NCBI GenBank assembly: GCA_951812925.1
Contig: OX638372.1
Span: 70,945,407-71,009,406 of the forward strand
DNA length: 64,000 nucleotides
Reading direction: 5' to 3'
Origin: Calliopum simillimum
Lineage: Eukaryota > Arthropoda > Insecta > Diptera > Lauxaniidae
Shown in pieces: positions 1-64,000 of the stretch; positions within the stretch are counted from its first letter, which is position 1; each line of letters opens with the position of its first letter. Both the position numbers and the translations under genes were made by a program. A model generated the notes under the pieces. It worked only from the letters and a program-made list of their open reading frames with translations, did no database searches and had not been told where the DNA came from.

Positions 1-274
1 ATGCATTGATAGATTTATATGTAAATCGATCTTTGCAAATATATGACTAAAAGTTCAATTAAATAAAATCATTTTTCAATATAAAATGTCATTAAGTAAC
101 ACACTTAAAAAATTCTTAAAGTTATTTGGGAGAACACGCCCTGATAAGGTGGAAACACCTGCAATCGGTATTGAATTTGTTCCAAAGGAACAACTATACC
201 AAATATCAATAAATAACACAAAACAACAATTATGATATATCAATACGTATTAACACACAAATAAAACTGGCAAA

Positions 275-362
275 AAGTCGGCTTCGCAGCCGGGCAAGGC
301 TGGTGCAGTGGTCCCGACTTCTGCTACCAACCTGGAGATCCTTGGTTCGTCTCCCGCCCAGA
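275..362 (+). other. tRNA-like segment with RNA polymerase III box A and box B, unit 1
   Basis: TGGTGCAGTGG at 301-311 fits the eukaryotic tRNA box A pattern and GGTTCGTCTCC at 344-354 is close to box B; spacing is normal for a tRNA gene. A perfect 5-pair hairpin (279-283 with 288-292) precedes it. A cloverleaf cannot be drawn with confidence, so this is read as a tRNA-derived SINE-type promoter head and not a tRNA gene. The more diverged copy near 24.3 kb has a better box B (GTTCAACTC), which argues that a box B is an ancestral feature of the family. Confidence 0.6.
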
Positions 363-443
363 CCAAAAACACAAAAAGTTTTCAAACTTGCAATTTTTCA
401 ATTATAATTAATTTAGTAAAATAAATATAATTATAATTACAAC

Positions 444-507
444 AAAAAATAGTCTGATGAGTCTTTGTGGCGAAAGACGAAACATATGTCACTATAGCCG
501 TGTTTTT
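444..507 (+). ncRNA. Type I hammerhead ribozyme, copy 1
   Basis: The full conserved core is present: CTGATGA at 454-460, stem II of six perfect pairs (461-466 with 473-478, loop GTGGCG), GAAA at 479-482, then a very short stem III (C483-G488, A484-U487) after the A482-U489 pair, and C490 as cleavage-site base. Cleavage is predicted between 490 and 491. Stem I is formed by 449-453 and 491-495 (five perfect pairs); an asymmetric internal loop follows and an A5/U5 helix (444-448 with 503-507) extends it. Open stem I makes this type I. Such a short stem III usually cleaves best as a dimer, which fits the tandem layout. Confidence 0.9.
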
Positions 508-819
508 AATCCGTTCCTTGATTTGTCATAATTATGTGTTAGAAAAATGCATTGATAGATTTATATGTAAATCGATCTTTGCAAATATATGACTAAAAGT
601 TCAATTAAATAAAATCATTTTTCAATATAAAATGTCATTAAGTAACACACTTAAAAAATTCTTAAAGTTATTTGGGAGAACACGCCCTGAAAGGTGGAAA
701 CACCTGCAATCGGTATTGAATTTGTTCCAAAGGAACAACTATACCAAATATCAATAAATAACACAAAACAACAATTATGATATATCAATACGTATTAACA
801 CTCAAATAAAACTGGCAAA

Positions 820-907
820 AAGTCGGCTTCGCAGCCGGGCAAGGCTGGTGCAGTGGTTACGACTTCTGCTACCAACCTGGAGATCCTTGGTTCGTCTCCC
901 GCCCAGA
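820..907 (+). other. tRNA-like segment with box A and box B, unit 2
   Basis: Second copy of the tRNA-like segment: box A at 846-856 and box B at 889-899. It differs from unit 1 mainly just after box A (TTAC in place of TCCC). Pol III transcription from here would run into the ribozyme of the same unit about 100 bases downstream. Confidence 0.6.
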
Positions 908-988
908 CCAAAAACACAAAAAGTTTTCAAACTTGCAATTTTTCAATTATAATTAATTTAGTAAAATAAATATAATTATAATTACAAC

Positions 989-1052
989 AAAAAATAGTCT
1001 GATGAGTCTTTGTGGCGAAAGACGAAACATATGTCACTATAGCCGTGTTTTT
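989..1052 (+). ncRNA. Type I hammerhead ribozyme, copy 2
   Basis: Identical in sequence to the first copy, 545 bases downstream: core CTGATGA at 999-1005, six-pair stem II, GAAA, two-to-three-pair stem III and predicted cleavage between 1035 and 1036. All core residues known to be needed for hammerhead catalysis are intact in both copies. Confidence 0.9.
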
Positions 1053-1163
1053 AATCCGTTCCTTGATTTGTCATAATTATGTGTTAGAAAAATGCATTGA
1101 TAGATTTATATGTAAATCGATCTTTGCAAATATATGACTAAAAGTTCAATTAAATAAAATCAT

Positions 1164-1500
1164 AATTTAATAAATATTTTAATTTCCTTTAGTGTGCATT
1201 TACACAAGGAAATTTCTTTGATAAATTTTTTTAGCTTGTTGGCAAGAGGGAAAAACGTGAATTGACGAGTACACAGTTTGTCGTACTCGGAATTTCTCTT
1301 TTATTCTGTTCGCTTGCGGAAATATTTTGTCATTACTTTTTATTTTTATTCGTTATTCCGACAAACGGTTGACGTGTTATAAAAAAATAAAATTTTTTCT
1401 TTAAATTTTTTATTTCAAAAAAATTTTGAAATAAAAAATTTTTTAACGAAATTTTCGTCCTGAGCTAAAATCATTATTCTTTGGCAAAACATTTGTTTTT
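1164..1500. other. No recognisable feature
   Basis: AT-rich sequence after the tandem array breaks off. A short inverted motif (AAAAATTTT-rich, 1385-1445) is visible. No gene or known repeat was recognised. Confidence 0.4.
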
Positions 1501-1971
1501 ATGTATAAAACGCATTTTGATACATACGGTCCAATAGTAGATCAAGCCGGTGTTTTTACCAAGGATTTGAACAGCGGTGTTCAAAAAACCTTACTTATTA
1601 AACCAAATGTTGTGGTAATTCAACATGGGCTATTAACACAGTCTCAAAGTATACAGACAATAGATAATATAACTGGTCAATGCAGAAATTTGTTCAACTT
1701 AATTCATATATGTCTAAATAATTCTTTTTTTTAGATTAATTACAATCAAACTCTAAAAGGATCATTCCGGAACATGAAATTGGCAAGCCAATTCTTTTGT
1801 CCTCAGTTCAGAAATCCTGTAATTCCGATTATCATTATTTAACAAAATTAATGCCAGCTGCAGAAGCTATAAACTTACTGGGCAGGGCTTTTGCCGATGA
1901 TAGTCGCATTGGTGATACCAAGGTTGCTATTCTGGCTAAGACAGCAGAAAGTCTTTCTCAGCTCAGGATTT
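1501..1971 (+). pseudogene. Unrecognised coding-like fragment in two frames
   Basis: An open frame from ATG 1501 to 1734 (77 residues) and a second open stretch from about 1740 to 1971 in another frame (ending NLLGRAFADDSRI...LSQLRI) both look like ordinary protein rather than chance translation. A pyrimidine-rich stretch and AG at 1724-1734 resemble a 3' splice site, but the second frame has a stop at 1737, so a clean two-exon model does not work. The last residues run into a repeat shared with 12360-12455. I do not recognise the family. It may be a decayed exon pair or part of an unknown transposon. Confidence 0.25.
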
Positions 1972-2052
1972 AAAACTCTCAAAAATCCAATACCGGCTTC
2001 ACGGCGGTCTTCGGCCGCGGATCAGTCTATAATATATCCATCACCTAGTTTG
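1955..2052 (-). repeat. Inverted copy of the GC-rich core found at 12360-12455
   Basis: The reverse complement of this stretch matches 12360-12455 closely, including the GC palindrome around CGCGGCCGAAG and the sequence leading to AATCCTGAGCTG. In the second location the core lies inside a hAT-type MITE, so this is probably a fragment of a related element. Confidence 0.7.
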
Positions 2053-3368
2053 CTAGCAAAATTCCAAATTTCCGTTGTTGTTGTTCATGAAAATTTATTT
2101 GGCTTACTTTTTTGTTTTCCTATTAAAAATGAGCTAATGAAAGAAATGAGGTATAAATTGCATATCAAATCGAATGAAATTGATTAGGATTCCATTATTT
2201 GTTACAAAAGCTAAAGGTTAATCAGACATTTTTGGAAAAATAGTGTTTTAAAAATAAAAAACTGGTCAAAATTTTTGAAAATACGCCATATCTCGAAAAT
2301 GTTGACTCGGATTTAAAATTTTTGTACAACGATTTTCTAGTTGGTTAAAATACCTTTGATATGACACCAGTATTATCTTTCGATGGCTATATTTTCAAAA
2401 GTAGATCCGATCAGACATTTTTGATTACATATTCTTTCTTAAAATTAAAAGCGTAATAAGCCAAATTAGGTTTAAAAAAAAATATTAACAGTCGATAATC
2501 TAACATTAAGCCCAGCTGTTTTATGATAAAAAATTATAAACTAGCAATAAAATAAAATTTCTCTTAATTCTTCACTTTTCACACAATAAAAACCTAACAG
2601 CAAGCAACTAATAGCTTTAAGATCGCTCTAAGATCTCCTACGTAGCTGGTATTAAAAGTCGTATTTATAAAGACGGAAAAGAGCTTTCTAAATGCTACCA
2701 GAATACCGAAACATCTTCGTTACTACTTTCGTAGCAGTGAAGACTGTGATGAGCTGTTTGACAGCTCTAATACTGTTGCCAGAATAGCCCTATAACAGTG
2801 TATCTGATAGTGATTTTGAATTCCAGAAACACAAGAATCCTTTTTAAGTGGGGTAATTGGTAACACTTATGAATCAATGTCAAATACTCCAAACATGAAC
2901 ATTAAGGGCGTGTGCCAAATCGAAACTTTTTCCTTAAGCAAATAGGGGTGAAAAAATATTTCACTCTGGTGACTAAATTTTTGTATTTTTGCTGTGCCAA
3001 ATAGATTACAAATTCTGACTGATTCAATTTTTGACATTCCAACAAATCTAAGTTTTCCGAAAAACTTTTTTGTACGATTTTCTTCAATTACAGAAAATAA
3101 AGGTAAAAAATATATGATGAATGAGCTGGGTCACTAAAGAACGCAGTTGTGGAGCTAATTTTTAGTGAAAAAGCATGACCCAAATGTCCCAAAAGATAGT
3201 TTATATCTACTTAAATAATTAAAAATAAAAAAAATAAGCCATTTATCGAAAATGTTTTTTTATTTATTAAAAAACACCATTTTGGAAGTTTATTTCTTAA
3301 AAATAATATTGGCCGAATGTAAGATTAGCGGTCACGGCACTCATTTATTCAACAGCCAAAAAGCAAAA
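2053..3368. other. Long stretch without a recognised feature
   Basis: AT-rich sequence with only short, compositionally random open frames on both strands. No splice-bounded exon, RNA gene or transposon end was recognised. Confidence 0.4.
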
Positions 3369-3810
3369 TTACTTATCGCCATGATATTTGACTTGATTTC
3401 TTTTTATCCTAAGCGGTGCTATCGGACCGCTTAACGCAATTGAATTTGTTGTTTTAGATTGCGCTAACTTTGTGCTTGCAATAACTTCAAGTTCCTGAAG
3501 GATAATTTTATTATGCGGTGCTACAATTGGCACAGCATTTGTCGTTACTTGTAATGCTGTTGCATTTATGCTTTCAATAGCTAAAACTTGTGGGCGTTTG
3601 GTTGAATGCGAATTTGTTAGCAATCCAACACTAACCGCACTGCCACCAGCAGTAAAACCAGGGGAGCCAGTAAAACATCATATAACACCACTTAAAGCGG
3701 ACGCATGCGATTCAGGTGTAGTAGATTATAAGCTCGTAGCACTTGTCACTGATGCAGCTGCAGCAGAAACTGAACCACTACTAGCTGCTCCATTTGATAT
3801 TCACGAATAA
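3369..3810 (-). pseudogene. Ser/Ala/Thr-rich minus-strand reading frame with two stops
   Basis: Read on the minus strand from 3810, one frame gives a low-complexity Ala/Ser stretch (SNGAASSGSVSAAAASVTS), a stop, more Ser/Pro/Gly-rich sequence, a second stop, and then an open run of about 85 residues to 3369. Such homopolymer-rich composition is typical of insect regulatory proteins. Base composition is clearly less AT-rich than the surroundings, which supports former coding use. No domain is recognised; the plus-strand open frame here is the shadow of this one. Confidence 0.35.
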
Positions 3811-5690
3811 CTGTTTTCCTTATTTGTAATGCTGATATTTTTTTTATTTTTGAAAAAAATTTTATGTTTCATTTTAAATTTTTTATTGACATTTTTTAAT
3901 TTGTTTGTTGCCCCACATTTTCTATTTCGATTGTCACAATTTTCAGTAGCCCCTGGGGCTAGTACAAATTTTGACACAACAATTTCACCTCATATGCTTC
4001 AAAAATTGTATTTGGGACGTCAGAATTTGTATAGGTGAGTGAAATGTTTTCGATTGGCACAGGCCCTAAGTCAGATTTAAAAAGGAAGAGCCTCGCAAAT
4101 TCTGATAGTGATAACGATGGTGATTTTTCGCATCTACCTAAAAAAGCGAACCTACATAAAGATGAAGCATATTGGTTGCTGGCACAGCAGGATACTAATG
4201 TCGTTTTCCATTGGGAAATCTAGATTTTGCCTTTAGATCAAAAGTTCTTCTTGCTGAATGGAACACGAAAACAGAGCAAGTTTTATGTTTTTGCTGGGGC
4301 GGATGACGGGTACAAATGTTTTGACATTTGTGGCAACAAACAAGGTTGTAGTGGTGTATTACTTCGTCAAATTATTTGACGTTCGAGTTTTTAAAAACAA
4401 ACGCAATTATTCGAAAAGAGGGAAACAATTTCTTTACAACTTTTACCTATGCTTTATTATATGCTTCCTTTTTAATCAGCACAATCAGAAATATGAAATA
4501 TGCAAGCCCCTTTGTACCTCAATGTCTTGAACGTAGTTTATATTTATTGCCTAATATACGATTCCGCGAAGCATTAACATTTGCCTCCAATTGATTGGCG
4601 TAGTTGTTCAAAATTATTTTTCGCTTCCTCCATAAGTTGTCTTCTAACCGAGTTCTTGTTGAGCGCCATTCACAGCCTTCTCCGAACTTCCCAGATAATA
4701 CTGTGTCATCTGCATAGTTTGAGTTGAAGTCAATTATCCGTTTTTTTTTTTTTTTTTTTTCATTGCAACAATCAAAAAATAATTTTGTTTACTTTTTATA
4801 AATTAAAAATATTTTCTAATTGTCAAATGATGCTGCCACTTTGGCACTTGCCCTACATGCTTGTAATAGTCTGAGTGCGAGCAAATGAAATCTGAGGAAA
4901 AATCTAGATTTGAAAAAATTGATCTGAGATCAAAAAATTTTGCTCTAGATTTTCCAATGGAACGCAAATTGTAATAGATTTTGATCTAGATCAAAAAAAG
5001 ATTGCTCTTTTTTGCCCAATGGAAATCGACATAAGCGTGGGACGAAAATGATGATGAAAATGACGTATTTCAAATAAAAAATTGAAAAAAAAAACAAATT
5101 TATGCAACTTGTTAAAATTAAATAAATGTAGACCAATTTTAAACTAATATGGCTCATCTTGTTGGTAATTGAACTAAGGAAAAACCCAATAGCTTAGATT
5201 TATGCAGTTTTTGAAAAAAGTATGTTAAACAATTCATGACAAAAATAGTAATTTTCATTTCTTTTGACCTTACGTTTGTTGTGACAGGTTTTGAAACACA
5301 GAAAAACTTTAATTTTGTGTGTAAACGCAAAATAAATTCACGAAAGGAAATAGACAAGAATTTTTTTCATAGAATTTCCTAGTATAAATGCGGACTTAGC
5401 AATTTTATATTCACTTTGTCCTTCCGTTTGTAACGCAGAAAAGGAGGCGTGTCAAATTTAGAAAAGTATATATATTGATGATCAGCGTCACCTCCTGAGT
5501 CGATATAGCCATGTCCGTGTAGCTGGCTGGGTGTGCGTGGAAATACATTTTCTGAGAGAACTGACCAAGATAATTCAATGAATTTGGTACACTACCTCCG
5601 TCGTTAAAATTAGCTCATAGGATTGAAAATGAGCGAAATCGGTCAACGGGCACGCCTTCCGCCCATACAAAATATATTCATAAGCAACGA
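3811..5690. other. Mostly unassigned; weak open frames and a poly-T tract
   Basis: Contains a 62-codon plus-strand open frame at 4035-4223 with an acidic Ser/Asp stretch (SDSDNDGDFS), a weakly hydrophobic frame at 4376-4594, and a run of about 22 T at 4740-4760. None shows a recognisable domain or good splice borders. Around 5470-5540 the phrase leading to AGCCATGTCCGTG resembles decayed dispersed repeats common in flies. Confidence 0.3.
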
Positions 5691-5706
5691 TTGAAAGTGA
5701 GCTGCC

Positions 5707-8086
5707 GATAAGAGTAAGGCGGCCAACTTTCCAAAAAGTCAATGCGGGACATTACTGTGGTGTTGATGAGGGGGGGGGAGGGGTTAAAGGCATATGAAAT
5801 GTGGTGCACTTAAATAAAGAAAAACATACGTTTCGTATTATGACAATATTTATATTTTATTTTTGAAATCATATTTTTCACAAGAGTGACACATTTTTAC
5901 CAATTCTGGGTTTTCATTTAGGATGTTGTAGAAGTTTTTGCAACTGTCCATGTTAAAATTTAGAACAAGCATTGCGTGTTATGTATCAACTTTCAACGAT
6001 GTTTTTTCCGATGTCCAAAAGGCATTTTTTAAAGAGAATACTCTTTCTGTTGGTGCATTTGTTCCTGGAAAACAAAGAAGGTACTGGACGGCGGATAGGC
6101 AATTTTTAAATGGGACTCCGTTGTCTTAAAAATTTTGGAACACCTCCACCCATCGTTGTTCCTTATAACTCTTCACCTCCTCCCATCTCTTCAGGACATC
6201 GTGGTTCACATAATTTGAAACGTAGTTTATTTCGTCAAACAAGCTATCTTCGTTTAAAGTCGTAGCCGACGAAGGCATATGCACCAATAGTTGTTTGTAA
6301 GTCTGCTGTACATCGGGCCATTTCAAACTTTGTTTTAATAGGATCCAAGCATATGTTTTAAAATCACTGTATTGGTGAATATACTTTTGAAGGTATTGGA
6401 TGCAATTGTGATAAAAGTTACGAATCTGTCCCATAAAATAATTGTGGGTGATTTGACCGCTATCTACAAATTTTGTTAGATCATTTCTTATAGTCAAAGG
6501 AACAGAAAACTGGGAAACTTCTGTAAAACTAATTTTGTCTGCTTCCATCGTTTTTACGGAATTGTTAAATACAGATGCTTGTACATGAACAAATTTTAAC
6601 CACAGCTCTGAGCATTCATTAGTCTAAAATTTATGTAGTACATTTGGGCACTTTTCTTGCGATAAAAAGTATGACTTCAGTGGTGAATACATTTGTAAAA
6701 TTCTCTTAACTGCAGGCGAAAGTGTAAGCCACCTAGTTTTACTATATCCCAAAATTTTTTTATATTGCACTTCTGCTTCTTCGCAAAAATCTTTAAGATT
6801 TTCTACGCGCACAGTGTATATATAAAAGTACAAATAAATCTTCGAAACTATATGTTCAATGTCCACTGGTAACACATCTGCGGCTGTTTGAATAGCATTG
6901 TGTGCGATATGAGCTGCGCAGCCTACACCAACTATTGGTTTTTCTAAACCTTCTTGAAATTTTCTAAAAACATTACATTGACCCTCACGTTGAGCCCCGC
7001 CGAAATTTGTATTTGCATTATCTGCACAAAATCCGACAACTTTCTCTTTAAGATTGTGCTTTTCAAGAATATCCATCAAAGAATCGTATACAATAACTGC
7101 GGTCTCGCCAGGTAAATTCACCAGATCCAATATTTTGACTTTGTGCCTGTTTTAGGGTGAAAGTACCTCACAAGCGTTGGAAATATTTAAATGTCTTTAT
7201 GGTTCGAAGCATCCGTAAATAGATAGACATAAGTGACGTCGTTAAGTTCCGCCTTAAGAATATCTGAAGAATACGGTGCAATCACGTTCTTTGCAATAGC
7301 TTCGCACTTGGTTTTCCCGCAGGAACATTTTTTATCAAATTGCATTCCATCGAACGAAAACTTTGACTGTGACATACCGTATGTAAAGCCCACAAACTTT
7401 CGGCTTTTGCCAGCTCTGCTTCTTTCTCACCATATTTTTCTTGACGGAAGTAAGTTTTGACTGATAAAGACGTACTGGCAGAAGTTAGTGCTTTTTTATG
7501 CTTGTCTGATGTGAAATGCCTTTGGATATCATTTCTGCCTCCGTAAGTGACAGAAAATGTCCCATTACATTTGTTGCAGCGTACTTCCGAGGGTGTAAAA
7601 CCCATTTGTAAGAAAGGGAATTCTTCTTGCAAGTCTTCACTAAATGTACAAGATCGCTTTTACGCGTTCGGTGACATTTTTTAAATAAAACAAAAATTTG
7701 TGTGTTTCCTTCGTGGTAGTGAGGCTGGTGCAGTGAAAAAATTTATCAAAAACTTTGTCTTAAATAAATTCCAACTCAAGTTTATATTTAATTTTGTTTT
7801 CGTCAAAATCACAAGAGATGAGAAAAGCAAATTAAAGTTATCGATAATGATAGGTTCCATTTAGCAATACACACACTTGGCTGTGTTCAGCCATCGCATG
7901 AGTTGAATAAACATTAAACGAACGCAAAAATGGTAATGTGCACGAGTTGAGATTGTAAAAAAATATCTAATAAGAGCAAATGCGGGACATATACGTAATT
8001 CCGGGACTTTCCGGGAAGAAAAAATCCTGCGGGACAAAAGCCACAAATGCGAGACCTCCGGGACGGTTGGTCACCTTAGATAAGAC
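5707..8086 (-). mobile_element. hAT-superfamily DNA transposon, 2.36 kb, transposase decayed
   Basis: Inverted ends TAAGGCGGCCAAC (from 5715) and the reverse complement TAAGGTGACCAAC (ending 8078) flank the element. Outside them stand near-identical 8 bp target duplications, GATAAGAG at 5707-5714 and GATAAGAC at 8079-8086, the size expected for hAT. The body carries a broken transposase on the minus strand. The sequence on both sides appears to be one Jockey reading frame (ELPIR on the left, NLGSW on the right), so the hAT element probably landed inside a Jockey copy. Confidence 0.8.
6126..7632 (-). pseudogene. hAT transposase pseudogene with BED-type zinc finger
   Basis: Four minus-strand pieces follow each other in transposase order. 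7632-7282 has a BED-like finger (CNKC then H...H in RHFTSDKHKK). 7393-7187 overlaps it in another frame. 7130-6624 holds the hAT core-like stretch GFCADNANTNFGG and a CAAHIAHNAI segment. 6548-6126 gives a helical C-terminal part. At least two frameshifts and stops separate them, so no active protein can be made. Similar proteins in animals are often annotated as zinc finger BED or hAT-derived genes. The hAT assignment is also supported by the inverted ends and 8 bp target duplication around it. Confidence 0.8.
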
Positions 8087-9590
8087 CCAACCTTGGGAGC
8101 TGGGCTCGAAGTGATGAAGAAAAAGCTGATGCTTTTGCAAATCAACCAAATCCTCCCATTCAAGGCTTCATTCCTCCTAATTTGCCATTAAACAGCGATG
8201 TTATGCAATTGAAGTTTCATATTAGCAATGTAAAGGGTGTAGTTCAAGAGATGTGTCCCACAAAAGCTCCTGAGTGCGATTATATAACTCCCAAAATGAT
8301 ATAGGAACTGCCAAATTCAGCTTTTGTCTTTTTAACCAGACTTTTTAATGCTATAATTCAGTATAGGTATTACCCAACAGAGTGGAAAATCTCATTAATA
8401 ACCATGATTCTAAAACCTGGAAAAGATCGTACATTGCCTTCTTCATACAGACCCATCATTCTTTTACCATGCGTATCCAAACTGTTTGAAAAACTAATTT
8501 TATCAAAAATAATACCTTAAGCAACCGAAAAAAATGTATTTCCGGTCCACCAATTCGGTTTCCGAAAACACCACGGAACAATTGAACAGGTTAATAGAAT
8601 TACAAATGAAATAAGGAAGGCTTTCGAACGAAGTGATTACTGTACAGCAGTTTTTCTCGATGTAGCTCAAGAGTTTTATAAAGTATGACATGAAGGCCTT
8701 ATCAATAAAATTAAACACGTACTGCCTTTTAACGTCCACAAAACATTTAGTTCTTATCTGGAAAGCAGGCATTTTAGAATTAGACATAACGGTTTTATTT
8801 CATCACCTTTAAGAATTAATACAGGTGTCCCTCAAGCGTGCTGGGTCCTTTTCTGTACTTACTGTATACCTCTGATTTACCTATTATCGCTGACACAACC
8901 ATATCTACTTTCGCAGATGATACTGCAGTTTTAAGTTGTAGTCGTTGTCCCCTAGAAGAGGCACGAAGACTTCAACTTCATTTAAACTCTATCGAAAAGT
9001 GGTTGCTGCTATGGCGCATAAAAGTAAATGAACAAAAATGCAAGCAGGTTACTTTTACTATTAGGCGAGGTAATTGCTCTGCTATCACATTAAATAACAC
9101 TTCAATCCCTCAATCTGAAAACGTCACATAACTAGGTATTCATTTAGACAGACGGCTAACGTGGCTAAAGCATATTGAAGCCAAAAAATTGCATGTTAAA
9201 CTAAAAGCCTCCAGTCTGCATTGGCTCATAAACGGTCGGTCCCGTCTAAAACTTGAATATAAAATCCTTTTATATACATAAATCCATCACTAAGCCAATT
9301 TGGTTATATGGTATACAGTTATGGGGCAACGGACGCAGTCCAAAATCTTAAGAACCTTTACAGGTGCTCCATGGTATATACGGAACGAACACATAGATCG
9401 GGACCTATGCATCCCCTTGGTTAAAGACGAAATCAACAAATACAAGCAAAACTATGCTGAAAGATTGATGTATCATCCTAATCCATTGGCACGAAGTTTG
9501 AAGAATTTAGAAAATTTCTCCAGACTAAAAAGAAAGGATCGCCCTGCTATAAATATTGTTAGCAATGAGTCATGTTAAGGTGGCTGGGTT
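8079..9590 (+). pseudogene. Jockey-clade non-LTR retrotransposon ORF2 (reverse transcriptase) fragment
   Basis: The translated pieces run through the reverse transcriptase in order: GSWARSDEEKADAFA, KAPECDYI, PGKDR...YRPI, the HQFGFRKHHGT region, VPQA, and the catalytic box TFADDTAVLS near 8910, followed by the thumb and C-terminal region ending about 9576. FADDT is typical of the Jockey clade. Several stops (for example TAG at about 8300, TAA at 8518) and frameshifts break it. It is 5' truncated with respect to a full ORF2 and lacks the endonuclease. No poly(A) tail is obvious. Confidence 0.85.
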
Positions 9591-9601
9591 CTAAAATTGT
9601 A

Positions 9602-9694
9602 TATGCAGCCGGTATCTGGCGCACACTCTTTCTATGCAGCCGGTATCTGGCGCACACTCTTTCTATGCAGCCGGTAACTGGCGCATTCTCTTCG
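9602..9694 (+). repeat. Short tandem repeat, 31 bp unit, three copies
   Basis: Units start at 9602, 9633 and 9664 with TATGCAGCCGGTA; the first two are nearly perfect and the third diverges. Degenerate copies of TATGCAGCC continue to about 9770. It directly follows the Jockey fragment and could be the residue of its 3' region. Confidence 0.85.
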
Positions 9695-9835
9695 GTGGGA
9701 CTTGAAACTGGTATATGCAGCCACTGGCGCATACTCTCTATCTTGTGGTTGTTCCTGCTACAAATGCAGCCAGAACTACTGGCGAAAATTTGTATGCTTT
9801 CTGAAGGATGTACAAGTCCCTATAAACACATTTAA

Positions 9836-10517
9836 AATGAAATTATATATTAGACATAATAATGTTATTTAGGATTAAGATTTTTAAACTTATTGTTAAT
9901 CTCCTAAGAAGAGATGATTCAATAATTAAATGAAGTATTAAAAAAAAAAAAAATGCAACTTTTGGAATATTTTTCACGACAATGCAATCAAAATACACAT
10001 AAATACTACGAATTGTAAGCGCAAGCTCTGAAAAAAAATCTTTGCCAATTCGGACAAGAGGGCGTGGAACCTCCCGTATAAGCAAAAGCTTAAAGACTCT
10101 ATACTGAAAGTGTTTCAGACCATGAAATTATTGTTCCTTGCTATTGACATAATAGAACTGCATTTACAAAATTTTACCGTCATGTCTCAATTTTCAGATA
10201 AATTGACAAATCCAAAATCACGACTTACATCCGCGCGAAAATAAATTAAAAAATTTTTATCGGTCAGAATTTAAAAAAAAAATGTCAAACGATTCAGAAA
10301 AAAGCAATAATTTTAAATCTGAAAAAAATTTTAAAATCAGTCCGGCAGATTTTTTTGTATGCCTGTTTAATTGAGAAAATGTACTAAAAAAACCAAAAAC
10401 CAACCATCTTTAATTACATAAATCTTGCCTAAATCAATACAAAATTAAAAAAACTCTTCACGTGCTTCCATGATGGTAGACCACTTTGACGAAATTGACG
10501 CAGCGCTGCCTGATGGA
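9836..10517. other. Unassigned, with one Helitron-family phrase
   Basis: AT-rich. Around 10040-10090 the words GGGCGTGGAACCTCCC belong to the dispersed repeat family that recurs in this window with GGGCGTGGCACCGCCCAC. Nothing else is recognised. Confidence 0.4.
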
Positions 10518-11386
10518 CAACGGTCCATTCAGTACGTTGAGTACGTTACGTCGTATTTTTCAACTGATAGCTAAGTTAAAAATCATGAGCTTATATCAAG
10601 TGCGACCCAATCAGTACGTCTACGTCAACGCAACGTACAAAAGTTGCCCAACTCTCAACATTCGACATACGTCGTGTAATTTGACAATCGTAAAATAAAT
10701 GTATTTTCAATTTCATTTGTTATTTTTTTTTTTTTTGGTTTGTCGTTTCTCTTTTATTTTTTGAATAAAATTGGAATTAAAAATTATTGGAGCTGTGCAA
10801 AATTAAAATTTCAAATTAATATTATGAAAGAATTTTGATTCCGTTTTCAAAGTATTCATTGGGCCAGGATTCTCCGTCAAATACGTCGCAGTCAGTTGAA
10901 AAAAACCACGTGACGTACTCGACGTACTGAATAGACCGTTGGTTTTAAGCGAACGGTCCATAGAATACGTCGAATACGTCACGTCGTTTTTTTCAACTGA
11001 CTGCGACGCATTTGACAGAGAAGCCTGGCCCAATGAATTTTTTGAAAACGGATTAAAACATCAAAATTCTTTTTATAACATTAATTTCAAATTTTAATTT
11101 TGCACTTGCACAGCTCCAATAATTTTTTATTCGCACTTTCTTTCAAAAAATAAATGAGACACCACACAGAAAAAAAAAACAACAAATGAAATTGAAAATA
11201 AATTTGTTTTACGATTGTCAAATCAAACGTCGTACGTCGAAAGTTGGGAGTTGTGCAATTTTTGTACGTTGCGTTGACGTAGACGTACTGATTGGGTCGC
11301 ACTTGATATAAACTTATGATTTTTAACTAAGCTGTCAGTTAAAAAAAAACGACGTGACGTACTCGACGTACTGAATGGACCGTTGG
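10518..11386. mobile_element. Two inverted, abutting MITE copies forming an 870 bp palindrome
   Basis: 10518-10942 and 10951-11386 are inverted copies of each other. Each copy also has its own inverted ends of about 35 bp, beginning AACGGTCCATTCAGTACGT and rich in CGTACG-like words. The same end motif therefore occurs four times: at both outer edges and twice at the centre, separated by only 8 bases. No coding capacity. The superfamily is not clear. Confidence 0.8.
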
Positions 11387-11833
11387 CCCATTTTTTTTAA
11401 GCAGAGCCGGCTGAAATTCAAAATTTTCTAATATTGCGGATATTTTTTTTATGAAAACTAATGTAAGTTTGAAAACCCAGGATGGATTCAGGCCTAATTT
11501 CATTTATTTTCACGTCATTTGAATTTTAGGGCCGCTTAAGCTGCAGTCATTCGACACTCAAAAAAGTTTGGGCGGTGCTTATGTCACAATTGACGCTGTC
11601 AAAAAAAAAAAATAGTTTAATAATCAAAAAACAAATAATTTCAAAAATATACGAAAATTTCAAATTAATTAAATAAAAATAAAATTCAAATACAAAAGTT
11701 CAATACTTTTTACGATTTCTTCAGCAAGTTTTAGGTATAGATAAGAAATAGAAGATTTTTGGGTTTCTGAACAAATATGTCTCAACAGGGTCTCAATGAA
11801 CATGCTTAAAACTAGAAGCAGCGAATACATTTC

Positions 11834-12150
11834 CGGCATATTGCCTTTGTCAAGGACGGGAATTGAGGTTTTGCACGAACTGGTAGACATTCGCGTGGTT
11901 TTTATTAATTGGCTAATTGTTTCCGTTGGTGCATGGATATGGGCATCCAGGAAATCACCAATTTTGCATTTAGCATTGAAAACTATGAGTGCTCGGCAGA
12001 AGAGGTTAATGAGAAATTCTACGATAAGTTCACTAAACTATTAATGGAGGAGCAGAAGCTGAAGGAGCATGGAGTACGTTTTCTGGTTATCGGAAAACTA
12101 ACGCTACTGCCATTAGATCTGTAGCAGTTGTTAGAAAAATGAAATGGAAC
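11834..12150 (+). pseudogene. Dehydrodolichyl diphosphate synthase pseudogene fragment (cis-prenyltransferase)
   Basis: One frame reads RHIAFVKDGN, stop, GFARTGRHSRGFY, stop, LANCFRWCMDMGIQEI, then NFAFSIENYECSAEEVNE and ends KEHGVRFLVIGKLTLLPLDL before a third stop at 12121. These blocks match, in order and spacing, the cis-prenyltransferase family: the active-site HIAF.MDGN motif, the HS.GF segment and the YAFSIEN signature. The living enzyme is the catalytic subunit making the dolichol precursor at the ER. Here three in-frame stops kill it, but no frameshift is seen, suggesting a fairly young pseudogene. Sequence upstream of 11834 is not clearly coding. Homology stops where the MITE at 12151 begins. 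Confidence 0.85.
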
Positions 12151-12718
12151 TAAAATTTGGTTACCGGACATAATCCCAACGGACATAATCCCCATTTCGT
12201 AAATGGGGATTATGTCCGAAAATTTTTCGGTCATTATCCCCATTTTGGCCATGGGGGTTATGTCCGCAAATTTTTCGGACATAATCCCAATGGGGGTTAT
12301 GTCCGAAAAATTAAATTAAGATTGAACAAAATTTTTGCAATAATCCATTTAAAAAATTTATATGGTGTTGGATATTATAGACTGATCCGCGGCCGAAGGC
12401 CGCCGCGAAGCCGGTATTGGATTTTTGGGTGTTTTAAATCCTGAGCTGCGGCCGCAGGCCGCCCACTTACCCCTACCCTTATGTAAAATTACTGTGGAAT
12501 TTTTGGGAGTTGTTAATCCTGAGCTGCTTCTGTTGTCAATAACAAAATATCGTTATGGGGACTATGTCCGTTTTTTCCTGGGGATTATGTCCGAAACACT
12601 TGCGGACATAATCCCATTGAAAAAATGGGGATTATGTCCGAATAACTTGCGGACATTATCCCCATATCGTGAATGGGGATTATGTCCGTGGGGATTATGT
12701 CACGGCACCCTAAAATTT
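12151..12718. mobile_element. hAT-type MITE packed with a 14-mer in both orientations
   Basis: Perfect 8 bp direct repeats TAAAATTT flank it (12151-12158 and 12711-12718). Ends are imperfectly inverted: GGTTACCGGACATAATCCC at the left, and the right end reads GGGTGCCGTGACATAATC on the other strand. Inside lie two clusters (about 12163-12305 and 12557-12704) holding seven copies each of CGGACATAATCCCC or its complement, in mixed orientation, with spacers of mostly 5-15 bases. Between them (12360-12530) is a GC-rich palindrome and the word AATCCTGAGCTGC twice. No transposase. It sits at the end of the prenyltransferase pseudogene. Confidence 0.8.
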
Positions 12719-13049
12719 TGTGGCCTCAAATTACAAGTAAACAGAAGAAATTAATTATTCATGTGAAAAAAGACATATTTGCAAAAAAACATTACATATA
12801 GCCGGGCAAATATTAATTAGATAAGCGTGCAGGAAATAGCAATTGCCAATTAGAAATTTTTTTAAAATTCATGCGATACTAACAGTTTAGCTAAGCTAAA
12901 ATTTAAGCTTAAACTGTGAAATTGGCCCTGAGAAAGTATGGATGTCAAATTAAAGAACTAAAGTTTTAAAACATGGGTAAAACTTTTATGATGTGAGGAT
13001 TTTTACAAAATCTAAAAATTTAATTTACGTTTGTTTTCGTTGATTTCAC
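12719..13049. other. No recognisable feature
   Basis: AT-rich, no open frame or repeat recognised. Confidence 0.4.
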
Positions 13050-13335
13050 GAAAATACAACTCCAGATATAAAACTATTATGTACCAATATTGTAGCTTGT
13101 TTAAATATCTTTCATTTAACACAAATATTTTCTTAATTGGTCTAGGTTTTTTTCAAATTCAGTATTTCGGCAGCCCCATTTAAGAAAAATCATAATATCA
13201 TGCAAATAAAACCCCAGATTTACAACTATTGTACCACAATGTTGTAGCTTGCTTAAATATCTTTCATTTAACACCAATAATTTCTAAATCCGTCCAGGTT
13301 TTTTCAAATTCAGTATTTGGGCTGCACCATAACTG
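13050..13335 (+). repeat. Direct tandem duplication, ~152 bp unit
   Basis: 13050-13195 and 13202-13335 share long words such as TTGTAGCTTG, ATATCTTTCATTTAACAC and TTTTTCAAATTCAGTATTT in the same order. Two copies only, moderately diverged. Confidence 0.75.
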
Positions 13336-14660
13336 TACTTAACCTCCAAATCGCGTTCTTTTCCAATACCTCCCAAGATTTCCTTTTATTGTGGTAATTT
13401 GAACCCTTTAAATCCCACAGACATTAATTGTCGCACACAACTCGAATAAATTTGGGAGTAGATATTTTAACGCACAATTTCCATATGTTTAGTTTGACGT
13501 TTACGCGCGACTAGCAAAAAAGTTCGAAATATTTTGGTTGGAGATTTTCGTCGCTCGCGCTGATCCGACGTCACTTGCTACGCTTTTCGCTCGTTATCGC
13601 TTGCTCATAAACACTTCTATAAGAACATGCGTATTTGGTTTTGTTTGAATTGTCATCTAGTCGAGCCGTCCCACACTGGGGCAGATACTCTCAATACCTG
13701 GCGATAATTCAAAAAATTAAATGTTATTTCAGGATACCCTTTTATATTGTTTAAGTATAATATTAACCAGCGTACTATTTGCCATTTTTCAAATGTCTTG
13801 TAATAAACCCATTTCATCACTACAGCACGCTTAACTTTAACTTTGTACACTGAACTAGTTTTTATAAGTTATTTCCATATTAATCAAAGCAGTTTTTTGC
13901 TAAAGTTTATTAACTTTTAAATGTTGACCATGGAGCCTTCATCTTCAAGTATGTAGCCTTATCTAAACATATTTTTTGCCTTAAAAATGTTAACACATTT
14001 AGGTAGGTAAGTTAAATAAAATGGAGAAGAAAAATTTTACGAAATTAAATAAATAATAGATAATTTAATTAGGTTCCAAGCCTTTCCAAGCATTAGTTAT
14101 GATTCAAAAATATTCCGTTTAGTATTGACTTCTAGAGGCGACAAGAAAATTTTGCTACCTTTTGCTACTTTAAAATTTACATCGATTTTTAGAACGTAAC
14201 CTTAAATTAAATATTTTTCTTGCATTGCCGACATTATTCAAAATTTCTAATTTTGATTTACAAATGGCCTCTAACTTATTATTTGTCACGACAAAAGAAC
14301 TTATAAACATTATACCCTTTTCACACTGTCATCGAAAACAGCTCGTTTTCTCGTCATTGGTTTTGAAAACGATATACTTAAAAATTACATTCACACTTGT
14401 ACTTCTCGTTTTTGATGACGGCTGAACAGCTGATGTCAGCTTTAAAAAAAATTTTGATATGTTTGGTTGATTGCCGCCAGCATTGCTTCGTGTGTATCAT
14501 TTACCTTGCTTATACGACATTAAATACGGTATCAAATAAACTCGTTTCAACGTAGCACACTTAAAATGTGAGCGTTTATACGAATCAAAAGAAGTGTATC
14601 AAATTGACACACTTTTTATAGCGTACTACAAAATCAGCTGTCAGAATTTGAAGTTCGTGA
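13336..14660. other. Unassigned stretch
   Basis: Contains scattered CG-containing words at 13495-13600 and otherwise AT-rich DNA. The open frame at 14225-14425 has no recognisable domain. No RNA gene, exon or transposon end is supported. Confidence 0.35.
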
Positions 14661-14806
14661 AATCGTAAATATGAAAAATAAAGAAATTGAATATGTGTTA
14701 TTTTATTTAATGAAGCAAATGCGGAAAAAAAGGATTCCACTTTGCCACCAAGTTTTAATCATCAATAATCATATATTGTTGAGCTTATGTCATGAAAGGA
14801 AATTTT

Positions 14807-14962
14807 TTAGAGGCAGTTTGGCGTTGCAGAGAGGTCATCCGGAGTGGTGTTCCGTTTGACTTTGCCGTCTAATAAATGCATAATATGCTTTTCGTTTATT
14901 ATGCAAAGCATCTGTTGAATTTCCTTCTCGCTCCAAACATCTCTTTTCTTTAATTTTTCCAT
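14807..14962 (-). pseudogene. Myb/SANT-like DNA-binding domain fragment, probably from a PIF/Harbinger transposon
   Basis: From ATG at 14962 the minus strand codes 51 residues starting MEKLKKRDVWSEKEIQQML and continuing through INEKHIMHLLDGK. This is the first helix pair of the Myb/SANT-like domain that Harbinger elements carry in their second gene, which guides the transposase to DNA and into the nucleus. The frame stops at 14807, before the domain would be complete. The plus-strand open frame at 14671-14859 (MKNKEIEYVLFYLMKQMRKK) might be the start of the divergent transposase gene but is too short to tell. No inverted ends could be fixed. Confidence 0.5.
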
Positions 14963-15927
14963 TATTTATGCCAAATTCTTTCACTTTTCATAAAAATTGC
15001 TCAATTCAATTGAAAATATTTATTTTAAATTACATTTGTCAAATCACATTTGTCATTTGTTTTCTTATAAAACGGCTGTTCCAAACTGTGTTGCCTTACA
15101 CATGTGTTTATATAGACACTTAACATGGTTCCGCAATGCTTAATTCGAATTGAAAAAGCGATTTATGATGACGCGCTTAAAAATTTCGATACGGATTGAT
15201 ATAGCGTTTATAAATGCGTTTCCAAATAACATGGTAAGTTCGAATTAAAGCGTATTTGTTGACTGCATTTTTCACAGCCATGTTGCTGCAACTGTTGCCT
15301 CGTGTGTAGCTAACATTAGAGTTAAAAAATAAATTCTTTGTCGATAAGTGTCGCTTGGATTTATTTTTGGAGATATAGGCGTCAGAAGTTTCTGATATAT
15401 CTTTAATAGAAACCATTGTAATTTGGGAACCTGGATGGATTTAAAAAATGCTGACGCTATCTGAATGATATTGCACAGACAAATCAGGCGCAAATGTTAT
15501 ATCAGATGAAAGTAATAAATATAGATTTCCACATTTTGTTAACTAATTTAAGAATAATTGCATGTTTTGGGGAAAAAAATGTTTTAAGAAAACAATGGGC
15601 CCCAGTTTTAGAAAAAAATTAATATATTGGAACGGTGCCTCAGATTTAGATTTATTTATAATCAAGTTTTCGCCCTACAATTGTCGTGTGTGTGAACCAG
15701 CTCTAACGTAGCATTTTGTGCGAAGTGTCAAAACAGATGTAACGGGTGCAAACGTTCGTTTAGTCGCTCACGCCTATTTTGGTTAGGCCTTGATTCGATT
15801 TAATTTGATCGTGTGAAACGCCAGCGTTTACCATGTCGTTGTCACTTTTGATAGGTGTATAGTTTTTGGTTTAGGCAGGGGATAAATAAAGCAATTGGGA
15901 AAATAGTAAAAATGGCCGCCTATATGT
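14963..15927. other. Unassigned stretch
   Basis: No clear gene. Words such as TAACATGGT and TTCGAATT recur at 15120-15250 and could be remains of the Harbinger-like element. Nothing else recognised. Confidence 0.3.
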
Positions 15928-17613
15928 GTATATAGTAGAGCTGGAAAACAATCGATGTTTGCAACTATCGATGCTTTCGATGTTTTTCAAGCAAAACATC
16001 GATACTATCGATGTTTTTCTAAAAAAAAAAATAAAGTAAAAATTCCATTTTCCGTAAAAAAAAATGTATATTCATGAATTTTGTTCAAGATTAGTTATTT
16101 ATCTAGTTCATAGTTTTAGATAAGAAAAAGGAGCTAACTGCACCCATCTACTCAATATATGTTAAGTGTTTTCTCAAAGTAAAGTTGTTAGAAAATATAT
16201 AACGAGTTGCATAAAAATTTTCTGTTAAAGATATGATTAATACATGGCGTAAAATGAAAAACTCAAGATTTAAGACTGCTAAAGACTGGAATGATTTCAA
16301 ATAGACGCAGTCTATCAATCTTTCTTGATCCAGATTTTGATCCAGAATTGGTACCAGATTTCTCGGATGGATTTGGATTAAAGATTGGATCAATCCATTT
16401 AAATCCAGGGAATATAGATTGTTACAAAAGATTGACATGTTTTCAAATAGACGCAGTCTATCAATCTTTCTGGATCCAGAATTGCGTACCAGATGTACGC
16501 GATGAATGCAACGTGAAATATTGCAGGAGCCGATTGCACCCCGCGAGGAATTAAAGTCCAACTGCAAACTATTCCAACAAGATACTCCATGATTTCCTGC
16601 AAGTACTGGACTTTGCTGATTTGTGATCATCAAGGAGATAATAGTATCGCAGTTTCCTGGGAATTAAAGTCCAACTCCACTCCATTTGAGTTCTTTTCAA
16701 TCCAAGAATGAACTTAGAAAAAAAGCGTGATCAATGTCCATCCATTCTAATCCATTTTAATGCAACTGCAATTATTTAAGTTCATGTAATTTTTTTTTGT
16801 TACTGCACTTTATAAACATCAAATTAATGCCATTTTCAAAGTGAAAACATTGCTCGAAGAATAAGTTCATTTTTTATTATTGAAATCCATTTCAATCCAT
16901 TAGATTGAAATCCATTTCAATCCATTAGATTGAAATTGATTAAAATGGATTGGTATTGAATCCAGAGGTTTCGTTGTCTGGATAGTATGGATCCAAATAG
17001 ATTCAAATGGACACTATCTTTATCCATATTAATCCATTAGAATCTGGACGCGGCACAAGGGTACCCTATTCTCACTTGCCTGGGTAACCAGACTAAAATC
17101 AGAAGATCTAGATAATCGCAGAACCACGTTCACACCTTTTACCTGGATGAGTAATTTATCATTTCAATGACACTTTTTTGCGTTTATCAAATCACGACAC
17201 TATTTTCAAATATATTTCATTACTTAAATTTTTTGTAAAACAATTGCGACAAACACATTTGATTTTAGCTTTAATTTGCTTTTTATTTAAAATGTTTTAT
17301 TTGTTTACATTTTGCATTTGTCAAAGGAAAAGGAAATTTCGTAATTCCCCTGGGATTTTTAATTTGGAGATGTCTCTTGCCGATTTTTTGGGTTAAATGA
17401 TCTAATTGTTTAAAAACTAGCTAATCTTTTCCATACAAATCGAAAAGCTTTTTATATGGAAAACTATCCTGGTAAGTGCTTCATCAGCATTCATCTGGAT
17501 AACCACGCAAGTGAGAATAGGGTATAACAGTCGATTGGGCAAAAAAACATCGATTGTAGTAACTTTTTTACTATCGATAGTGCCATCGATTATGTTCCAG
17601 CTCTAGTATATAG
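15928..17613. mobile_element. Non-autonomous hAT-type element with AATCCATT-rich body
   Basis: Perfect 8 bp target duplications GTATATAG (15928-15935, 17606-17613) flank inverted ends starting TAGAGCTGGAA and rich in ATCGATG. Subterminal ATCGAT words occur at both ends (15950-16020 and 17525-17590). The body holds a direct repeat of TCAAATAGACGCAGTCTATC (about 16297 and 16443) and many copies of variations on ATCCATTTCAATCCATT (16380-17040). No transposase can be read. A separate MITE sits inside at 17064-17522. Confidence 0.8.
17062..17524. mobile_element. MITE nested in the hAT-type element, TA target
   Basis: Ends CCCTATTCTCACTTGC (17064) and GCAAGTGAGAATAGGG (ending 17522) are perfect inverted repeats for 16 bases and continue imperfectly to about 30. 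TA flanks each end. This fits a Tc1/mariner-type MITE, though a three-base Harbinger target cannot be excluded. About 459 bp, no coding capacity. Confidence 0.75.
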
Positions 17614-18496
17614 TAAATATAAACTTTTTGTTCTAAGGGAAGTGATTTTGAATTAATTCTAAAATTAAAAGCAAAGTGAAAGTTAAAATGAAAGCCAACA
17701 TCAAAATAAAATAAGATAATCAACACATTATTCCTATGTGGAAATAATTTGAATTGCTTCATGAAAAGGTATATTAAAAACAAAACAAATTTTTCCGAAT
17801 GATTTCTTTTGGCTTATTGGTTTTAAATTAATTAAAAATTAAATGTTTACTTACAATCCTTGAAATCTATGCAAATAAGGCATACACGGTATTCAAGTTG
17901 ATACCTGAAATAATGTGTATGCTTTTTTTAAGTTCACTCCACCCATCGTCTGTTCGATTCAATAATTTCATATAAATCCTAACGTATATATGTAATATAT
18001 ACAGAACTGACAATAAGAAATGGTTTATTCGTTATATTATTGTTGTATATGCTTTAGTAAGATATGCCGTATCGTATTTTCCGGGATGGTCCTTTATTTT
18101 TGCACTGTGGTCTGTTTCGAAAATATGCGCCTGGTTTTCGCCAATTTTCGTACCTTTATACTTTAGAGCGAAACAAAGAAAAAAATGAGATATTCAGTCA
18201 TGTCGTGAAATCCGAGTGATTTCAATTACTTTTCATATAGGAGGTTTTTTGATGAAAACAGTAAGTCAACCGGTAAAAAGTATAAGAATAACCAGGTTCT
18301 GCAAAAATAATTTGGAAAATATTCGATAAAATCAAATTTTACGACGTTTTTGTGGGTTTTTAAGGAATATTTCCTAAACGGTTATTTTTATAATTAAGGG
18401 TAATTATATTTAGTGTAGGTGTTAAGTTTGCTTGAGATTTGATCTTCATTTTAAAATTATTTGTATAGCACTGTCCGACAATTTCAAACTTTTTGT

Positions 18497-18635
18497 TGCA
18501 CGTCAGATTTTTTTAATCGATTTCTAAAGTTTTCAATTCCACTGTACAAAAAATTACAAAGATAACGCATTCTTGTGTTTTATCGGCATATTTAACTATA
18601 TTAGCCTTGCGTCTGAGGTGTATCATGTGTTGGGT
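18497..18635 (+). repeat. Dispersed repeat, same family as the foldback arms at 62.9-63.4 kb
   Basis: GCACGTCAGATTTTTTTAAT through CTGAGGTGTATCATGTGTT matches 62949-63087 in the same orientation and 63190-63330 inverted. It is a single, non-palindromic fragment here. Confidence 0.75.
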
Positions 18636-20703
18636 AATGGGTAATTTTTACCCCTTAAAAGGATACAAAAGTAACACATAACATAGGAGAATAATGGATA
18701 AGTATGTACCACAGAAATATATCCTATTAGATTTCACTACTAGTTGCTGAACACTAACCAGTCGAAATTTCGTCCCGGAAGCCAAATATCGTTACAATCA
18801 ATGAAGACTCTCACATTGCGTTTTTTAATACATTTTTGAGAAATTTTTCAAAAATTAAAAGCATTTGTCGTCTTAGGTGCCCCAGCGAAATTTTCAGCAG
18901 ATAATCTCTTGAACAAAAAAGGGTCGTTTTGATATGGTTTTTACATTATTACGATCTCAAAAATGTTCGGAATGGGTCTAGCGAAATATCGAAAGATTTT
19001 TTACTGCAGTGGAAAGAAAGTTAGAAATTAGAAATCGATTAGCTGTTGTTAAATAAATAAATAACAAAAAGTGCAAAGCGCAATATTTGTTAAATAAAAA
19101 TTTAAGGCGTAAAAAGATGTACATTACGTCGGGTAAAACTAGAGGAGTCACCAGGTATGGGACAGGTTTTGTTTTCGAACCACAACTTGTTACTGGCTAA
19201 ATCGTTTCAGGTGTTTTATATATCGTTCAAAAGGTAAGACACATACGCAGCATTCTACTAAAGAACGGGTGATTATTTCGTCGCACACAAAAGTTATGAC
19301 CAATTCTCAAAAGACATATTTTTTCGCTCTTTAAAAATTTGTATATAATGAAAATTGGAAAATACGAAATAAAAATCTCATGACAGTACATAAACAAAAA
19401 CCTTCATTCATGTATTTGACAGTTGCACTCGATTTGGGTTCGAAAAAGTTCCCTACAACCGGATAATTATGTGTCCCATACCCGGAACATGACACTATTT
19501 CAGCAATGCCAAAAAATAATGTTTTAGCCATTTATATTTGCACAAAGCCTTATCGTATCATAAAGTAGACATAAAACACTAAGGGAAGTTTTTTTAATGT
19601 CCTGTTAAGCACTAATCAGAACTTTTACCGGCAGTTAAAGAGAAAGCACAATGTTAGTAACAATCTATCAGTTAAGTTCTGATTAAGTTAACGCCAAGAT
19701 GGTCTGCCGGTTAGTTGCTAATCAGAAGAACAACTGACAAAAAAATATTATTTAGAATGAAAATGAAAAGATGTCATAAAATTAAGGGTTTAAGAGTAGT
19801 AGAGTATGTAAGTTTCAAATTGATCCAACGAATCCTTTTATAGAGACGGGGGTTTTAAAAATATTTCACGGTGACGTAGTTCGGTTTTTCAAGGACATCC
19901 AAACTTTAAGAATTTGTGATGTAAAAGTAAAAAAAAAAAATAAATAAAATTAGACGTCCTTGGACAAGCTTTATAGAATGAAAATCATACAGTAAAAGAA
20001 TCGATCGATAGATTTTATATGTAATATAATTTTTGTTTTAATAAGAATTCAATTGCTTTTATGAGATACTATTAAGGTGTCATGGTAAATCCGTCCGACA
20101 TTTTACGTAGCCATTAAGATAATCGGTTGAACAAAAATTTTTACATATTTCATCAAATAAGGCGTTGAACCCACAATGGCCTACAATACTCAGTTTTTAT
20201 TGGTGAGTTTCGAGAGTCAAGACCGAAATAAAAGAAGTTAAAATTTTATGATCGAAAATGGTTAAAGATTTTTTTAGGTATACGTTTTTTATGTTTAGGC
20301 ATAGAAAGTTCATATCTCGCTTAAGATTTTTTACTTAAGTATGCATTAAAACACAGTGGCCACTATTTTAAGTTGTGCTGATTTATTAAAGTGAAAAAGG
20401 TGATCTACAATTTCAAGTCCAGAAAAAAATTATTTGAATGGGTTTTTTTGAAAATGGAATTAGTCCACTTTTTCATAAACTGAGATATTAAAGGGTTTGC
20501 GTACGACTTAATTTAAAAATATTGGCAAGCATTATTAAACAGGTGTTAAGTGTTTACCACTGTAAATTTATCAAATTTTGTTATGCTGTAAAAATTTTTA
20601 CAAGTGTAATAGAAAATAGTACCTGATTTCTTGCATTATCATATTTTTTCATAGGAAAACAAAAAAGTAAACCAAAGAAATTTTCATGAAATTAACCAAA
20701 ACA

Positions 20704-20752
20704 TTACAAGAACAACAATAATACCAACAACAACAACACCAACAACAACGAT
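20704..20752 (+). repeat. CAA/CAACAC simple repeat
   Basis: A run of AACAACAATAATACC and CAACAACAACACC words, 49 bases, with interruptions. Confidence 0.85.
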
Positions 20753-21974
20753 GTTTTTGGATAGTTTTCGATTAATTCCGATTCCTGTAGACTATTTCGA
20801 TGTTTTTCAAATGTTCGATGTTGTAAATTTGCCTAAGTTTACTTAGATAAACATTTTTGTATGAAATTTAAAAAACTTTGTTTTATTACCTACGTTCTAT
20901 ATAATTTTATACATGACCTAGGTTAGTAGATTTTAGGCAACTTGTCTAAAAAATCTTCGGTGTTTTGCCTAAGTTTTATAAGGCAATTTGCCGAAGAACT
21001 TAGGTAATATTTATCCAAAATCTTAGGCAATTTATCGAAGTTGGATTTTTTGCTACCTCATCGATTTCAAAGTCAAAAATTATAAATTAAAATTTTTTCA
21101 AACTTAATTTTCAAAAGAAAATTGTTAAATTTAAAACAAATACGAATAAAAAAATTTAATATTTCTTAAATATCAACAATAACACATGTCTGCAATATTT
21201 AAACTTTTTATGTCAATCGAACTTTGTTCGCAAAAAAAGAAAAAATATTATTTTGTTCCAGTTACATCCAGTATCTTTGTGAATGCTATTTGAAAATGAC
21301 ACCATGGAGTGAAAAATCATATGAGAATCCACATACGATTTTTAACTTTTATATCATTTTGAAGTTGTCACAACTTTTTAAAAAAAATCATACAAGACCA
21401 ATTCATAACTCATGTTAAAGACAAGGAACAGTACTAATTGATGCGATTAATAGAACAAAGCAAACAAATTTCGTGCGTCCTCTATATAACCTCAAAATCG
21501 CGTTAGAATATCTCAAAAACCATGCGTAGATAGAGTGATTCTGAGACCGCATTCGAATTCATCACCAACAAATACAACAAAAATTACGATTGTTGTTATG
21601 GTTTGTTGTATTTGTTTTATGTACCGTTTTTCGACCTCTTTTTTAAAAAATGGTAAATAAACGATTTTAAAAATATAATAGTTTCATTTTGTTATTTTTT
21701 CTCTAAACAAAACATATTTGCAATAAAAAATGGAATATTAACTTTTAGCACCGAGACAAATAAATGGGTCAGAAATAAATAAATAGCATTCACAAAAAAA
21801 TTGGATGTGACTGAAACAATATTTTTTTTTTTAATGAGGGTACGCCAATACAAACAAATTTGTGAACAAAGTTCGTCTGACAAAAACAGTGTTTACCAGT
21901 ATAATCGGCCAAAGTTATCCGATGGTCTAAATGGGTAAAGCAATGAAAAACTATGTTTATTTCTTTTCTTACAG

Positions 21975-22256
21975 ACAATTTGGATAAAAATGGATTCTTT
22001 GCGAACAAAAGACTCTAATTGTAATGGATCGGCTGTTATAATCAACCAGTCCACTCCAGCTGTTATGGTCGGAATATGCAGCAGTAACAGTTTCGGCATA
22101 ATTCCACCCACTCATCACGAGTTAATTAGCGCTAATAGTATTGAGCTAAATGCTGGTGCCTCCCTTAGTGACGACTCTGGTGTGCCATTGACCACTAATA
22201 GTTCGATATCAAGTGGTGATTCATTTCGCCTTGGAATTTGTAAATTTGAAATTGAA
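21975..22256 (+). CDS. Host-like internal exon, 94 codons, Ser/Asn-rich protein of unknown identity
   Basis: A strong 3' splice site (pyrimidine-rich tract, TTCTTTTCTTACAG, ending 21974) is followed by an open frame whose first codon starts on the first exon base, and which closes at a strong 5' site GAA|GTAAGT at 22257. Length 282 bases, phase 0 at both ends. The product ([20 protein letters not shown] onwards, then [19 protein letters not shown]) is Ser/Asn/Ile-rich without a domain I recognise. ATG at 21990 could also be a start. The exon is free of stops and far less AT-rich than its surroundings, both signs of a used exon. The next exon in matching phase could be 40284-41037. Confidence 0.6.
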
Positions 22257-22318
22257 GTAAGTAGACGAACAGAAAAAAAAAAAAAAAAAAAAATAGTACA
22301 GTAAAAATGTGCGATGAC
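22257..22318. other. Intron start and poly-A run
   Basis: After the 5' splice site a run of about 20 A occurs at 22273-22292. No other feature. Confidence 0.5.
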
Positions 22319-23505
22319 CTAGAAAAAATTGCGCACTGCAATTTTTTTGCTTAATGTTTTAGGACCACTGTAGAGGCCGAAAACCAAAAAGGTGACCTCG
22401 CACAACCCTGCGCTTCAGCCACCATCTTGAAATATATTTGATTCGATTTATTTCGTTTCCGATTGGTCGCACAGAAAAAAAATATTGAACTTAAATTACT
22501 GCCAATAAAATTTAATTTCACGTATTTTTGATCTCGGGCGCGGTATCCATAAGTTGCCAATGTAACAAAAATCAGTTTTTTTCCATTTTGACCCACTGGG
22601 AGTTGATATTTCAAAATGTTGGAATCATGAAATTTGTAGTGCTTGTAAAAATAAGCAAAATAGTTTTTAAATGAAGTGATTACCTCAATTTATTGGTTCT
22701 AGAGTTATGATAAGTTGTCTTTTTAAAAATAAAATGCGTGTAAAAAATGTATCTACTAATATATAAAAATGAGATTTTGTTTGTTTGTTTCTTATTGTTA
22801 TGTTTGTTATTTATGGACTCGGAAACAAACTGACCGATTTGAATGAAATTTTCACAATTAGAAAAAGCTAGGTCACAGGCTAAAAAATGGACGGTGCCAC
22901 GCCCCTTTAAAAATTTATTTGTACTATCTCTAAAACTTATTGACGCAGATAATTGAAATTTGGTACATGTATAAAGTGCGTTAGGACAAATAATTGTCGG
23001 TGAAAAAGTGGGCGGTACCAACAAAAGGAATAAAATCATCATATATCAGTGGGTGATAATGGAAGAAAACTGATTTTTGGTAAATTTGGCGGCCTCTACC
23101 GCTCGAAATATTTACTCACGGATACCGCGTTCGAGATCAAAAATACGTGGAATTTTATTGGCAGTAATTTTTGTTCAATATTTTTTCTGTGCGACCAATA
23201 GGAAACGAAATAAACTGAATCAAATATACTTCAAGATGGCGGTTGATGCGCAGTGTGGTACACTGGTCCTTAAAACATCCCAGTGTGCCAGGCGGTTCAT
23301 ATCTTCGCTTTTTTACCCGTTACGGATCCGTTACTGATCCGTTGGCGGGAGAGATTCCCAAAAAAAAAGTGATTCGTTTTTTTTTTGGAATTTCTCCCGC
23401 AAACGGATCAGTAACGGATCCGTAACGGATAAAAAAGCGGAAATTTGAACCGTCTGGCACACTGGGATTAAGCAATAAAATTCCAGTGTGCAATTTTTTT
23501 CCAGG
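22319..23505. mobile_element. Foldback element with Helitron-family sequence in the middle
   Basis: 22319-22615 and 23041-23275 (continuing after an insert at 23467-23505) are inverted copies: for example CGCACAGAAAAAAAATATTG on the left and its complement at about 23180-23205. The middle (22735-23040) carries GGTGCCACGCCCC and GGGCGGTACCAC, words of the dispersed Helitron-like repeat. The right arm is interrupted by a hairpin MITE at 23276-23466; the left arm shows the uninterrupted site. Confidence 0.75.
23276..23466. mobile_element. Palindromic hairpin MITE, ~190 bp
   Basis: CCAGTGTGCCAGGCGGTTCA at the left pairs with TGAACCGTCTGGCACACTGG at the right, and the whole insert folds on itself around the A/T run near 23375 (GGATCCGTTACTGATCCG against CGGATCAGTAACGGATCC). 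Comparison with the other foldback arm (TAAAACATTAAGC at about 22350, reversed) shows the pre-insertion site, with AT at both junctions. No coding capacity. Confidence 0.8.
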
Positions 23506-24122
23506 TTTTTTTTTTTTTTACTGTACTTTAAATTTTTAGGAAGATTATTTAAAAAAAAACAATTGTTTTTTCCAAAAATTAAACTTCGGTAACTGTGCTT
23601 TTGAGGATATTTAAATGAATAAAAACTATATCTAAATTTTCCATAGTCATAGTTTATTCACTTTGTTTATTCCGTTTGTAATATATAAGTAGATATCTAT
23701 ATACATTGTCGAGGATTGGTTCCATTTTGCAAATTTATTTTACATTTTTGTTTGTTGTGCCAACGCTTTTCGATTTGAAGCGCTCAGCTTTAGCAGAAAT
23801 CAAAAGCTTTAGCCAAGTACATAAATGACTTTCAAATAAACTTGTTTTGCATATGAGAAGAAACGGGATATTGGGGCCAATTGCAACAGAGCTCTAAAAA
23901 GAATAAAGAAACTGCCACTGCGCATGTCAACTTTGTTTTGCTAGCGGATCATGTGATCAGCTTTAAACAAAGAAACTGCGTCGCCATATTGGAAAAATGG
24001 CGTCCAAAATCAGTTTTTTACAAATATCTCTTTAACGGTTACATTAAGTGAAAAATATCGTGGTGCACTATTATAGCTTATAAAATTTTCTATAAAAATG
24101 AACATTGATTTTTTTAATTGAA
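23506..24122. other. Unassigned stretch
   Basis: AT-rich with no recognised gene or repeat. Confidence 0.4.
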
Positions 24123-24692
24123 CTTTTAGTCATATATTTGCAAAGATCGATTTACATATAAATCTATCAATGCATTTTCTAACAAATAATTATGACAAAT
24201 TAAGGAACGGATTAAAATCCAATGGAATAGCTGTACCAAATATCAATAAATAACACAAACAACAATAATGACATCAAGGCTTACGTAATAACACACAAAC
24301 AAAACTGGCAAAAGTCGGATTCGCAGCCGGGCAAGGATGGTGCATTGGTCTAACGACTTGTGCTACCGACCGGGAGGTCCTTAGTTCAACTCCCGCCCAG
24401 GCCAAAACACAAAAGTTTTTCAACTTGCAATTTTTCAATAATAATTAATTAAGTGAAATAAATATAATTATAATTACAATAAAAATAGTCTGTTGAGTCT
24501 TTGTGGCGAGAGACGAAACATATGTCACTATAGCCGTGTTTTTAATCCGTTCCTTAATTTGTGATAATTATGTGTTAGAAAATGCATTGATAGATTTATA
24601 TGTAATTCGATCTTTGCAAATATATGACTAAAAGTTCAATTAAAAAAATCAATTTTCAATATATAAATGTCATTAAGTAACACACTTAAAAC
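24123..24692 (+). mobile_element. Third, rearranged copy of the tRNA-like/hammerhead repeat
   Basis: 24123-24220 is an inverted piece covering the end of a unit and the first ~55 bases of the next. 24221-24692 is then in direct orientation, running from the mid-unit phrase TACCAAATATCAATAAATAA through the tRNA-like segment (box A 24338-24348, box B GTTCAACTC 24384-24392), the ribozyme region and about 110 bases of the next unit. An inverted 5' part joined to a direct 3' part is the pattern that twin priming leaves when a LINE machinery inserts an RNA. Overall several per cent diverged from the array at 1-1163. Confidence 0.85.
24479..24542 (+). ncRNA. Decayed hammerhead ribozyme
   Basis: Stem I, stem II (with one G-U pair), GAAA, stem III and the GTC|A cleavage position are preserved, but the core reads CTGTTGA at 24490-24496 in place of CTGATGA. 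That single core change should abolish or cripple cleavage. This gives a natural inactive comparison for the two intact copies. Confidence 0.75.
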
Positions 24693-25029
24693 AGTTTGAA
24701 GGCACTCTTCTAGGGAATTGAACGACCTACAAAATGCATGCACATTTTTTTTTCTAGGACGAACCGTTTTGGAGTTATTTTGAAAAAACGGTTTTTTTCT
24801 AAATTTTAGGTTTGCTTAAAAAATATCTCCCAAACTACAGGTCAAACGAAAAAAAACAATATCTTCTCTTCTTATACGAGATAAAATTGTATGTTTGTTT
24901 TTTTTGTTTGTTTCTTTGTTTTTTTGTTTGTTTCTTTGTACTTATTTCTGTGCCAATATTTTTTCTCGAAAACGGCTACAGCGATTTTAATGAAACTTGG
25001 AGTAGTGTTAGATATTAGCATACAATGAA
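24693..25029. other. Unassigned, with TTTGTTTGTTTC simple repeat
   Basis: A T/TTTG-rich stretch at 24890-24945 precedes the repeat family at 25030. No gene. Confidence 0.4.
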
Positions 25030-25940
25030 GAATGAGCTAGGTTTGAACTTTGTAAATGCTCACCAGAGGGCGTGGCACAGCCTTAAATTTAAAATTTGAT
25101 TTAGTAATAACTCGCAAACCATACAAGGTATTTGGATGAAATTTGGTGAGCGGGTACGGGTTAATAATACCTCGTAACGGACAAAAAGTGGACGGGATCG
25201 AAGAAGTGCCACGCCCACTTTTCAGCCCTTGAAAATTTTGATTCAATATTACTCGAAAACGACTAACAATTTTGATGAAAATTTAGCAGATGTTACCTCT
25301 GCAAACAAGGCTTAATATGTGATATGCCGTTATATTGGGAAAACTCGTTGAAGGGCGTGGCATCGCCCACAAAAATATAAAACGGTATAAAAAGAAAACT
25401 AATAAAGCAAACATTCTGAAATTAACTGTGAGGTGCGTAATTGCTAAAAGGCATCTCTGTTCTGAAAGTGGGCGAAATATTGTCGTTGCGCGTGGAACCT
25501 CCCAAACAAGCAAAATACGTTAAATGCTATTTTTCCCAAATGTTACAAGATATTTTAATGAAATTTGGTATGTAGGTACTGCTTATTAATGCCTTATAAT
25601 AACCGAAAAGTGGGCGGTATCGAAGAAGTACCACGCCCCTTTTTAACCGTTGAAAATTTTGATTCAATATTACTCGAAAACGACTCCAACAATTTTAATG
25701 AAAATTTAAGAGATTGTACCCTTGAAAACAAGAGTTAATATGTGATATGCTGTTATACATATTGGAAAAACTCGATGAAGGGCGTGGCACCGCCCACAGA
25801 AATATAATACGCTTTAAAAAGAAAACTACTAAAGCAATCTTTCTGAATTTAACGTAAGGGAGTCTACTTGCTATTAGGCACCTATGACCTGAAAATGGGC
25901 AGAATATCGCCGCACAATGGGAGATTGTGGCCATAAATAG
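25030..25940 (+). repeat. Helitron-family repeat, two tandem units of ~420 bp
   Basis: 25110-25530 and 25535-25935 carry the same series of phrases: ATGAAATTTGGT, AGTGGGCGGTATCGAAGAAG with ACCACGCCC, GATTCAATATTACTCGAAAA, AGGGCGTGGCACCGCCCACA, AAAGAAAACTA. The GGGCGTGGCACCGCCCAC word is the hallmark of the dispersed non-autonomous family whose clean Helitron ends are seen at 35436-37022 and 49750-50290. Confidence 0.75.
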
Positions 25941-26174
25941 GTAAAACTTGAAAGTGCTATGGATTTAAAAAATTTTTACGCGAATCGTCAGATAATACTT
26001 AGGGACGGAAAAAAAAACTATAAAAGTTTAAAATTTTGTTTTGGTTTAGCAACGCAGTGAGCCCAAAGTTGGACTTTAAACAGAAAAAATGCTCTACAGA
26101 ACTTTTAAAATTAGGAACTGCTGGATAAACGCTCTAGTTAATTTGTTTTAAGCCCGATCCACTAATGTAGCATA

Positions 26175-26815
26175 TCGTTAGAAAGTATATTGTTTCTTCT
26201 TTGTTAAAAATATATTTTTTTTTTTTTGCCGATGGTATGTGAATTATAGTGATTTTTCAAATGTTAAAAAAAAAAATGGTAAAAATGGAAAAATTGCAAA
26301 CTTTGACATTTAAAAAAAAAAAAAAATACATTTTCTGATTTACATTATTTTTCAATATAATATGTGGCCAAGTATGCTTAATCGAAATGCAAAGTCCCTA
26401 CTGCTTTTTTTGAGAACTTTTTTTTATGAACTTTTTCATATTGTGGTTTTTGACGGGACAAAATAAGTTGACTTTTTTGGAACGCTATTTTTAATTCGTT
26501 TGCATCGAAATATATCGAGATAGCATTTTGTAAAAAAGTACAAGCATTTAGCTTTTAAAAAAACATTTGTTTGAGTTTTTATGTATGTTAGGTGAATTAT
26601 GGTGATCTTTCGAAAATTTAAGCTTAAAAAGCCAAAATCGATAAATTTTACAAACTTTGACATTAAAAAAAAAAAAAAATACATTTTCTGATTTTCATTA
26701 TTTTCCAATATAATATGTGTCCAAGTATGCTTAATCGAAATGCAAAGTCCCTACTGCTTTTTTTGAGAACTTTTTTTTCTACGAGTTTTTTCCTGTAGCA
26801 GTTTTTGAGAAAAAA
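26175..26815 (+). repeat. Tandem duplication, ~360 bp unit
   Basis: 26300-26420 and 26660-26775 share CATTTTCTGATTT, CCAAGTATGCTTAATCGAAA and GTCCCTACTGCTTTTTTTGA in the same order. A third, weaker copy is visible at 27465-27530 (GAGTATGCTTAAACGAAT). Confidence 0.75.
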
Positions 26816-27159
26816 AAATATTTTTATTTCCTTACATTCTGCAGCGTTTTACAATATATATATTTATCAATTTTAAGCTTACAGTCTTCTTAAATTCCAA
26901 AAAAAAAAAATTTAAGAAAAGGGTGATATGTAAGGGGTATATTTCCTCCCTTTAATCCCCCTTGGGACTCACCCTTTCTTAAAATAAGCCAAGAGCATAT
27001 TGAATTTAGTAATAAATGATAATTTCTATCAGAAATCGTACAAAAATTCCGACTCAATACTTCAATTATAAACTAAATTTTTTATTTTTTTTGGTAACCT
27101 TTGTTTGTTGTTGGATAATTTTGTAGGTCATATAAAATCAAATTGACTTTCAGTCAACA

Positions 27160-27260
27160 TCGTTATAATATTGGTTGTGGTGCTGATGGCTAAAGTACGC
27201 ATCTATCAAACAATGCATTGCAATCCACACGAAAGGTTTCCCTGTCAAATTTTTACAAAT
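27160..27260 (+). repeat. SINE-like fragment with tRNA-like head
   Basis: TTGGTTGTGGTGCTGATGGC at 27170 matches the copy at 27600-27700; the box B part has decayed. Confidence 0.5.
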
Positions 27261-27599
27261 AGTAAAAACAATAATGTTTTTTTTTCTCTAATGCATAATT
27301 GTTTTAAAAAAAAAAAAAAAATTGCTAATTTTTAATATGGTACAGTAGAAAATGACATTAAAAAAAGCCAAAACCGAAGAATTTCTATGACTATGTTTTT
27401 TTTACCTGTGCATTTTGCCTAATGTAAATCATTATCCGTTCAAAACAACAAAATTAAAAAAAATGCATTTCTGGATTAACGTAATTTTTTTTAAATATGT
27501 GGGTGAGTATGCTTAAACGAATTTTTTTTTTGTAAACTTTGTCATTTGATAATTTGGTAAAAGGTCATTCAATAACAAATTGATTTTCAGTCAACTTCA

Positions 27600-27695
27600 G
27601 ATTGATGTTGCTTGTGGTGCTGATGGCTAACGCACGCATCTGTCACTACCACACTGGAGGTTCTCCTGGTTCAAATCTGTCCCCAAACTTGATTT
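27600..27695 (+). repeat. tRNA-derived SINE-like element
   Basis: Box A-like TGGTGCTGATGG near 27618 and a good box B GTTCAAATC near 27672 are 50 bases apart. A diverged copy lies at 27160-27260, preceded by the same TTTCAGTCAAC phrase, so this is a dispersed tRNA-derived repeat and not a tRNA gene. It is a different family from the hammerhead unit although the layout is similar. Confidence 0.6.
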
Positions 27696-27789
27696 GATCG
27701 CCAATTTAAGCCAAAAGAATTGCAATGAAAAAGTTTCTAGTGCGGACTATTTTTTCTGATAGTTTTTATGAAAATAATAAATAAAATGT

Positions 27790-28320
27790 TTAAAGGGCGT
27801 GACAACGCCTACTTTTTTAGTGGAAATTATTTGTAATAATATCTTTAACATTTTTGCTAAACATCATCAATCTGCATTAAAGATTTTCGGAGATATTGAT
27901 AAGTTAATTTTTTTTTTGGTAGGCGTGGCACTGCCCATTTTTCTAGTGCGGATTATTTTTTCTGATGGTCTTTTCATATGTACCAAATAATATCTATCTT
28001 CGTCAAATATTTTCAGAAATATGATGAATTTTTTTTTTTTGAAGGCGTGGTACCGCCCATTTGTCCGGTGAACAATTTTTGTCCTGATGATTTTTACACA
28101 TTTACCAAATCTCATTTATCTGCGTCAAAGAGTTTCGGTGATATGATTAGTCAATTTTTTGGGGGGCGTGGCACCGCCCACTTTTTTAGAATATAGCTTA
28201 GCCTTTTTTGTACTAGCATAATATAAAAACTTCTTTAAAATCGGTTACTTAGTTTCCGAGTTCATAAGGGACGAATACACAAACAAACAAAATCTAGTTT
28301 TTACAAAGTAGATTTTCGTT
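27790..28320 (+). repeat. Helitron-family repeat, degenerate
   Basis: Four near-copies of GGCGTGGCACTGCCCATTTT are spaced about 115-125 bases apart (27795, 27920, 28045, 28165), each followed by a phrase like TTTGTCCTGATGATTTT and CATCAATCTGCATTAAAG. Ends near 28300 with AAACAAACAAAATCTAG. Confidence 0.7.
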
Positions 28321-28339
28321 TATTCCTCATAACTTCAAA

Positions 28340-28790
28340 ACTATAAAAGATAGCGCAAAATTTTTAACATTTTTGAAATTAGCGGGGTCAAGTTATTGAA
28401 AATTGATACCCATTTTGAAAAAAAATTGGGACCACGCTCCAACTTTGTATGGGAGGTAGGCGTGTCCGTCGGCGGATTTTGTTCATATTCACAGATTTTT
28501 ATTATTTTAATGTAAAAAACATCTGTACCAAATTTCAATAGCCTAGCTCTATTATAACTATATATGACCGCCGTTCCATACAAACCCTCCCATTGTGCGC
28601 CGGTGCGCGTGGAACCTCCCATACAAGTAAAACAAATAAAATGCTATTTCTCGCAAATGCTATAACATATTTTGATGAAATTTGGTATGCGGATCTGGAT
28701 CATGAGAATCTAAAGCATAACGAAAAGTGGGCTTTGTTCAACAATTGCCACGACCACTTTTTACCAAAATAAAAATTTTAGTCAATAACT
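28340..28790 (-). repeat. Dispersed repeat, empty-site partner of 43201-44470
   Basis: Its reverse complement matches 43215-43305 joined directly to 44339-44470, including CAATGGGAGGGTTTGTATGG, GAGCTAGGCTATT, the TTAA target and CCGCCGAC. It therefore shows the locus before insertion of the TTAA-flanked element. The far end (28640-28790) reads ATGAAATTTGGTATG as in the Helitron family. Confidence 0.7.
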
Positions 28791-28845
28791 CAGGCACAAA
28801 AAAAAAAAAAAAAAATGGAATGAACTTTTTATTTTTAATATGCAG

Positions 28846-28979
28846 TCTTATGTACTTTTTGACGCTGAATTCGTCTTCATCAGCAGAACTGTTATTATAT
28901 CTCCAGGATTTTGAAATATCTTTGCTTGAAGTTGAAGAAAACGCTGTGATCAGTCTTAACTGCGTGTCTACAAGAAAAG
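28846..28979 (+). other. Possible short exon, weakly supported
   Basis: TTTTTATTTTTAATATGCAG is a fair 3' splice site, an open frame follows (SSSSAELLLYLQDFEIS, then LEVEENAVISLNCVSTRK), and AAG|GTGAAA is a fair 5' site. The reading phase does not fit directly after the exon at 21975-22256, so either another exon lies between them or this is chance. No domain recognised. Confidence 0.25.
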
Positions 28980-29387
28980 GTGAAATCCTTTTTCATTAAT
29001 GGCGTTGAATAGCCACACTCTTCGTTATCAAAACATCCTTGTTTACTTTTCCAATAGGTCTTTTACTTTTCGAGGCAAGATTTTTTGAAGATAAGATATT
29101 TCAGACCCCATACAAGATACGAAATATTTTGGGTGCGTGCCATATCCCATTTATTTAATTTTTTGATATTGTTCTATACCATTCCACACTTTCCAAATTT
29201 TTTCTTATTATTATTCTCATCGGTTAATTTATCATTTTGAAAGCATGAACATTGGAGGTGAAAAGGTACGAATTCCATCACAAAAAATAGCTATGAATAA
29301 TAACATCGACTAAAATAATAAGACCAGATTGTTGACCGAGCAGGGATCGGTCTCCTGGTACTGTAGCTTATAGTGCAAGTAATTCCC

Positions 29388-31255
29388 TATTTATTTATTT
29401 ATTTATTTAAATTTCATTTACTGAGCCATTTGCTCTCATAAACTACAATGAATTTCATAATTCATACAACAAAATTAAAAGAAAATTAAAATAAATGGAC
29501 GAGACCAAAGATTATAAGTCCCATGTAGAAAGCATCTGTAGTAGTAGTGGTTACAAAAAAAGGAAGAAACAGTTCAAATAGTACCTGAAGAAAGCATTTT
29601 GAATATACAATTGAAGAATATACTCGTAAGAGTTCCTACAATTGATCTTCTGAACTCTTTATCCAGGAACTATGGCACAACAAAGAAAGGTGCTCACGAA
29701 CCTCTCCAGCGCTAGAAAGAAAACGCTATAAAATGTAACCACTATCTTGAGGAAGAGCTCTGGAAGGAGCGCTATGACCATGGCGCTAGATAGCTGCCTT
29801 TGTGGAAGCTGGTACTAGGTATAACCAATTTTAAAGGATGGCCTCATCCGGCCGAGGAACGCTATGACCATGGCGCTAAATAGTTGTCTTTGTGGAAGCT
29901 GCTGCTAGGTATAACCAGTTTTAAAGGATGGCCTCATCCGGCCGAGGAGCGCTATGACCATGGCGCTAGATAGCTGCCTTTGTGGAAGCTGCTACCAAGT
30001 ATTACTATTGCTAAAGCAAGGACTCATCCAGCCGAGTAGATGGCTGAACGCTGCAGAGTTTAGCTAGTGGCCAACATCCGTTCGGAAATAGCCATGTGCG
30101 AATAACAGCATAACAAGTGATGAGCCTTAACTTTATACTAGCATCAGGTTATCTGAAACGATAAAGTTTTATGATTTATCAAGAAAACACAAAATGCTGT
30201 GTTTGGTAACATTCTGTGCTTGATTAAAATCAATAGCCACATAAACATGGTTGAAATCAGAGCACGCATTTCGGAAGGGCTCATGTAACAGATAATTAGA
30301 TCTGCAAGTATTTAAGTGCAGCAGTTCGAACCTTCTCATTGGTCGTTGAGGCACATTAATGAGTATTTGATTTAAAAGGTCCTCGCTTAGAACACATCCA
30401 TTAATAAGCTTAATAATGAATAAAGTATTCAGCATTATTCTCCTGTTCTTTAGAGACGGTAAGTTGATTAACTTTAGTCTGTGTTCATATGGTGGTAAAT
30501 GAACTGTTGGATCCCAAGCAAAACTTCGCAGACAAAAAAGCAAGAACTGCTTTTGAACCGATTCTATTGCGTGTATGTAACATTGATACCGAGGGCACCA
30601 AACTACGGAAGCATATTCTAAAATTGGTCTCACCAAAGATGAAAACAAAGTTTTTGTGATATATGGATCACAAAACTCTTTGAACCAGCGCTTTATGAAG
30701 CCAAGAACACATTTAGCCTTATTGATCATTCGGTCTATATGAATATTAAACTTTAGTTTCGGATCCATTGTTACGCCTAAGTCCTCAAAAGAGTTGCGAT
30801 TTTCGAGGGTATGATTACCAATGTAATAATTACATGAAAGTGGAGTTTTGCGAGTAAAAGACATGTGCATGCATTTCTTTAAATTTAGTTTCATGCAGTT
30901 AGCTTCACACCAGCTAAAAATACTGTTTAAGTCATGCTGTAGATACGTTGACTCAAATTCGTGCTTAAGAGGATAAAAAAGCTTGACGTCATCAGCGTAC
31001 ATTAAGATATTACAGTATCTTAAAACAGTTAAATCGTTTATAAAAATATTAAAAAGCAGAGGACCAATGTGAGAGTTTCATTAACAGAAGCTTGTGATTT
31101 ACTACGTCAAAAGCTTTGCTAAAATCAGTATAGATTACGTCGGTTTGAAAACCATTTGCGAATTGACTAATAGTCATATTAGTGAATTCCAATAAATTAG
31201 TTACTGTAGATTTTCCTGGTAGGAACTTTTGGATAACGCCCTCTACAGCAGCCAA
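29388..31255 (-). mobile_element. Non-LTR retrotransposon A, 5' truncated and internally deleted
   Basis: On the minus strand 31255-31049 codes the fingers of a reverse transcriptase (FLPGKSTVTNLLEF, then DVIYTDFSKAFDVVNHK). 31002-30169 codes the palm and C-terminal part with catalytic MYADDVKLF, then EYASVVWCPRY and an uninterrupted run to the stop at 30169. The VPQGS segment between them is lost by an internal deletion. The 3' end at the left edge is a (TAAA)n tail, seen as TTTATTTATTTATTTA at 29388-29409. The clade is not certain (CR1/Jockey-like by its YADD and C-terminal layout). Related to element B at 33970-35216. Confidence 0.8.
29767..30036 (-). repeat. 90 bp tandem repeat in the 3' region of non-LTR element A
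   Basis: Three units start at 29767, 29857 and 29947 with GAGCGCTATGACCATGGCGC; the first two are over 90 per cent alike, the third diverges at its end. They lie between the end of the coding region and the tail, so they are part of the 3' untranslated region. Confidence 0.85.
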
Positions 31256-31872
31256 GGGAAACTAAAAATAAAAAACAAAAAAATTTTTTTATATTTTTTG
31301 GACAATATTTAACAACGTCCAAAAGAAATTTTGTCAATATATATAATAGTTTTCTCATAATAAAATTTTTAAAAAGTGTTTTTTTGTTTTCAATTACAAA
31401 GGCAAAGAGATTCTTTATGACAAACACCACTCTCTAGATAAAATTTTGATTTGAACTTTTTGTATGGGAGGATAAACCAATCCAGCAAAACGGTTAACAC
31501 GGTTAAGAATGACCTATTTCCCGTCAGACCAAATTTTTAACTAGTACAGTGCAATTATTTCATAAAATTTGAAATTGGTTGGCCCACCCCTGTTTAAAAA
31601 AATATTAGTATTATAGGTTTATTTTATTTTTTTCTGAATATTAAACTTTTGTAATTTAAGATTAAATTGTAAAACTTAAACTTAAGCTCTTGTTGTAAAC
31701 TTGTTGTTTAAATACTTGAATTTATGCATGAATACAAATCTAGTTTTTATTTGTATTCAATCAAATATTTTCAATTCATTTTGTCAGTCTCGAAAATATT
31801 CTTGAAAATAAAAGGTTCGTTTTTTGTAGTTTGATTTTTTTTTAATTTAAAAGAATCTAAAGATTTTTCATT
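31256..31872 (+). other. 5' LTR remnant of gypsy element 1 (left edge not resolved)
   Basis: The sequence up to CA at 31869-31870 stands directly before a tRNA primer site, so its right part should be LTR. The left border could not be fixed because no second LTR is present in the window. AT-rich, with an AAATAAAAGG stretch near 31806. Confidence 0.4.
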
Positions 31873-31885
31873 TGGCGACGAGGAT
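31873..31885 (+). other. Primer-binding site, tRNA-Ser type
   Basis: TGGCGACGAGGAT is complementary to the 3' end of insect tRNA-Ser (acceptor ending CCTCGTCGCCA), counting the added CCA. It stands two bases after the LTR end and 17 bases before the gag start. The same motif recurs at 53871. Confidence 0.8.
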
Positions 31886-31902
31886 TTTAAAACAAATTTA
31901 TA

Positions 31903-33420
31903 ATGGACATGCAGGCTCTTTCACAAATTCTACAGCAAATGCAAGCAGCTAATCAGCAATTTATGGCGCAGATGTTATTGGAAAACCAGCAGATGTTAGC
32001 AAAAACTCTGAAGACTGATCACAAGGCTGCATCGATTTCATCATTTCGCGGTTTCAATAAGGCAGTCGACAAATAGCAAACTTACATGTTGCAGTTGGAG
32101 TAACATTTTCTCGCTAACGGAGTTGACGAGGATGAACAAAAGCGCGCATGTTTTTTAAGCTGGATTGGTAGCGAGTCACTCGAACTCCTCCAAAAAATGT
32201 TCAACGGGAAAGTTCAAGAAAAAAATTATCAAGAGTTAGTTTCTACACTTCATGACCATTTCGTCAAGAAGCAGCATGTTCTTGCAGCTAGGTTCAAGTT
32301 CTATCGGACAACTATGAAGTCAAATCAATCTTATGCCGAATGGGTCGCAGAGATTCGTGGTGCAGCTAAAGAATGCATGTTCCAATGTGAGAAAGAGGGG
32401 TGCTCGGAATCATACGTAGATAATAATATTCGCGATATGATTGTAATCCATACCCCTCATGATCGTGTGCGTTCGTCCGCGCTTCAAAAGTCGAATCCAA
32501 CGCTGGAGGAAGTCCTTCAAATCGAAACAATTTACGAAGACACCATGAACACTTGTTCTGAAATCAAAGGTGAAGCAAGCCAATCGTCTGAAATCAATCA
32601 AGCTCAAGCAATTCATCATTTTCAAAATCATACTGGAAAACAAGGCCAGACTCAAAATCGAAGCCCAGCTAAAGAAATACGCAAGTCTTGTCCAGGTTGT
32701 CGTAAGTCACATCAACGAAATCAATGCTTTCATTACAAGATTAAATCAAAATGTAATACTTGCTCTAAAACTGGTCATTTATCGAGTGTTTGTCAGTCAT
32801 CTCAAAATATTTCCTCAAATCGGTTTAAGTTTACAAAACCTAACAGGAATTCAAGGTCAAAACATCAAGGGGAAGTTAACCTTGTCGAAGACGAATTTGA
32901 AACAATTGGTCTAACCGAAATCATTGAACCAGATTTCGAAAATGTTCAAGAGACATCGAGTTCTGATATCAGCACAGAAAAATTTTTTCTTAATATCGTA
33001 GTTAACAATCAAAATTTGAGTTTCCAAGTTGATACAGGTGCGATCTGTACTCTTGTAGGCATTTCTGGTTACCAAAAATTAGGTCAACCAAAGTGTAGAA
33101 GTACAAACAAAGTTCTTAGGATGTATGGTGGGAATATACTTCCAATGATTGGAACAACTATTGTTGATGTTACCTGGAACGGATCAACTCTACAGTTGCC
33201 GCTTCTAGTCGTTAATAACGTTAATGCTTTAAATATCCTTGGCTTGGATTGGTTCCGGACATTGAATTTTCAAGTCAATATTCCTTCAAACCAAATCGTG
33301 GCCAATCAATGCCACTTATCCTCTCTTAGTACACAATCTCATCAGGTTTCAAAGCTGAAATCGTTTTCAAATCAGACGATCGTCCAAAGTTTTTCAAGCC
33401 ATACCTTTCGCGCAGTATGA
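31903..33420 (+). pseudogene. Gypsy element 1 Gag-protease region
   Basis: From ATG 31903 one frame runs to 33420 with two in-frame stops (TAG 32074, TAA 32101). The N-terminal part is Gln/Met-rich (LQQMQAANQQFMAQMLLEN), followed by a typical retrotransposon capsid region. Two zinc knuckles come next (CPGCRKSHQRNQC, CNTCSKTGHLSSVC), then an aspartic protease with the active-site DTGA triad in FQVDTGAICTLVG and the downstream ILGLDWF motif. The frame then breaks at about 33410, where reverse transcriptase continues in another frame. Proteins of this kind build the intracellular particle. The stops mean it is dead, although most of the frame is very well preserved. Confidence 0.9.
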
Positions 33421-33968
33421 CGCTGTGCGCACTGAACTCGACCGACTCACTTCTTCAAAGGTATTAAATCCTATTAAGTCCAGTGAATGGGCTGCTCCAA
33501 TCGTTATTGTCAAAAAGCAGATTGAGAATCTCTACAGATTTTAAAGTTACTCTTAATCCACAGATAGAGATTGACAGATATCCAATTCCTCGGATAGAAG
33601 AGTTATTTCACAAACTCCAAGGTGGCCAATTTTTCACTAAAATTGATCTAAGCGACGCTTATCTTCAAATTGAGCTATCCGATTCTTCAAAAAAACTCAT
33701 GGTCGTCAACACACCTTTTGGATTATTTCAATATCAAAGGTTGCCATTCGGAATTTCTAGTGCTCCAGGAATTTTTCAGAGATTTATGGGAGAAGTTCTT
33801 GCTGGAATTCCTGGAAGTACGGTGTATCTTGATGACATCATTTTGACCGGGGTCACTAACGAAGATCATATTAAAAATGTGAATGCAGTGTTCAACAGCC
33901 TCGAACACCATGGACTCAGGTGCAAAAAAGAAAAATGCTTCTTTGCAGAAAAATCCGTCGAATACGTT
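33415..33968 (+). pseudogene. Gypsy element 1 reverse transcriptase, N-terminal half
   Basis: After a frameshift near 33410 and a second near 33520, the reverse transcriptase reads through LNPQIEIDRYPIPRIEELF, the first catalytic Asp in TKIDLSDAYLQI, LPFGISSAPGIFQ and the intact second box VYLDDIILTG. At VEY (about 33968) it is cut by the minus-strand non-LTR element B and resumes at 35217. The core residues are all present, so inactivation comes from frameshifts and insertions. Confidence 0.9.
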
Positions 33969-33969
33969 T

Positions 33970-35216
33970 CTTTCTTGTTTATTTCAATTAATTCAGTCTA
34001 TGAAATTAAACTTACAGACTAAGTAAACAATATTTATTAGAAAACTAACAAAAAACAATATGAATAAATCTTAAGAATAAATATTTAAAAAATTAATATA
34101 TATCAATGTATGTATGTAGAAAAATGTAATTAATTTAAGAGTAAACAGTTTTCAACAAGTTTTTAAATTCTGATTTTGGCACAGAAAAATCAATTAAATG
34201 ACTAGAACTGAGAACATTTAGTTCATTTAAGGCTCTGACGATTGGACCATTTAATGCATAGTTTGATCTACAAAGAGAAAGAGTAAATAAATTACAATGA
34301 CGCAAAAGTCTGGAAGGAACTTTAAAATTTATACGCTCTAAGATATAGGGGCAATCAATGTTACCCGCTATAACATCAAATATAAGCATTAAAGAGGATA
34401 TAATTCTTCTTGACAGTAGCGATTGTAGATTAATTAATAGGCAACGTGCATTATAAGATGGAATAGGCTCCGTAAAGTTAAATTGACATAATGCAAATTT
34501 AAGAAATTTCTTCTGAACTCTCTCTAGCCTATTAGAATGCACTGAATAAGTAGGATACCAAACTATTGCCGCGTATTCTAGTTTCGATCTAACATAGGCA
34601 GTGTACAAAATTTTACGGGTGTATGGATCTTGAAAATCATTGCTGTTCCTTCTAACGAAAGCCAACATGGAGTAACATTTAGGAATGATATAATTAATAT
34701 GACTAATAAAAGTGAATTTAGAATCAAAAAGCACACCAAGGTCCAAAATTTCACTAACAGACCTAATTACAGCCGTACCTAAATGATAAGACGAAGTAAA
34801 AGATATAATCCCTTTGCAAAAAGATACATGATAGCACTTCGTAATATTTAAAAATAGCATATTACGTGTGCACCAGACAATCAAATTATTTAAGTCATTT
34901 TGAGAAATAACTTTAAATCATCAGCATACAAAAGATACTTAGCACTTTTAAAACATGACCCAATATCGTTAATAAAGAGGAGGAAAAACAGTGGGCCAAG
35001 AATACTTCCTTGTGGTACACCCGAGGTAGCAACAAAATAGTTGGATCTTATTCCATCAATCAAATCAAAATTACGTCTATTATTTAAGTATGATTTTATC
35101 CAGTACAGCAAATTGGAATGAAAACCAAGCTTGAATAGTTTAGCCACAAGAATCTTATGTGCAACTATCAAATACTTTTGAGAAATCAGTGTAGATTGTG
35201 TCAACCTGCAAGCCAT
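33970..35216 (-). mobile_element. Non-LTR retrotransposon B inserted in gypsy element 1
   Basis: Minus-strand reading frames 35216-34890 (FSK region, GVPQGSILGPLFFLLFIND, LLYADDLKLFLKM) and 34884-34135 (thumb and C-terminal part, KLEYAAIVWYPTY, RNYALNGPIVRAL-like end) give the 3' half of a reverse transcriptase, 5' truncated. A frameshift separates the two at 34885. It cuts the gypsy frame between VEY and IGH; no clear target duplication is seen. The protein is related to element A at 29.4-31.3 kb (both have DTIYTDFSK-like fingers and YADD.KLF). Confidence 0.8.
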
Positions 35217-35435
35217 TGGTCACATTATCGATGCAAATGGTATCAAACCATCGGAAAAGCGATTGGATGCAATCAATCTAATGCCCAGACCAAAGAAAGT
35301 TAAAGAAGTCGAAGCATTCATTGGTAAGCTTAATTATTATAATAAATTCATCCCAAATTTTTCATCAAAAGCAGCAGCGCTGAATGAATTAAGAAGAAAT
35401 AACTTCAAACTCGAATGGACTGAAAGGCAAGAAAA
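35217..35435 (+). pseudogene. Gypsy element 1 reverse transcriptase thumb and connection
   Basis: Continues the frame broken at 33968: GHIIDANGIKPSEKRLDAIN, then VEAFIGKLNYYNKFIPNFSS and EWTERQE. This is the classical connection between Ty3/gypsy reverse transcriptase and RNase H. It ends exactly at the Helitron insertion at 35436. Confidence 0.9.
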
Positions 35436-37022
35436 TCTATATATAAATAGGCAAACGAAATCGGTTCAGTCCCTGTTTCTATACCTAAATCTCAACCGAT
35501 TTGCTTGATTTTTTTTTTGTTGGAAAGGTTGTAAGGAGGAGCAGTGCATAGGACTATTTTTTTTTAAAGTGGGCGGTGCCACGCCCCTAAATGGAAAAAA
35601 CGCTCTCACAGCTAAACCAATGCATCGATTTTAACGAAATTTGGTATGGAGATAGGGTTAGCACTAAGGAACGATAATATGACCATTATGTTTTTCAGTG
35701 GGCGGTGCCACGCCCCTAAATGGAAAAAATGCTCCTACGGCGAAAATACTGCATACGATTTTTATGAAATTCGGTATGGTTATAGAGTAAGCACTATATA
35801 GCACGATAGCATGATTGATTTTTATGAGATATCAAAAACTGTTTGCTCTTTAGTAGGGAGTTACACGCCTCTAAATGGAAGTACCATATTGCAACTTAAC
35901 TGCTGCAGATAACCCGAACCCTAAGGAAGAATATCACTACATTACAAATAATTAATGTGTGTGTGTAACATTTTGCAGACCATTTTTTCTAAACTAATTT
36001 GAGGTCGCTGAGTCCGAAAACCGCATTTATTTTTTTTCCTAGGGGCCGTTCTCGAGATAATCGACCTTTTCGATTTTTGAGGTTATAGCTCCATTATTAC
36101 CAATATCTAAGATCCGATTCAAATTGGCTGAGTTATAGCAACGAAAAGTTCATTTTTTTAGTAGTTTTTTACACTTTTTCGTGTTTAAGCCAAATTAAAC
36201 ACGGTTTTTTTGCCAGTAGCTTATACAAATATATATTTTTTATATTTTAATTCAAAAGTGTATTTAGTTTCAAATAATTGGAGTTCAAGTTTAGCAAAAT
36301 CGGATCATTTTTTAAAAAGTTATTAAGGTTTTAGTGAAATAAGACCATTTCGATTTTCATAGAAAAAATTAATTTTTTCAAAAAAAATTTTAAAAATAAT
36401 TTGTGTTTTCTATGAAAATCGAAATGGTCTTATTTCACTAAAACCTTAATAACTTTTTCAAAAATGATCCGATTTTGCTAAAATTGAACTCCAAATATTG
36501 GCATTTAAATACACTATTGAAATAAAATATAAAAAATATAAATTTGTATAAGCTACTGGCAAAAAAACCGTGTTTTATTTGGCTTAAACACGAAAAAGTG
36601 TAAAAAACTACTAAAAAATTGAACTTTTCGTTGCTATAACTCAGCCAATTTGAATCGGATCTTAGATATTGGTACGTTTGTTGGAAGTTTAAGAATTTTT
36701 CTTTATAATAGTGTAAAAACTTATTTGATCGAAATTGGGTTTCTCAAAATATGTTCGAGAAAATGGAGCTATAACCTCAAAAATCAAAAAGATCGATTAT
36801 CTCGAGAACGGCCCCTAGGAAAAAAAAAATAATGCGATTTTCGGACTCAGCGACCTCAAATTAGTTTAGAGAATATGGTCTGCAAAATGTTACATTTTGG
36901 CTGTTGTCTAGTGTATTAAAAGCTTTTTGTGTTTTATCGACCAAGGAAGGGTATAAAAACTTTTTCCTTTATTTTATGGTCAAATCGAAATGGTCGAGTT
37001 TCGGCCACAAGGCGAACTCTAG
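35436..37022 (+). mobile_element. Non-autonomous Helitron, with a nested foldback
   Basis: The 5' end is TC (TCTATATATAAATAGGC) and the 3' end is CTAG preceded by a hairpin (TTTCGGCC...GGCGAA), as in the Helitron rule of 5'-TC and CTRR-3'. It sits between A and T without target duplication: removing it joins GAAAA to TGCATTT and restores the gypsy reading frame (QE-N-AF). The body carries GGGCGGTGCCACGCCCC twice. A second copy in opposite orientation at 49750-50290 shares both ends and lacks the inner foldback. Without that foldback this copy is about 658 bp. Confidence 0.85.
35965..36893. mobile_element. Foldback element inside the Helitron
   Basis: GTAACATTTTGCAGACCAT at the left end returns as ATGGTCTGCAAAATGTTAC at the right end, and the two ~440 bp arms are close inverted copies over their whole length (GAGGTCGCTGAGTCCGAAAA against its complement near 36830). 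The centre lies near 36390-36400. The Helitron copy at 49750-50290 has no such insert. No coding capacity. Confidence 0.85.
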
Positions 37023-37796
37023 TGCATTTAAATCACTGAAAGATACAATTATTCAAGGAGTACGACTTGTTCATTATAATGATAATCATACAATCATCTT
37101 AGCCACAGACGCTTCTAAGCTTGGCATCGGAGCGGTCTTATCGCATCGCTATTCTGACGGTTCGGAGAAACCAATAGCATTCGCATCGAATACTCTGAAT
37201 GGGAGTCAAATCAACTACTCTCAAATCGAAAAAGAAGCTTTATCGATCATTTTTGGTGTAACTCGATTTCATCAATATCTTTATGGAAGACATTTCGAAT
37301 TGGTGACAGACCATCAAACTCTTACAACTCTTTTTCATCCACACAAGAAGTTGCCAGTCATGACTTTGCATCGTTTGCAACGATAGGCAATTATTCTTTT
37401 GGCATATGACTATGAAATTCGATACAAAAACACCAATCAAAATGCAAACGCGGATGCCCTCTCAAGACTTCCAGCAGGAGAAGATATTGTTTTTGACCAA
37501 AAAGAAAAAGTTATGCTAGGTGTAAAAGACGTTTTTCAATGAACTATTGAAGATTTTCCATTGAACTCTAATATCATTGCTGAACATACAAAAGAAGACG
37601 AAGTTCTTAAAACTGTCACGCAATATATTGTCAATGGATGGCCAGATTTTATTCCAAAATCAAAAGATATGTACTTTATTACCATATTTCAATCGAAAAC
37701 TATCACTAACTTTTCATAGTGGGGTCCTGCTTCTACAAATGGATTTTACTCGAGTTGTAATTCCGCTCACTCTTCGCAAAAAAGTATTGGAAATGC
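37023..37796 (+). pseudogene. Gypsy element 1 RNase H and integrase N-terminus
   Basis: Resumes the frame after the Helitron (AFKSLKDTIIQGV). RNase H follows with LATDASKLGIGAVL, SNTLNGSQINYSQIEKEAL, and LVTDHQTLTTLF. A stop at 37384 and another near 37540 break it. Integrase begins with the region before its zinc finger and is cut at 37797 by the mariner element. Confidence 0.88.
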
Positions 37797-38701
37797 TAAT
37801 GAGTGTACAACTTAAAAACCGGAATTTGACGGTGGATGTCCGTACTAACAAATATCGTGAAAGCTCGAACTTTATATATATGTCATTTTGAAGGTACATT
37901 TGACAGCTGTCAAAATCAGTCAACAAAACAATTTTATCTTGTGTGCATCATTATTATTTTTCACGATGAATAACTTCGAAAATTGGAGAAAAAGACAGCA
38001 TTTCCGGGGGGTTCTAGTGGGTCATTTTTTTGCAAAGAAAACAGCTGCCGAAAGTCATCGCATTCTTATTGAAGTTTATGGGGACTATGCTCCAGCTGAA
38101 TCAAGCTGTCGTGAGTGGTTTAAAAGTGGTTATTTTGATGTCGAAGACAAAGAACGTCCTGGTCACGACCTGCTAGGTGTGATCCATTATGAGCTGTTGC
38201 CAGGTGGCCAAACCATTAATGCTCAATTCTATCGTCAACAATTGATCCAATTGAAGCAGAAAATCCAGGCAGAGCGGCCAACGTATGCGACCAGACATGA
38301 GTCAATCATTTTCCACTACGATAACGCTCGGCCACATATTGCTGCCCCAGTCAAAAATTACCTGGAAAACAACGGAAAACAACGGATGGGAAATTTTGCC
38401 TCACCCGCTTTATAGCCCAGACCTTGCACCTTCAGACTACCATTTGTTCCGATCGATGCAGAATGCCCTATCAGGAATACGCTTTACTTAAGTTCAAGAT
38501 ATCGAAAATTGGCTCGATTCATTTTTGGCCACCAAGCCGGCGCAATTTTTTTGGAATGGAATTCATAAATTGGCTGAAAGATGGGGAAATGTTGTAGCTT
38601 CCAATGGACAATACTTTAAATAAAATATATTGTAACATTTTTCGACAATAAAGCATCAAATTTCGCTAAAAAATTCCGTTTTTTAAGTTGTACACCCAAT
38701 A
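37797..38701 (+). mobile_element. Mariner element, internally deleted copy 1
   Basis: TA flanks the element at 37797-37798 and 38700-38701. The right end reads TTGGGTGTACAACTTAAAAA on the other strand; the left end has the same sequence with changes in the first bases (ATGAGTGTACAAC). Removing the element and one TA joins EML to HEGHWG, the start of the integrase zinc finger, in frame. Length about 901 bp, shorter than the usual 1.3 kb because the middle of the transposase gene is missing. Confidence 0.9.
37966..38630 (+). pseudogene. Mariner transposase with central deletion, copy 1
   Basis: Starts MNNFENWRKRQHFRGVLVGH and continues KTAAESHRILIEVYGDYAP and SGYFDVEDKERPG, the DNA-binding half. 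It then jumps to VIHYELLPGGQTIN and the HYDNARPHIAAPV segment with the second catalytic Asp; YSPDLAPSDYHLF with the third follows in another frame after a 10 bp duplication (AAAACAACGG). The first catalytic Asp (in the DEKW region) is absent through the deletion. A TAA follows GIRFT before the C-terminal DSFLATKPAQFF segment. Cannot make active transposase. Confidence 0.88.
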
Positions 38702-38830
38702 CATGAAGGTCATTGGGGCACAAGCCGAATGAAGCAAATGGCACGACGTTATATTTGGTTTCCCAATATTGACAAAGCAACTAAGGATTTGTTTCGTACC
38801 TGTTTAAAATTTCAAGAACATACATCGGAT
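38702..38830 (+). pseudogene. Gypsy element 1 integrase zinc-finger fragment
   Basis: HEGHWGTSRMKQMARRYIWF continues to LFRTCLKFQEH; the fourth zinc ligand Cys is replaced by Phe (TCLKF where TCLKC is usual). The coding sequence is lost soon after 38830, and no integrase core or 3' LTR follows. Confidence 0.8.
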
Positions 38831-38888
38831 TTGATGTCCTTGTATTCAAAGTAACAGTCACAGACTCTGATTCTTTGCTTTCTACCAT

Positions 38889-39085
38889 GTACAGTGGCTC
38901 CATCGCAAAATCGGACAAAACTTTGTTGAATATAAATGTGCTCTAAACTTAAGAAAAAATAAGCTAAAGATACGGTTTTTTCGCTTTTATTTAAACCTTA
39001 TACCCTCATTTCTCTGAACAATAAAAAAACAACTATTTTTCTAAATTTACACTAAAACGCAAAAATAGTTAAATTTCCTGCGATA
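38889..39085 (+). repeat. Tc1-like terminal repeat fragment
   Basis: TA then CAGTGGCTCCATCGCAAAAT runs into a ~200 bp stretch that matches 53637-53862 inverted. CAGTGG after TA is typical of Tc1-type ends. No transposase is attached here. Confidence 0.6.
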
Positions 39086-39490
39086 GTAACGCGAGTTACC
39101 AATTTTTTTGTAACGCGAGTTACCACATAATTTTCGCATTATTTTAAAAAATACAACTTAATATTGTTGTTTCTAATAAAGAAATACTTATTGATATCCT
39201 TCTGGCTTTATTTCTGTCCAATGTAAAGAAATTTACCCACAAATTTCGCAGAAACTTGCGAAAGAAATTTACGCTCTAAGCATGTTGTCCAAAAATGGTA
39301 ACGCGAGTTACCAGCACTATTCACTATTTTACTGGTTAAATATTAAGTTATCACTGAAAATTTTAACTAATAAGAACAAAGTTTTTTGTTTGTAAAGAAT
39401 TCAATTTTATTAGTTAATCCAAAGGCTGAGCCTCAAAAGCTCCATTAAAGTCTTAAAAAGTGTTCTAATTGTAACGCGAGTTACCATGGA
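39086..39490 (+). repeat. Four copies of GTAACGCGAGTTACC
   Basis: The 15-mer occurs at about 39088, 39111, 39299 and 39472 in the same orientation, exact each time. It is a near-palindrome (GTAAC...GTTAC) and stands out in AT-rich DNA by its CpG dinucleotide. It might be a protein-binding site cluster in a DNA transposon; no further evidence. Confidence 0.6.
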
Positions 39491-39575
39491 ATTACCCCTG
39501 GGCTCAATATGTGTGCAATTAAATACACCAATAAATAAAAATAAAAAAATATAAAAATGCATACGTAAAAAAACC

Positions 39576-40219
39576 AAACGTATCGAAAACCAACCTACCA
39601 ACAAAATTTTTTGGTTTTTTTTACCTATGCATTTTGCCTTGTTTTTGTAATGTTGTTGTTTTTACTCAAAAACACAGAACAGTAAGCTCACACCACAAAA
39701 CACTTGACACGTGATTTTTTGGTAGCTAGTTAATGTAAATCATTATCTGTTCAAAACAACAAAAAAATTACAAATTTCACAGAGCCCGGTGATAAACATA
39801 CGATCGCGCTTGCTACTTCGGTTGAAACTCGCCAAAAAAGCTTGCATCCGAAAGCGCTTTGCAAGAAAAGTATAATATCAACGACTTACAAACAGCGGGG
39901 CGATGCATAACAGGGGAAAAAACAAAAAATTAGAACTTTGCATATGCTGCATTGAATTTTTGCTGTGATTCTCGTCTAATCTTTGCAAAAAATGAATAAA
40001 GCATGCTTGGTCGAGTTCTTGGTTTGTAGGTGAATTCGACTGAAGATCCCATATGGTTATGGGTGAAACGTATCGAAAACCAACCTACCAACAAAATTTT
40101 TTGGTTTTTTTTACCTATGCATTTTGCCTTGTTTTTGTAATGTTGTTGTTTTTACTCAAAAACACAGAACAGTAAGCTCACACCACAAAACACTTGACAC
40201 GTGATTTTTTGGTAGCTAG
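39576..40219 (+). repeat. Perfect ~155 bp direct repeats flanking a 330 bp unique stretch
   Basis: 39576-39739 and 40067-40219 are identical over about 153 bases, from AAACGTATCGAAAACCAACC to TTTTTTGGTAGCTAGT. The second copy ends about 65 bases before a 3' splice site. Parts of the repeat (ACCTATGCATTTTGCC and the TAATGTAAATCATTAT that follows copy 1) also occur at 27400-27460. Exact identity points to a recent duplication or LTR-like ends. Confidence 0.8.
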
Positions 40220-40283
40220 TGAAATTATATATTATTTAGTTCAATTTAACCTGGTTTAATCTAAAAATTTATATATTTTTCAG

Positions 40284-41037
40284 ATGGTTGAAAGTGATGG
40301 AGAGGTTTCACAATTTGATTCGTTGGATAATTGCTCAGAAGGCGGTATGAGCGCTGAAAACTTCAATACTTTAAAGAAAGGACCATTACCGCCAATAGAT
40401 CCGCCTCCACAGTTTCAGGACTCACCACAAACAACCCTGATCCGATCAGTTTCAAACAACATTGTTAATACTGTAAGGCGTTGGTCATTATCGCAATCTT
40501 CTTTCGAACATATTAAAGAAACAAACGAAAACATAAGGCGTGATGAAAGTCATGAGAACTGTAGTTTAAATGAAAGTGATACAGTCAAATATAGCAACAG
40601 AATATTAAGAGATTCTTATGCTGTCAATAAGCATTTGTATTCAAGTGATTCGATTTTAAATACTTACACGGATAATATATACGATGAGCCTAATAACATA
40701 ATAAGTTCGTCATTAGGGACAAGTATTGATGTTATTGATTCGGATTCTTCTTCACCTATCCCACCGCCTATACCGAGCACACTGATAAATGTGAAACAAT
40801 CATTGTGTCCATACTACCAGGATCATTCTAGGTATTTTAAAGCAATTCCATCCGATCAGGACAATATACCGATAACCGCACAGAAATTTAATGTAGCGGG
40901 TCTTTCAGAAATACATGACTACGATTTGTATTATGGAGCCAAGAAAACCACATATCAATATGACAACAGTTTACAACGAAAACTTTTATATAGTCCTCTA
41001 AATCATTCTTACCACTATAATAGTCATCATTATACAG
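40284..41037 (+). CDS. Host-like exon, ~251 codons, Ser/Pro-rich protein of unknown identity
   Basis: TTATATATTTTTCAG ending at 40283 is a good 3' splice site and ACAG|GTATTT at 41038 a fair 5' site; the frame is open across the exon. The product has acidic Ser-rich sequence, a proline-rich motif (GPLPPIDPPPQF), an Arg-Arg-Trp-Ser stretch (NTVRRWSLSQSSFEHI), YDEP and SSPIPPPIPS. Such features suit a cytoplasmic signalling or scaffold region with SH3/WW-type binding motifs, but I do not recognise the protein. It starts in phase 0, matching the exon at 21975-22256. Residues after 41037 would be intron read-through. Frame-wide lack of stops in AT-rich DNA supports selection. Confidence 0.65.
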
Positions 41038-41587
41038 GTATTTTTAACTTCATACATGTTATAATTAGTATTAGCTGTATTTTATTCGCCAATATTATTT
41101 TTGTACGAATAAAACGACCAAAGTTATCAATAGCACTTTCAGAAAAATATTGGTAGATTTTTGTTTTATAATTTGTATTTTTGGAATATTATTATTTAAT
41201 ATTTTTATATATTTTTATTTAAAAAGAACCACTGGATTTGAAACAAAAGACATCATTTTAAAGTTCATCACTCGATTGCGAAGTTGTAATTTTTTTGCTC
41301 CCCGTACATTAAAAAAAAATTAAAACATTGAGACCGTCTCCATACTTTAAAAATTAATATTTTTAAAGAAATTTTCTTTTATATTAATGCACATTTAATT
41401 CCTACATTGATTTTCCAGAACAATATTCCGTCCTTTGCATTTTTAAAATCTATTTTTCAAGGTTCAATAGAAAACCGGCTGGGTTTTTTCCGCCAAAGAT
41501 TCCTCATTTATTTATAAATCTTATTTTTTCGCTCTATTTTATGAAAACGGAAGTGGAGCAAAAAACTTGCAACTTAACACATTTTAT
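41038..41587. other. No recognisable feature
   Basis: AT-rich, probable intron. No exon or repeat recognised before the foldback at 41588. Confidence 0.4.
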
Positions 41588-42876
41588 ATATGAAGAACTC
41601 CACGCCAAGTGTACCAAAAAAAAATTTTTTTTTCTCCGATTTCGCTCAAATTTGGCAATATGGTAGATCCAGTGTGCAAGAACAACAACCCGGGACGATT
41701 TGGTCCTAGTACCATTTGTCGTTAAAATAGAGGGTGTTAAAGTTGGCGATTTTAGTCATTTTCATGAAAAGGGTGTTTTTTAAAAAATGTATAGCTTACA
41801 CTAAAGTTTGTAAATTGATAAATCTAAGTTATTGGTCCCATTCATTTTGAAGCGTTCTTTTTATAAAAAGATATTTCTTGGTGAAAAAACATTTTTTTCA
41901 CCAAAATTTTTTACACTTAAAAATACTTTTGAATTTTTTTTAAAAAAAGCCGCCTTAGATTTTTTTTAAAAGTACCTTAGATTAAAGCATAATTTATAAG
42001 CTTTAAAATGATGTATGGCTCAAGATGGTATTTGGACGTTAAATAAGAGTTTTTGGCTTTTGAACGCCCGTGGCAGAACAAAATCTTTTTTTACTCGAGA
42101 GGAAAACATCTTACGTAAAAAAAAATGCTTAAAATCTTCCAAGCAATACGTGTGATTTTTTTGGAATTTTTTGAAAAGCAAAAAAAAAAAAAATTTTTTT
42201 TTCCTTTCAAAATTTCTTGCAAAAATTTTTCATAAAAAAAAATTTTTCAAAAATTATTCAAAAAAAAAAAAGCTTTAAAAAATTCCAAAAAAAATCACAC
42301 GTATTTCTTAGACGATTCTAAGCATTTTTTGCCTAGTACACTTTTTACGTAAGATGTTTTCCTCTCGAGTAAAAAAAGATTTTGTTCTGCCACGGGCGTT
42401 CAAAAGCCAAAAACTCCCATGTAGCGTCCGAATCCCATCTTGAGACATACATCATTTTAAAGCTTATAAATTATGCTTTAATTTAAGGTACTTTTAAAAA
42501 AAATCTAAGGGCTTTTTTTAAAAAAAATTCAAAAGTATTTTTAAGTGTAAAAAATTTTGGTGAAAAAATATTTTTTTCACCAAGAAATATCTTTTTATAA
42601 AAAGAACGCTTCAAAACGAATGGGACCAGTAACTTAATTTATCAATTTACAAACTTTAGTGTAAGCTATAAATTTTTTAAAAAACACCCTTTTCATGAAA
42701 ATGACTAAAATCGCCAACTTTAACACCCTCTATTTTAACGACAAATGGTACTAGGACCAAATCGTCCCGGGTTGTTGTTCTTGCACACCGGATCTACCAT
42801 ATTGCCAAATTTGAGCGAAATCGGAGAAAAAAAATTTTTTTTTTGGTACACTTGGCGTGGAGTGCTTCATATATAT
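41588..42876. mobile_element. Foldback element, 1.3 kb
   Basis: ATATATGAAGAACTCCACGC at the left returns as GGCGTGGAGTGCTTCATATA at the right. The ~620 bp arms are close inverted copies throughout (CCGGGACGATTTGGTCCTAG against CTAGGACCAAATCGTCCCGG), with an A/T-rich centre near 42200-42250. No coding capacity. If transcribed, the RNA would form a long nearly perfect hairpin. Confidence 0.85.
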
Positions 42877-43302
42877 GTATAGGGTTACAAATTCCTCAGC
42901 AGATAAATAAATATAGTTGCTAGCAAGCAAAGCGTGGCGAATAAAACGCAGTTATTAATCACCCCTTTTCACAATTGTCGTTTCTATTTCGTTTTTAGGG
43001 CGTTTTAGTTTTTATCGTCGTCTCGTTTCTAAATTTGGTGTCTGGAAATATGTTGAAATGACTAGGTGTCTTAATCGAGGGATTAGGAAAACGAAGCAAT
43101 CGCACTTATCATAGTTTTCCTGACATCTCGACAAAAACTCTTCGTCATTCCAATATATTGAAGCAGTCACACTTATGCTTCGTATTTCCGGCCCCTCCAT
43201 AAACACTCCTCGTCGCGCAATGGGAGGGTTTGTATGGAACGGCGGTCATATATAGTAATAATAGAGCTAGGCTATTAAAATTTGGTACTGATGTTTTTTA
43301 CA
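42877..43302. other. Unassigned, then start of a dispersed repeat
   Basis: 42877-43200 shows nothing recognisable. 43215-43302 (AATGGGAGGGTTTGTATGG...) belongs to the repeat also present, reversed, at 28480-28600. Confidence 0.5.
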
Positions 43303-44342
43303 TTAAGGGGAGATATACACCTAGAAGGCAAAAAAAGGTAATTTTTGCGATTTTTTTGTAGGAAAACTATATCAAATTTCGGATCGGAGTTTAAACTAAA
43401 TGAAAGTATACATATTTAAGTATATGTTAAATTTTTGTTTATTACAAAATATTGAAAATATTTCGAGATATCGCATGTTCCTTGAAGCGCCGTGAAAAAA
43501 TCTTCATACACGGTACACACTGGCGTTTCTTGAAAAATCATTTGAAAGCAAAAAACCACAAAGATTATTAAAATAGATCTATAATTTAGTAGATGTCATA
43601 GCCGATTTTGAAAATTTCGTTTTATGACAAAATGGCGAACGTTTGAACATAAGTAATGATTTTTGGGCCAAAAATTAATAATTATTTTGCTTATACAATA
43701 AAAAAAAACTAAGTAAGGAAAACAAAAATCCTATGACATCTACTAGAAAATAGTGTATGGAATAAAGCACAACCAGTTTCAAGGCAATCGGTTCATTGGT
43801 TTTGGATAAATTTTGGGTACCGAGTTGAAAAACGTTGTTTCAAGAAAAATGCGTTTGAAAATTTAGGAATGAATAAATGATAAAATTTGTCAAATTACAT
43901 GGAATCGTCGATACCAGGCCCATAGTGTAGGTCGTCTAAGGTCGACGGAATGCTCATGGCTTCTAAATTTTGTTGTCGGCGCCGTATTCGACTTTCTTTT
44001 GTCTGTTCCTGCGCTTGCAGCTCGGATTTCGCTATGCGAGTTTCATCTTCTTGCGTAGCGAATAAGTGCGCTCCTGACCCAACCGATATTTCCAACATGT
44101 TCATAATTTCGAGTATTGAGGTGACACTATTATTGAACGTGCATGCTGCCAGAAAAACAGCAAAAAAAAAAGAAAAAAAAAAAAACGGCGCCGACCCGTT
44201 TACGCTTTCGGCTGTAACTCGCTTATTTATCAAGATATTACCTTGCCGTTTTCACTAGGTGTTCTAAGACGTCAAACTTAAAGAAAATGCGAAAAAAATA
44301 AAATAGATTTTTTCAAACGTCTAGGTGTATATCTCCCCTTAA
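43303..44342. mobile_element. TTAA-flanked DNA element (piggyBac-like target), 1.03 kb
   Basis: Inverted ends GGGGAGATATACACCTAGA (43307) and, on the other strand, GGGGAGATATACACCTAGAC (ending 44338) are flanked by TTAA on both sides. The empty site ACATTAAAATAATAAAA is present at 28490-28515 (reversed), confirming duplication of TTAA on insertion. TTAA targets are the signature of piggyBac-type elements, but the ends are not the usual CCC type. The body is mostly non-coding. Confidence 0.8.
43895..44233 (-). other. Open frame inside the TTAA element, unknown
   Basis: The C-terminal half (ETRIAKSELQAQEQTKESRI, RRRQQNLEAM, DDLHYGPGIDDSM) has a coiled-coil-like, charged composition and a plausible C-terminus, unlike the Phe-rich N-terminal part that is translated poly-T. 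It may be the tail of a gene carried by a longer relative of this element. Not recognised. Confidence 0.3.
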
Positions 44343-45796
44343 AATAATAAAAATTTGTGAATATGAACAAAATCCGCCGGCGGACACGCATACCTCCCAT
44401 ACAAAGTTGGGGCGCGGTCGAAATTTTTTTTTACAATGGATATCAAAAATGTTAAATTCTGAGCTATCTTTTATAGTTTTCAAGTTATGAGAAATAACGA
44501 CAAAAAAGAAAGTTGGATAAATTCAAATAAGATTCGTCATGCTTAATCTTTCCGTGATTTAGCTTTTCGTGCTTGCAAGCATAATAGACCAGCATAAAAA
44601 AATTTTCTCTAAATACAGAAACCGAGCTAAGTCTATTATGCGTAAATTCGAAGCCCGTGCCCGTGCCCGTATTTTTGATAGTCTCAATAAATAGTAAACA
44701 TGTGGGATACCTTGCGTAAGAATGGATGTTTAAGTTCCGATAGCTCTGTAGACAACAGTATAGACGTCTGATAGGCATTTTTTGTATAGTCAGCAGCATC
44801 TCACTTATACAGTGGCTACTCATTTGGTCGATGATAGTAATTTTAACAATTCCAATAATTTCTCTTTTAGAGCTGTTAACCTTGATGAGCTGCTATGGCC
44901 ATTGCAAAAATTAAATCTAATGCGGTTACGATAAAATTCCGATGAAATTCTTTAAAATTGTCTTTTCCTATATTCAGAATCATGTGCTCTATTTTGTAAA
45001 CTCTATCTTTACGACGTCCTGGTGCATGGAAAATTGCTCTCGTTATTCCTATTAAAAAAAGTGGAAACTCAAACGCTATCGATAACCTGTGATCCATTAG
45101 TATTTTACCGGGCTTATCTAAAATAGTTGAAAATCTGATAAAAAAAAATACAAATAACGCAGCACATCAATCAGTCCTCTTTCCATAAATAATTGTCAGT
45201 CGGGTTTCCGTAAGGGTTACAGCACCATTACCATGTTATTTTGACTTAAGTACTGATGCCATTACAAAGTTTCTCAATGATAATAAATTATGTGTACTGT
45301 TGTCTCTCGATTTATCTAAGCTAATCGAGAAATTGCGTTCAAAATTTAATTTTTCAGTAAGCAGTTTGTCTATTATAATAACCTTACTTCGTCTCTTTTA
45401 GATGTCACTTATGGAGTGCCGCAAGGGTCGGTACTAGGGCCGATTCTGTTTATGCTCTTTCTAAATGACTTTGTTGATTGTTTGTATTGCAATGCATGTA
45501 CCCCTTTCATTTTTGCGGATGATATTCAGATTTTAACTTATGGCGAATATCTATTCCTCGAAGTTTTGAGTGCTGTGGTAAACTTCAATATATCAAACGT
45601 TTCGTACTTTATGTCTATAAACTACTTGAACACATTAATTCCAACAAAACAAAAGCAATTGCTTTTACCAAATAGGAGTTACGATAACCTTAACCTTTCC
45701 ATTAAAATTAATGATGTTAATGTTGCTTTCGTTAATCAAATAAAATGCTTAAGAGTTTATGCTGACAACGAGCTGTCTTTTGATACTCATATAAAT

Positions 45797-46684
45797 TATT
45801 GGGTGTACAACTTAAAATTTGACGGTGGATGTCCGTACTAACAAATATCGTGAAAGCTCGAGCTTTATATATATGTCATTTTGAAGGTACATTTGACAGC
45901 TGTCAAAATCAGTCGATAAAACAATTTTATCTTGTGTGCATCATTATTATTTTTCACGATGAATAACTTCGAAAATTGGAGAAAAACACAGCATTTGCGG
46001 GGGGGTTCTAGTGGGTCATTTTTTTGCAAAGAAAACAGCTGCCGAAAGTCATCGCATTCTTGTAGAAGTTTATGGGGACTATGCTCCAGCTGAATCAAGC
46101 TGTCGTGAGTGGTTTAAAAGTGGTTATTTTGATGTCGAAGACAAAGAACATCCTGGTCAGGACCAGCTAGGTGTGATCCATTATGAGCTGTTGCCAGGTG
46201 GCCAAACCATTAATGCTCAATTCTATCGTCAACAATTGATCCAATTGAAGCAGAAAATCCAGGCAGAGCGGCCAACGTATGCGACCAGACATGAGTCAAT
46301 CATTTTCCACCACGATAACGCTCGGCCACATATTGCTGCCCCAGTCAAAAATTACCTGGAAAACAACGGATGGGAAATTTTGCCTCACCCGCTTTATAGC
46401 CCAGACCTTGCACCATCAGACTACCATTTGTTCCGATCGATGCAGAATGCCCTATCAGGAATACGCTTCATTTAAATTCAAGATATCGAAAATTGGCTCG
46501 ATTCATTTATGGCCGCCAAGCCGGCGCAATTTTTCTGGGATGGAATTCATAAATTGCCTGAAAGATGGGGAAATGTTGTAGCTTCGAATGGACAATACTT
46601 TGAATAAAATATATTGTAACATTTTTCCACAATAAAGCATCGAATTTGCTAAAAAATTCCGGTTTTTAAGTTGTACACCCAATA
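45797..46684 (+). mobile_element. Mariner element, internally deleted copy 2
   Basis: TA at 45797-45798 and 46683-46684 flank perfect 13-base inverted ends TTGGGTGTACAAC (start 45799; complement ends 46682). About 884 bp. It carries the same central deletion of the transposase gene as the copy at 37799, and lies within non-LTR element C. Confidence 0.9.
45960..46605 (+). pseudogene. Mariner transposase with central deletion, copy 2
   Basis: Starts MNNFENWRKTQHLRG, then an extra G in a G-run shifts the frame; from 46011 it reads KTAAESHRILVEVYGDYAP and VEDKEHPGQDQLGVIHYELL with the same deletion joint as copy 1. HHDNARPHIAAPV and YSPDLAPSDYHLFRSMQNAL give the second and third catalytic Asp; the first is deleted. 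TAA follows GIRFI at the same position as in copy 1. Confidence 0.88.
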
Positions 46685-47265
46685 TTTAAGCTCTAAAATT
46701 AATTTAACGCTTCGAAGATTGTATAGCCTAAATTCAAACTTGCCCTTACACGTAAAACTTAAGGTGGTTCATGCTCTACTGTTCTCTGTCTTGACCTATT
46801 TTACTGAAATTTTCTCGGGAGCATTTGCGTATAACGTGAGAAAAATTCAACTCTTGTTTAATAGATTATTCGCTACCTATATAATCTGCGATCTCGTAAG
46901 CATATATCCTCCTGGGCCAAAATATTCTTAAACTGTTCATTTTTAGATTATATAAACTTTAGATTGCTTTTAATGTTATTCAAAGTAATGATGCCAGCGT
47001 ATCTTCTGGTTGATTTCAATTTTTCGCGATCTATCAGAAACCCACAAATTATTTTTCCCAGAATTGCTAACTCTTTGTTTGAAAAATCATTTTTAATAAG
47101 AACCATACGTTGTTGGAATGTTTTGCCGCTGCATTTAAGAACTTTTTACGAATCAATGTCTTTAAAAAATCTTCCTTCAACATCTGCACAATCCTTAGTC
47201 TGTAGTTTTTTTCTTTGTTATCGTGTTTAGTTGTACACGGCTTATGGACCCATCCCTCTATATAC

Positions 47266-49275
47266 ATTAGAGAGGATCAAATTTTTTTTTCACTTACTTT
47301 CATTCAGTTTCGGATTCTACGTTAAAATCTAAGTTAAAAACTCCTTGGGGCCATATATCTGGGGTGAATTTCGACTCAGCCAAAAATCGTTTGAAGTTTT
47401 GGGTTTTTTTCGCTGTTGCGCGATTGCCTTTGATAGTTTATAATTTCCGTACAACTTGTTGTATTGCTATGATTTTAGCACCGTTAGAAAGGTATTGTTA
47501 CGTAATATCAACGTTTTGGCTAATTTATCCAAAAAAATTATCTGGTTTAAAAGTTATGACCTTTTGAGTAAAAAAATATAAAAACTTCATACAAAATGTA
47601 CCAAAAATTTCATCCTTTTTTTAAAAAAAAATTTACTTTAAATTTTTTCATAGCGTATAAAAAAGAACTATCTAGACAGGGTCTATTCATCCAGATACGG
47701 TTAGTCATTTCAAAGTTATGACCTTTTGAACGAAGACAGATAAAAACTTCATACAAAGTATTTTAAAAATTTAATCCTCCTAGAAAAAAAACCGTTATTT
47801 TTTGAATTTTTTTCTATAGCTCATCAAAAGGCCTTTCCAATGCAGTTCTGCTCTTTAAGATACGGCTAGCCATTCCAAAGTTATGACATTTTGAATGAAA
47901 GCAGATGAGAACTGCAGAGTGAAAAAATATTTAAGACAAACTTGAACAAAAAAAATTTTTTTTTTTTTTAATGAGTTCTAGTGTAGCACTTTCGATTAGC
48001 ATTAATTAGTAGAAAAAAACCGCCAAAGGATTTTTTGAAGTTGGGTCACTAAGCGGCGCTATAGCAGTTTGATGTTCGAAAAATCGAGTATGTATTATAG
48101 AAAAAACGTATTTTTGGGTTAAAAATTAAAATTTTTAATAAAATACGTTTTCACTATAATAATCGATTTTTCGAACATCAAACTGCTATAGCGCCACTTA
48201 ATTACCCAACTTCGAAAAATCTTTTAGCAATTTTTTTTAATTACCAATTGAGGGTATTTTGTTCTTTTTCACAGTTTTCTTTAATCTTATCCAAAACTGT
48301 ACAAGATATGCCATAATATTTGACAGGAAAATAATCTTTGGAACATGGTGAAGTAATGTTTGGAAGACACAATAAACGAGAAATTAAGATTTCATATAAA
48401 AATTTAAATTTTTAATCCAAAAATACATTTTCTCTATAATACTTGATTTGTTAAACTTTGAGCCATTATAGCGCCGCTTAGTGGCCCAACTTCAAAAAAT
48501 CCTTTGGCGGTTTTTTTCTACTAATTAATGCTAATCGAAAGTGCTACACTAGAACTAATTAAAAAAAAAAAAATTTTTTTTGTTCAAGTTTGTCTTAAAT
48601 ATTTTTTCACCCTACAGTTCTCATCTGCTTTCATTCAAAATGTCATAACTTTGGAATGGCTAGCCGTATCTTAAAGAGCAGAACTGCATTGGAAAGGCCT
48701 TTTGATGAGCTATAGAAAAGAATTCAAAAAATAACGGTTTTTTTTCTAGGAGGATTAAATTGTTAAAATACTTTGTATGAAGTTTTTATCTGTCTTCGTT
48801 CAAAAGGTCATAACTTTAAAATGACTAACCGTATCTGGATGAATAGACCCTGTCTAGATAGTTCTTTTTTATACGCTATGAAAAAGTTTAAAGTAAATTT
48901 TTTTTTAAAAAAAGGATGAAATTTTTGGTACATTTTGTATGAAGTTTTTATATTTTTTTACTCAAAAGGTCATAACTTTAAAGCCAGATAATTTTTTTGG
49001 ATAAATTAGCCAAAACGTTGATATTACGTAACAATACCTTTCTAACGGTGCTAAAATCATGGCAATACAACAAGTTGTTCGGAAATTATGAACTATCAAA
49101 GGCAATCGCGCAACAGCGAAAAAAACCCAAAACTTCAAACGATTTTTGGCTGAGTCGAAATTCACCCCAGATATGTGGCCCCAAGGAGTTTTTAACTTAG
49201 ATTTTAACGTAGAATCCGAAACTGAATGAAAGTAAGTGGAAAAATTTGGTTCGGAACAAATTGATCCTCTCTAAT
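47266..49275. mobile_element. Foldback element, 2.0 kb
   Basis: ATTAGAGAGGATCAA at the left returns as TTGATCCTCTCTAAT at the right, with ATAC directly outside both ends (47262-47265, 49276-49279). The ~1 kb arms are near-identical inverted copies (GGGGCCATATATCTGGGGTG against its complement at 49170). Smaller inverted blocks repeat within (GCGGCGCTATAGCAGTTTG type words at 48050, 48185 and 48470). No coding capacity. Confidence 0.88.
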
Positions 49276-49749
49276 ATACATACTTATCTTTCTTTTTTTC
49301 GAAGTAAATTGTTTTACTTTGTTCTCTCCCTTGGAGTTATCAAGTGAAGTTGTGGCTTATTATTTTTCATATTCTGATATATTTTTTGAATTTAGTTATT
49401 ATTTTGTATAGTATATATTCACACACCTGTCTTTTGGGAGATTTGAATCAAATTTTCGAGTACCCCAATTTTTTTACGAAATTCTGTTCAACATCGTATT
49501 TCGACATGTTTTCAATAAAAAATTTCAAAATCCTTAGAGCACTTCGGAAACGATCGGCTAACAAACGACTTTCATGTTGCTTAAGCCGAAGCATGTAAGG
49601 ATAATTCTGAAAAATAGTTCCAAATGAATTTTTTTTTTTAATGGAATTGTATTCACTAATGCAGGCATGTCAAACTCAATTTGCAAACTGGGCCAATCGA
49701 TAGGGAATTTTTGTTTGGGTGGGCCGCAAAAATTAACGATTTATAATAA

Positions 49750-50290
49750 CTAGAGTTCGCCTTGTGGGCGAAATTCGACCATTTCGATTTGACTTTAAAG
49801 CAAAAAATAAAACACAAAAAGATTTTAATATTTTTCTTTAGAGTTCTGGCTATCTTCGTTGATAAAAATCGGCGCAGCAGCTTGGTTGCAATAGTGTGAT
49901 TGCCATTTAGAGGCGTGTTACTTCAACTAAAGAGCACAAAGTTTTTGATATCTTTCCGTCCTGCTCATTCTATCTCCATACCAAAATTCACAAAAATCAA
50001 TGCCGTGAGCGCGTGGCACCGCCCACTTAAAAACATAAAGGTCATATTCTTATACCTTAGTTTTAACGCCCTATCTGTATACCCAATTTTAAAAAAAATC
50101 AATGTAGTGGTTTAGCCGTGAAAGCGTTTTCCATTTAGGGGCGTGGCACCGCCCACTTTTAAGAAAAATATAGTCCTATGCACTGCTCCTCACAACCTTT
50201 CCAACAAAAAAAGAATCAAGCAAATCGGTTGAGATTTAGGTATAGAAACGGACTGAATCGATTTCGTTTGCCTATTTATACTTATATAGA
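49750..50290 (-). mobile_element. Non-autonomous Helitron, minus orientation
   Basis: On the minus strand it starts TCTATATAAGTATAAATAGG after A and ends GGCGAACTCTAG before T, with the terminal hairpin TTTCGCC-CACAA-GGCGAA. GGGCGTGGCACCGCCCACTT occurs twice. Colinear with 35436-37022 minus its foldback. It sits between A and T without target duplication. Confidence 0.85.
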
Positions 50291-50720
50291 TAAAAATGTA
50301 ATATAATATACCAACTACCATAAGTGGGTTTCTTATGTTTTCTTCTTGATAACTGAGACCTTTTCAATATCGGGAGAAGTTGAGTACTTTCAATACTGAC
50401 CCGAGATGAGAATCTATTATTCTCGGCATATTCAGAAAATTTCAGTTTCAAATTTGCGTCGCATTGAACCTCAATTATCACCATTTGGAGGTAGCATGGC
50501 ACTTTTTCAGTTTCAATGGAAAACTGGTTTGAAAATAAAGGAAACTTGAATCTTGAAATAAAATCTTCAAAACGATTTTCGAACTCCATATTTAATCATT
50601 AAGTTTTTCCACATATTTTTGGTATGAAGTACCCGTAGTTATATCTTTGTGTGCTTTGCATATTGAAAAATGTATCAAGTTATCATTTTGATTATGTTAT
50701 CCCCACAGGAGCTTTAATTT
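50291..50720 (-). pseudogene. hAT transposase C-terminal fragment (GTF2IRD2/ZBED-like group)
   Basis: On the minus strand, after a decayed stretch with NDNLIHFSICKAHKDITTGT and KYVEKLND, the frame from 50589 reads MEFENRFEDFISRFKFPLFS, then PCYLQMVIIEVQCDANLKLK. This matches the layout of the C-terminal region of hAT-derived proteins such as GTF2IRD2 and relatives (a RF.DF helix, an F.NPF-like motif, LQMELI.LQCN). It is cut by the Helitron at 50290 before the dimerisation helix. Upstream sequence to about 51000 is too decayed to read. Confidence 0.7.
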
Positions 50721-51065
50721 TTTTCCTGTAGTGTAGATAACAGCTCTTCATTTTCTTCTTTTATTTCTAAAAATATCCTTATCTCATCTTTAAAGTTCCA
50801 AAATCTTTCTAAAGTTTTATTGCCTGAAAGCCATCAACATTCGCGATCTATATTTTGTAAAAACGCAGTAAATTCAAGCTGGTCAAAGCCATGGAATGGG
50901 ATACTTTGAAAAGCCTTGATTTAGCTTATTTTAAATTTTGTATTCAAATCTACCCATACGAATTCCTTTTGAATAAAAATTAAGAATTGTTGAATGCAAT
51001 TGAACTGATCCGCAATTTATTTTTATTTCATCTTTGGGCCGCAGGTTGACATGGCTGCACTAATG

Positions 51066-51611
51066 CATAAAAAATAAAGTGTGAAAAGTGCATTGCAAAA
51101 TCGTATGCCCAAAAAAAGTTATTCAAGGCCAAAAGTTGCGAAAATAAATTTTTTGCTATTATTTCGCTAACGGCTGCAATTACGGAAAAATAGTTATCGA
51201 CAGTTGTTTATTGAGTCAACAGTTGTTTAGCTTTAATAATTTAATACGAAAAAGCTCCAACATTTTTTTTCCTATGGCTCATAGTTTAGGAGGTATGTCA
51301 ATTAAAAAAGTTTTAAAACTTCGTTATATTTATATGTTGTACTTTAAAAATTGAGATAACTCTCGAACGACTAATTGCACGAAAAAAATAAATGTATACC
51401 TGTTTGCAGAAAACTATATTATATTATAACCCATCTCTGCTCTTTTTTTCGTACGATCTATGGTTTAAGAGATATCTTTCACAAACCGTTCAAGTTTGGA
51501 AAAACTAGTTTTAAAGGAAATCTCCGGAGCTCGATAAAAAGTAAAGGGATCTATTTTATTAAAATTTACATGATCTACAAATAATATTTGATACATATGT
51601 ACGAAATAATT
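51066..51611. other. No recognisable feature
   Basis: AT-rich, only chance open frames. Confidence 0.4.
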
Positions 51612-51960
51612 ACACTAGTTTACAAATGATTTAACATTTTTTTCCCATTGAATGCCATTATTCATTGTAGAATATGCCATTATTATATGAAGAATGGGCT
51701 GCTGATTCCGAAAATCGCATTATTTTTTTTTTTCTGTGGTGTCGTTTTTGAGATATCGGTCATTTTCGGTTTTTGGACCAAAAAAAAAGAAGATAGTTTT
51801 ATCTCAAGAACCAATGCTAGTGTTTAAACGTATTATATGTCATATTAAAGGTAATTAAATCACCTATAAATAATATTCACATCACCTTTTGGCTGATTTG
51901 TTAGTTTCGGAGAAGTAAATTGATTTCTAAAAAAAAATTTTTTTTTTCCGAAAAAATTAA
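51612..51960 (+). repeat. Foldback arm, inverted partner at 63638-63963
   Basis: ACACTAGTTTACA through CCCATTGAATGCCATTATTC, GGGCTGCTGATTCCGAAAAT and GTTTAAACGTATTATATGTC matches the reverse complement of 63638-63963. Gypsy element 2 begins 14 bases after this arm ends. Confidence 0.8.
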
Positions 51961-52274
51961 CAAAAGTCAAAATTGTAGTATCTTACGATTTGAATATCAT
52001 AAATAAAAATAAGATATGACGTTAGTTTATTGACTGTTTTTTTGCTTGTATAGTACTAATGAAAGTTCCAACGCGCTGTTTTCTAAATTGAAGTATGATA
52101 ATTTTATGTTGAACTAATTAAACAGTCATTTTTGCAATTTTTCAACAACAGACGAAAGGAAGTGTTAACATGGAAATTGATTACATATGTTTCGGCTACT
52201 TCCACATACATATTTATATATTTTCATATATAAATATGTATATAGCCTCATCAGATCAGTTTTAGTTAAATCTT

Positions 52275-52355
52275 GCCAGAAACCGTACTCGAACCCGTGA
52301 CTCCGGTTTTCTAATGAAAGAGAACGCGGTGCTTAAGCGATTGTGCTATAGGTCA
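52275..52355 (-). other. tRNA-like segment (SINE head or tRNA pseudogene)
   Basis: On the minus strand a box A-like TAGCACAATCGC (52349-52338) and a box B-like GGTTCGAGTAC (52295-52285) are 43 bases apart, and GTCACGGGTTCGA is the usual T-arm wording. A full cloverleaf is not possible. No tail or target duplication was seen. Confidence 0.4.
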
Positions 52356-52497
52356 CGAGTAAACTCTCTGAACAGGATCGCCATTATGAATAAATCATAA
52401 GGCTCACTAGCGCCGTCTGTTGTGAAAAATTGCCAAATTGTTAGTTGGTAACACACTCTGGTTTTGAGACATGCTACGCTAGCTACAATTAAAGATC

Positions 52498-53625
52498 CTT
52501 GTGCGAAAAAAGCATTTCTGCACTGCGTTTTTTCGTAATATTCGGTCGTTCATTGCATTAAGTGGTAAACAATGTAAACACTAAATTAAAATATTTGTAA
52601 AATGGCTTCAAATGGTTCCAAATGGCAATCAACCTACTATCGAAATTGGGCAATTAAGGATTAACTGGTATTATGAAGGCAAAACCGTGAGAAAAATTAC
52701 GAAGAAGTAAATCTATTGTCCACGACATATTCATGAGGTTCCGTGATGAGCTCTATTGACCAAAAAAAGCAAAGAAAGTCAATACAAGATATCAAATGAG
52801 CAAGAAGAGCGTTCGATATTGAAAGAAATCAACGGAGATACTTTCAAAAAGGCTAAGAAACTCTTATATATCCTTTAAAAATCGAAGTAAAAAAGTTGTT
52901 TTCCTAAATACTGATTTCAAAACATTACATAAGTAAGATTTTTATGAGAGAATTGCTGGAAAAAATCCAATTATAGACAAAAAAGAGAAAATGAAAATGT
53001 GGAGAATTTATTAAAAACAGAAGATTTTAGAAATAAGGTAATTTGAGTGTATATCAAGTTAAAATACCTTAAAATAATGGAACCAACAACAGAATAGTCT
53101 TAAAATAATGAAAACTATCAATAGAAAAGTATTTTAATATGATATACCATCAAATCACCTTATTTCTAAAATCTTTTTTTAGTAAATTTTTCTTGGCTTA
53201 TTTTCATTTCAAGTATTGAAATAAGTATTTAGGAAAACATATTTTTCACTTCGATTTTTTAAGGATATATAAGAGTTTTTTGGCCTTTTTGAAAGGATCT
53301 TCGTCGATTTCTTTTAAAATCGAAAGCTCTTATTGCTCATTTGATATCTTGCATCGACTTTCTTTGCTTTTTTTGGTCAATAGAGCTCAGCGCGGAACCT
53401 TATGAATACGTCGTGGACAATAGATTTACTTTTTCGTAATTTTTCTAACGGTTTTACCTTCATAATACAGTTAATCCTTAATTTCCCAATTTCGATAGTA
53501 GATTGCTTGCCATTTGGAGCCATTTTAATTTAGTGTTTACATTGTTTACCACTTAATGCAATGAACGACCGAATGTTACGAAAAAACGCAGTGCACAAAT
53601 GCTTTTTTCGCACAAGGACGGCATT
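52498..53625. mobile_element. Palindrome made of two inverted Tc1/mariner transposase 5' ends
   Basis: CCTTGTGCGAAAAAAGCATT at 52498 returns inverted at 53625; arms of ~430 bp meet around 53090. Each arm codes the helix-turn-helix start of a Tc1-type transposase: left arm IEIGQLRINWYYEGKTVRKI, then after a one-base shift SKSIVHDIFMRFRDEL, and later QEERSILKEINGDTFKKAKK. No catalytic domain is present. The palindrome probably arose by inverted joining of two truncated copies. Confidence 0.7.
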
Positions 53626-53636
53626 GCCAGTTTGCT

Positions 53637-53862
53637 TTGTCCGATTATTCATTGAGCGCAGAAAATTTAACTATTTTTGTGTTTTAGTGTAAATTTACGG
53701 TTATGAATAGAAAATTTTTTTATTTTTATTGTTCTGAGAGATGAGGGTATAAGGTTTAAATAAAAGCGAAAAAACCGTGTCTTTAGCATATTTTTAAAAA
53801 ATTTTAGAGCCCATTTATATCCAACAAAGTCTTGTCCGATTTTGCGATGGAGCCACTGTATA
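53637..53862 (-). repeat. Tc1-like terminal repeat fragment, inverted to 38889-39085
   Basis: Reading on the minus strand it begins TACAGTGGCTCCATCGCAAA at 53862 and matches 38889-39085 closely. It abuts the Tc1-derived palindrome and may be the end of the same element. Confidence 0.65.
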
Positions 53863-53870
53863 TTCTACAT

Positions 53871-53882
53871 TGGCGACGAGGA
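53871..53882 (+). other. Primer-binding site, tRNA-Ser type
   Basis: TGGCGACGAGGA, one base after the LTR end CA, complementary to the 3' end of tRNA-Ser. Same site as in gypsy element 1. Confidence 0.8.
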
Positions 53883-54312
53883 ATATAAAAAATAAATCAA
53901 AAAAAAAAAAAAAATAAAAATCATCAATCAAAATATTTACAAAAAATAAAGGAACTGAAAAAAATCATCAATCAATTTACAAAAGAAGAAAACGTGGAAC
54001 TATGTAAATATGTAAAAAAAGTTATTTTAAAAGTGGAAAAAGGAATATTGCATTTTTAAAAGAAACATGATACAATAATTAATTAGTGGTGTACGCAGTT
54101 ATAACACGGCAAAACGTCCCTCTTTACTGGTTTTTATAATTGTATATCTAAGTAGTTGTTGTTGTCTCTAAAGTTGGACAAGCTGCGTTAACATTGTATA
54201 ATTGAATCATGAAATGAAGCATTTAAAAATTTTTATAATATTTGAAACATTAATTGAAAGGAAAAGGATATCAAAAAAAAATATATTAAAGATTGTTAGA
54301 AATTGCTTTGTG

Positions 54313-54939
54313 TGTCGTATTAGGGGTCTGCACAAGACATCTTGAAATAAAGTGTACTTTTTTTTAGACCAACATTTTTCACTGAACTGATGCATTTGAT
54401 CCAAAATCATATCATCGTGTACACTGATTTCATTTTGACACTATTTACATTGTCTTGTTTTACCAGTGTGAAAAATAAACTTGGCTCTAAAAAATACATC
54501 AGTGAACTCTATTGTATAAAAACAAATACTTCAGGTCACTGTAAAACGTGCGAGTAGAGAAACCACAATAAAATTTATGATATGGTAACATTTGCAAAAT
54601 TGTAGTAGTTTTCATACATTTTTGCGACAGAGGGAGAGAGCGTAAACAAAAAAGAGGCGCAAGAAGAGAGCGATAAACTATTCTTATCACACCATTAGCA
54701 TTTAGTAGTGTACACTACTACTACAGTATGCAACTAAAATAACTGAAACAATTCAAACAAGACAAATTAGCACAGTATTTGTTTATTTTCTTTCAAATTC
54801 TAGTTCTGTCAAGACATTTGCACACGACACTGAACTAGAGCATTTGATAAATATAAAACGGGTACAAAATATAACGTATCTTGAAACGAAATGTCTTAAA
54901 ACGCAAACAAGACGTCTTGTGCAGACCCCTATGTCGTAT
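54313..54939. mobile_element. hAT-type MITE in the leader of gypsy element 2
   Basis: Perfect 8 bp target duplications TGTCGTAT (54313-54320, 54932-54939) flank inverted ends TAGGGGTCTGCACAAGAC (54321; complement ends 54931). Length 611 bp. No transposase. Confidence 0.88.
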
Positions 54940-55157
54940 TCTACAGTGGACAGTGGATTTGTTTTCATTTCCGAATCTTATTACTTAGTTTTAATAAATT
55001 TTAAATTAGAGCAAATAATAAATAATTTAGTTATTTTATTGAAGCGTGTACTTGTACTGTAAGCTGTAAGAATACGAAAACACAGAAAGAAAGTAAAAAA
55101 TTTTTATAGAAATAGTGCGAATTTTAATAATTGTAATGGAAAATAGGATATAAAAAT

Positions 55158-55455
55158 TAACCAAGTGGAGTGATTGAATTTCGCACTGTGTTTGGAAAAG
55201 AAAAATAACCAAGTGGAGTGATTAAATTCGCACAGTGGTTGAAAAAAACAAATAACCAAGTTGAATGATTAAATTCGTACAGTGGTTAAAAAAAAATAAC
55301 CAAGTTGAGTGATTAAATTCGCACAGTGGTTGAAAAAAAAAAAAAATAACCAAGTTGAGTGATTAAATTCGCACAGTGGTTGAAAAAAAAAAAAAAAATA
55401 ATCAAGTTGAGTGATTAAATTCGCACAATGGTTAAATGATTAAATTCGCACAGTA
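55158..55455 (+). repeat. Tandem array of ~43-51 bp units in the leader of gypsy element 2
   Basis: Six copies of TAACCAAGT(G/T)GAGTGATT followed by AAATTCGCACAGTGGTT, separated by A-runs of varying length (starts near 55158, 55206, 55254, 55297, 55347, 55399), plus a partial seventh. The core is conserved while the A-runs vary. It lies between the primer site and gag. Confidence 0.88.
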
Positions 55456-55778
55456 GTTCATGCAAATTTTTAATTGAAAATGAGTTGTGTAAACTTAAAT
55501 GTTTAAAAAAAATATAGAACATGAATGTAATTTGATTGTTAGAGAGAATTAAACTTAAATTATCCGTACCTATAGCCTAATAATATTTAGGCTATTAAAT
55601 ATTTCGGAAATATTAATGAATAAAAATCTTTATATTAGGATTTGAGTTTGAAAATCGGGAAAAAATTAAAATTAAAAGACTAATCAAGTTATTATAAAAC
55701 ATTTTCAGATCCAAATAAATTCAGATTAGTACTTGATCCTTTCATTTATGATGCATATGATGAAAACAGTGGTTATGG

Positions 55779-56842
55779 TTGGAAAAGCTGGGTGAAATCT
55801 TTCGAATATTTCTTAAGGGCTGGGAAAATAACCGACAACGAAGAAAAATTTGCATTTTTGTTACATTTGCTGGACCAAAAATACATGAAATTTACGATGC
55901 ATTACCATGTAATGAAAATGAGGCCGAAGTCGAAAATGCGGTTCGTGGTCCATGGGCTTGTGATTATATATTGCCCAATAAATATAATCAAGCACTAAAT
56001 CGACTAAATGAATTTTTCTTGCCAAAACAAATAGTACGTATGAAAGACATATGTTTCGACAAATTAGGCAAAAAGATGGTGAGAAATTTGCACATTTTGC
56101 AATTCATTTACGTATTCAAGGAGAGAAATGTGAATATGGTGACAATTTGGAAGCAAATGTCAAAAAGATGCGAATTTCAAATTGTCGTACGACGTGAATT
56201 AATGAGAGCCACGATAATGCGAGAGACAGAAACCACACTGGATGATATATTGAAAATTGCAAAGGCATCTGAAAGCTTACTTGAGCAAGAAAAACCATTT
56301 AAAAAGAATAATACGCTGTCAGCAAAGAACGAAGAGGTGAATAAAATCGAAACTAAAACACCATGGTCAAAACAAAAAACAAAGTATGATAGTGATGATG
56401 GATGTACTAGATGTGGTTACTCGACCCATAAAGAAAATTATCCTACATGTCCAGCCAAAGGACAAAAATGCCATAAATGTAATGGGCGAGATCATTTTAT
56501 GCGCAAATGTCGGTCGAAGAAACGGTCTCATGATGTCATCAATAGACAAGACACTGATGCCCAAGCCAGTGCACCGGTTAGCAAACAGCTAAAAACAGAA
56601 GAGGTTAAAACTGTAAGCAATGAAATGGTCAAATATATGGCAATGATAAGCATTACATTTTTTGTTTGGAATCTGATGATGAATTTGACGGCAATGCTAA
56701 TATTGTTGTCAAAAATCAGCGCAAAGTTACTGATAAAGAATTCAGTGCATATGGAAACTTCATTATTAATCAAGGACATTATTGTTACCATTCCAATGAA
56801 AGAAAACGCGAAACCAGTTATCCAAGTTAAAACAAGACATTA
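55779..56842 (+). pseudogene. Gypsy element 2 Gag with two zinc knuckles, fused to a pol remnant
   Basis: Open from 55779. The first ~45 codons and 55982-56100 show local frame changes compared with the neighbouring frame at 55792 (KSFEYFLRAGKITDNEEKFA reads better as capsid start), so small indels are likely. Two knuckles follow: CTRCGYSTHKENYPTC and CHKCNGRDHFMRKC. The protease is not recognisable; the end (KPVIQVKTRH) already looks like the linker before reverse transcriptase, pointing to a deletion. The frame stops at 56843 only because of the MITE inserted there; across it the frame continues into RT. Confidence 0.8.
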
Positions 56843-57225
56843 GCCGTGTTTTTTTTGACGCGTATATACAATTGTGGATACCTTCAAATTGCGATAACTT
56901 ATGAACGGTGAGTCGTACGATAAAAAGTCTAAGGGTCTTTTTCAAGGAGAACCACACGCTCTACAAATAATTTTAATCTTTTGTAAAAAAAAAATAATTA
57001 TTTAGAAGTTATTTAAAAAAAAGTGATTTTTTGCCATTTATCGGCGCTAACCAGTTTTTATAAAATACCTCCTTAAAAATAAATTTTTTTAAATGTAAAA
57101 TGAAAGAGAACGTGATTCTCCATAAAAAAGTTTCTTAGAGTTCTATTGTGTGACTTACTGTTCATGAGTTATCGCAATTTGAAGGTATCCACAATTGTAT
57201 ATACGCGTCAAAAAAAACACGGCTA
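56841..57225. mobile_element. TA-flanked palindromic MITE between gag and RT
   Basis: GCCGTGTTTTTTTTGACGCG (56843) returns inverted as CGCGTCAAAAAAAACACGGC ending 57223, flanked by TA. Arms of about 180 bp are imperfect inverted copies (ACCTTCAAATTGCGATAACT). Taking it out with one TA joins the gag-side and RT-side frames without a shift. Confidence 0.85.
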
Positions 57226-57385
57226 TTATTGAAAAGGTTCATGGTCCGTCAAAATGGGTATCACCAATGGTTGTACCAAAAGAGAATGGGGATATTCGAA
57301 TTTGCATTGATATGCGATGGGTAAACGAAGCGGTTGAACGTGAAAATCATGTCTTGCCAACTATGGAAGATATCCTTCCCCAAAT
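57226..57385 (+). pseudogene. Gypsy element 2 reverse transcriptase, N-terminal part
   Basis: IIEKVHGPSKWVSPMVVPKE, then IRICIDMRWVNEAV and LPTMEDILPQ: the first motifs of a Ty3/gypsy reverse transcriptase. Cut at 57386 by the LOA-like element and continued at 59272. Confidence 0.88.
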
Positions 57386-59271
57386 GGACTGAGTCTCCGA
57401 GGGACACACTTAATTTACTTTTAGATACACACTTTCCAAACAATTCTTTAGGTTCTCAAAATTTTCCTAGTGCCTTACAACATGGAAATGAAATCGAGGA
57501 TTGGCATTTAGCTTTAACTATAGTATCTGAGAAAACAATATTTTACGGATTATCCAATGATCAACATTCGTATATGAAAGGGAAATCGATAGATACGGCT
57601 TTACACGATGCCGTAACTGTCATTGAAAAATCTTCTTTTATAAAGAATTTACTCTTGCTGCTTTTATTGATATAGAAGGAGCCTTCAACAATATTTTTCC
57701 TAGTACCATTATTACGGCACTCGACCGCATTCGTACGGAAAAATGTGTTCAACTTATTGTTAAAAACATGCTCCTAAACAGGATAATTTTGTCTGAATTA
57801 GGAGGACTTTCCCTTATAAGATCAGTATCAATGGATACACCACAGGGTGGTGTTATATCCCCGCTACTTTGGGTTCTTGTTGTAGATGATTTGCTACGAA
57901 TCATAAGTCGACAGGGTGTCAAGGTAGTAGCTTATGCTGATGATATTCTTTTGCTTGTGTCAGGACGTGACTTAAATATTTTAAGCGACATAATGTCTCA
58001 AGCTCTTAAAAACATTACATTGTGGACCGGTAAGTGTAGGCTGACCATTAATGCTCAAAAAACGGATCTTGTTGTGTTCACGAATAAACATAAAATACCA
58101 AGTTTTCGGCATCCAACTCTTAATAACGTTCGTTTGATTCCTAAGGAAAGTGCCAAATATCTAGGCATAATCCTCGATAGAAAATTGTCTTGGAAGATGA
58201 AATAGAAGAAAGGGCACGCAAAGCATGTGTTGCTTTTTACACATGCAAAAGGATGTTTAATAAATCTTGGGGCCTTAAGCCAAAAGTAGTTTTGTGGATG
58301 TAAAAGGCAATCATAAGACCAATTCTGACATACGGAATTCTTGTATGGTGGAAAGCCTTAAGCAAGCAAACCTTTTTGGCAATCGTATCAAAAATTCAAA
58401 GAATGGCAGGTATAGGAGTTAGCGGAGCTATTAACACTGTGCCCTATGCTGCTATCGACGCTTTGCTTCAATTAGAGCCTCTTGATATTCACGCTAAAGA
58501 AGTTGCAGCAAAAAGTGCTATCAGGTTGAAGGAATCTGGCGTCTGGACTTCAAAACCTTATGGCGATGGTAGTATTTTTGCACAATTCCCTGGCTGCGAT
58601 ATTGATAGTGGAACTGATTACATTACTCCCACTCTCATGCTCTCAACAAACTTTCAAGTGAAAATACCTGAAAGAAGTGGTTGGACTCCGATTCTGAATT
58701 CCAAGGGAATATACACTGATGGCTCAAAAATGGAGTCTGGTACTGGGGCTGGGGTTTATTCTAAGGATTTGCATAGCAGCGAATCTTTTGCTCTACCTCG
58801 CTAATGTAGTGTATTTCAAGCGGAAATTTTGGCTGTCTGGAAAGCATGCCAAATTATTAAACCAAAAATTTATGATCGTAATGACACTTTTGTCATTTAC
58901 GTCGATAGTCAGGTGGGCATTAAGGCTCTTAGTTCAAACACCACTACGCCTCAAGGTTGGGGCTTATCGACGTAGGTGATCTTTGTAGAAGCTGTAAAGA
59001 TCCTGATGTCGAAGAGTCCATTTTTCATTTCTTTTGTGAATGCCCAGCGTTCGCTAACCGACGTTATAAGGTGTTCGAAAGTAATTTTTTCGACTCTTTT
59101 GAAGATATAGCTCAGAAGAGTCCCAAAATCCATTTTGGAGTTTATAAAAATTTCTAAATGGTTTATGTAGGTTGACAACGAAGTTATATATCGGGTATAC
59201 AATGGGCCCAATCCCGGCCTAAGTTATGATAGCAACTGCTATCTCCCGCGCTAACCTAACCTTCCCCAAAT
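57374..59271 (+). mobile_element. LOA-like non-LTR retrotransposon with 12 bp target duplication
   Basis: CCTTCCCCAAAT occurs at 57374-57385 and 59260-59271 as target duplication. Reverse transcriptase motifs run through YMKGKSIDTALHDAV, DTPQGGVISPLLWVL, VAYADDILLLVSG and a C-terminal RNase H (GIYTDGSKMESGTGAG, then FVIYVDSQVGIKAL). A deletion then joins it to the Cys-rich tail (CRSCKDPDVEESIFHFFCEC). AYADDILLL plus an RNase H domain is typical of the LOA group. 5' truncated; stops at 57674, 58203, 58802 and frameshifts show it is dead. The 3' tail ends CGCGCTAACCTAA. Confidence 0.82.
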
Positions 59272-59323
59272 TTGGAAAAGCCGATATTTCAGTTTGTTTG
59301 ACGTTGCTAATGCGTTTCATCAG
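59272..59323 (+). pseudogene. Gypsy element 2 reverse transcriptase, catalytic segment
   Basis: Reads KSRYFSLFDVANAFHQ in the frame left at 57385, including the first catalytic Asp (FDVANAFH). It stops at CAG|GTTTGA, where the insertion at 59324 starts, and continues at 60186 with IEIAPESRE in the same frame. Confidence 0.85.
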
Positions 59324-60185
59324 GTTTGATCGTAACATAAAAAAAAGCAAAGGCCAACAAAAATAGTGATTTAGTTTTCATTTTGTTTTGTTTGTACTTA
59401 TATACTTATGAGGAGTGATTTTTCAAAAGGGCGTAAAACCACTTCCAACCTCGAACAAACCTAAGAATGCCATCGCCATTACCATTCTAAACTGCATCAT
59501 CTAGTTCAAAATTCATCGCAAAAAATTAATTTTTCCAAGGTAAAATCGTGATCAAAAGTCGCATTTCAGAACGAAAGGGCTTATTTCCATATAATTTCAT
59601 AGAAATTTTTAAAGTTTGATACAAAAAGGAGCATTTCGAAAAAAAACCAAAAAAACTTTCAATATTTTTTATATGCCCCAGGCTATATAGGTGCTTACAT
59701 ACCATGCTTATAGACATCAGAATAAACTTCTTAATGGTGAAATAAGAGTGATTTTGAAACAAAAGGGCTTATTTCCAAACGTTTCAGAACAAAAGGGCTT
59801 ATTTCCAAATGTTTTTTACTCTTTGCAATTACTACAAATATGTTACAGCAAAAATGTTAACGGGATTAGAATCTTTGGTCAACTCGCTATAACACTGGTG
59901 ACATTAAACAAAAAGAAGTTATTGTAAACAGCCCATAAACGTTTTTTCTCTTTACTGAAAATTTGTTTAACATGGTTTTACGCCCTTTTGAAAAATTACT
60001 CCTCATATATGTACCCTATATTAAACAAAAAAACAAAAAGAAAAAGGATCGGAAATTTTTATTTCTATTTAGCTTGGAAGTGAGAGAAAAACTATGATAT
60101 GTTTTGAGGTTGTTGTCCGATTGCTTTGAGGAAAGAATGTTATGGTAAAATAAGAAAAGAAAATAAAATAAAACTTTATTTTCAG
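59324..60185 (+). mobile_element. Intron-like insertion with GT...AG borders in the RT gene
   Basis: The insert begins GTTTGATCG right after CATCAG and ends ACTTTATTTTCAG right before ATTGAA; TCAG stands at both junctions, so a 4 bp target duplication is also possible. Removing 59324-60185 restores HQ-IE in frame. The 3' end has a short pyrimidine-rich tract. It contains a MITE at 59409-60005. No coding capacity. Confidence 0.6.
59407..60007. mobile_element. TA-flanked MITE with GGGCTTATTTCC repeats
   Basis: TGAGGAGTGATTTTTCAAAA at 59409 returns inverted (TTTTGAAAAATTACTCCTCA) ending 60005, with TA outside both ends; the inverted ends run ~35 bases to GGGCGTAAAACCA. Inside, AAAGGGCTTATTTCC occurs at 59575, 59762 and 59791. 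597 bp. Confidence 0.82.
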
Positions 60186-61025
60186 ATTGAAATAGCACCT
60201 GAATCACGAGAAGTAACAACTTTCATCACTGAAAAAGGTTTGTTTCGATACAAACGCTTAATGTTTGGTATTTCCTGTGCTCCAGAAATATTCCAAAAAG
60301 TTATGGAACAAATTTTAAGCAATTGTGATGGTTTTGTCAACTTCATTGGTGATATTTTGATTTTTGGGGCAACAAAAGAAGAACATGATATGAATGCAAA
60401 TGAAGTACTGACCACACTTCAAGAACACAACATTAAGTTGAACGACAATAAATGCGTTCATGGTGTTCAAAAGGTAACAGCAACCAGTGACAAAGTTGAA
60501 GCTATTAAACAGTTCCGAGCTCCATAAACAGTTGAAGAAACCAGGAGTTTTTTAAGTTTGGTTAATTATTTAGGAAAATTCATACCGAACCTAGCTACAA
60601 TAACCGAACCACTACGCCAGCTAACTAAGAAAAATGTAGCATTTATTTTTGACAATAAAACGTTGGTGTTTGCTGATGCAAATCCGGTTGGTTCGGGAGC
60701 TGTGCTGGTACAAATAGATGAAAACGATGCCCGCATCATCATGTACGCAAGTAAAAGTTTGTCTGACACTGAAAAACGGTATGCTGTGGAACGATTTTAC
60801 TTTTATTTATATGGAAAAGAGTTTGATTTGATAACCGATCACAAGCCTCTGGAGATTATTTTCAGCACCAAATCCAAACCTTGTTTACGGATCGAACGAT
60901 GGGTTTTAAGATTGCAATCATTCAAGTACAAAGTCATATATAAAGCTGGTAAAACGAATATCGCTGACCCATTGTCGCGTTTGATGCAATATTATTGTTT
61001 CGTTAGCGACTCCTGTTGCACTTAA
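60186..61025 (+). pseudogene. Gypsy element 2 reverse transcriptase C-terminus and RNase H
   Basis: IEIAPESREVTTFITEKGLF, then LMFGISCAPEIFQKVM. The catalytic pair reads NFIGDILIFG: the first Asp of the usual DD is Gly, a change expected to kill polymerisation. A stop (TAA 60525) follows VEAIKQFRAP; then VNYLGKFIPNLATITEPLRQ and, after a deletion, RNase H with VFADANPVGSGAVLV, YASKSLSDTEKRYA and LITDHKPLEIIF. GKTNIADPLSRL marks its end. Confidence 0.88.
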
Positions 61026-62380
61026 ATTAAGTGAAATTCAAAGCGAATCGGAAATAGACGAAACAATTCAACCGGTAAAGCAAGCATTGGACACAAGTGA
61101 ATGGCCAGAATTAATAAATGCATACAAATTGTTTGCAAACGAATTGTGTTTTGCCGGCGAGATTCTCTTAAGAAATAATCCCATTGTAATTCCAGAAAAA
61201 TTCCGCCAACGAGTGCTGCAACTGGCACATGAAGACCATCCAGGTATGACCATTATGAAGAAGCGAATTCGTTCAAAAGTCTGGTGGCCGAAAATCGACA
61301 TTGATGTGGAAAAAATTGTTCGACAATGTCATGGATGCATCTTGGTTGCCTCACCATCTGCACCAGAGCCACTGAAGCGAAAGCATTTGCCAGATGCACC
61401 ATGGCAACATGTTGCAATCGATTTCCTAGGACCTCTGCCGTCTGGCCTTAATTTATTAGTGATTGTTGACTACTCTAGCCGATTTATTGAGATTGAAGTC
61501 ATGAAATCAATTACCAGCAGTGAAACGATTAAACGCTTAGAGGGAATATTTGCACGATTCGGTTATCCATATACCATCACTTCTGATAATGGTCCACAGT
61601 TTATAAGTGACGAGTTTCAAGATTACTGCGATGAATGCAACATTAAATTAATAACTGCAACACCATACTGGCCTCAAATGAATGGTGAAGTTGAACGGCA
61701 AAATCGAAGTATTTTAAAACGTATTACCATTAGCCAAACCATAAAGCGAGATTGGATTGACGATTTAAACAAATTTTTAATTATGTACCGTTCCACCGAA
61801 CACCAGCTGGATTGTTATTTAATAGAAATATACGTGACAAATTACCTCAAATTTTTCAACCACTCGAAATCGATAGTGAGTTGCACGATCGTGAAAAAGA
61901 AAAGAAAGAAAGTGGAAAACAATATGCTGATAAACGACGCCAAGCAAAATCAATCGATGTTTGTGTTGGAGACAAAGTGTTGATAAAAGTAATGACTAAA
62001 GAAAATAAACTGTCACCAAATTTTTATCCAACAACATTTTAAGTTATTAGGCGCGATGGTTCTGAAGTAACAGTGGAATCAATGGAGTCAAATCAATGAT
62101 ACCGACGCAACGTGTCTCATGTCAAAAAGACACAAGATAAAACTCACCCTGATTCAGATGACACAGCAGAAGCACCGTGTAGAGGCAGCCAAACCAATTT
62201 TATTAAGTTCGGATAATGACCAATCAAATCAATCTGACCATATTCCAACAAAACGTATTTGCCGTAAACCAGCTTGATATTCCAATTAACGAATTATTTC
62301 CAGTCAATATTGAAATTCACAATTTTTATCTATTTCTTTACATATTAATGATAACCATAAATTGTAACAAAAAATATTAA
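60997..62380 (+). pseudogene. Gypsy element 2 integrase
   Basis: In a new frame integrase runs from about 60997. The HHCC zinc finger is complete (LAHEDHPG for both His, CHGC for both Cys). The DDE core is intact: Asp in VAIDFLGPLPSG, Asp in TSDNGPQF, Glu in NGEVERQNRS. After FLIMYRSTEHQ a frameshift near 61800 moves the C-terminal part to another frame (61812-62042), ending in a decayed region to about 62275. Of all pol domains this one is the best preserved. Confidence 0.9.
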
Positions 62381-62432
62381 AAAGAAAGGAGTGATGTAGT
62401 ATCTTGAATATCATAAATAAAAATAAGATACT
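62380..62432 (+). other. Polypurine tract and start of 3' LTR of gypsy element 2
   Basis: AAAAAGAAAGGAG (about 62379-62391) stands just before TGTAGTATCTT at 62395, where the 3' LTR begins. The match with the 5' LTR lasts to about 62432; beyond that the two differ, so the 3' LTR is truncated or replaced. Confidence 0.65.
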
Positions 62433-62910
62433 TCACTTGAATGTGAGACAGCAAACTGTAAAGTCGATTTTATACATGTTCTACAAAAATCAACTGCAGA
62501 TTTATACAAGAAAAAAAATTTTAAAAAATCATTTTGTTTTTTTATATCATATATTTGTAAAGCAAATAAGATACCGAGCCCTAACCGCCAAAAAGACTTA
62601 ACTGACACGATTTCGGATTTTCGTTTTTTGATGAAAACCTGTAATTCGTGTCCATACACATCTTCTCTAAAAATTTCATAACTGTAAAAAGTACCGTTAC
62701 GGAGTTATAGCGAAAGCAATAAAGACTTAACCGACTTTCGAAGTATTTTGTTTATTTTTTTTGTGACTGCGAGTTGTTGGTTAAGTCTTTTTTTCTTTTT
62801 GTGTCAAAAATAATTTGCAAATAATGTAATAAAAAGGAAAATTTATTAAAAAGTCTTGATGCGGGTTAATAGTATGTGTGACCACAAATACTATTTAAGA
62901 AAATCGAATC
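62433..62910. other. No recognisable feature
   Basis: AT-rich; may hold diverged LTR sequence. No gene recognised. Confidence 0.4.
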
Positions 62911-63369
62911 GTTAAAAAAAAATACCCGTGTCTCGTCGTTTTTCTCCAGCACGTCAGATTTTTTTTTTAATCGATTTTTGAAGTTTTTTAATCCACTGTA
63001 GACGAAAAAAACAAAAATAACGCATTCTTGTGTTAAATCGATGGGTTTAACTATATGATCCTTACATCTGAGGTGTATCATGTGTTCAGTAAACTTATGC
63101 AGGATATTGTAAGTCTAAAAGACTTACATGTGGGGGTTTTAGAGGGTTTAAATTGTCCACAAAAATATTCCCCGTAATATCCTGCATCACTTTACTGAAC
63201 ACATGATACACCTCAAATGTTAGGATCATATAGTTGGATTCATCGATTTAATACAAAAATGCGTTATTTTTGTTTTTTGGTACAGTGGATTAAAAAACTT
63301 CAAAAATCGATTAAAAAAAATCTGACGTGCTGGAGAAAAACGACGAGACACGGGTATTTTTTTTTAACG
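62911..63369. mobile_element. Foldback element, ~460 bp
   Basis: GTTAAAAAAAAATACCCGTG at the left returns as CACGGGTATTTTTTTTTAAC at the right. Arms of ~200 bp contain CCAGCACGTCAGATT and GAGGTGTATCATGTGTT; the centre around 63140 holds GCAGGATATT and its complement. A single-arm relative is at 18497-18635. Confidence 0.85.
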
Positions 63370-63637
63370 CCTACTTTAAGAATTTTTTGGATTTTCTCAT
63401 GTGATTTACAAAAAGTTTCAAATTATCGAACAGTTTATTACAAAAAAACGAAAAAAATTGGCAAAAACGCATTTTAGTAATTTATCAATGAATTGTATAC
63501 AACTTTTACATTTTTCCATCGATTTTCTTAAGTGGTATCTTATTTTCTTCATAAATATATAGTCTATGATACAAAAAAACAAAATATTGTAAAAAAGTTA
63601 TTTTTTCTTGCATAAATTTGAAGTTGATTTTGATTTT

Positions 63638-63963
63638 TTCTTAATTTTTTCGAAAAAAAAAATGTTTTTTAGAAATCAATGTATTTCGCCGAAACTAACA
63701 AACCAATCAAAAAGTGATGTGAATATCATTTGTAGGTAATTTAATTACCTTTAATATGACATATAATACGTTTAAACACAAACATTGGTTCTTGAAATAT
63801 TTGTATCTAAATGGAACTACCTTTTTTTTTGGTCCAAAAACCGAAAATGATTGATAGCTCGAAAACGACACGAAAAAAATGCGATTTTCGGAATCAGCAG
63901 CCCATTTTACATATAAAATGAATAATGGCATTCAATGGGAATTTTGGCTGTAAACTAGTGTTA
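63638..63963 (-). repeat. Foldback arm, inverted partner of 51612-51960
   Basis: Reverse complement matches 51612-51960. The two arms enclose gypsy element 2 and the foldback at 62911, so they may be the halves of one foldback element split by later insertions, or two separate copies. Confidence 0.75.
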
Positions 63964-64000
63964 TAGTTAATTTTGAATACCCTACACCCAGTGTATATTC

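Follow-up and report, generated by a model that had tools for sequence, protein, structure and literature searches.

The first 1,163 nucleotides of the window, by which we mean the whole stretch of 64,000 nucleotides of Calliopum simillimum DNA analysed here, hold tandem copies of an element that is probably a tRNA-headed, SINE-like metazoan retrozyme, non-coding and non-autonomous, which would owe its movement to the reverse transcriptase (RT) and endonuclease of a Penelope-like element. In the cycle that we propose, the array would be transcribed and its hammerhead ribozymes would cut the RNA at unit position 490/491, after which a host ligase would close monomers into 545-nt circles, although part of the templates may be multimers that stay linear. 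An AT-rich target would be cut by a Penelope-like RT/endonuclease, often after AAT and with a stagger of 11 to 17 bp, and both 3' ends of the target would prime on unit RNA, one at around unit position 71 and the other at around 120. Each RT would then copy a variable number of units, leaving two head-to-head arms that are joined in the middle of the insert, with a target duplication on either side. The genomic evidence described below would fit an RNA, multi-unit or circular, that cleaves itself and is reinserted by an RT; a sequence-only reading of this DNA had predicted possible LINE-mediated reinsertion, and the mobiliser looks Penelope-like and not LINE-like.

Tandem units of ca. 545 bp with a tRNA-like head and a complete type I hammerhead had been claimed for positions 1 to 1163, and this is confirmed. 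Two full units on the forward strand (1–546 and 547–1091, ca. 99.3% identical, with a period of 545 to 546 bp) are followed by a partial unit of 72 nt (1092–1163) that terminates the arm. They form the right half of a head-to-head array (locus L009) whose inverted arm extends to the left beyond base 1, and the right copy of the target duplication that flanks the whole insertion lies at 1164–1178 (forward strand), with the left copy outside the window. The unit has a GC content of 0.317 and no stop-free frame longer than 62 aa, and hence contains no RT plus GIY-YIG frame, for which reason we do not file it as an autonomous Penelope-like element. An older copy in the window shows the same kind of architecture, with an inverted arm at 24099–24217 (reverse strand; unit 504–546 joined to 1–78) and a forward arm at 24218–24691 (unit 181–546 joined to 1–110); its main piece of 372 nt is 88% identical to the unit and its hammerhead core is broken (CTGTTGA). 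Because of the inverted repeats that end the 24-kb and 52-kb elements, a DNA transposon had also been considered; we rejected this interpretation, as the genome copies show the arm structure. Elsewhere in the window there are short tandem arrays at 29765–30036 (90-bp unit) and 55152–55433 (47-bp unit), a host-like protein at 40290–41153 with Musca vetustissima as best named match (62% identity over 78%) and a further match at 92%, and, at 10885–11007 on the reverse strand, a long imperfect hairpin with a sub-threshold match to MIR1319 (66.5 bits at a cut-off of 116.6) that is probably an inverted repeat.

The hammerheads span 449–495 in unit 1 and 994–1040 in unit 2 on the forward strand, with predicted cuts at 490/491 and 1035/1036, and the earlier description of a motif with all core residues, paired stems I and II and a short stem III is borne out in both units. 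The CTGATGA cores begin at 454 and 999, stem I comprises 5 bp and stem II 6 bp, and the GAAA segment is present. Stem III lies in the palindromic ACATATGT and is read as 2 bp on an ATAT loop; since this stretch is self-complementary, an RNA dimer could form 8 bp in stem III. A strict hammerhead descriptor matched the 64 kb only at these two places, at an expectation of 0.02 matches per 64 kb from 100 first-order Markov sequences. A looser descriptor, with a background of 0.3 random matches per 64 kb (0.1 with a perfect core), added the decayed 24-kb copy and, on the reverse strand at 52 kb, a different element whose stem II is long. The Rfam check, run on bases 1–1300, placed Hammerhead_1 at exactly 449–495 and 994–1040 with 21.5 bits, short of the gathering score of 34, alongside matches to bacterial and archaeal sRNAs and other families that we take as chance; on the whole window, no family reached its gathering score and a scan at E ≤ 3 listed no hammerhead. 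Each unit thus carries the type I hammerhead of a retrozyme as judged by descriptor and alignment, with an Rfam score below gathering. ViennaRNA folds were mixed in that a 65-nt stretch folded in a hammerhead-like manner and longer stretches and the majority sequence did not. The ribozyme core showed 2 changes in 1690 positions among sampled units versus 237 in 71315 for the comparison, a difference that is not significant, and we accordingly rejected the idea of selection on the core. No viral contig matched the exact hammerhead pattern.

Upstream of the ribozyme, unit 1 contains an A box at 301–311 (no mismatches; unit 2 copy at 846–856) and a B box at 344–354 (one mismatch; unit 2 copy at 889–899) at the spacing of a tRNA, as in tRNA-derived SINEs. 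At no more than one mismatch per box, A/B pairs occur at three places on both strands of the 64 kb, namely in the two units and in the 52-kb element, where 0.07 would be expected, so that two different ribozyme families both appear to be tRNA-headed. At up to two mismatches per box such pairs are common by chance (17.45 expected). The 24-kb copy has an A/B head with more mismatches, and a further pair (one and two mismatches) lies at 27615–27678 on the forward strand, where the hammerhead scans reported nothing. ARAGORN called no tRNA at default settings; under relaxed settings both units, to which no tRNA identity was assigned, and the 24-kb copy gave a tRNA-like fold, and the head at 52 kb gave none. 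Transcription of a multimer by pol III, as had been predicted, is doubtful, because a T4 run (379–382) and a T5 run (394–398), both nearly invariant among sampled units and possible pol III stops, lie between head and ribozyme, and a pol III transcript would probably end before reaching the latter.

A search of the whole genome (690 Mb in 334 contigs) gave at least 211 matches to unit 1 from the best 40 of 1585 candidate places, and the 39 loci that we fetched are the clusters among the matches listed. Because only 40 candidate places were scored, this sample is biased toward young copies, and the arms are indeed mostly 98% to 99% identical to unit 1 (arms below 94% identity were dropped). Like retrozymes, the copies are arranged head to tail, are low in GC and lack a long coding frame. 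Another insect tandem repeat of ca. 500 bp with a hammerhead, the pDo500 satellite of Dolichopoda cave crickets, was reportedly described by Rojas et al. in 2000, and its likeness to our unit is one of description.

The outer ends of these insertions fall mostly at two positions of the unit. Across the 39 loci, 27 of 62 outer ends fall into a class A near unit position 71 and 30 into a class B near 120, using wide class limits (unit 55–90 and 105–127, respectively), and after trimming the modes are at exactly 71 and 120, 49 nt apart; the five remaining ends are at unit 44, 272, 520, 236, and 401. Where both ends of a locus could be placed (n = 23), 18 loci pair one A with one B end, none pairs A with A or B with B, and five have one end elsewhere. 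With independent ends, 18 discordant pairs out of 18 would have a probability of roughly 4 in a million. The arms of L021 and of L032 lie on either side of a 200-N gap, so the head-to-head layout of these two loci depends on the assembly. Since all but five of the 62 outer ends belong to class A or B and, with the flanks judged by eye, the poly(A) or simple-repeat 3' tail of a SINE is missing, we call the element SINE-like and do not file it as a SINE.

Direct repeats of 11 to 17 bp abut the boundaries of 21 of the 39 loci, compared to 8 of 1482 cross-locus control pairs, and a repeat of at least 11 nt is present in 18 of the 24 loci that have at least two arms; it is absent at this length from the boundaries of 18 of all 39. 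Of the 42 ends whose position is exact, 18 are preceded by the trinucleotide AAT, against a background of 4.1%. The anatomy of a Penelope-type insertion, i.e., a piece inverted head to head, a short duplication and a tail at just one inverted end, is thus found, with some loci lacking these features. Three one-armed loci (L037, L042, and L045) have a poly(A) filler of ca. 18 to 33 nt between inner end and direct repeat, which looks as if the second strand had been primed on another RNA, and in L041 a poly(T) run lies immediately outside one outer end.

Inner ends, where the arms stop, give a fainter picture. Five of 62 are at unit 491–493, directly behind the predicted cut, one of them (L021) beside an N run; these counts exclude L029 and the third arm of L015. 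Once five ends at N runs are removed, 4 of 57 remain (P = 2.9e-4 for a pre-named site), which ties with the window 344–346 (also 4 of 57), and among 5000 random sets, 529 contain a 3-nt window with at least four ends. Over the broader interval of 488–508, which was chosen after looking, we count 11 of 57 (P = 9.7e-6). The inner end of L041 lies at 492 untrimmed and is counted at its trimmed position of 499. We regard this enrichment near the cut as moderate evidence that the RT may have run off ribozyme-cut RNA. Smaller clusters of inner ends at unit 345–346 (4 of 62) and 354–355 (3 of 62) lie in the B-box region and are possible RT stops, with one end at 355 adjoining an N run.

Units within one arm resemble each other more than they resemble units elsewhere. 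Full units differ by 0.31% within arms and by 0.58% between loci (none of 300 permutations was as low), and including trimmed pieces the values are 0.30% within arms (193 pairs) and 0.51% between loci (7362 pairs). In the L019 arm, the variant 180C is found in 10 of 10 full units, and it also occurs in one unit of L013, and all eight covering pieces of L024 carry 17G together with 72T. One template per arm is thus well supported. Between opposite arms of the same locus the average difference is 0.65% (32 pairs of pieces, of which L021 provides 12; 0.69% and 0.67% in two further counts), no closer than that between pieces of different loci. Individual variants point the other way in some loci: 34G, private to L046, is present in four of four covering pieces across both arms, 227T is common to both arms of L031, and 74C to both arms of L022 and of L030. 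Altogether, in 20 two-armed loci (L015 and L029 excluded), 5 of 21 non-consensus sites are common to opposite arms, each in a different locus; shuffling the partners gave a mean of 0.39 such sites, and none of 2000 trials reached five. The other 16 of the 21 informative sites are not shared in this way. Evidence that a single template served both arms is therefore mixed, with five loci that would support it, and the arrays of L047 and L015 are mixed in their units.

We tentatively suggest, giving it somewhat less than an even chance, that one circular RNA is primed at two fixed sites 49 nt apart by both strands of a single Penelope-type break and copied by two rolling-circle RTs. If true, such priming would account for how Penelope elements in general come to have head-to-head arms and a tail on one side; the ribozyme would produce the circle and later end the copying by cutting it again, and the tRNA-like head would mark a class of SINEs dependent on Penelope-like elements instead of LINEs. 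It is also possible, if somewhat doubtful, that the templates are linear multimers and that the two arms may come from two RNA molecules. The average distance between opposite arms and mixed arrays such as L047 agree with such multimers, as do arms of 721, 1733, and 1824 nt that run through at least one whole unit and stop at the cut, which would fit a multimer with a cut 5' end. However, donors would already have to be homogeneous for private variants, the rare variants common to both arms in five loci are at odds with separate molecules, and the strict pairing of one A with one B end is not explained by independent ones. An origin of the tandems at the DNA level, with unequal crossing over or gene conversion after single insertions and arm homogeneity as concerted evolution, seems improbable to us. 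Local exchange does predict what we see on average, strong homogeneity within arms and none between opposite arms, but the same five loci share their rare variants across oppositely oriented arms, the first and last pieces obey the end rules, and the duplications flank entire multi-unit inserts.

As to the partner that would provide the RT, the genome contains 51 GIY-YIG matches with open frames of up to 841 aa, not all of which need be Penelope, and we examined 18 such loci, including two (L051 and L052) on small contigs whose frames span the whole 900 nt and which may not be Penelope. In two of the 18, L053 and L060, the ORF is followed on its 3' side by a block 72% to 73% identical to unit 245–484 that carries a tRNA-like head and a degenerate hammerhead core. 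Both blocks share a sharp start (CCAACAG), which also occurs within the block itself, and are joined to their ORFs at different points, once inside the ORF end. The test of whether the repeat is the terminal repeat of a Penelope element, which had been proposed with the sequence-only reading, thus came out divided, in that 2 of 18 ORFs have a related block behind them but its sharp boundary falls at two different places and its core is degenerate. We read these loci as template-switch chimeras that would tie such elements to Penelope RNA. Two further loci, L066 and L067, represent a third related element, in which 36-bp tandem repeats, a tRNA-like head and a degenerate hammerhead adjoin the ends of GIY-YIG ORFs.

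An autonomous element with the unit's own tail was not found among the 18 GIY-YIG loci, and the tail alignments of 16 are within 2.1 SD of shuffles. The outliers are L060 (3.4 SD), which is the related block itself, and L064 (3.9 SD), which we did not accept as a tail homologue, the alignment being gapped and AT-rich; over 26 nt, L065 resembles the 120 site (84.6%, E = 0.003), a similarity that we consider weak. Hammerhead-like motifs were found by pattern in several GIY-YIG loci, and in L048 such a motif precedes the end of an ORF-flanking direct repeat by ca. 140 nt, close to the 127 nt that separate the cut from site 71 in the unit. Rfam gave five weak matches on the 18 loci, none of them a hammerhead. 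A scan of the window and of L001 to L047 for RT and GIY-YIG residue motifs yielded a single match that we took as chance.

These results bear on the possibility that the unit is the terminal repeat (pLTR) of an autonomous Penelope-like element, or arose from one by deletion, and is not a separate SINE-like lineage, which we think unlikely but deserving of some weight. It would account for the block with head and hammerhead remnant 3' of two GIY-YIG ORFs and for the Penelope-like anatomy of insertions, and the ATG within CUGAUGA opens a frame of 24 codons in the unit, just as the ORF of the Penelope-like element PAc begins at stem II (PMC11167929). Against it, the block joins the two ORFs at different places and its start point recurs inside it, its core is degenerate, 16 of the 18 GIY-YIG loci are without it, and the unit itself has no stop-free frame beyond the 62 aa given above. 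Quite improbable in our view is that a LINE moves the unit as an ordinary SINE, with the inversions resulting from twin priming in the manner of L1. The tRNA-like head with A and B boxes, the LINE-like RT ORFs that we see by eye in the window and the duplications of 11 to 17 bp would all agree with a LINE, but the two preferred internal 3' ends paired one of each, the multi-unit arms on both sides (e.g., in L009) and the outer ends without a constant poly(A) tail (judged by eye) do not. Movement by a Penelope-like enzyme remains the reading that we favour.

The combination of hammerhead and tRNA-type promoter, which the sequence-only reading could not assign to any described family, does have a place: the portions covered of the schistosome literature describe Sm-alpha and Sj-alpha as SINE-like elements with hammerheads and A and B boxes (PMC2576457, PMC2770079, PMC8490949), with hammerheads aligned to the boxes (PMC2576457) and tRNA-Gln-like SINEs linked to Sm-alpha (PMC2770079). 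These are flatworm elements, the related W element measures 335 bp, and as far as these portions go their likeness to our unit is by description only. Hammerheads with pol III boxes are thus not new in kind, and the value of the fly element lies in its insertion anatomy. Tandem hammerhead repeats are likewise already known as metazoan retrozymes, and the parts of the retrozyme papers covered describe non-LTR forms that resemble our unit in their type I hammerhead, low-GC tandems, many copies, absence of coding and duplications above 4 bp (PMC7229834, PMC7761336). At 545 to 546 bp the unit is longer than the ca. 170 to 400 given there, a difference that we do not treat as defining since the 2020 Discussion, in the part covered, cites circRNAs of 150 to more than 1000 nt (PMC7229834). 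Retrozymes seem to lack promoters according to the portion covered of a 2020 review (PMC7761336), and the tRNA-like A and B boxes of this insect retrozyme stand against that picture; type III hammerheads are mentioned for flies in what we covered of another paper (PMC7936874). The covered portions of the two retrozyme papers make no mention of the end pattern seen here (PMC7229834, PMC7761336), and no paired end sites in retrozymes turned up in titles and abstract openings, largely outside subscription papers, in a search mostly aimed elsewhere.

Penelope-like elements share with our unit hammerheads, full or partial tandems, a piece inverted head to head, short duplications, a one-sided tail and AT-rich targets (PMC3846280 in the portion covered, PMC11167929). 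For Penelope itself, inverted head-to-head pLTRs, duplications of 8 to 10 bp and an optional tail on one inverted pLTR are described, and self-priming on an antisense template is favoured, without being settled, as the origin of head-to-head inserts (portion covered of PMC3846280). The purified protein of PAc cuts and extends both strands, prefers ATT and has two internal RT starts (PMC11167929). The end sites of our unit are 49 nt apart versus 30 to 40 nt in these elements and its duplications 11 to 17 bp versus 8 to 10 bp (PMC11167929; PMC3846280 in the portion covered). Unlike our unit with its one-of-each pairing, PAc shows no difference in start sites between strands, and its insertion is independent of ribozyme cutting (PMC11167929). 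The spread of retrozymes via circular RNA is a model, and young fly copies provide footprints with which to test it; the same footprints, i.e., paired start sites, likeness within arms and ends near the cut, can be used to test how head-to-head Penelope insertions form.

The 52-kb element belongs to a second retrozyme-like family. The copy in the window, at 52021–52493 on the reverse strand, spans positions f97 to f571 of a 574-nt unit, with a long-stem-II hammerhead at 52178–52258 (predicted cut 52182/52181) and a tRNA-like A box to B box segment at 52285–52348, both on the same strand; no T4 run was found from the B box through the ribozyme. The best 40 of 1577 candidates scored gave at least 46 matches in the genome, of which those listed comprise 41 that cover the 336-nt query fully or nearly so at 97% to 100% and five short ones. 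Six fetched loci contain eight ribozymes with an exact 3' side, as the search required (altered 3' sides would be missed), and all eight have an intact 5' side. The family is tandem at two places with a period of 572 to 574. In seven aligned copies, 3' ends are at f571 to f5 or at f498 to f502 of the unit, and the head-to-head copy L070 has one 3' end of each class; in two others, L068 and L071, a short inverted piece on the left ends elsewhere (f107 and f267). Six of the seven copies (L068 to L073 and the one in the window) start at f97 to f102, at or just after a TTTT run and far from the cut at f408, unlike the inner ends of the first family.
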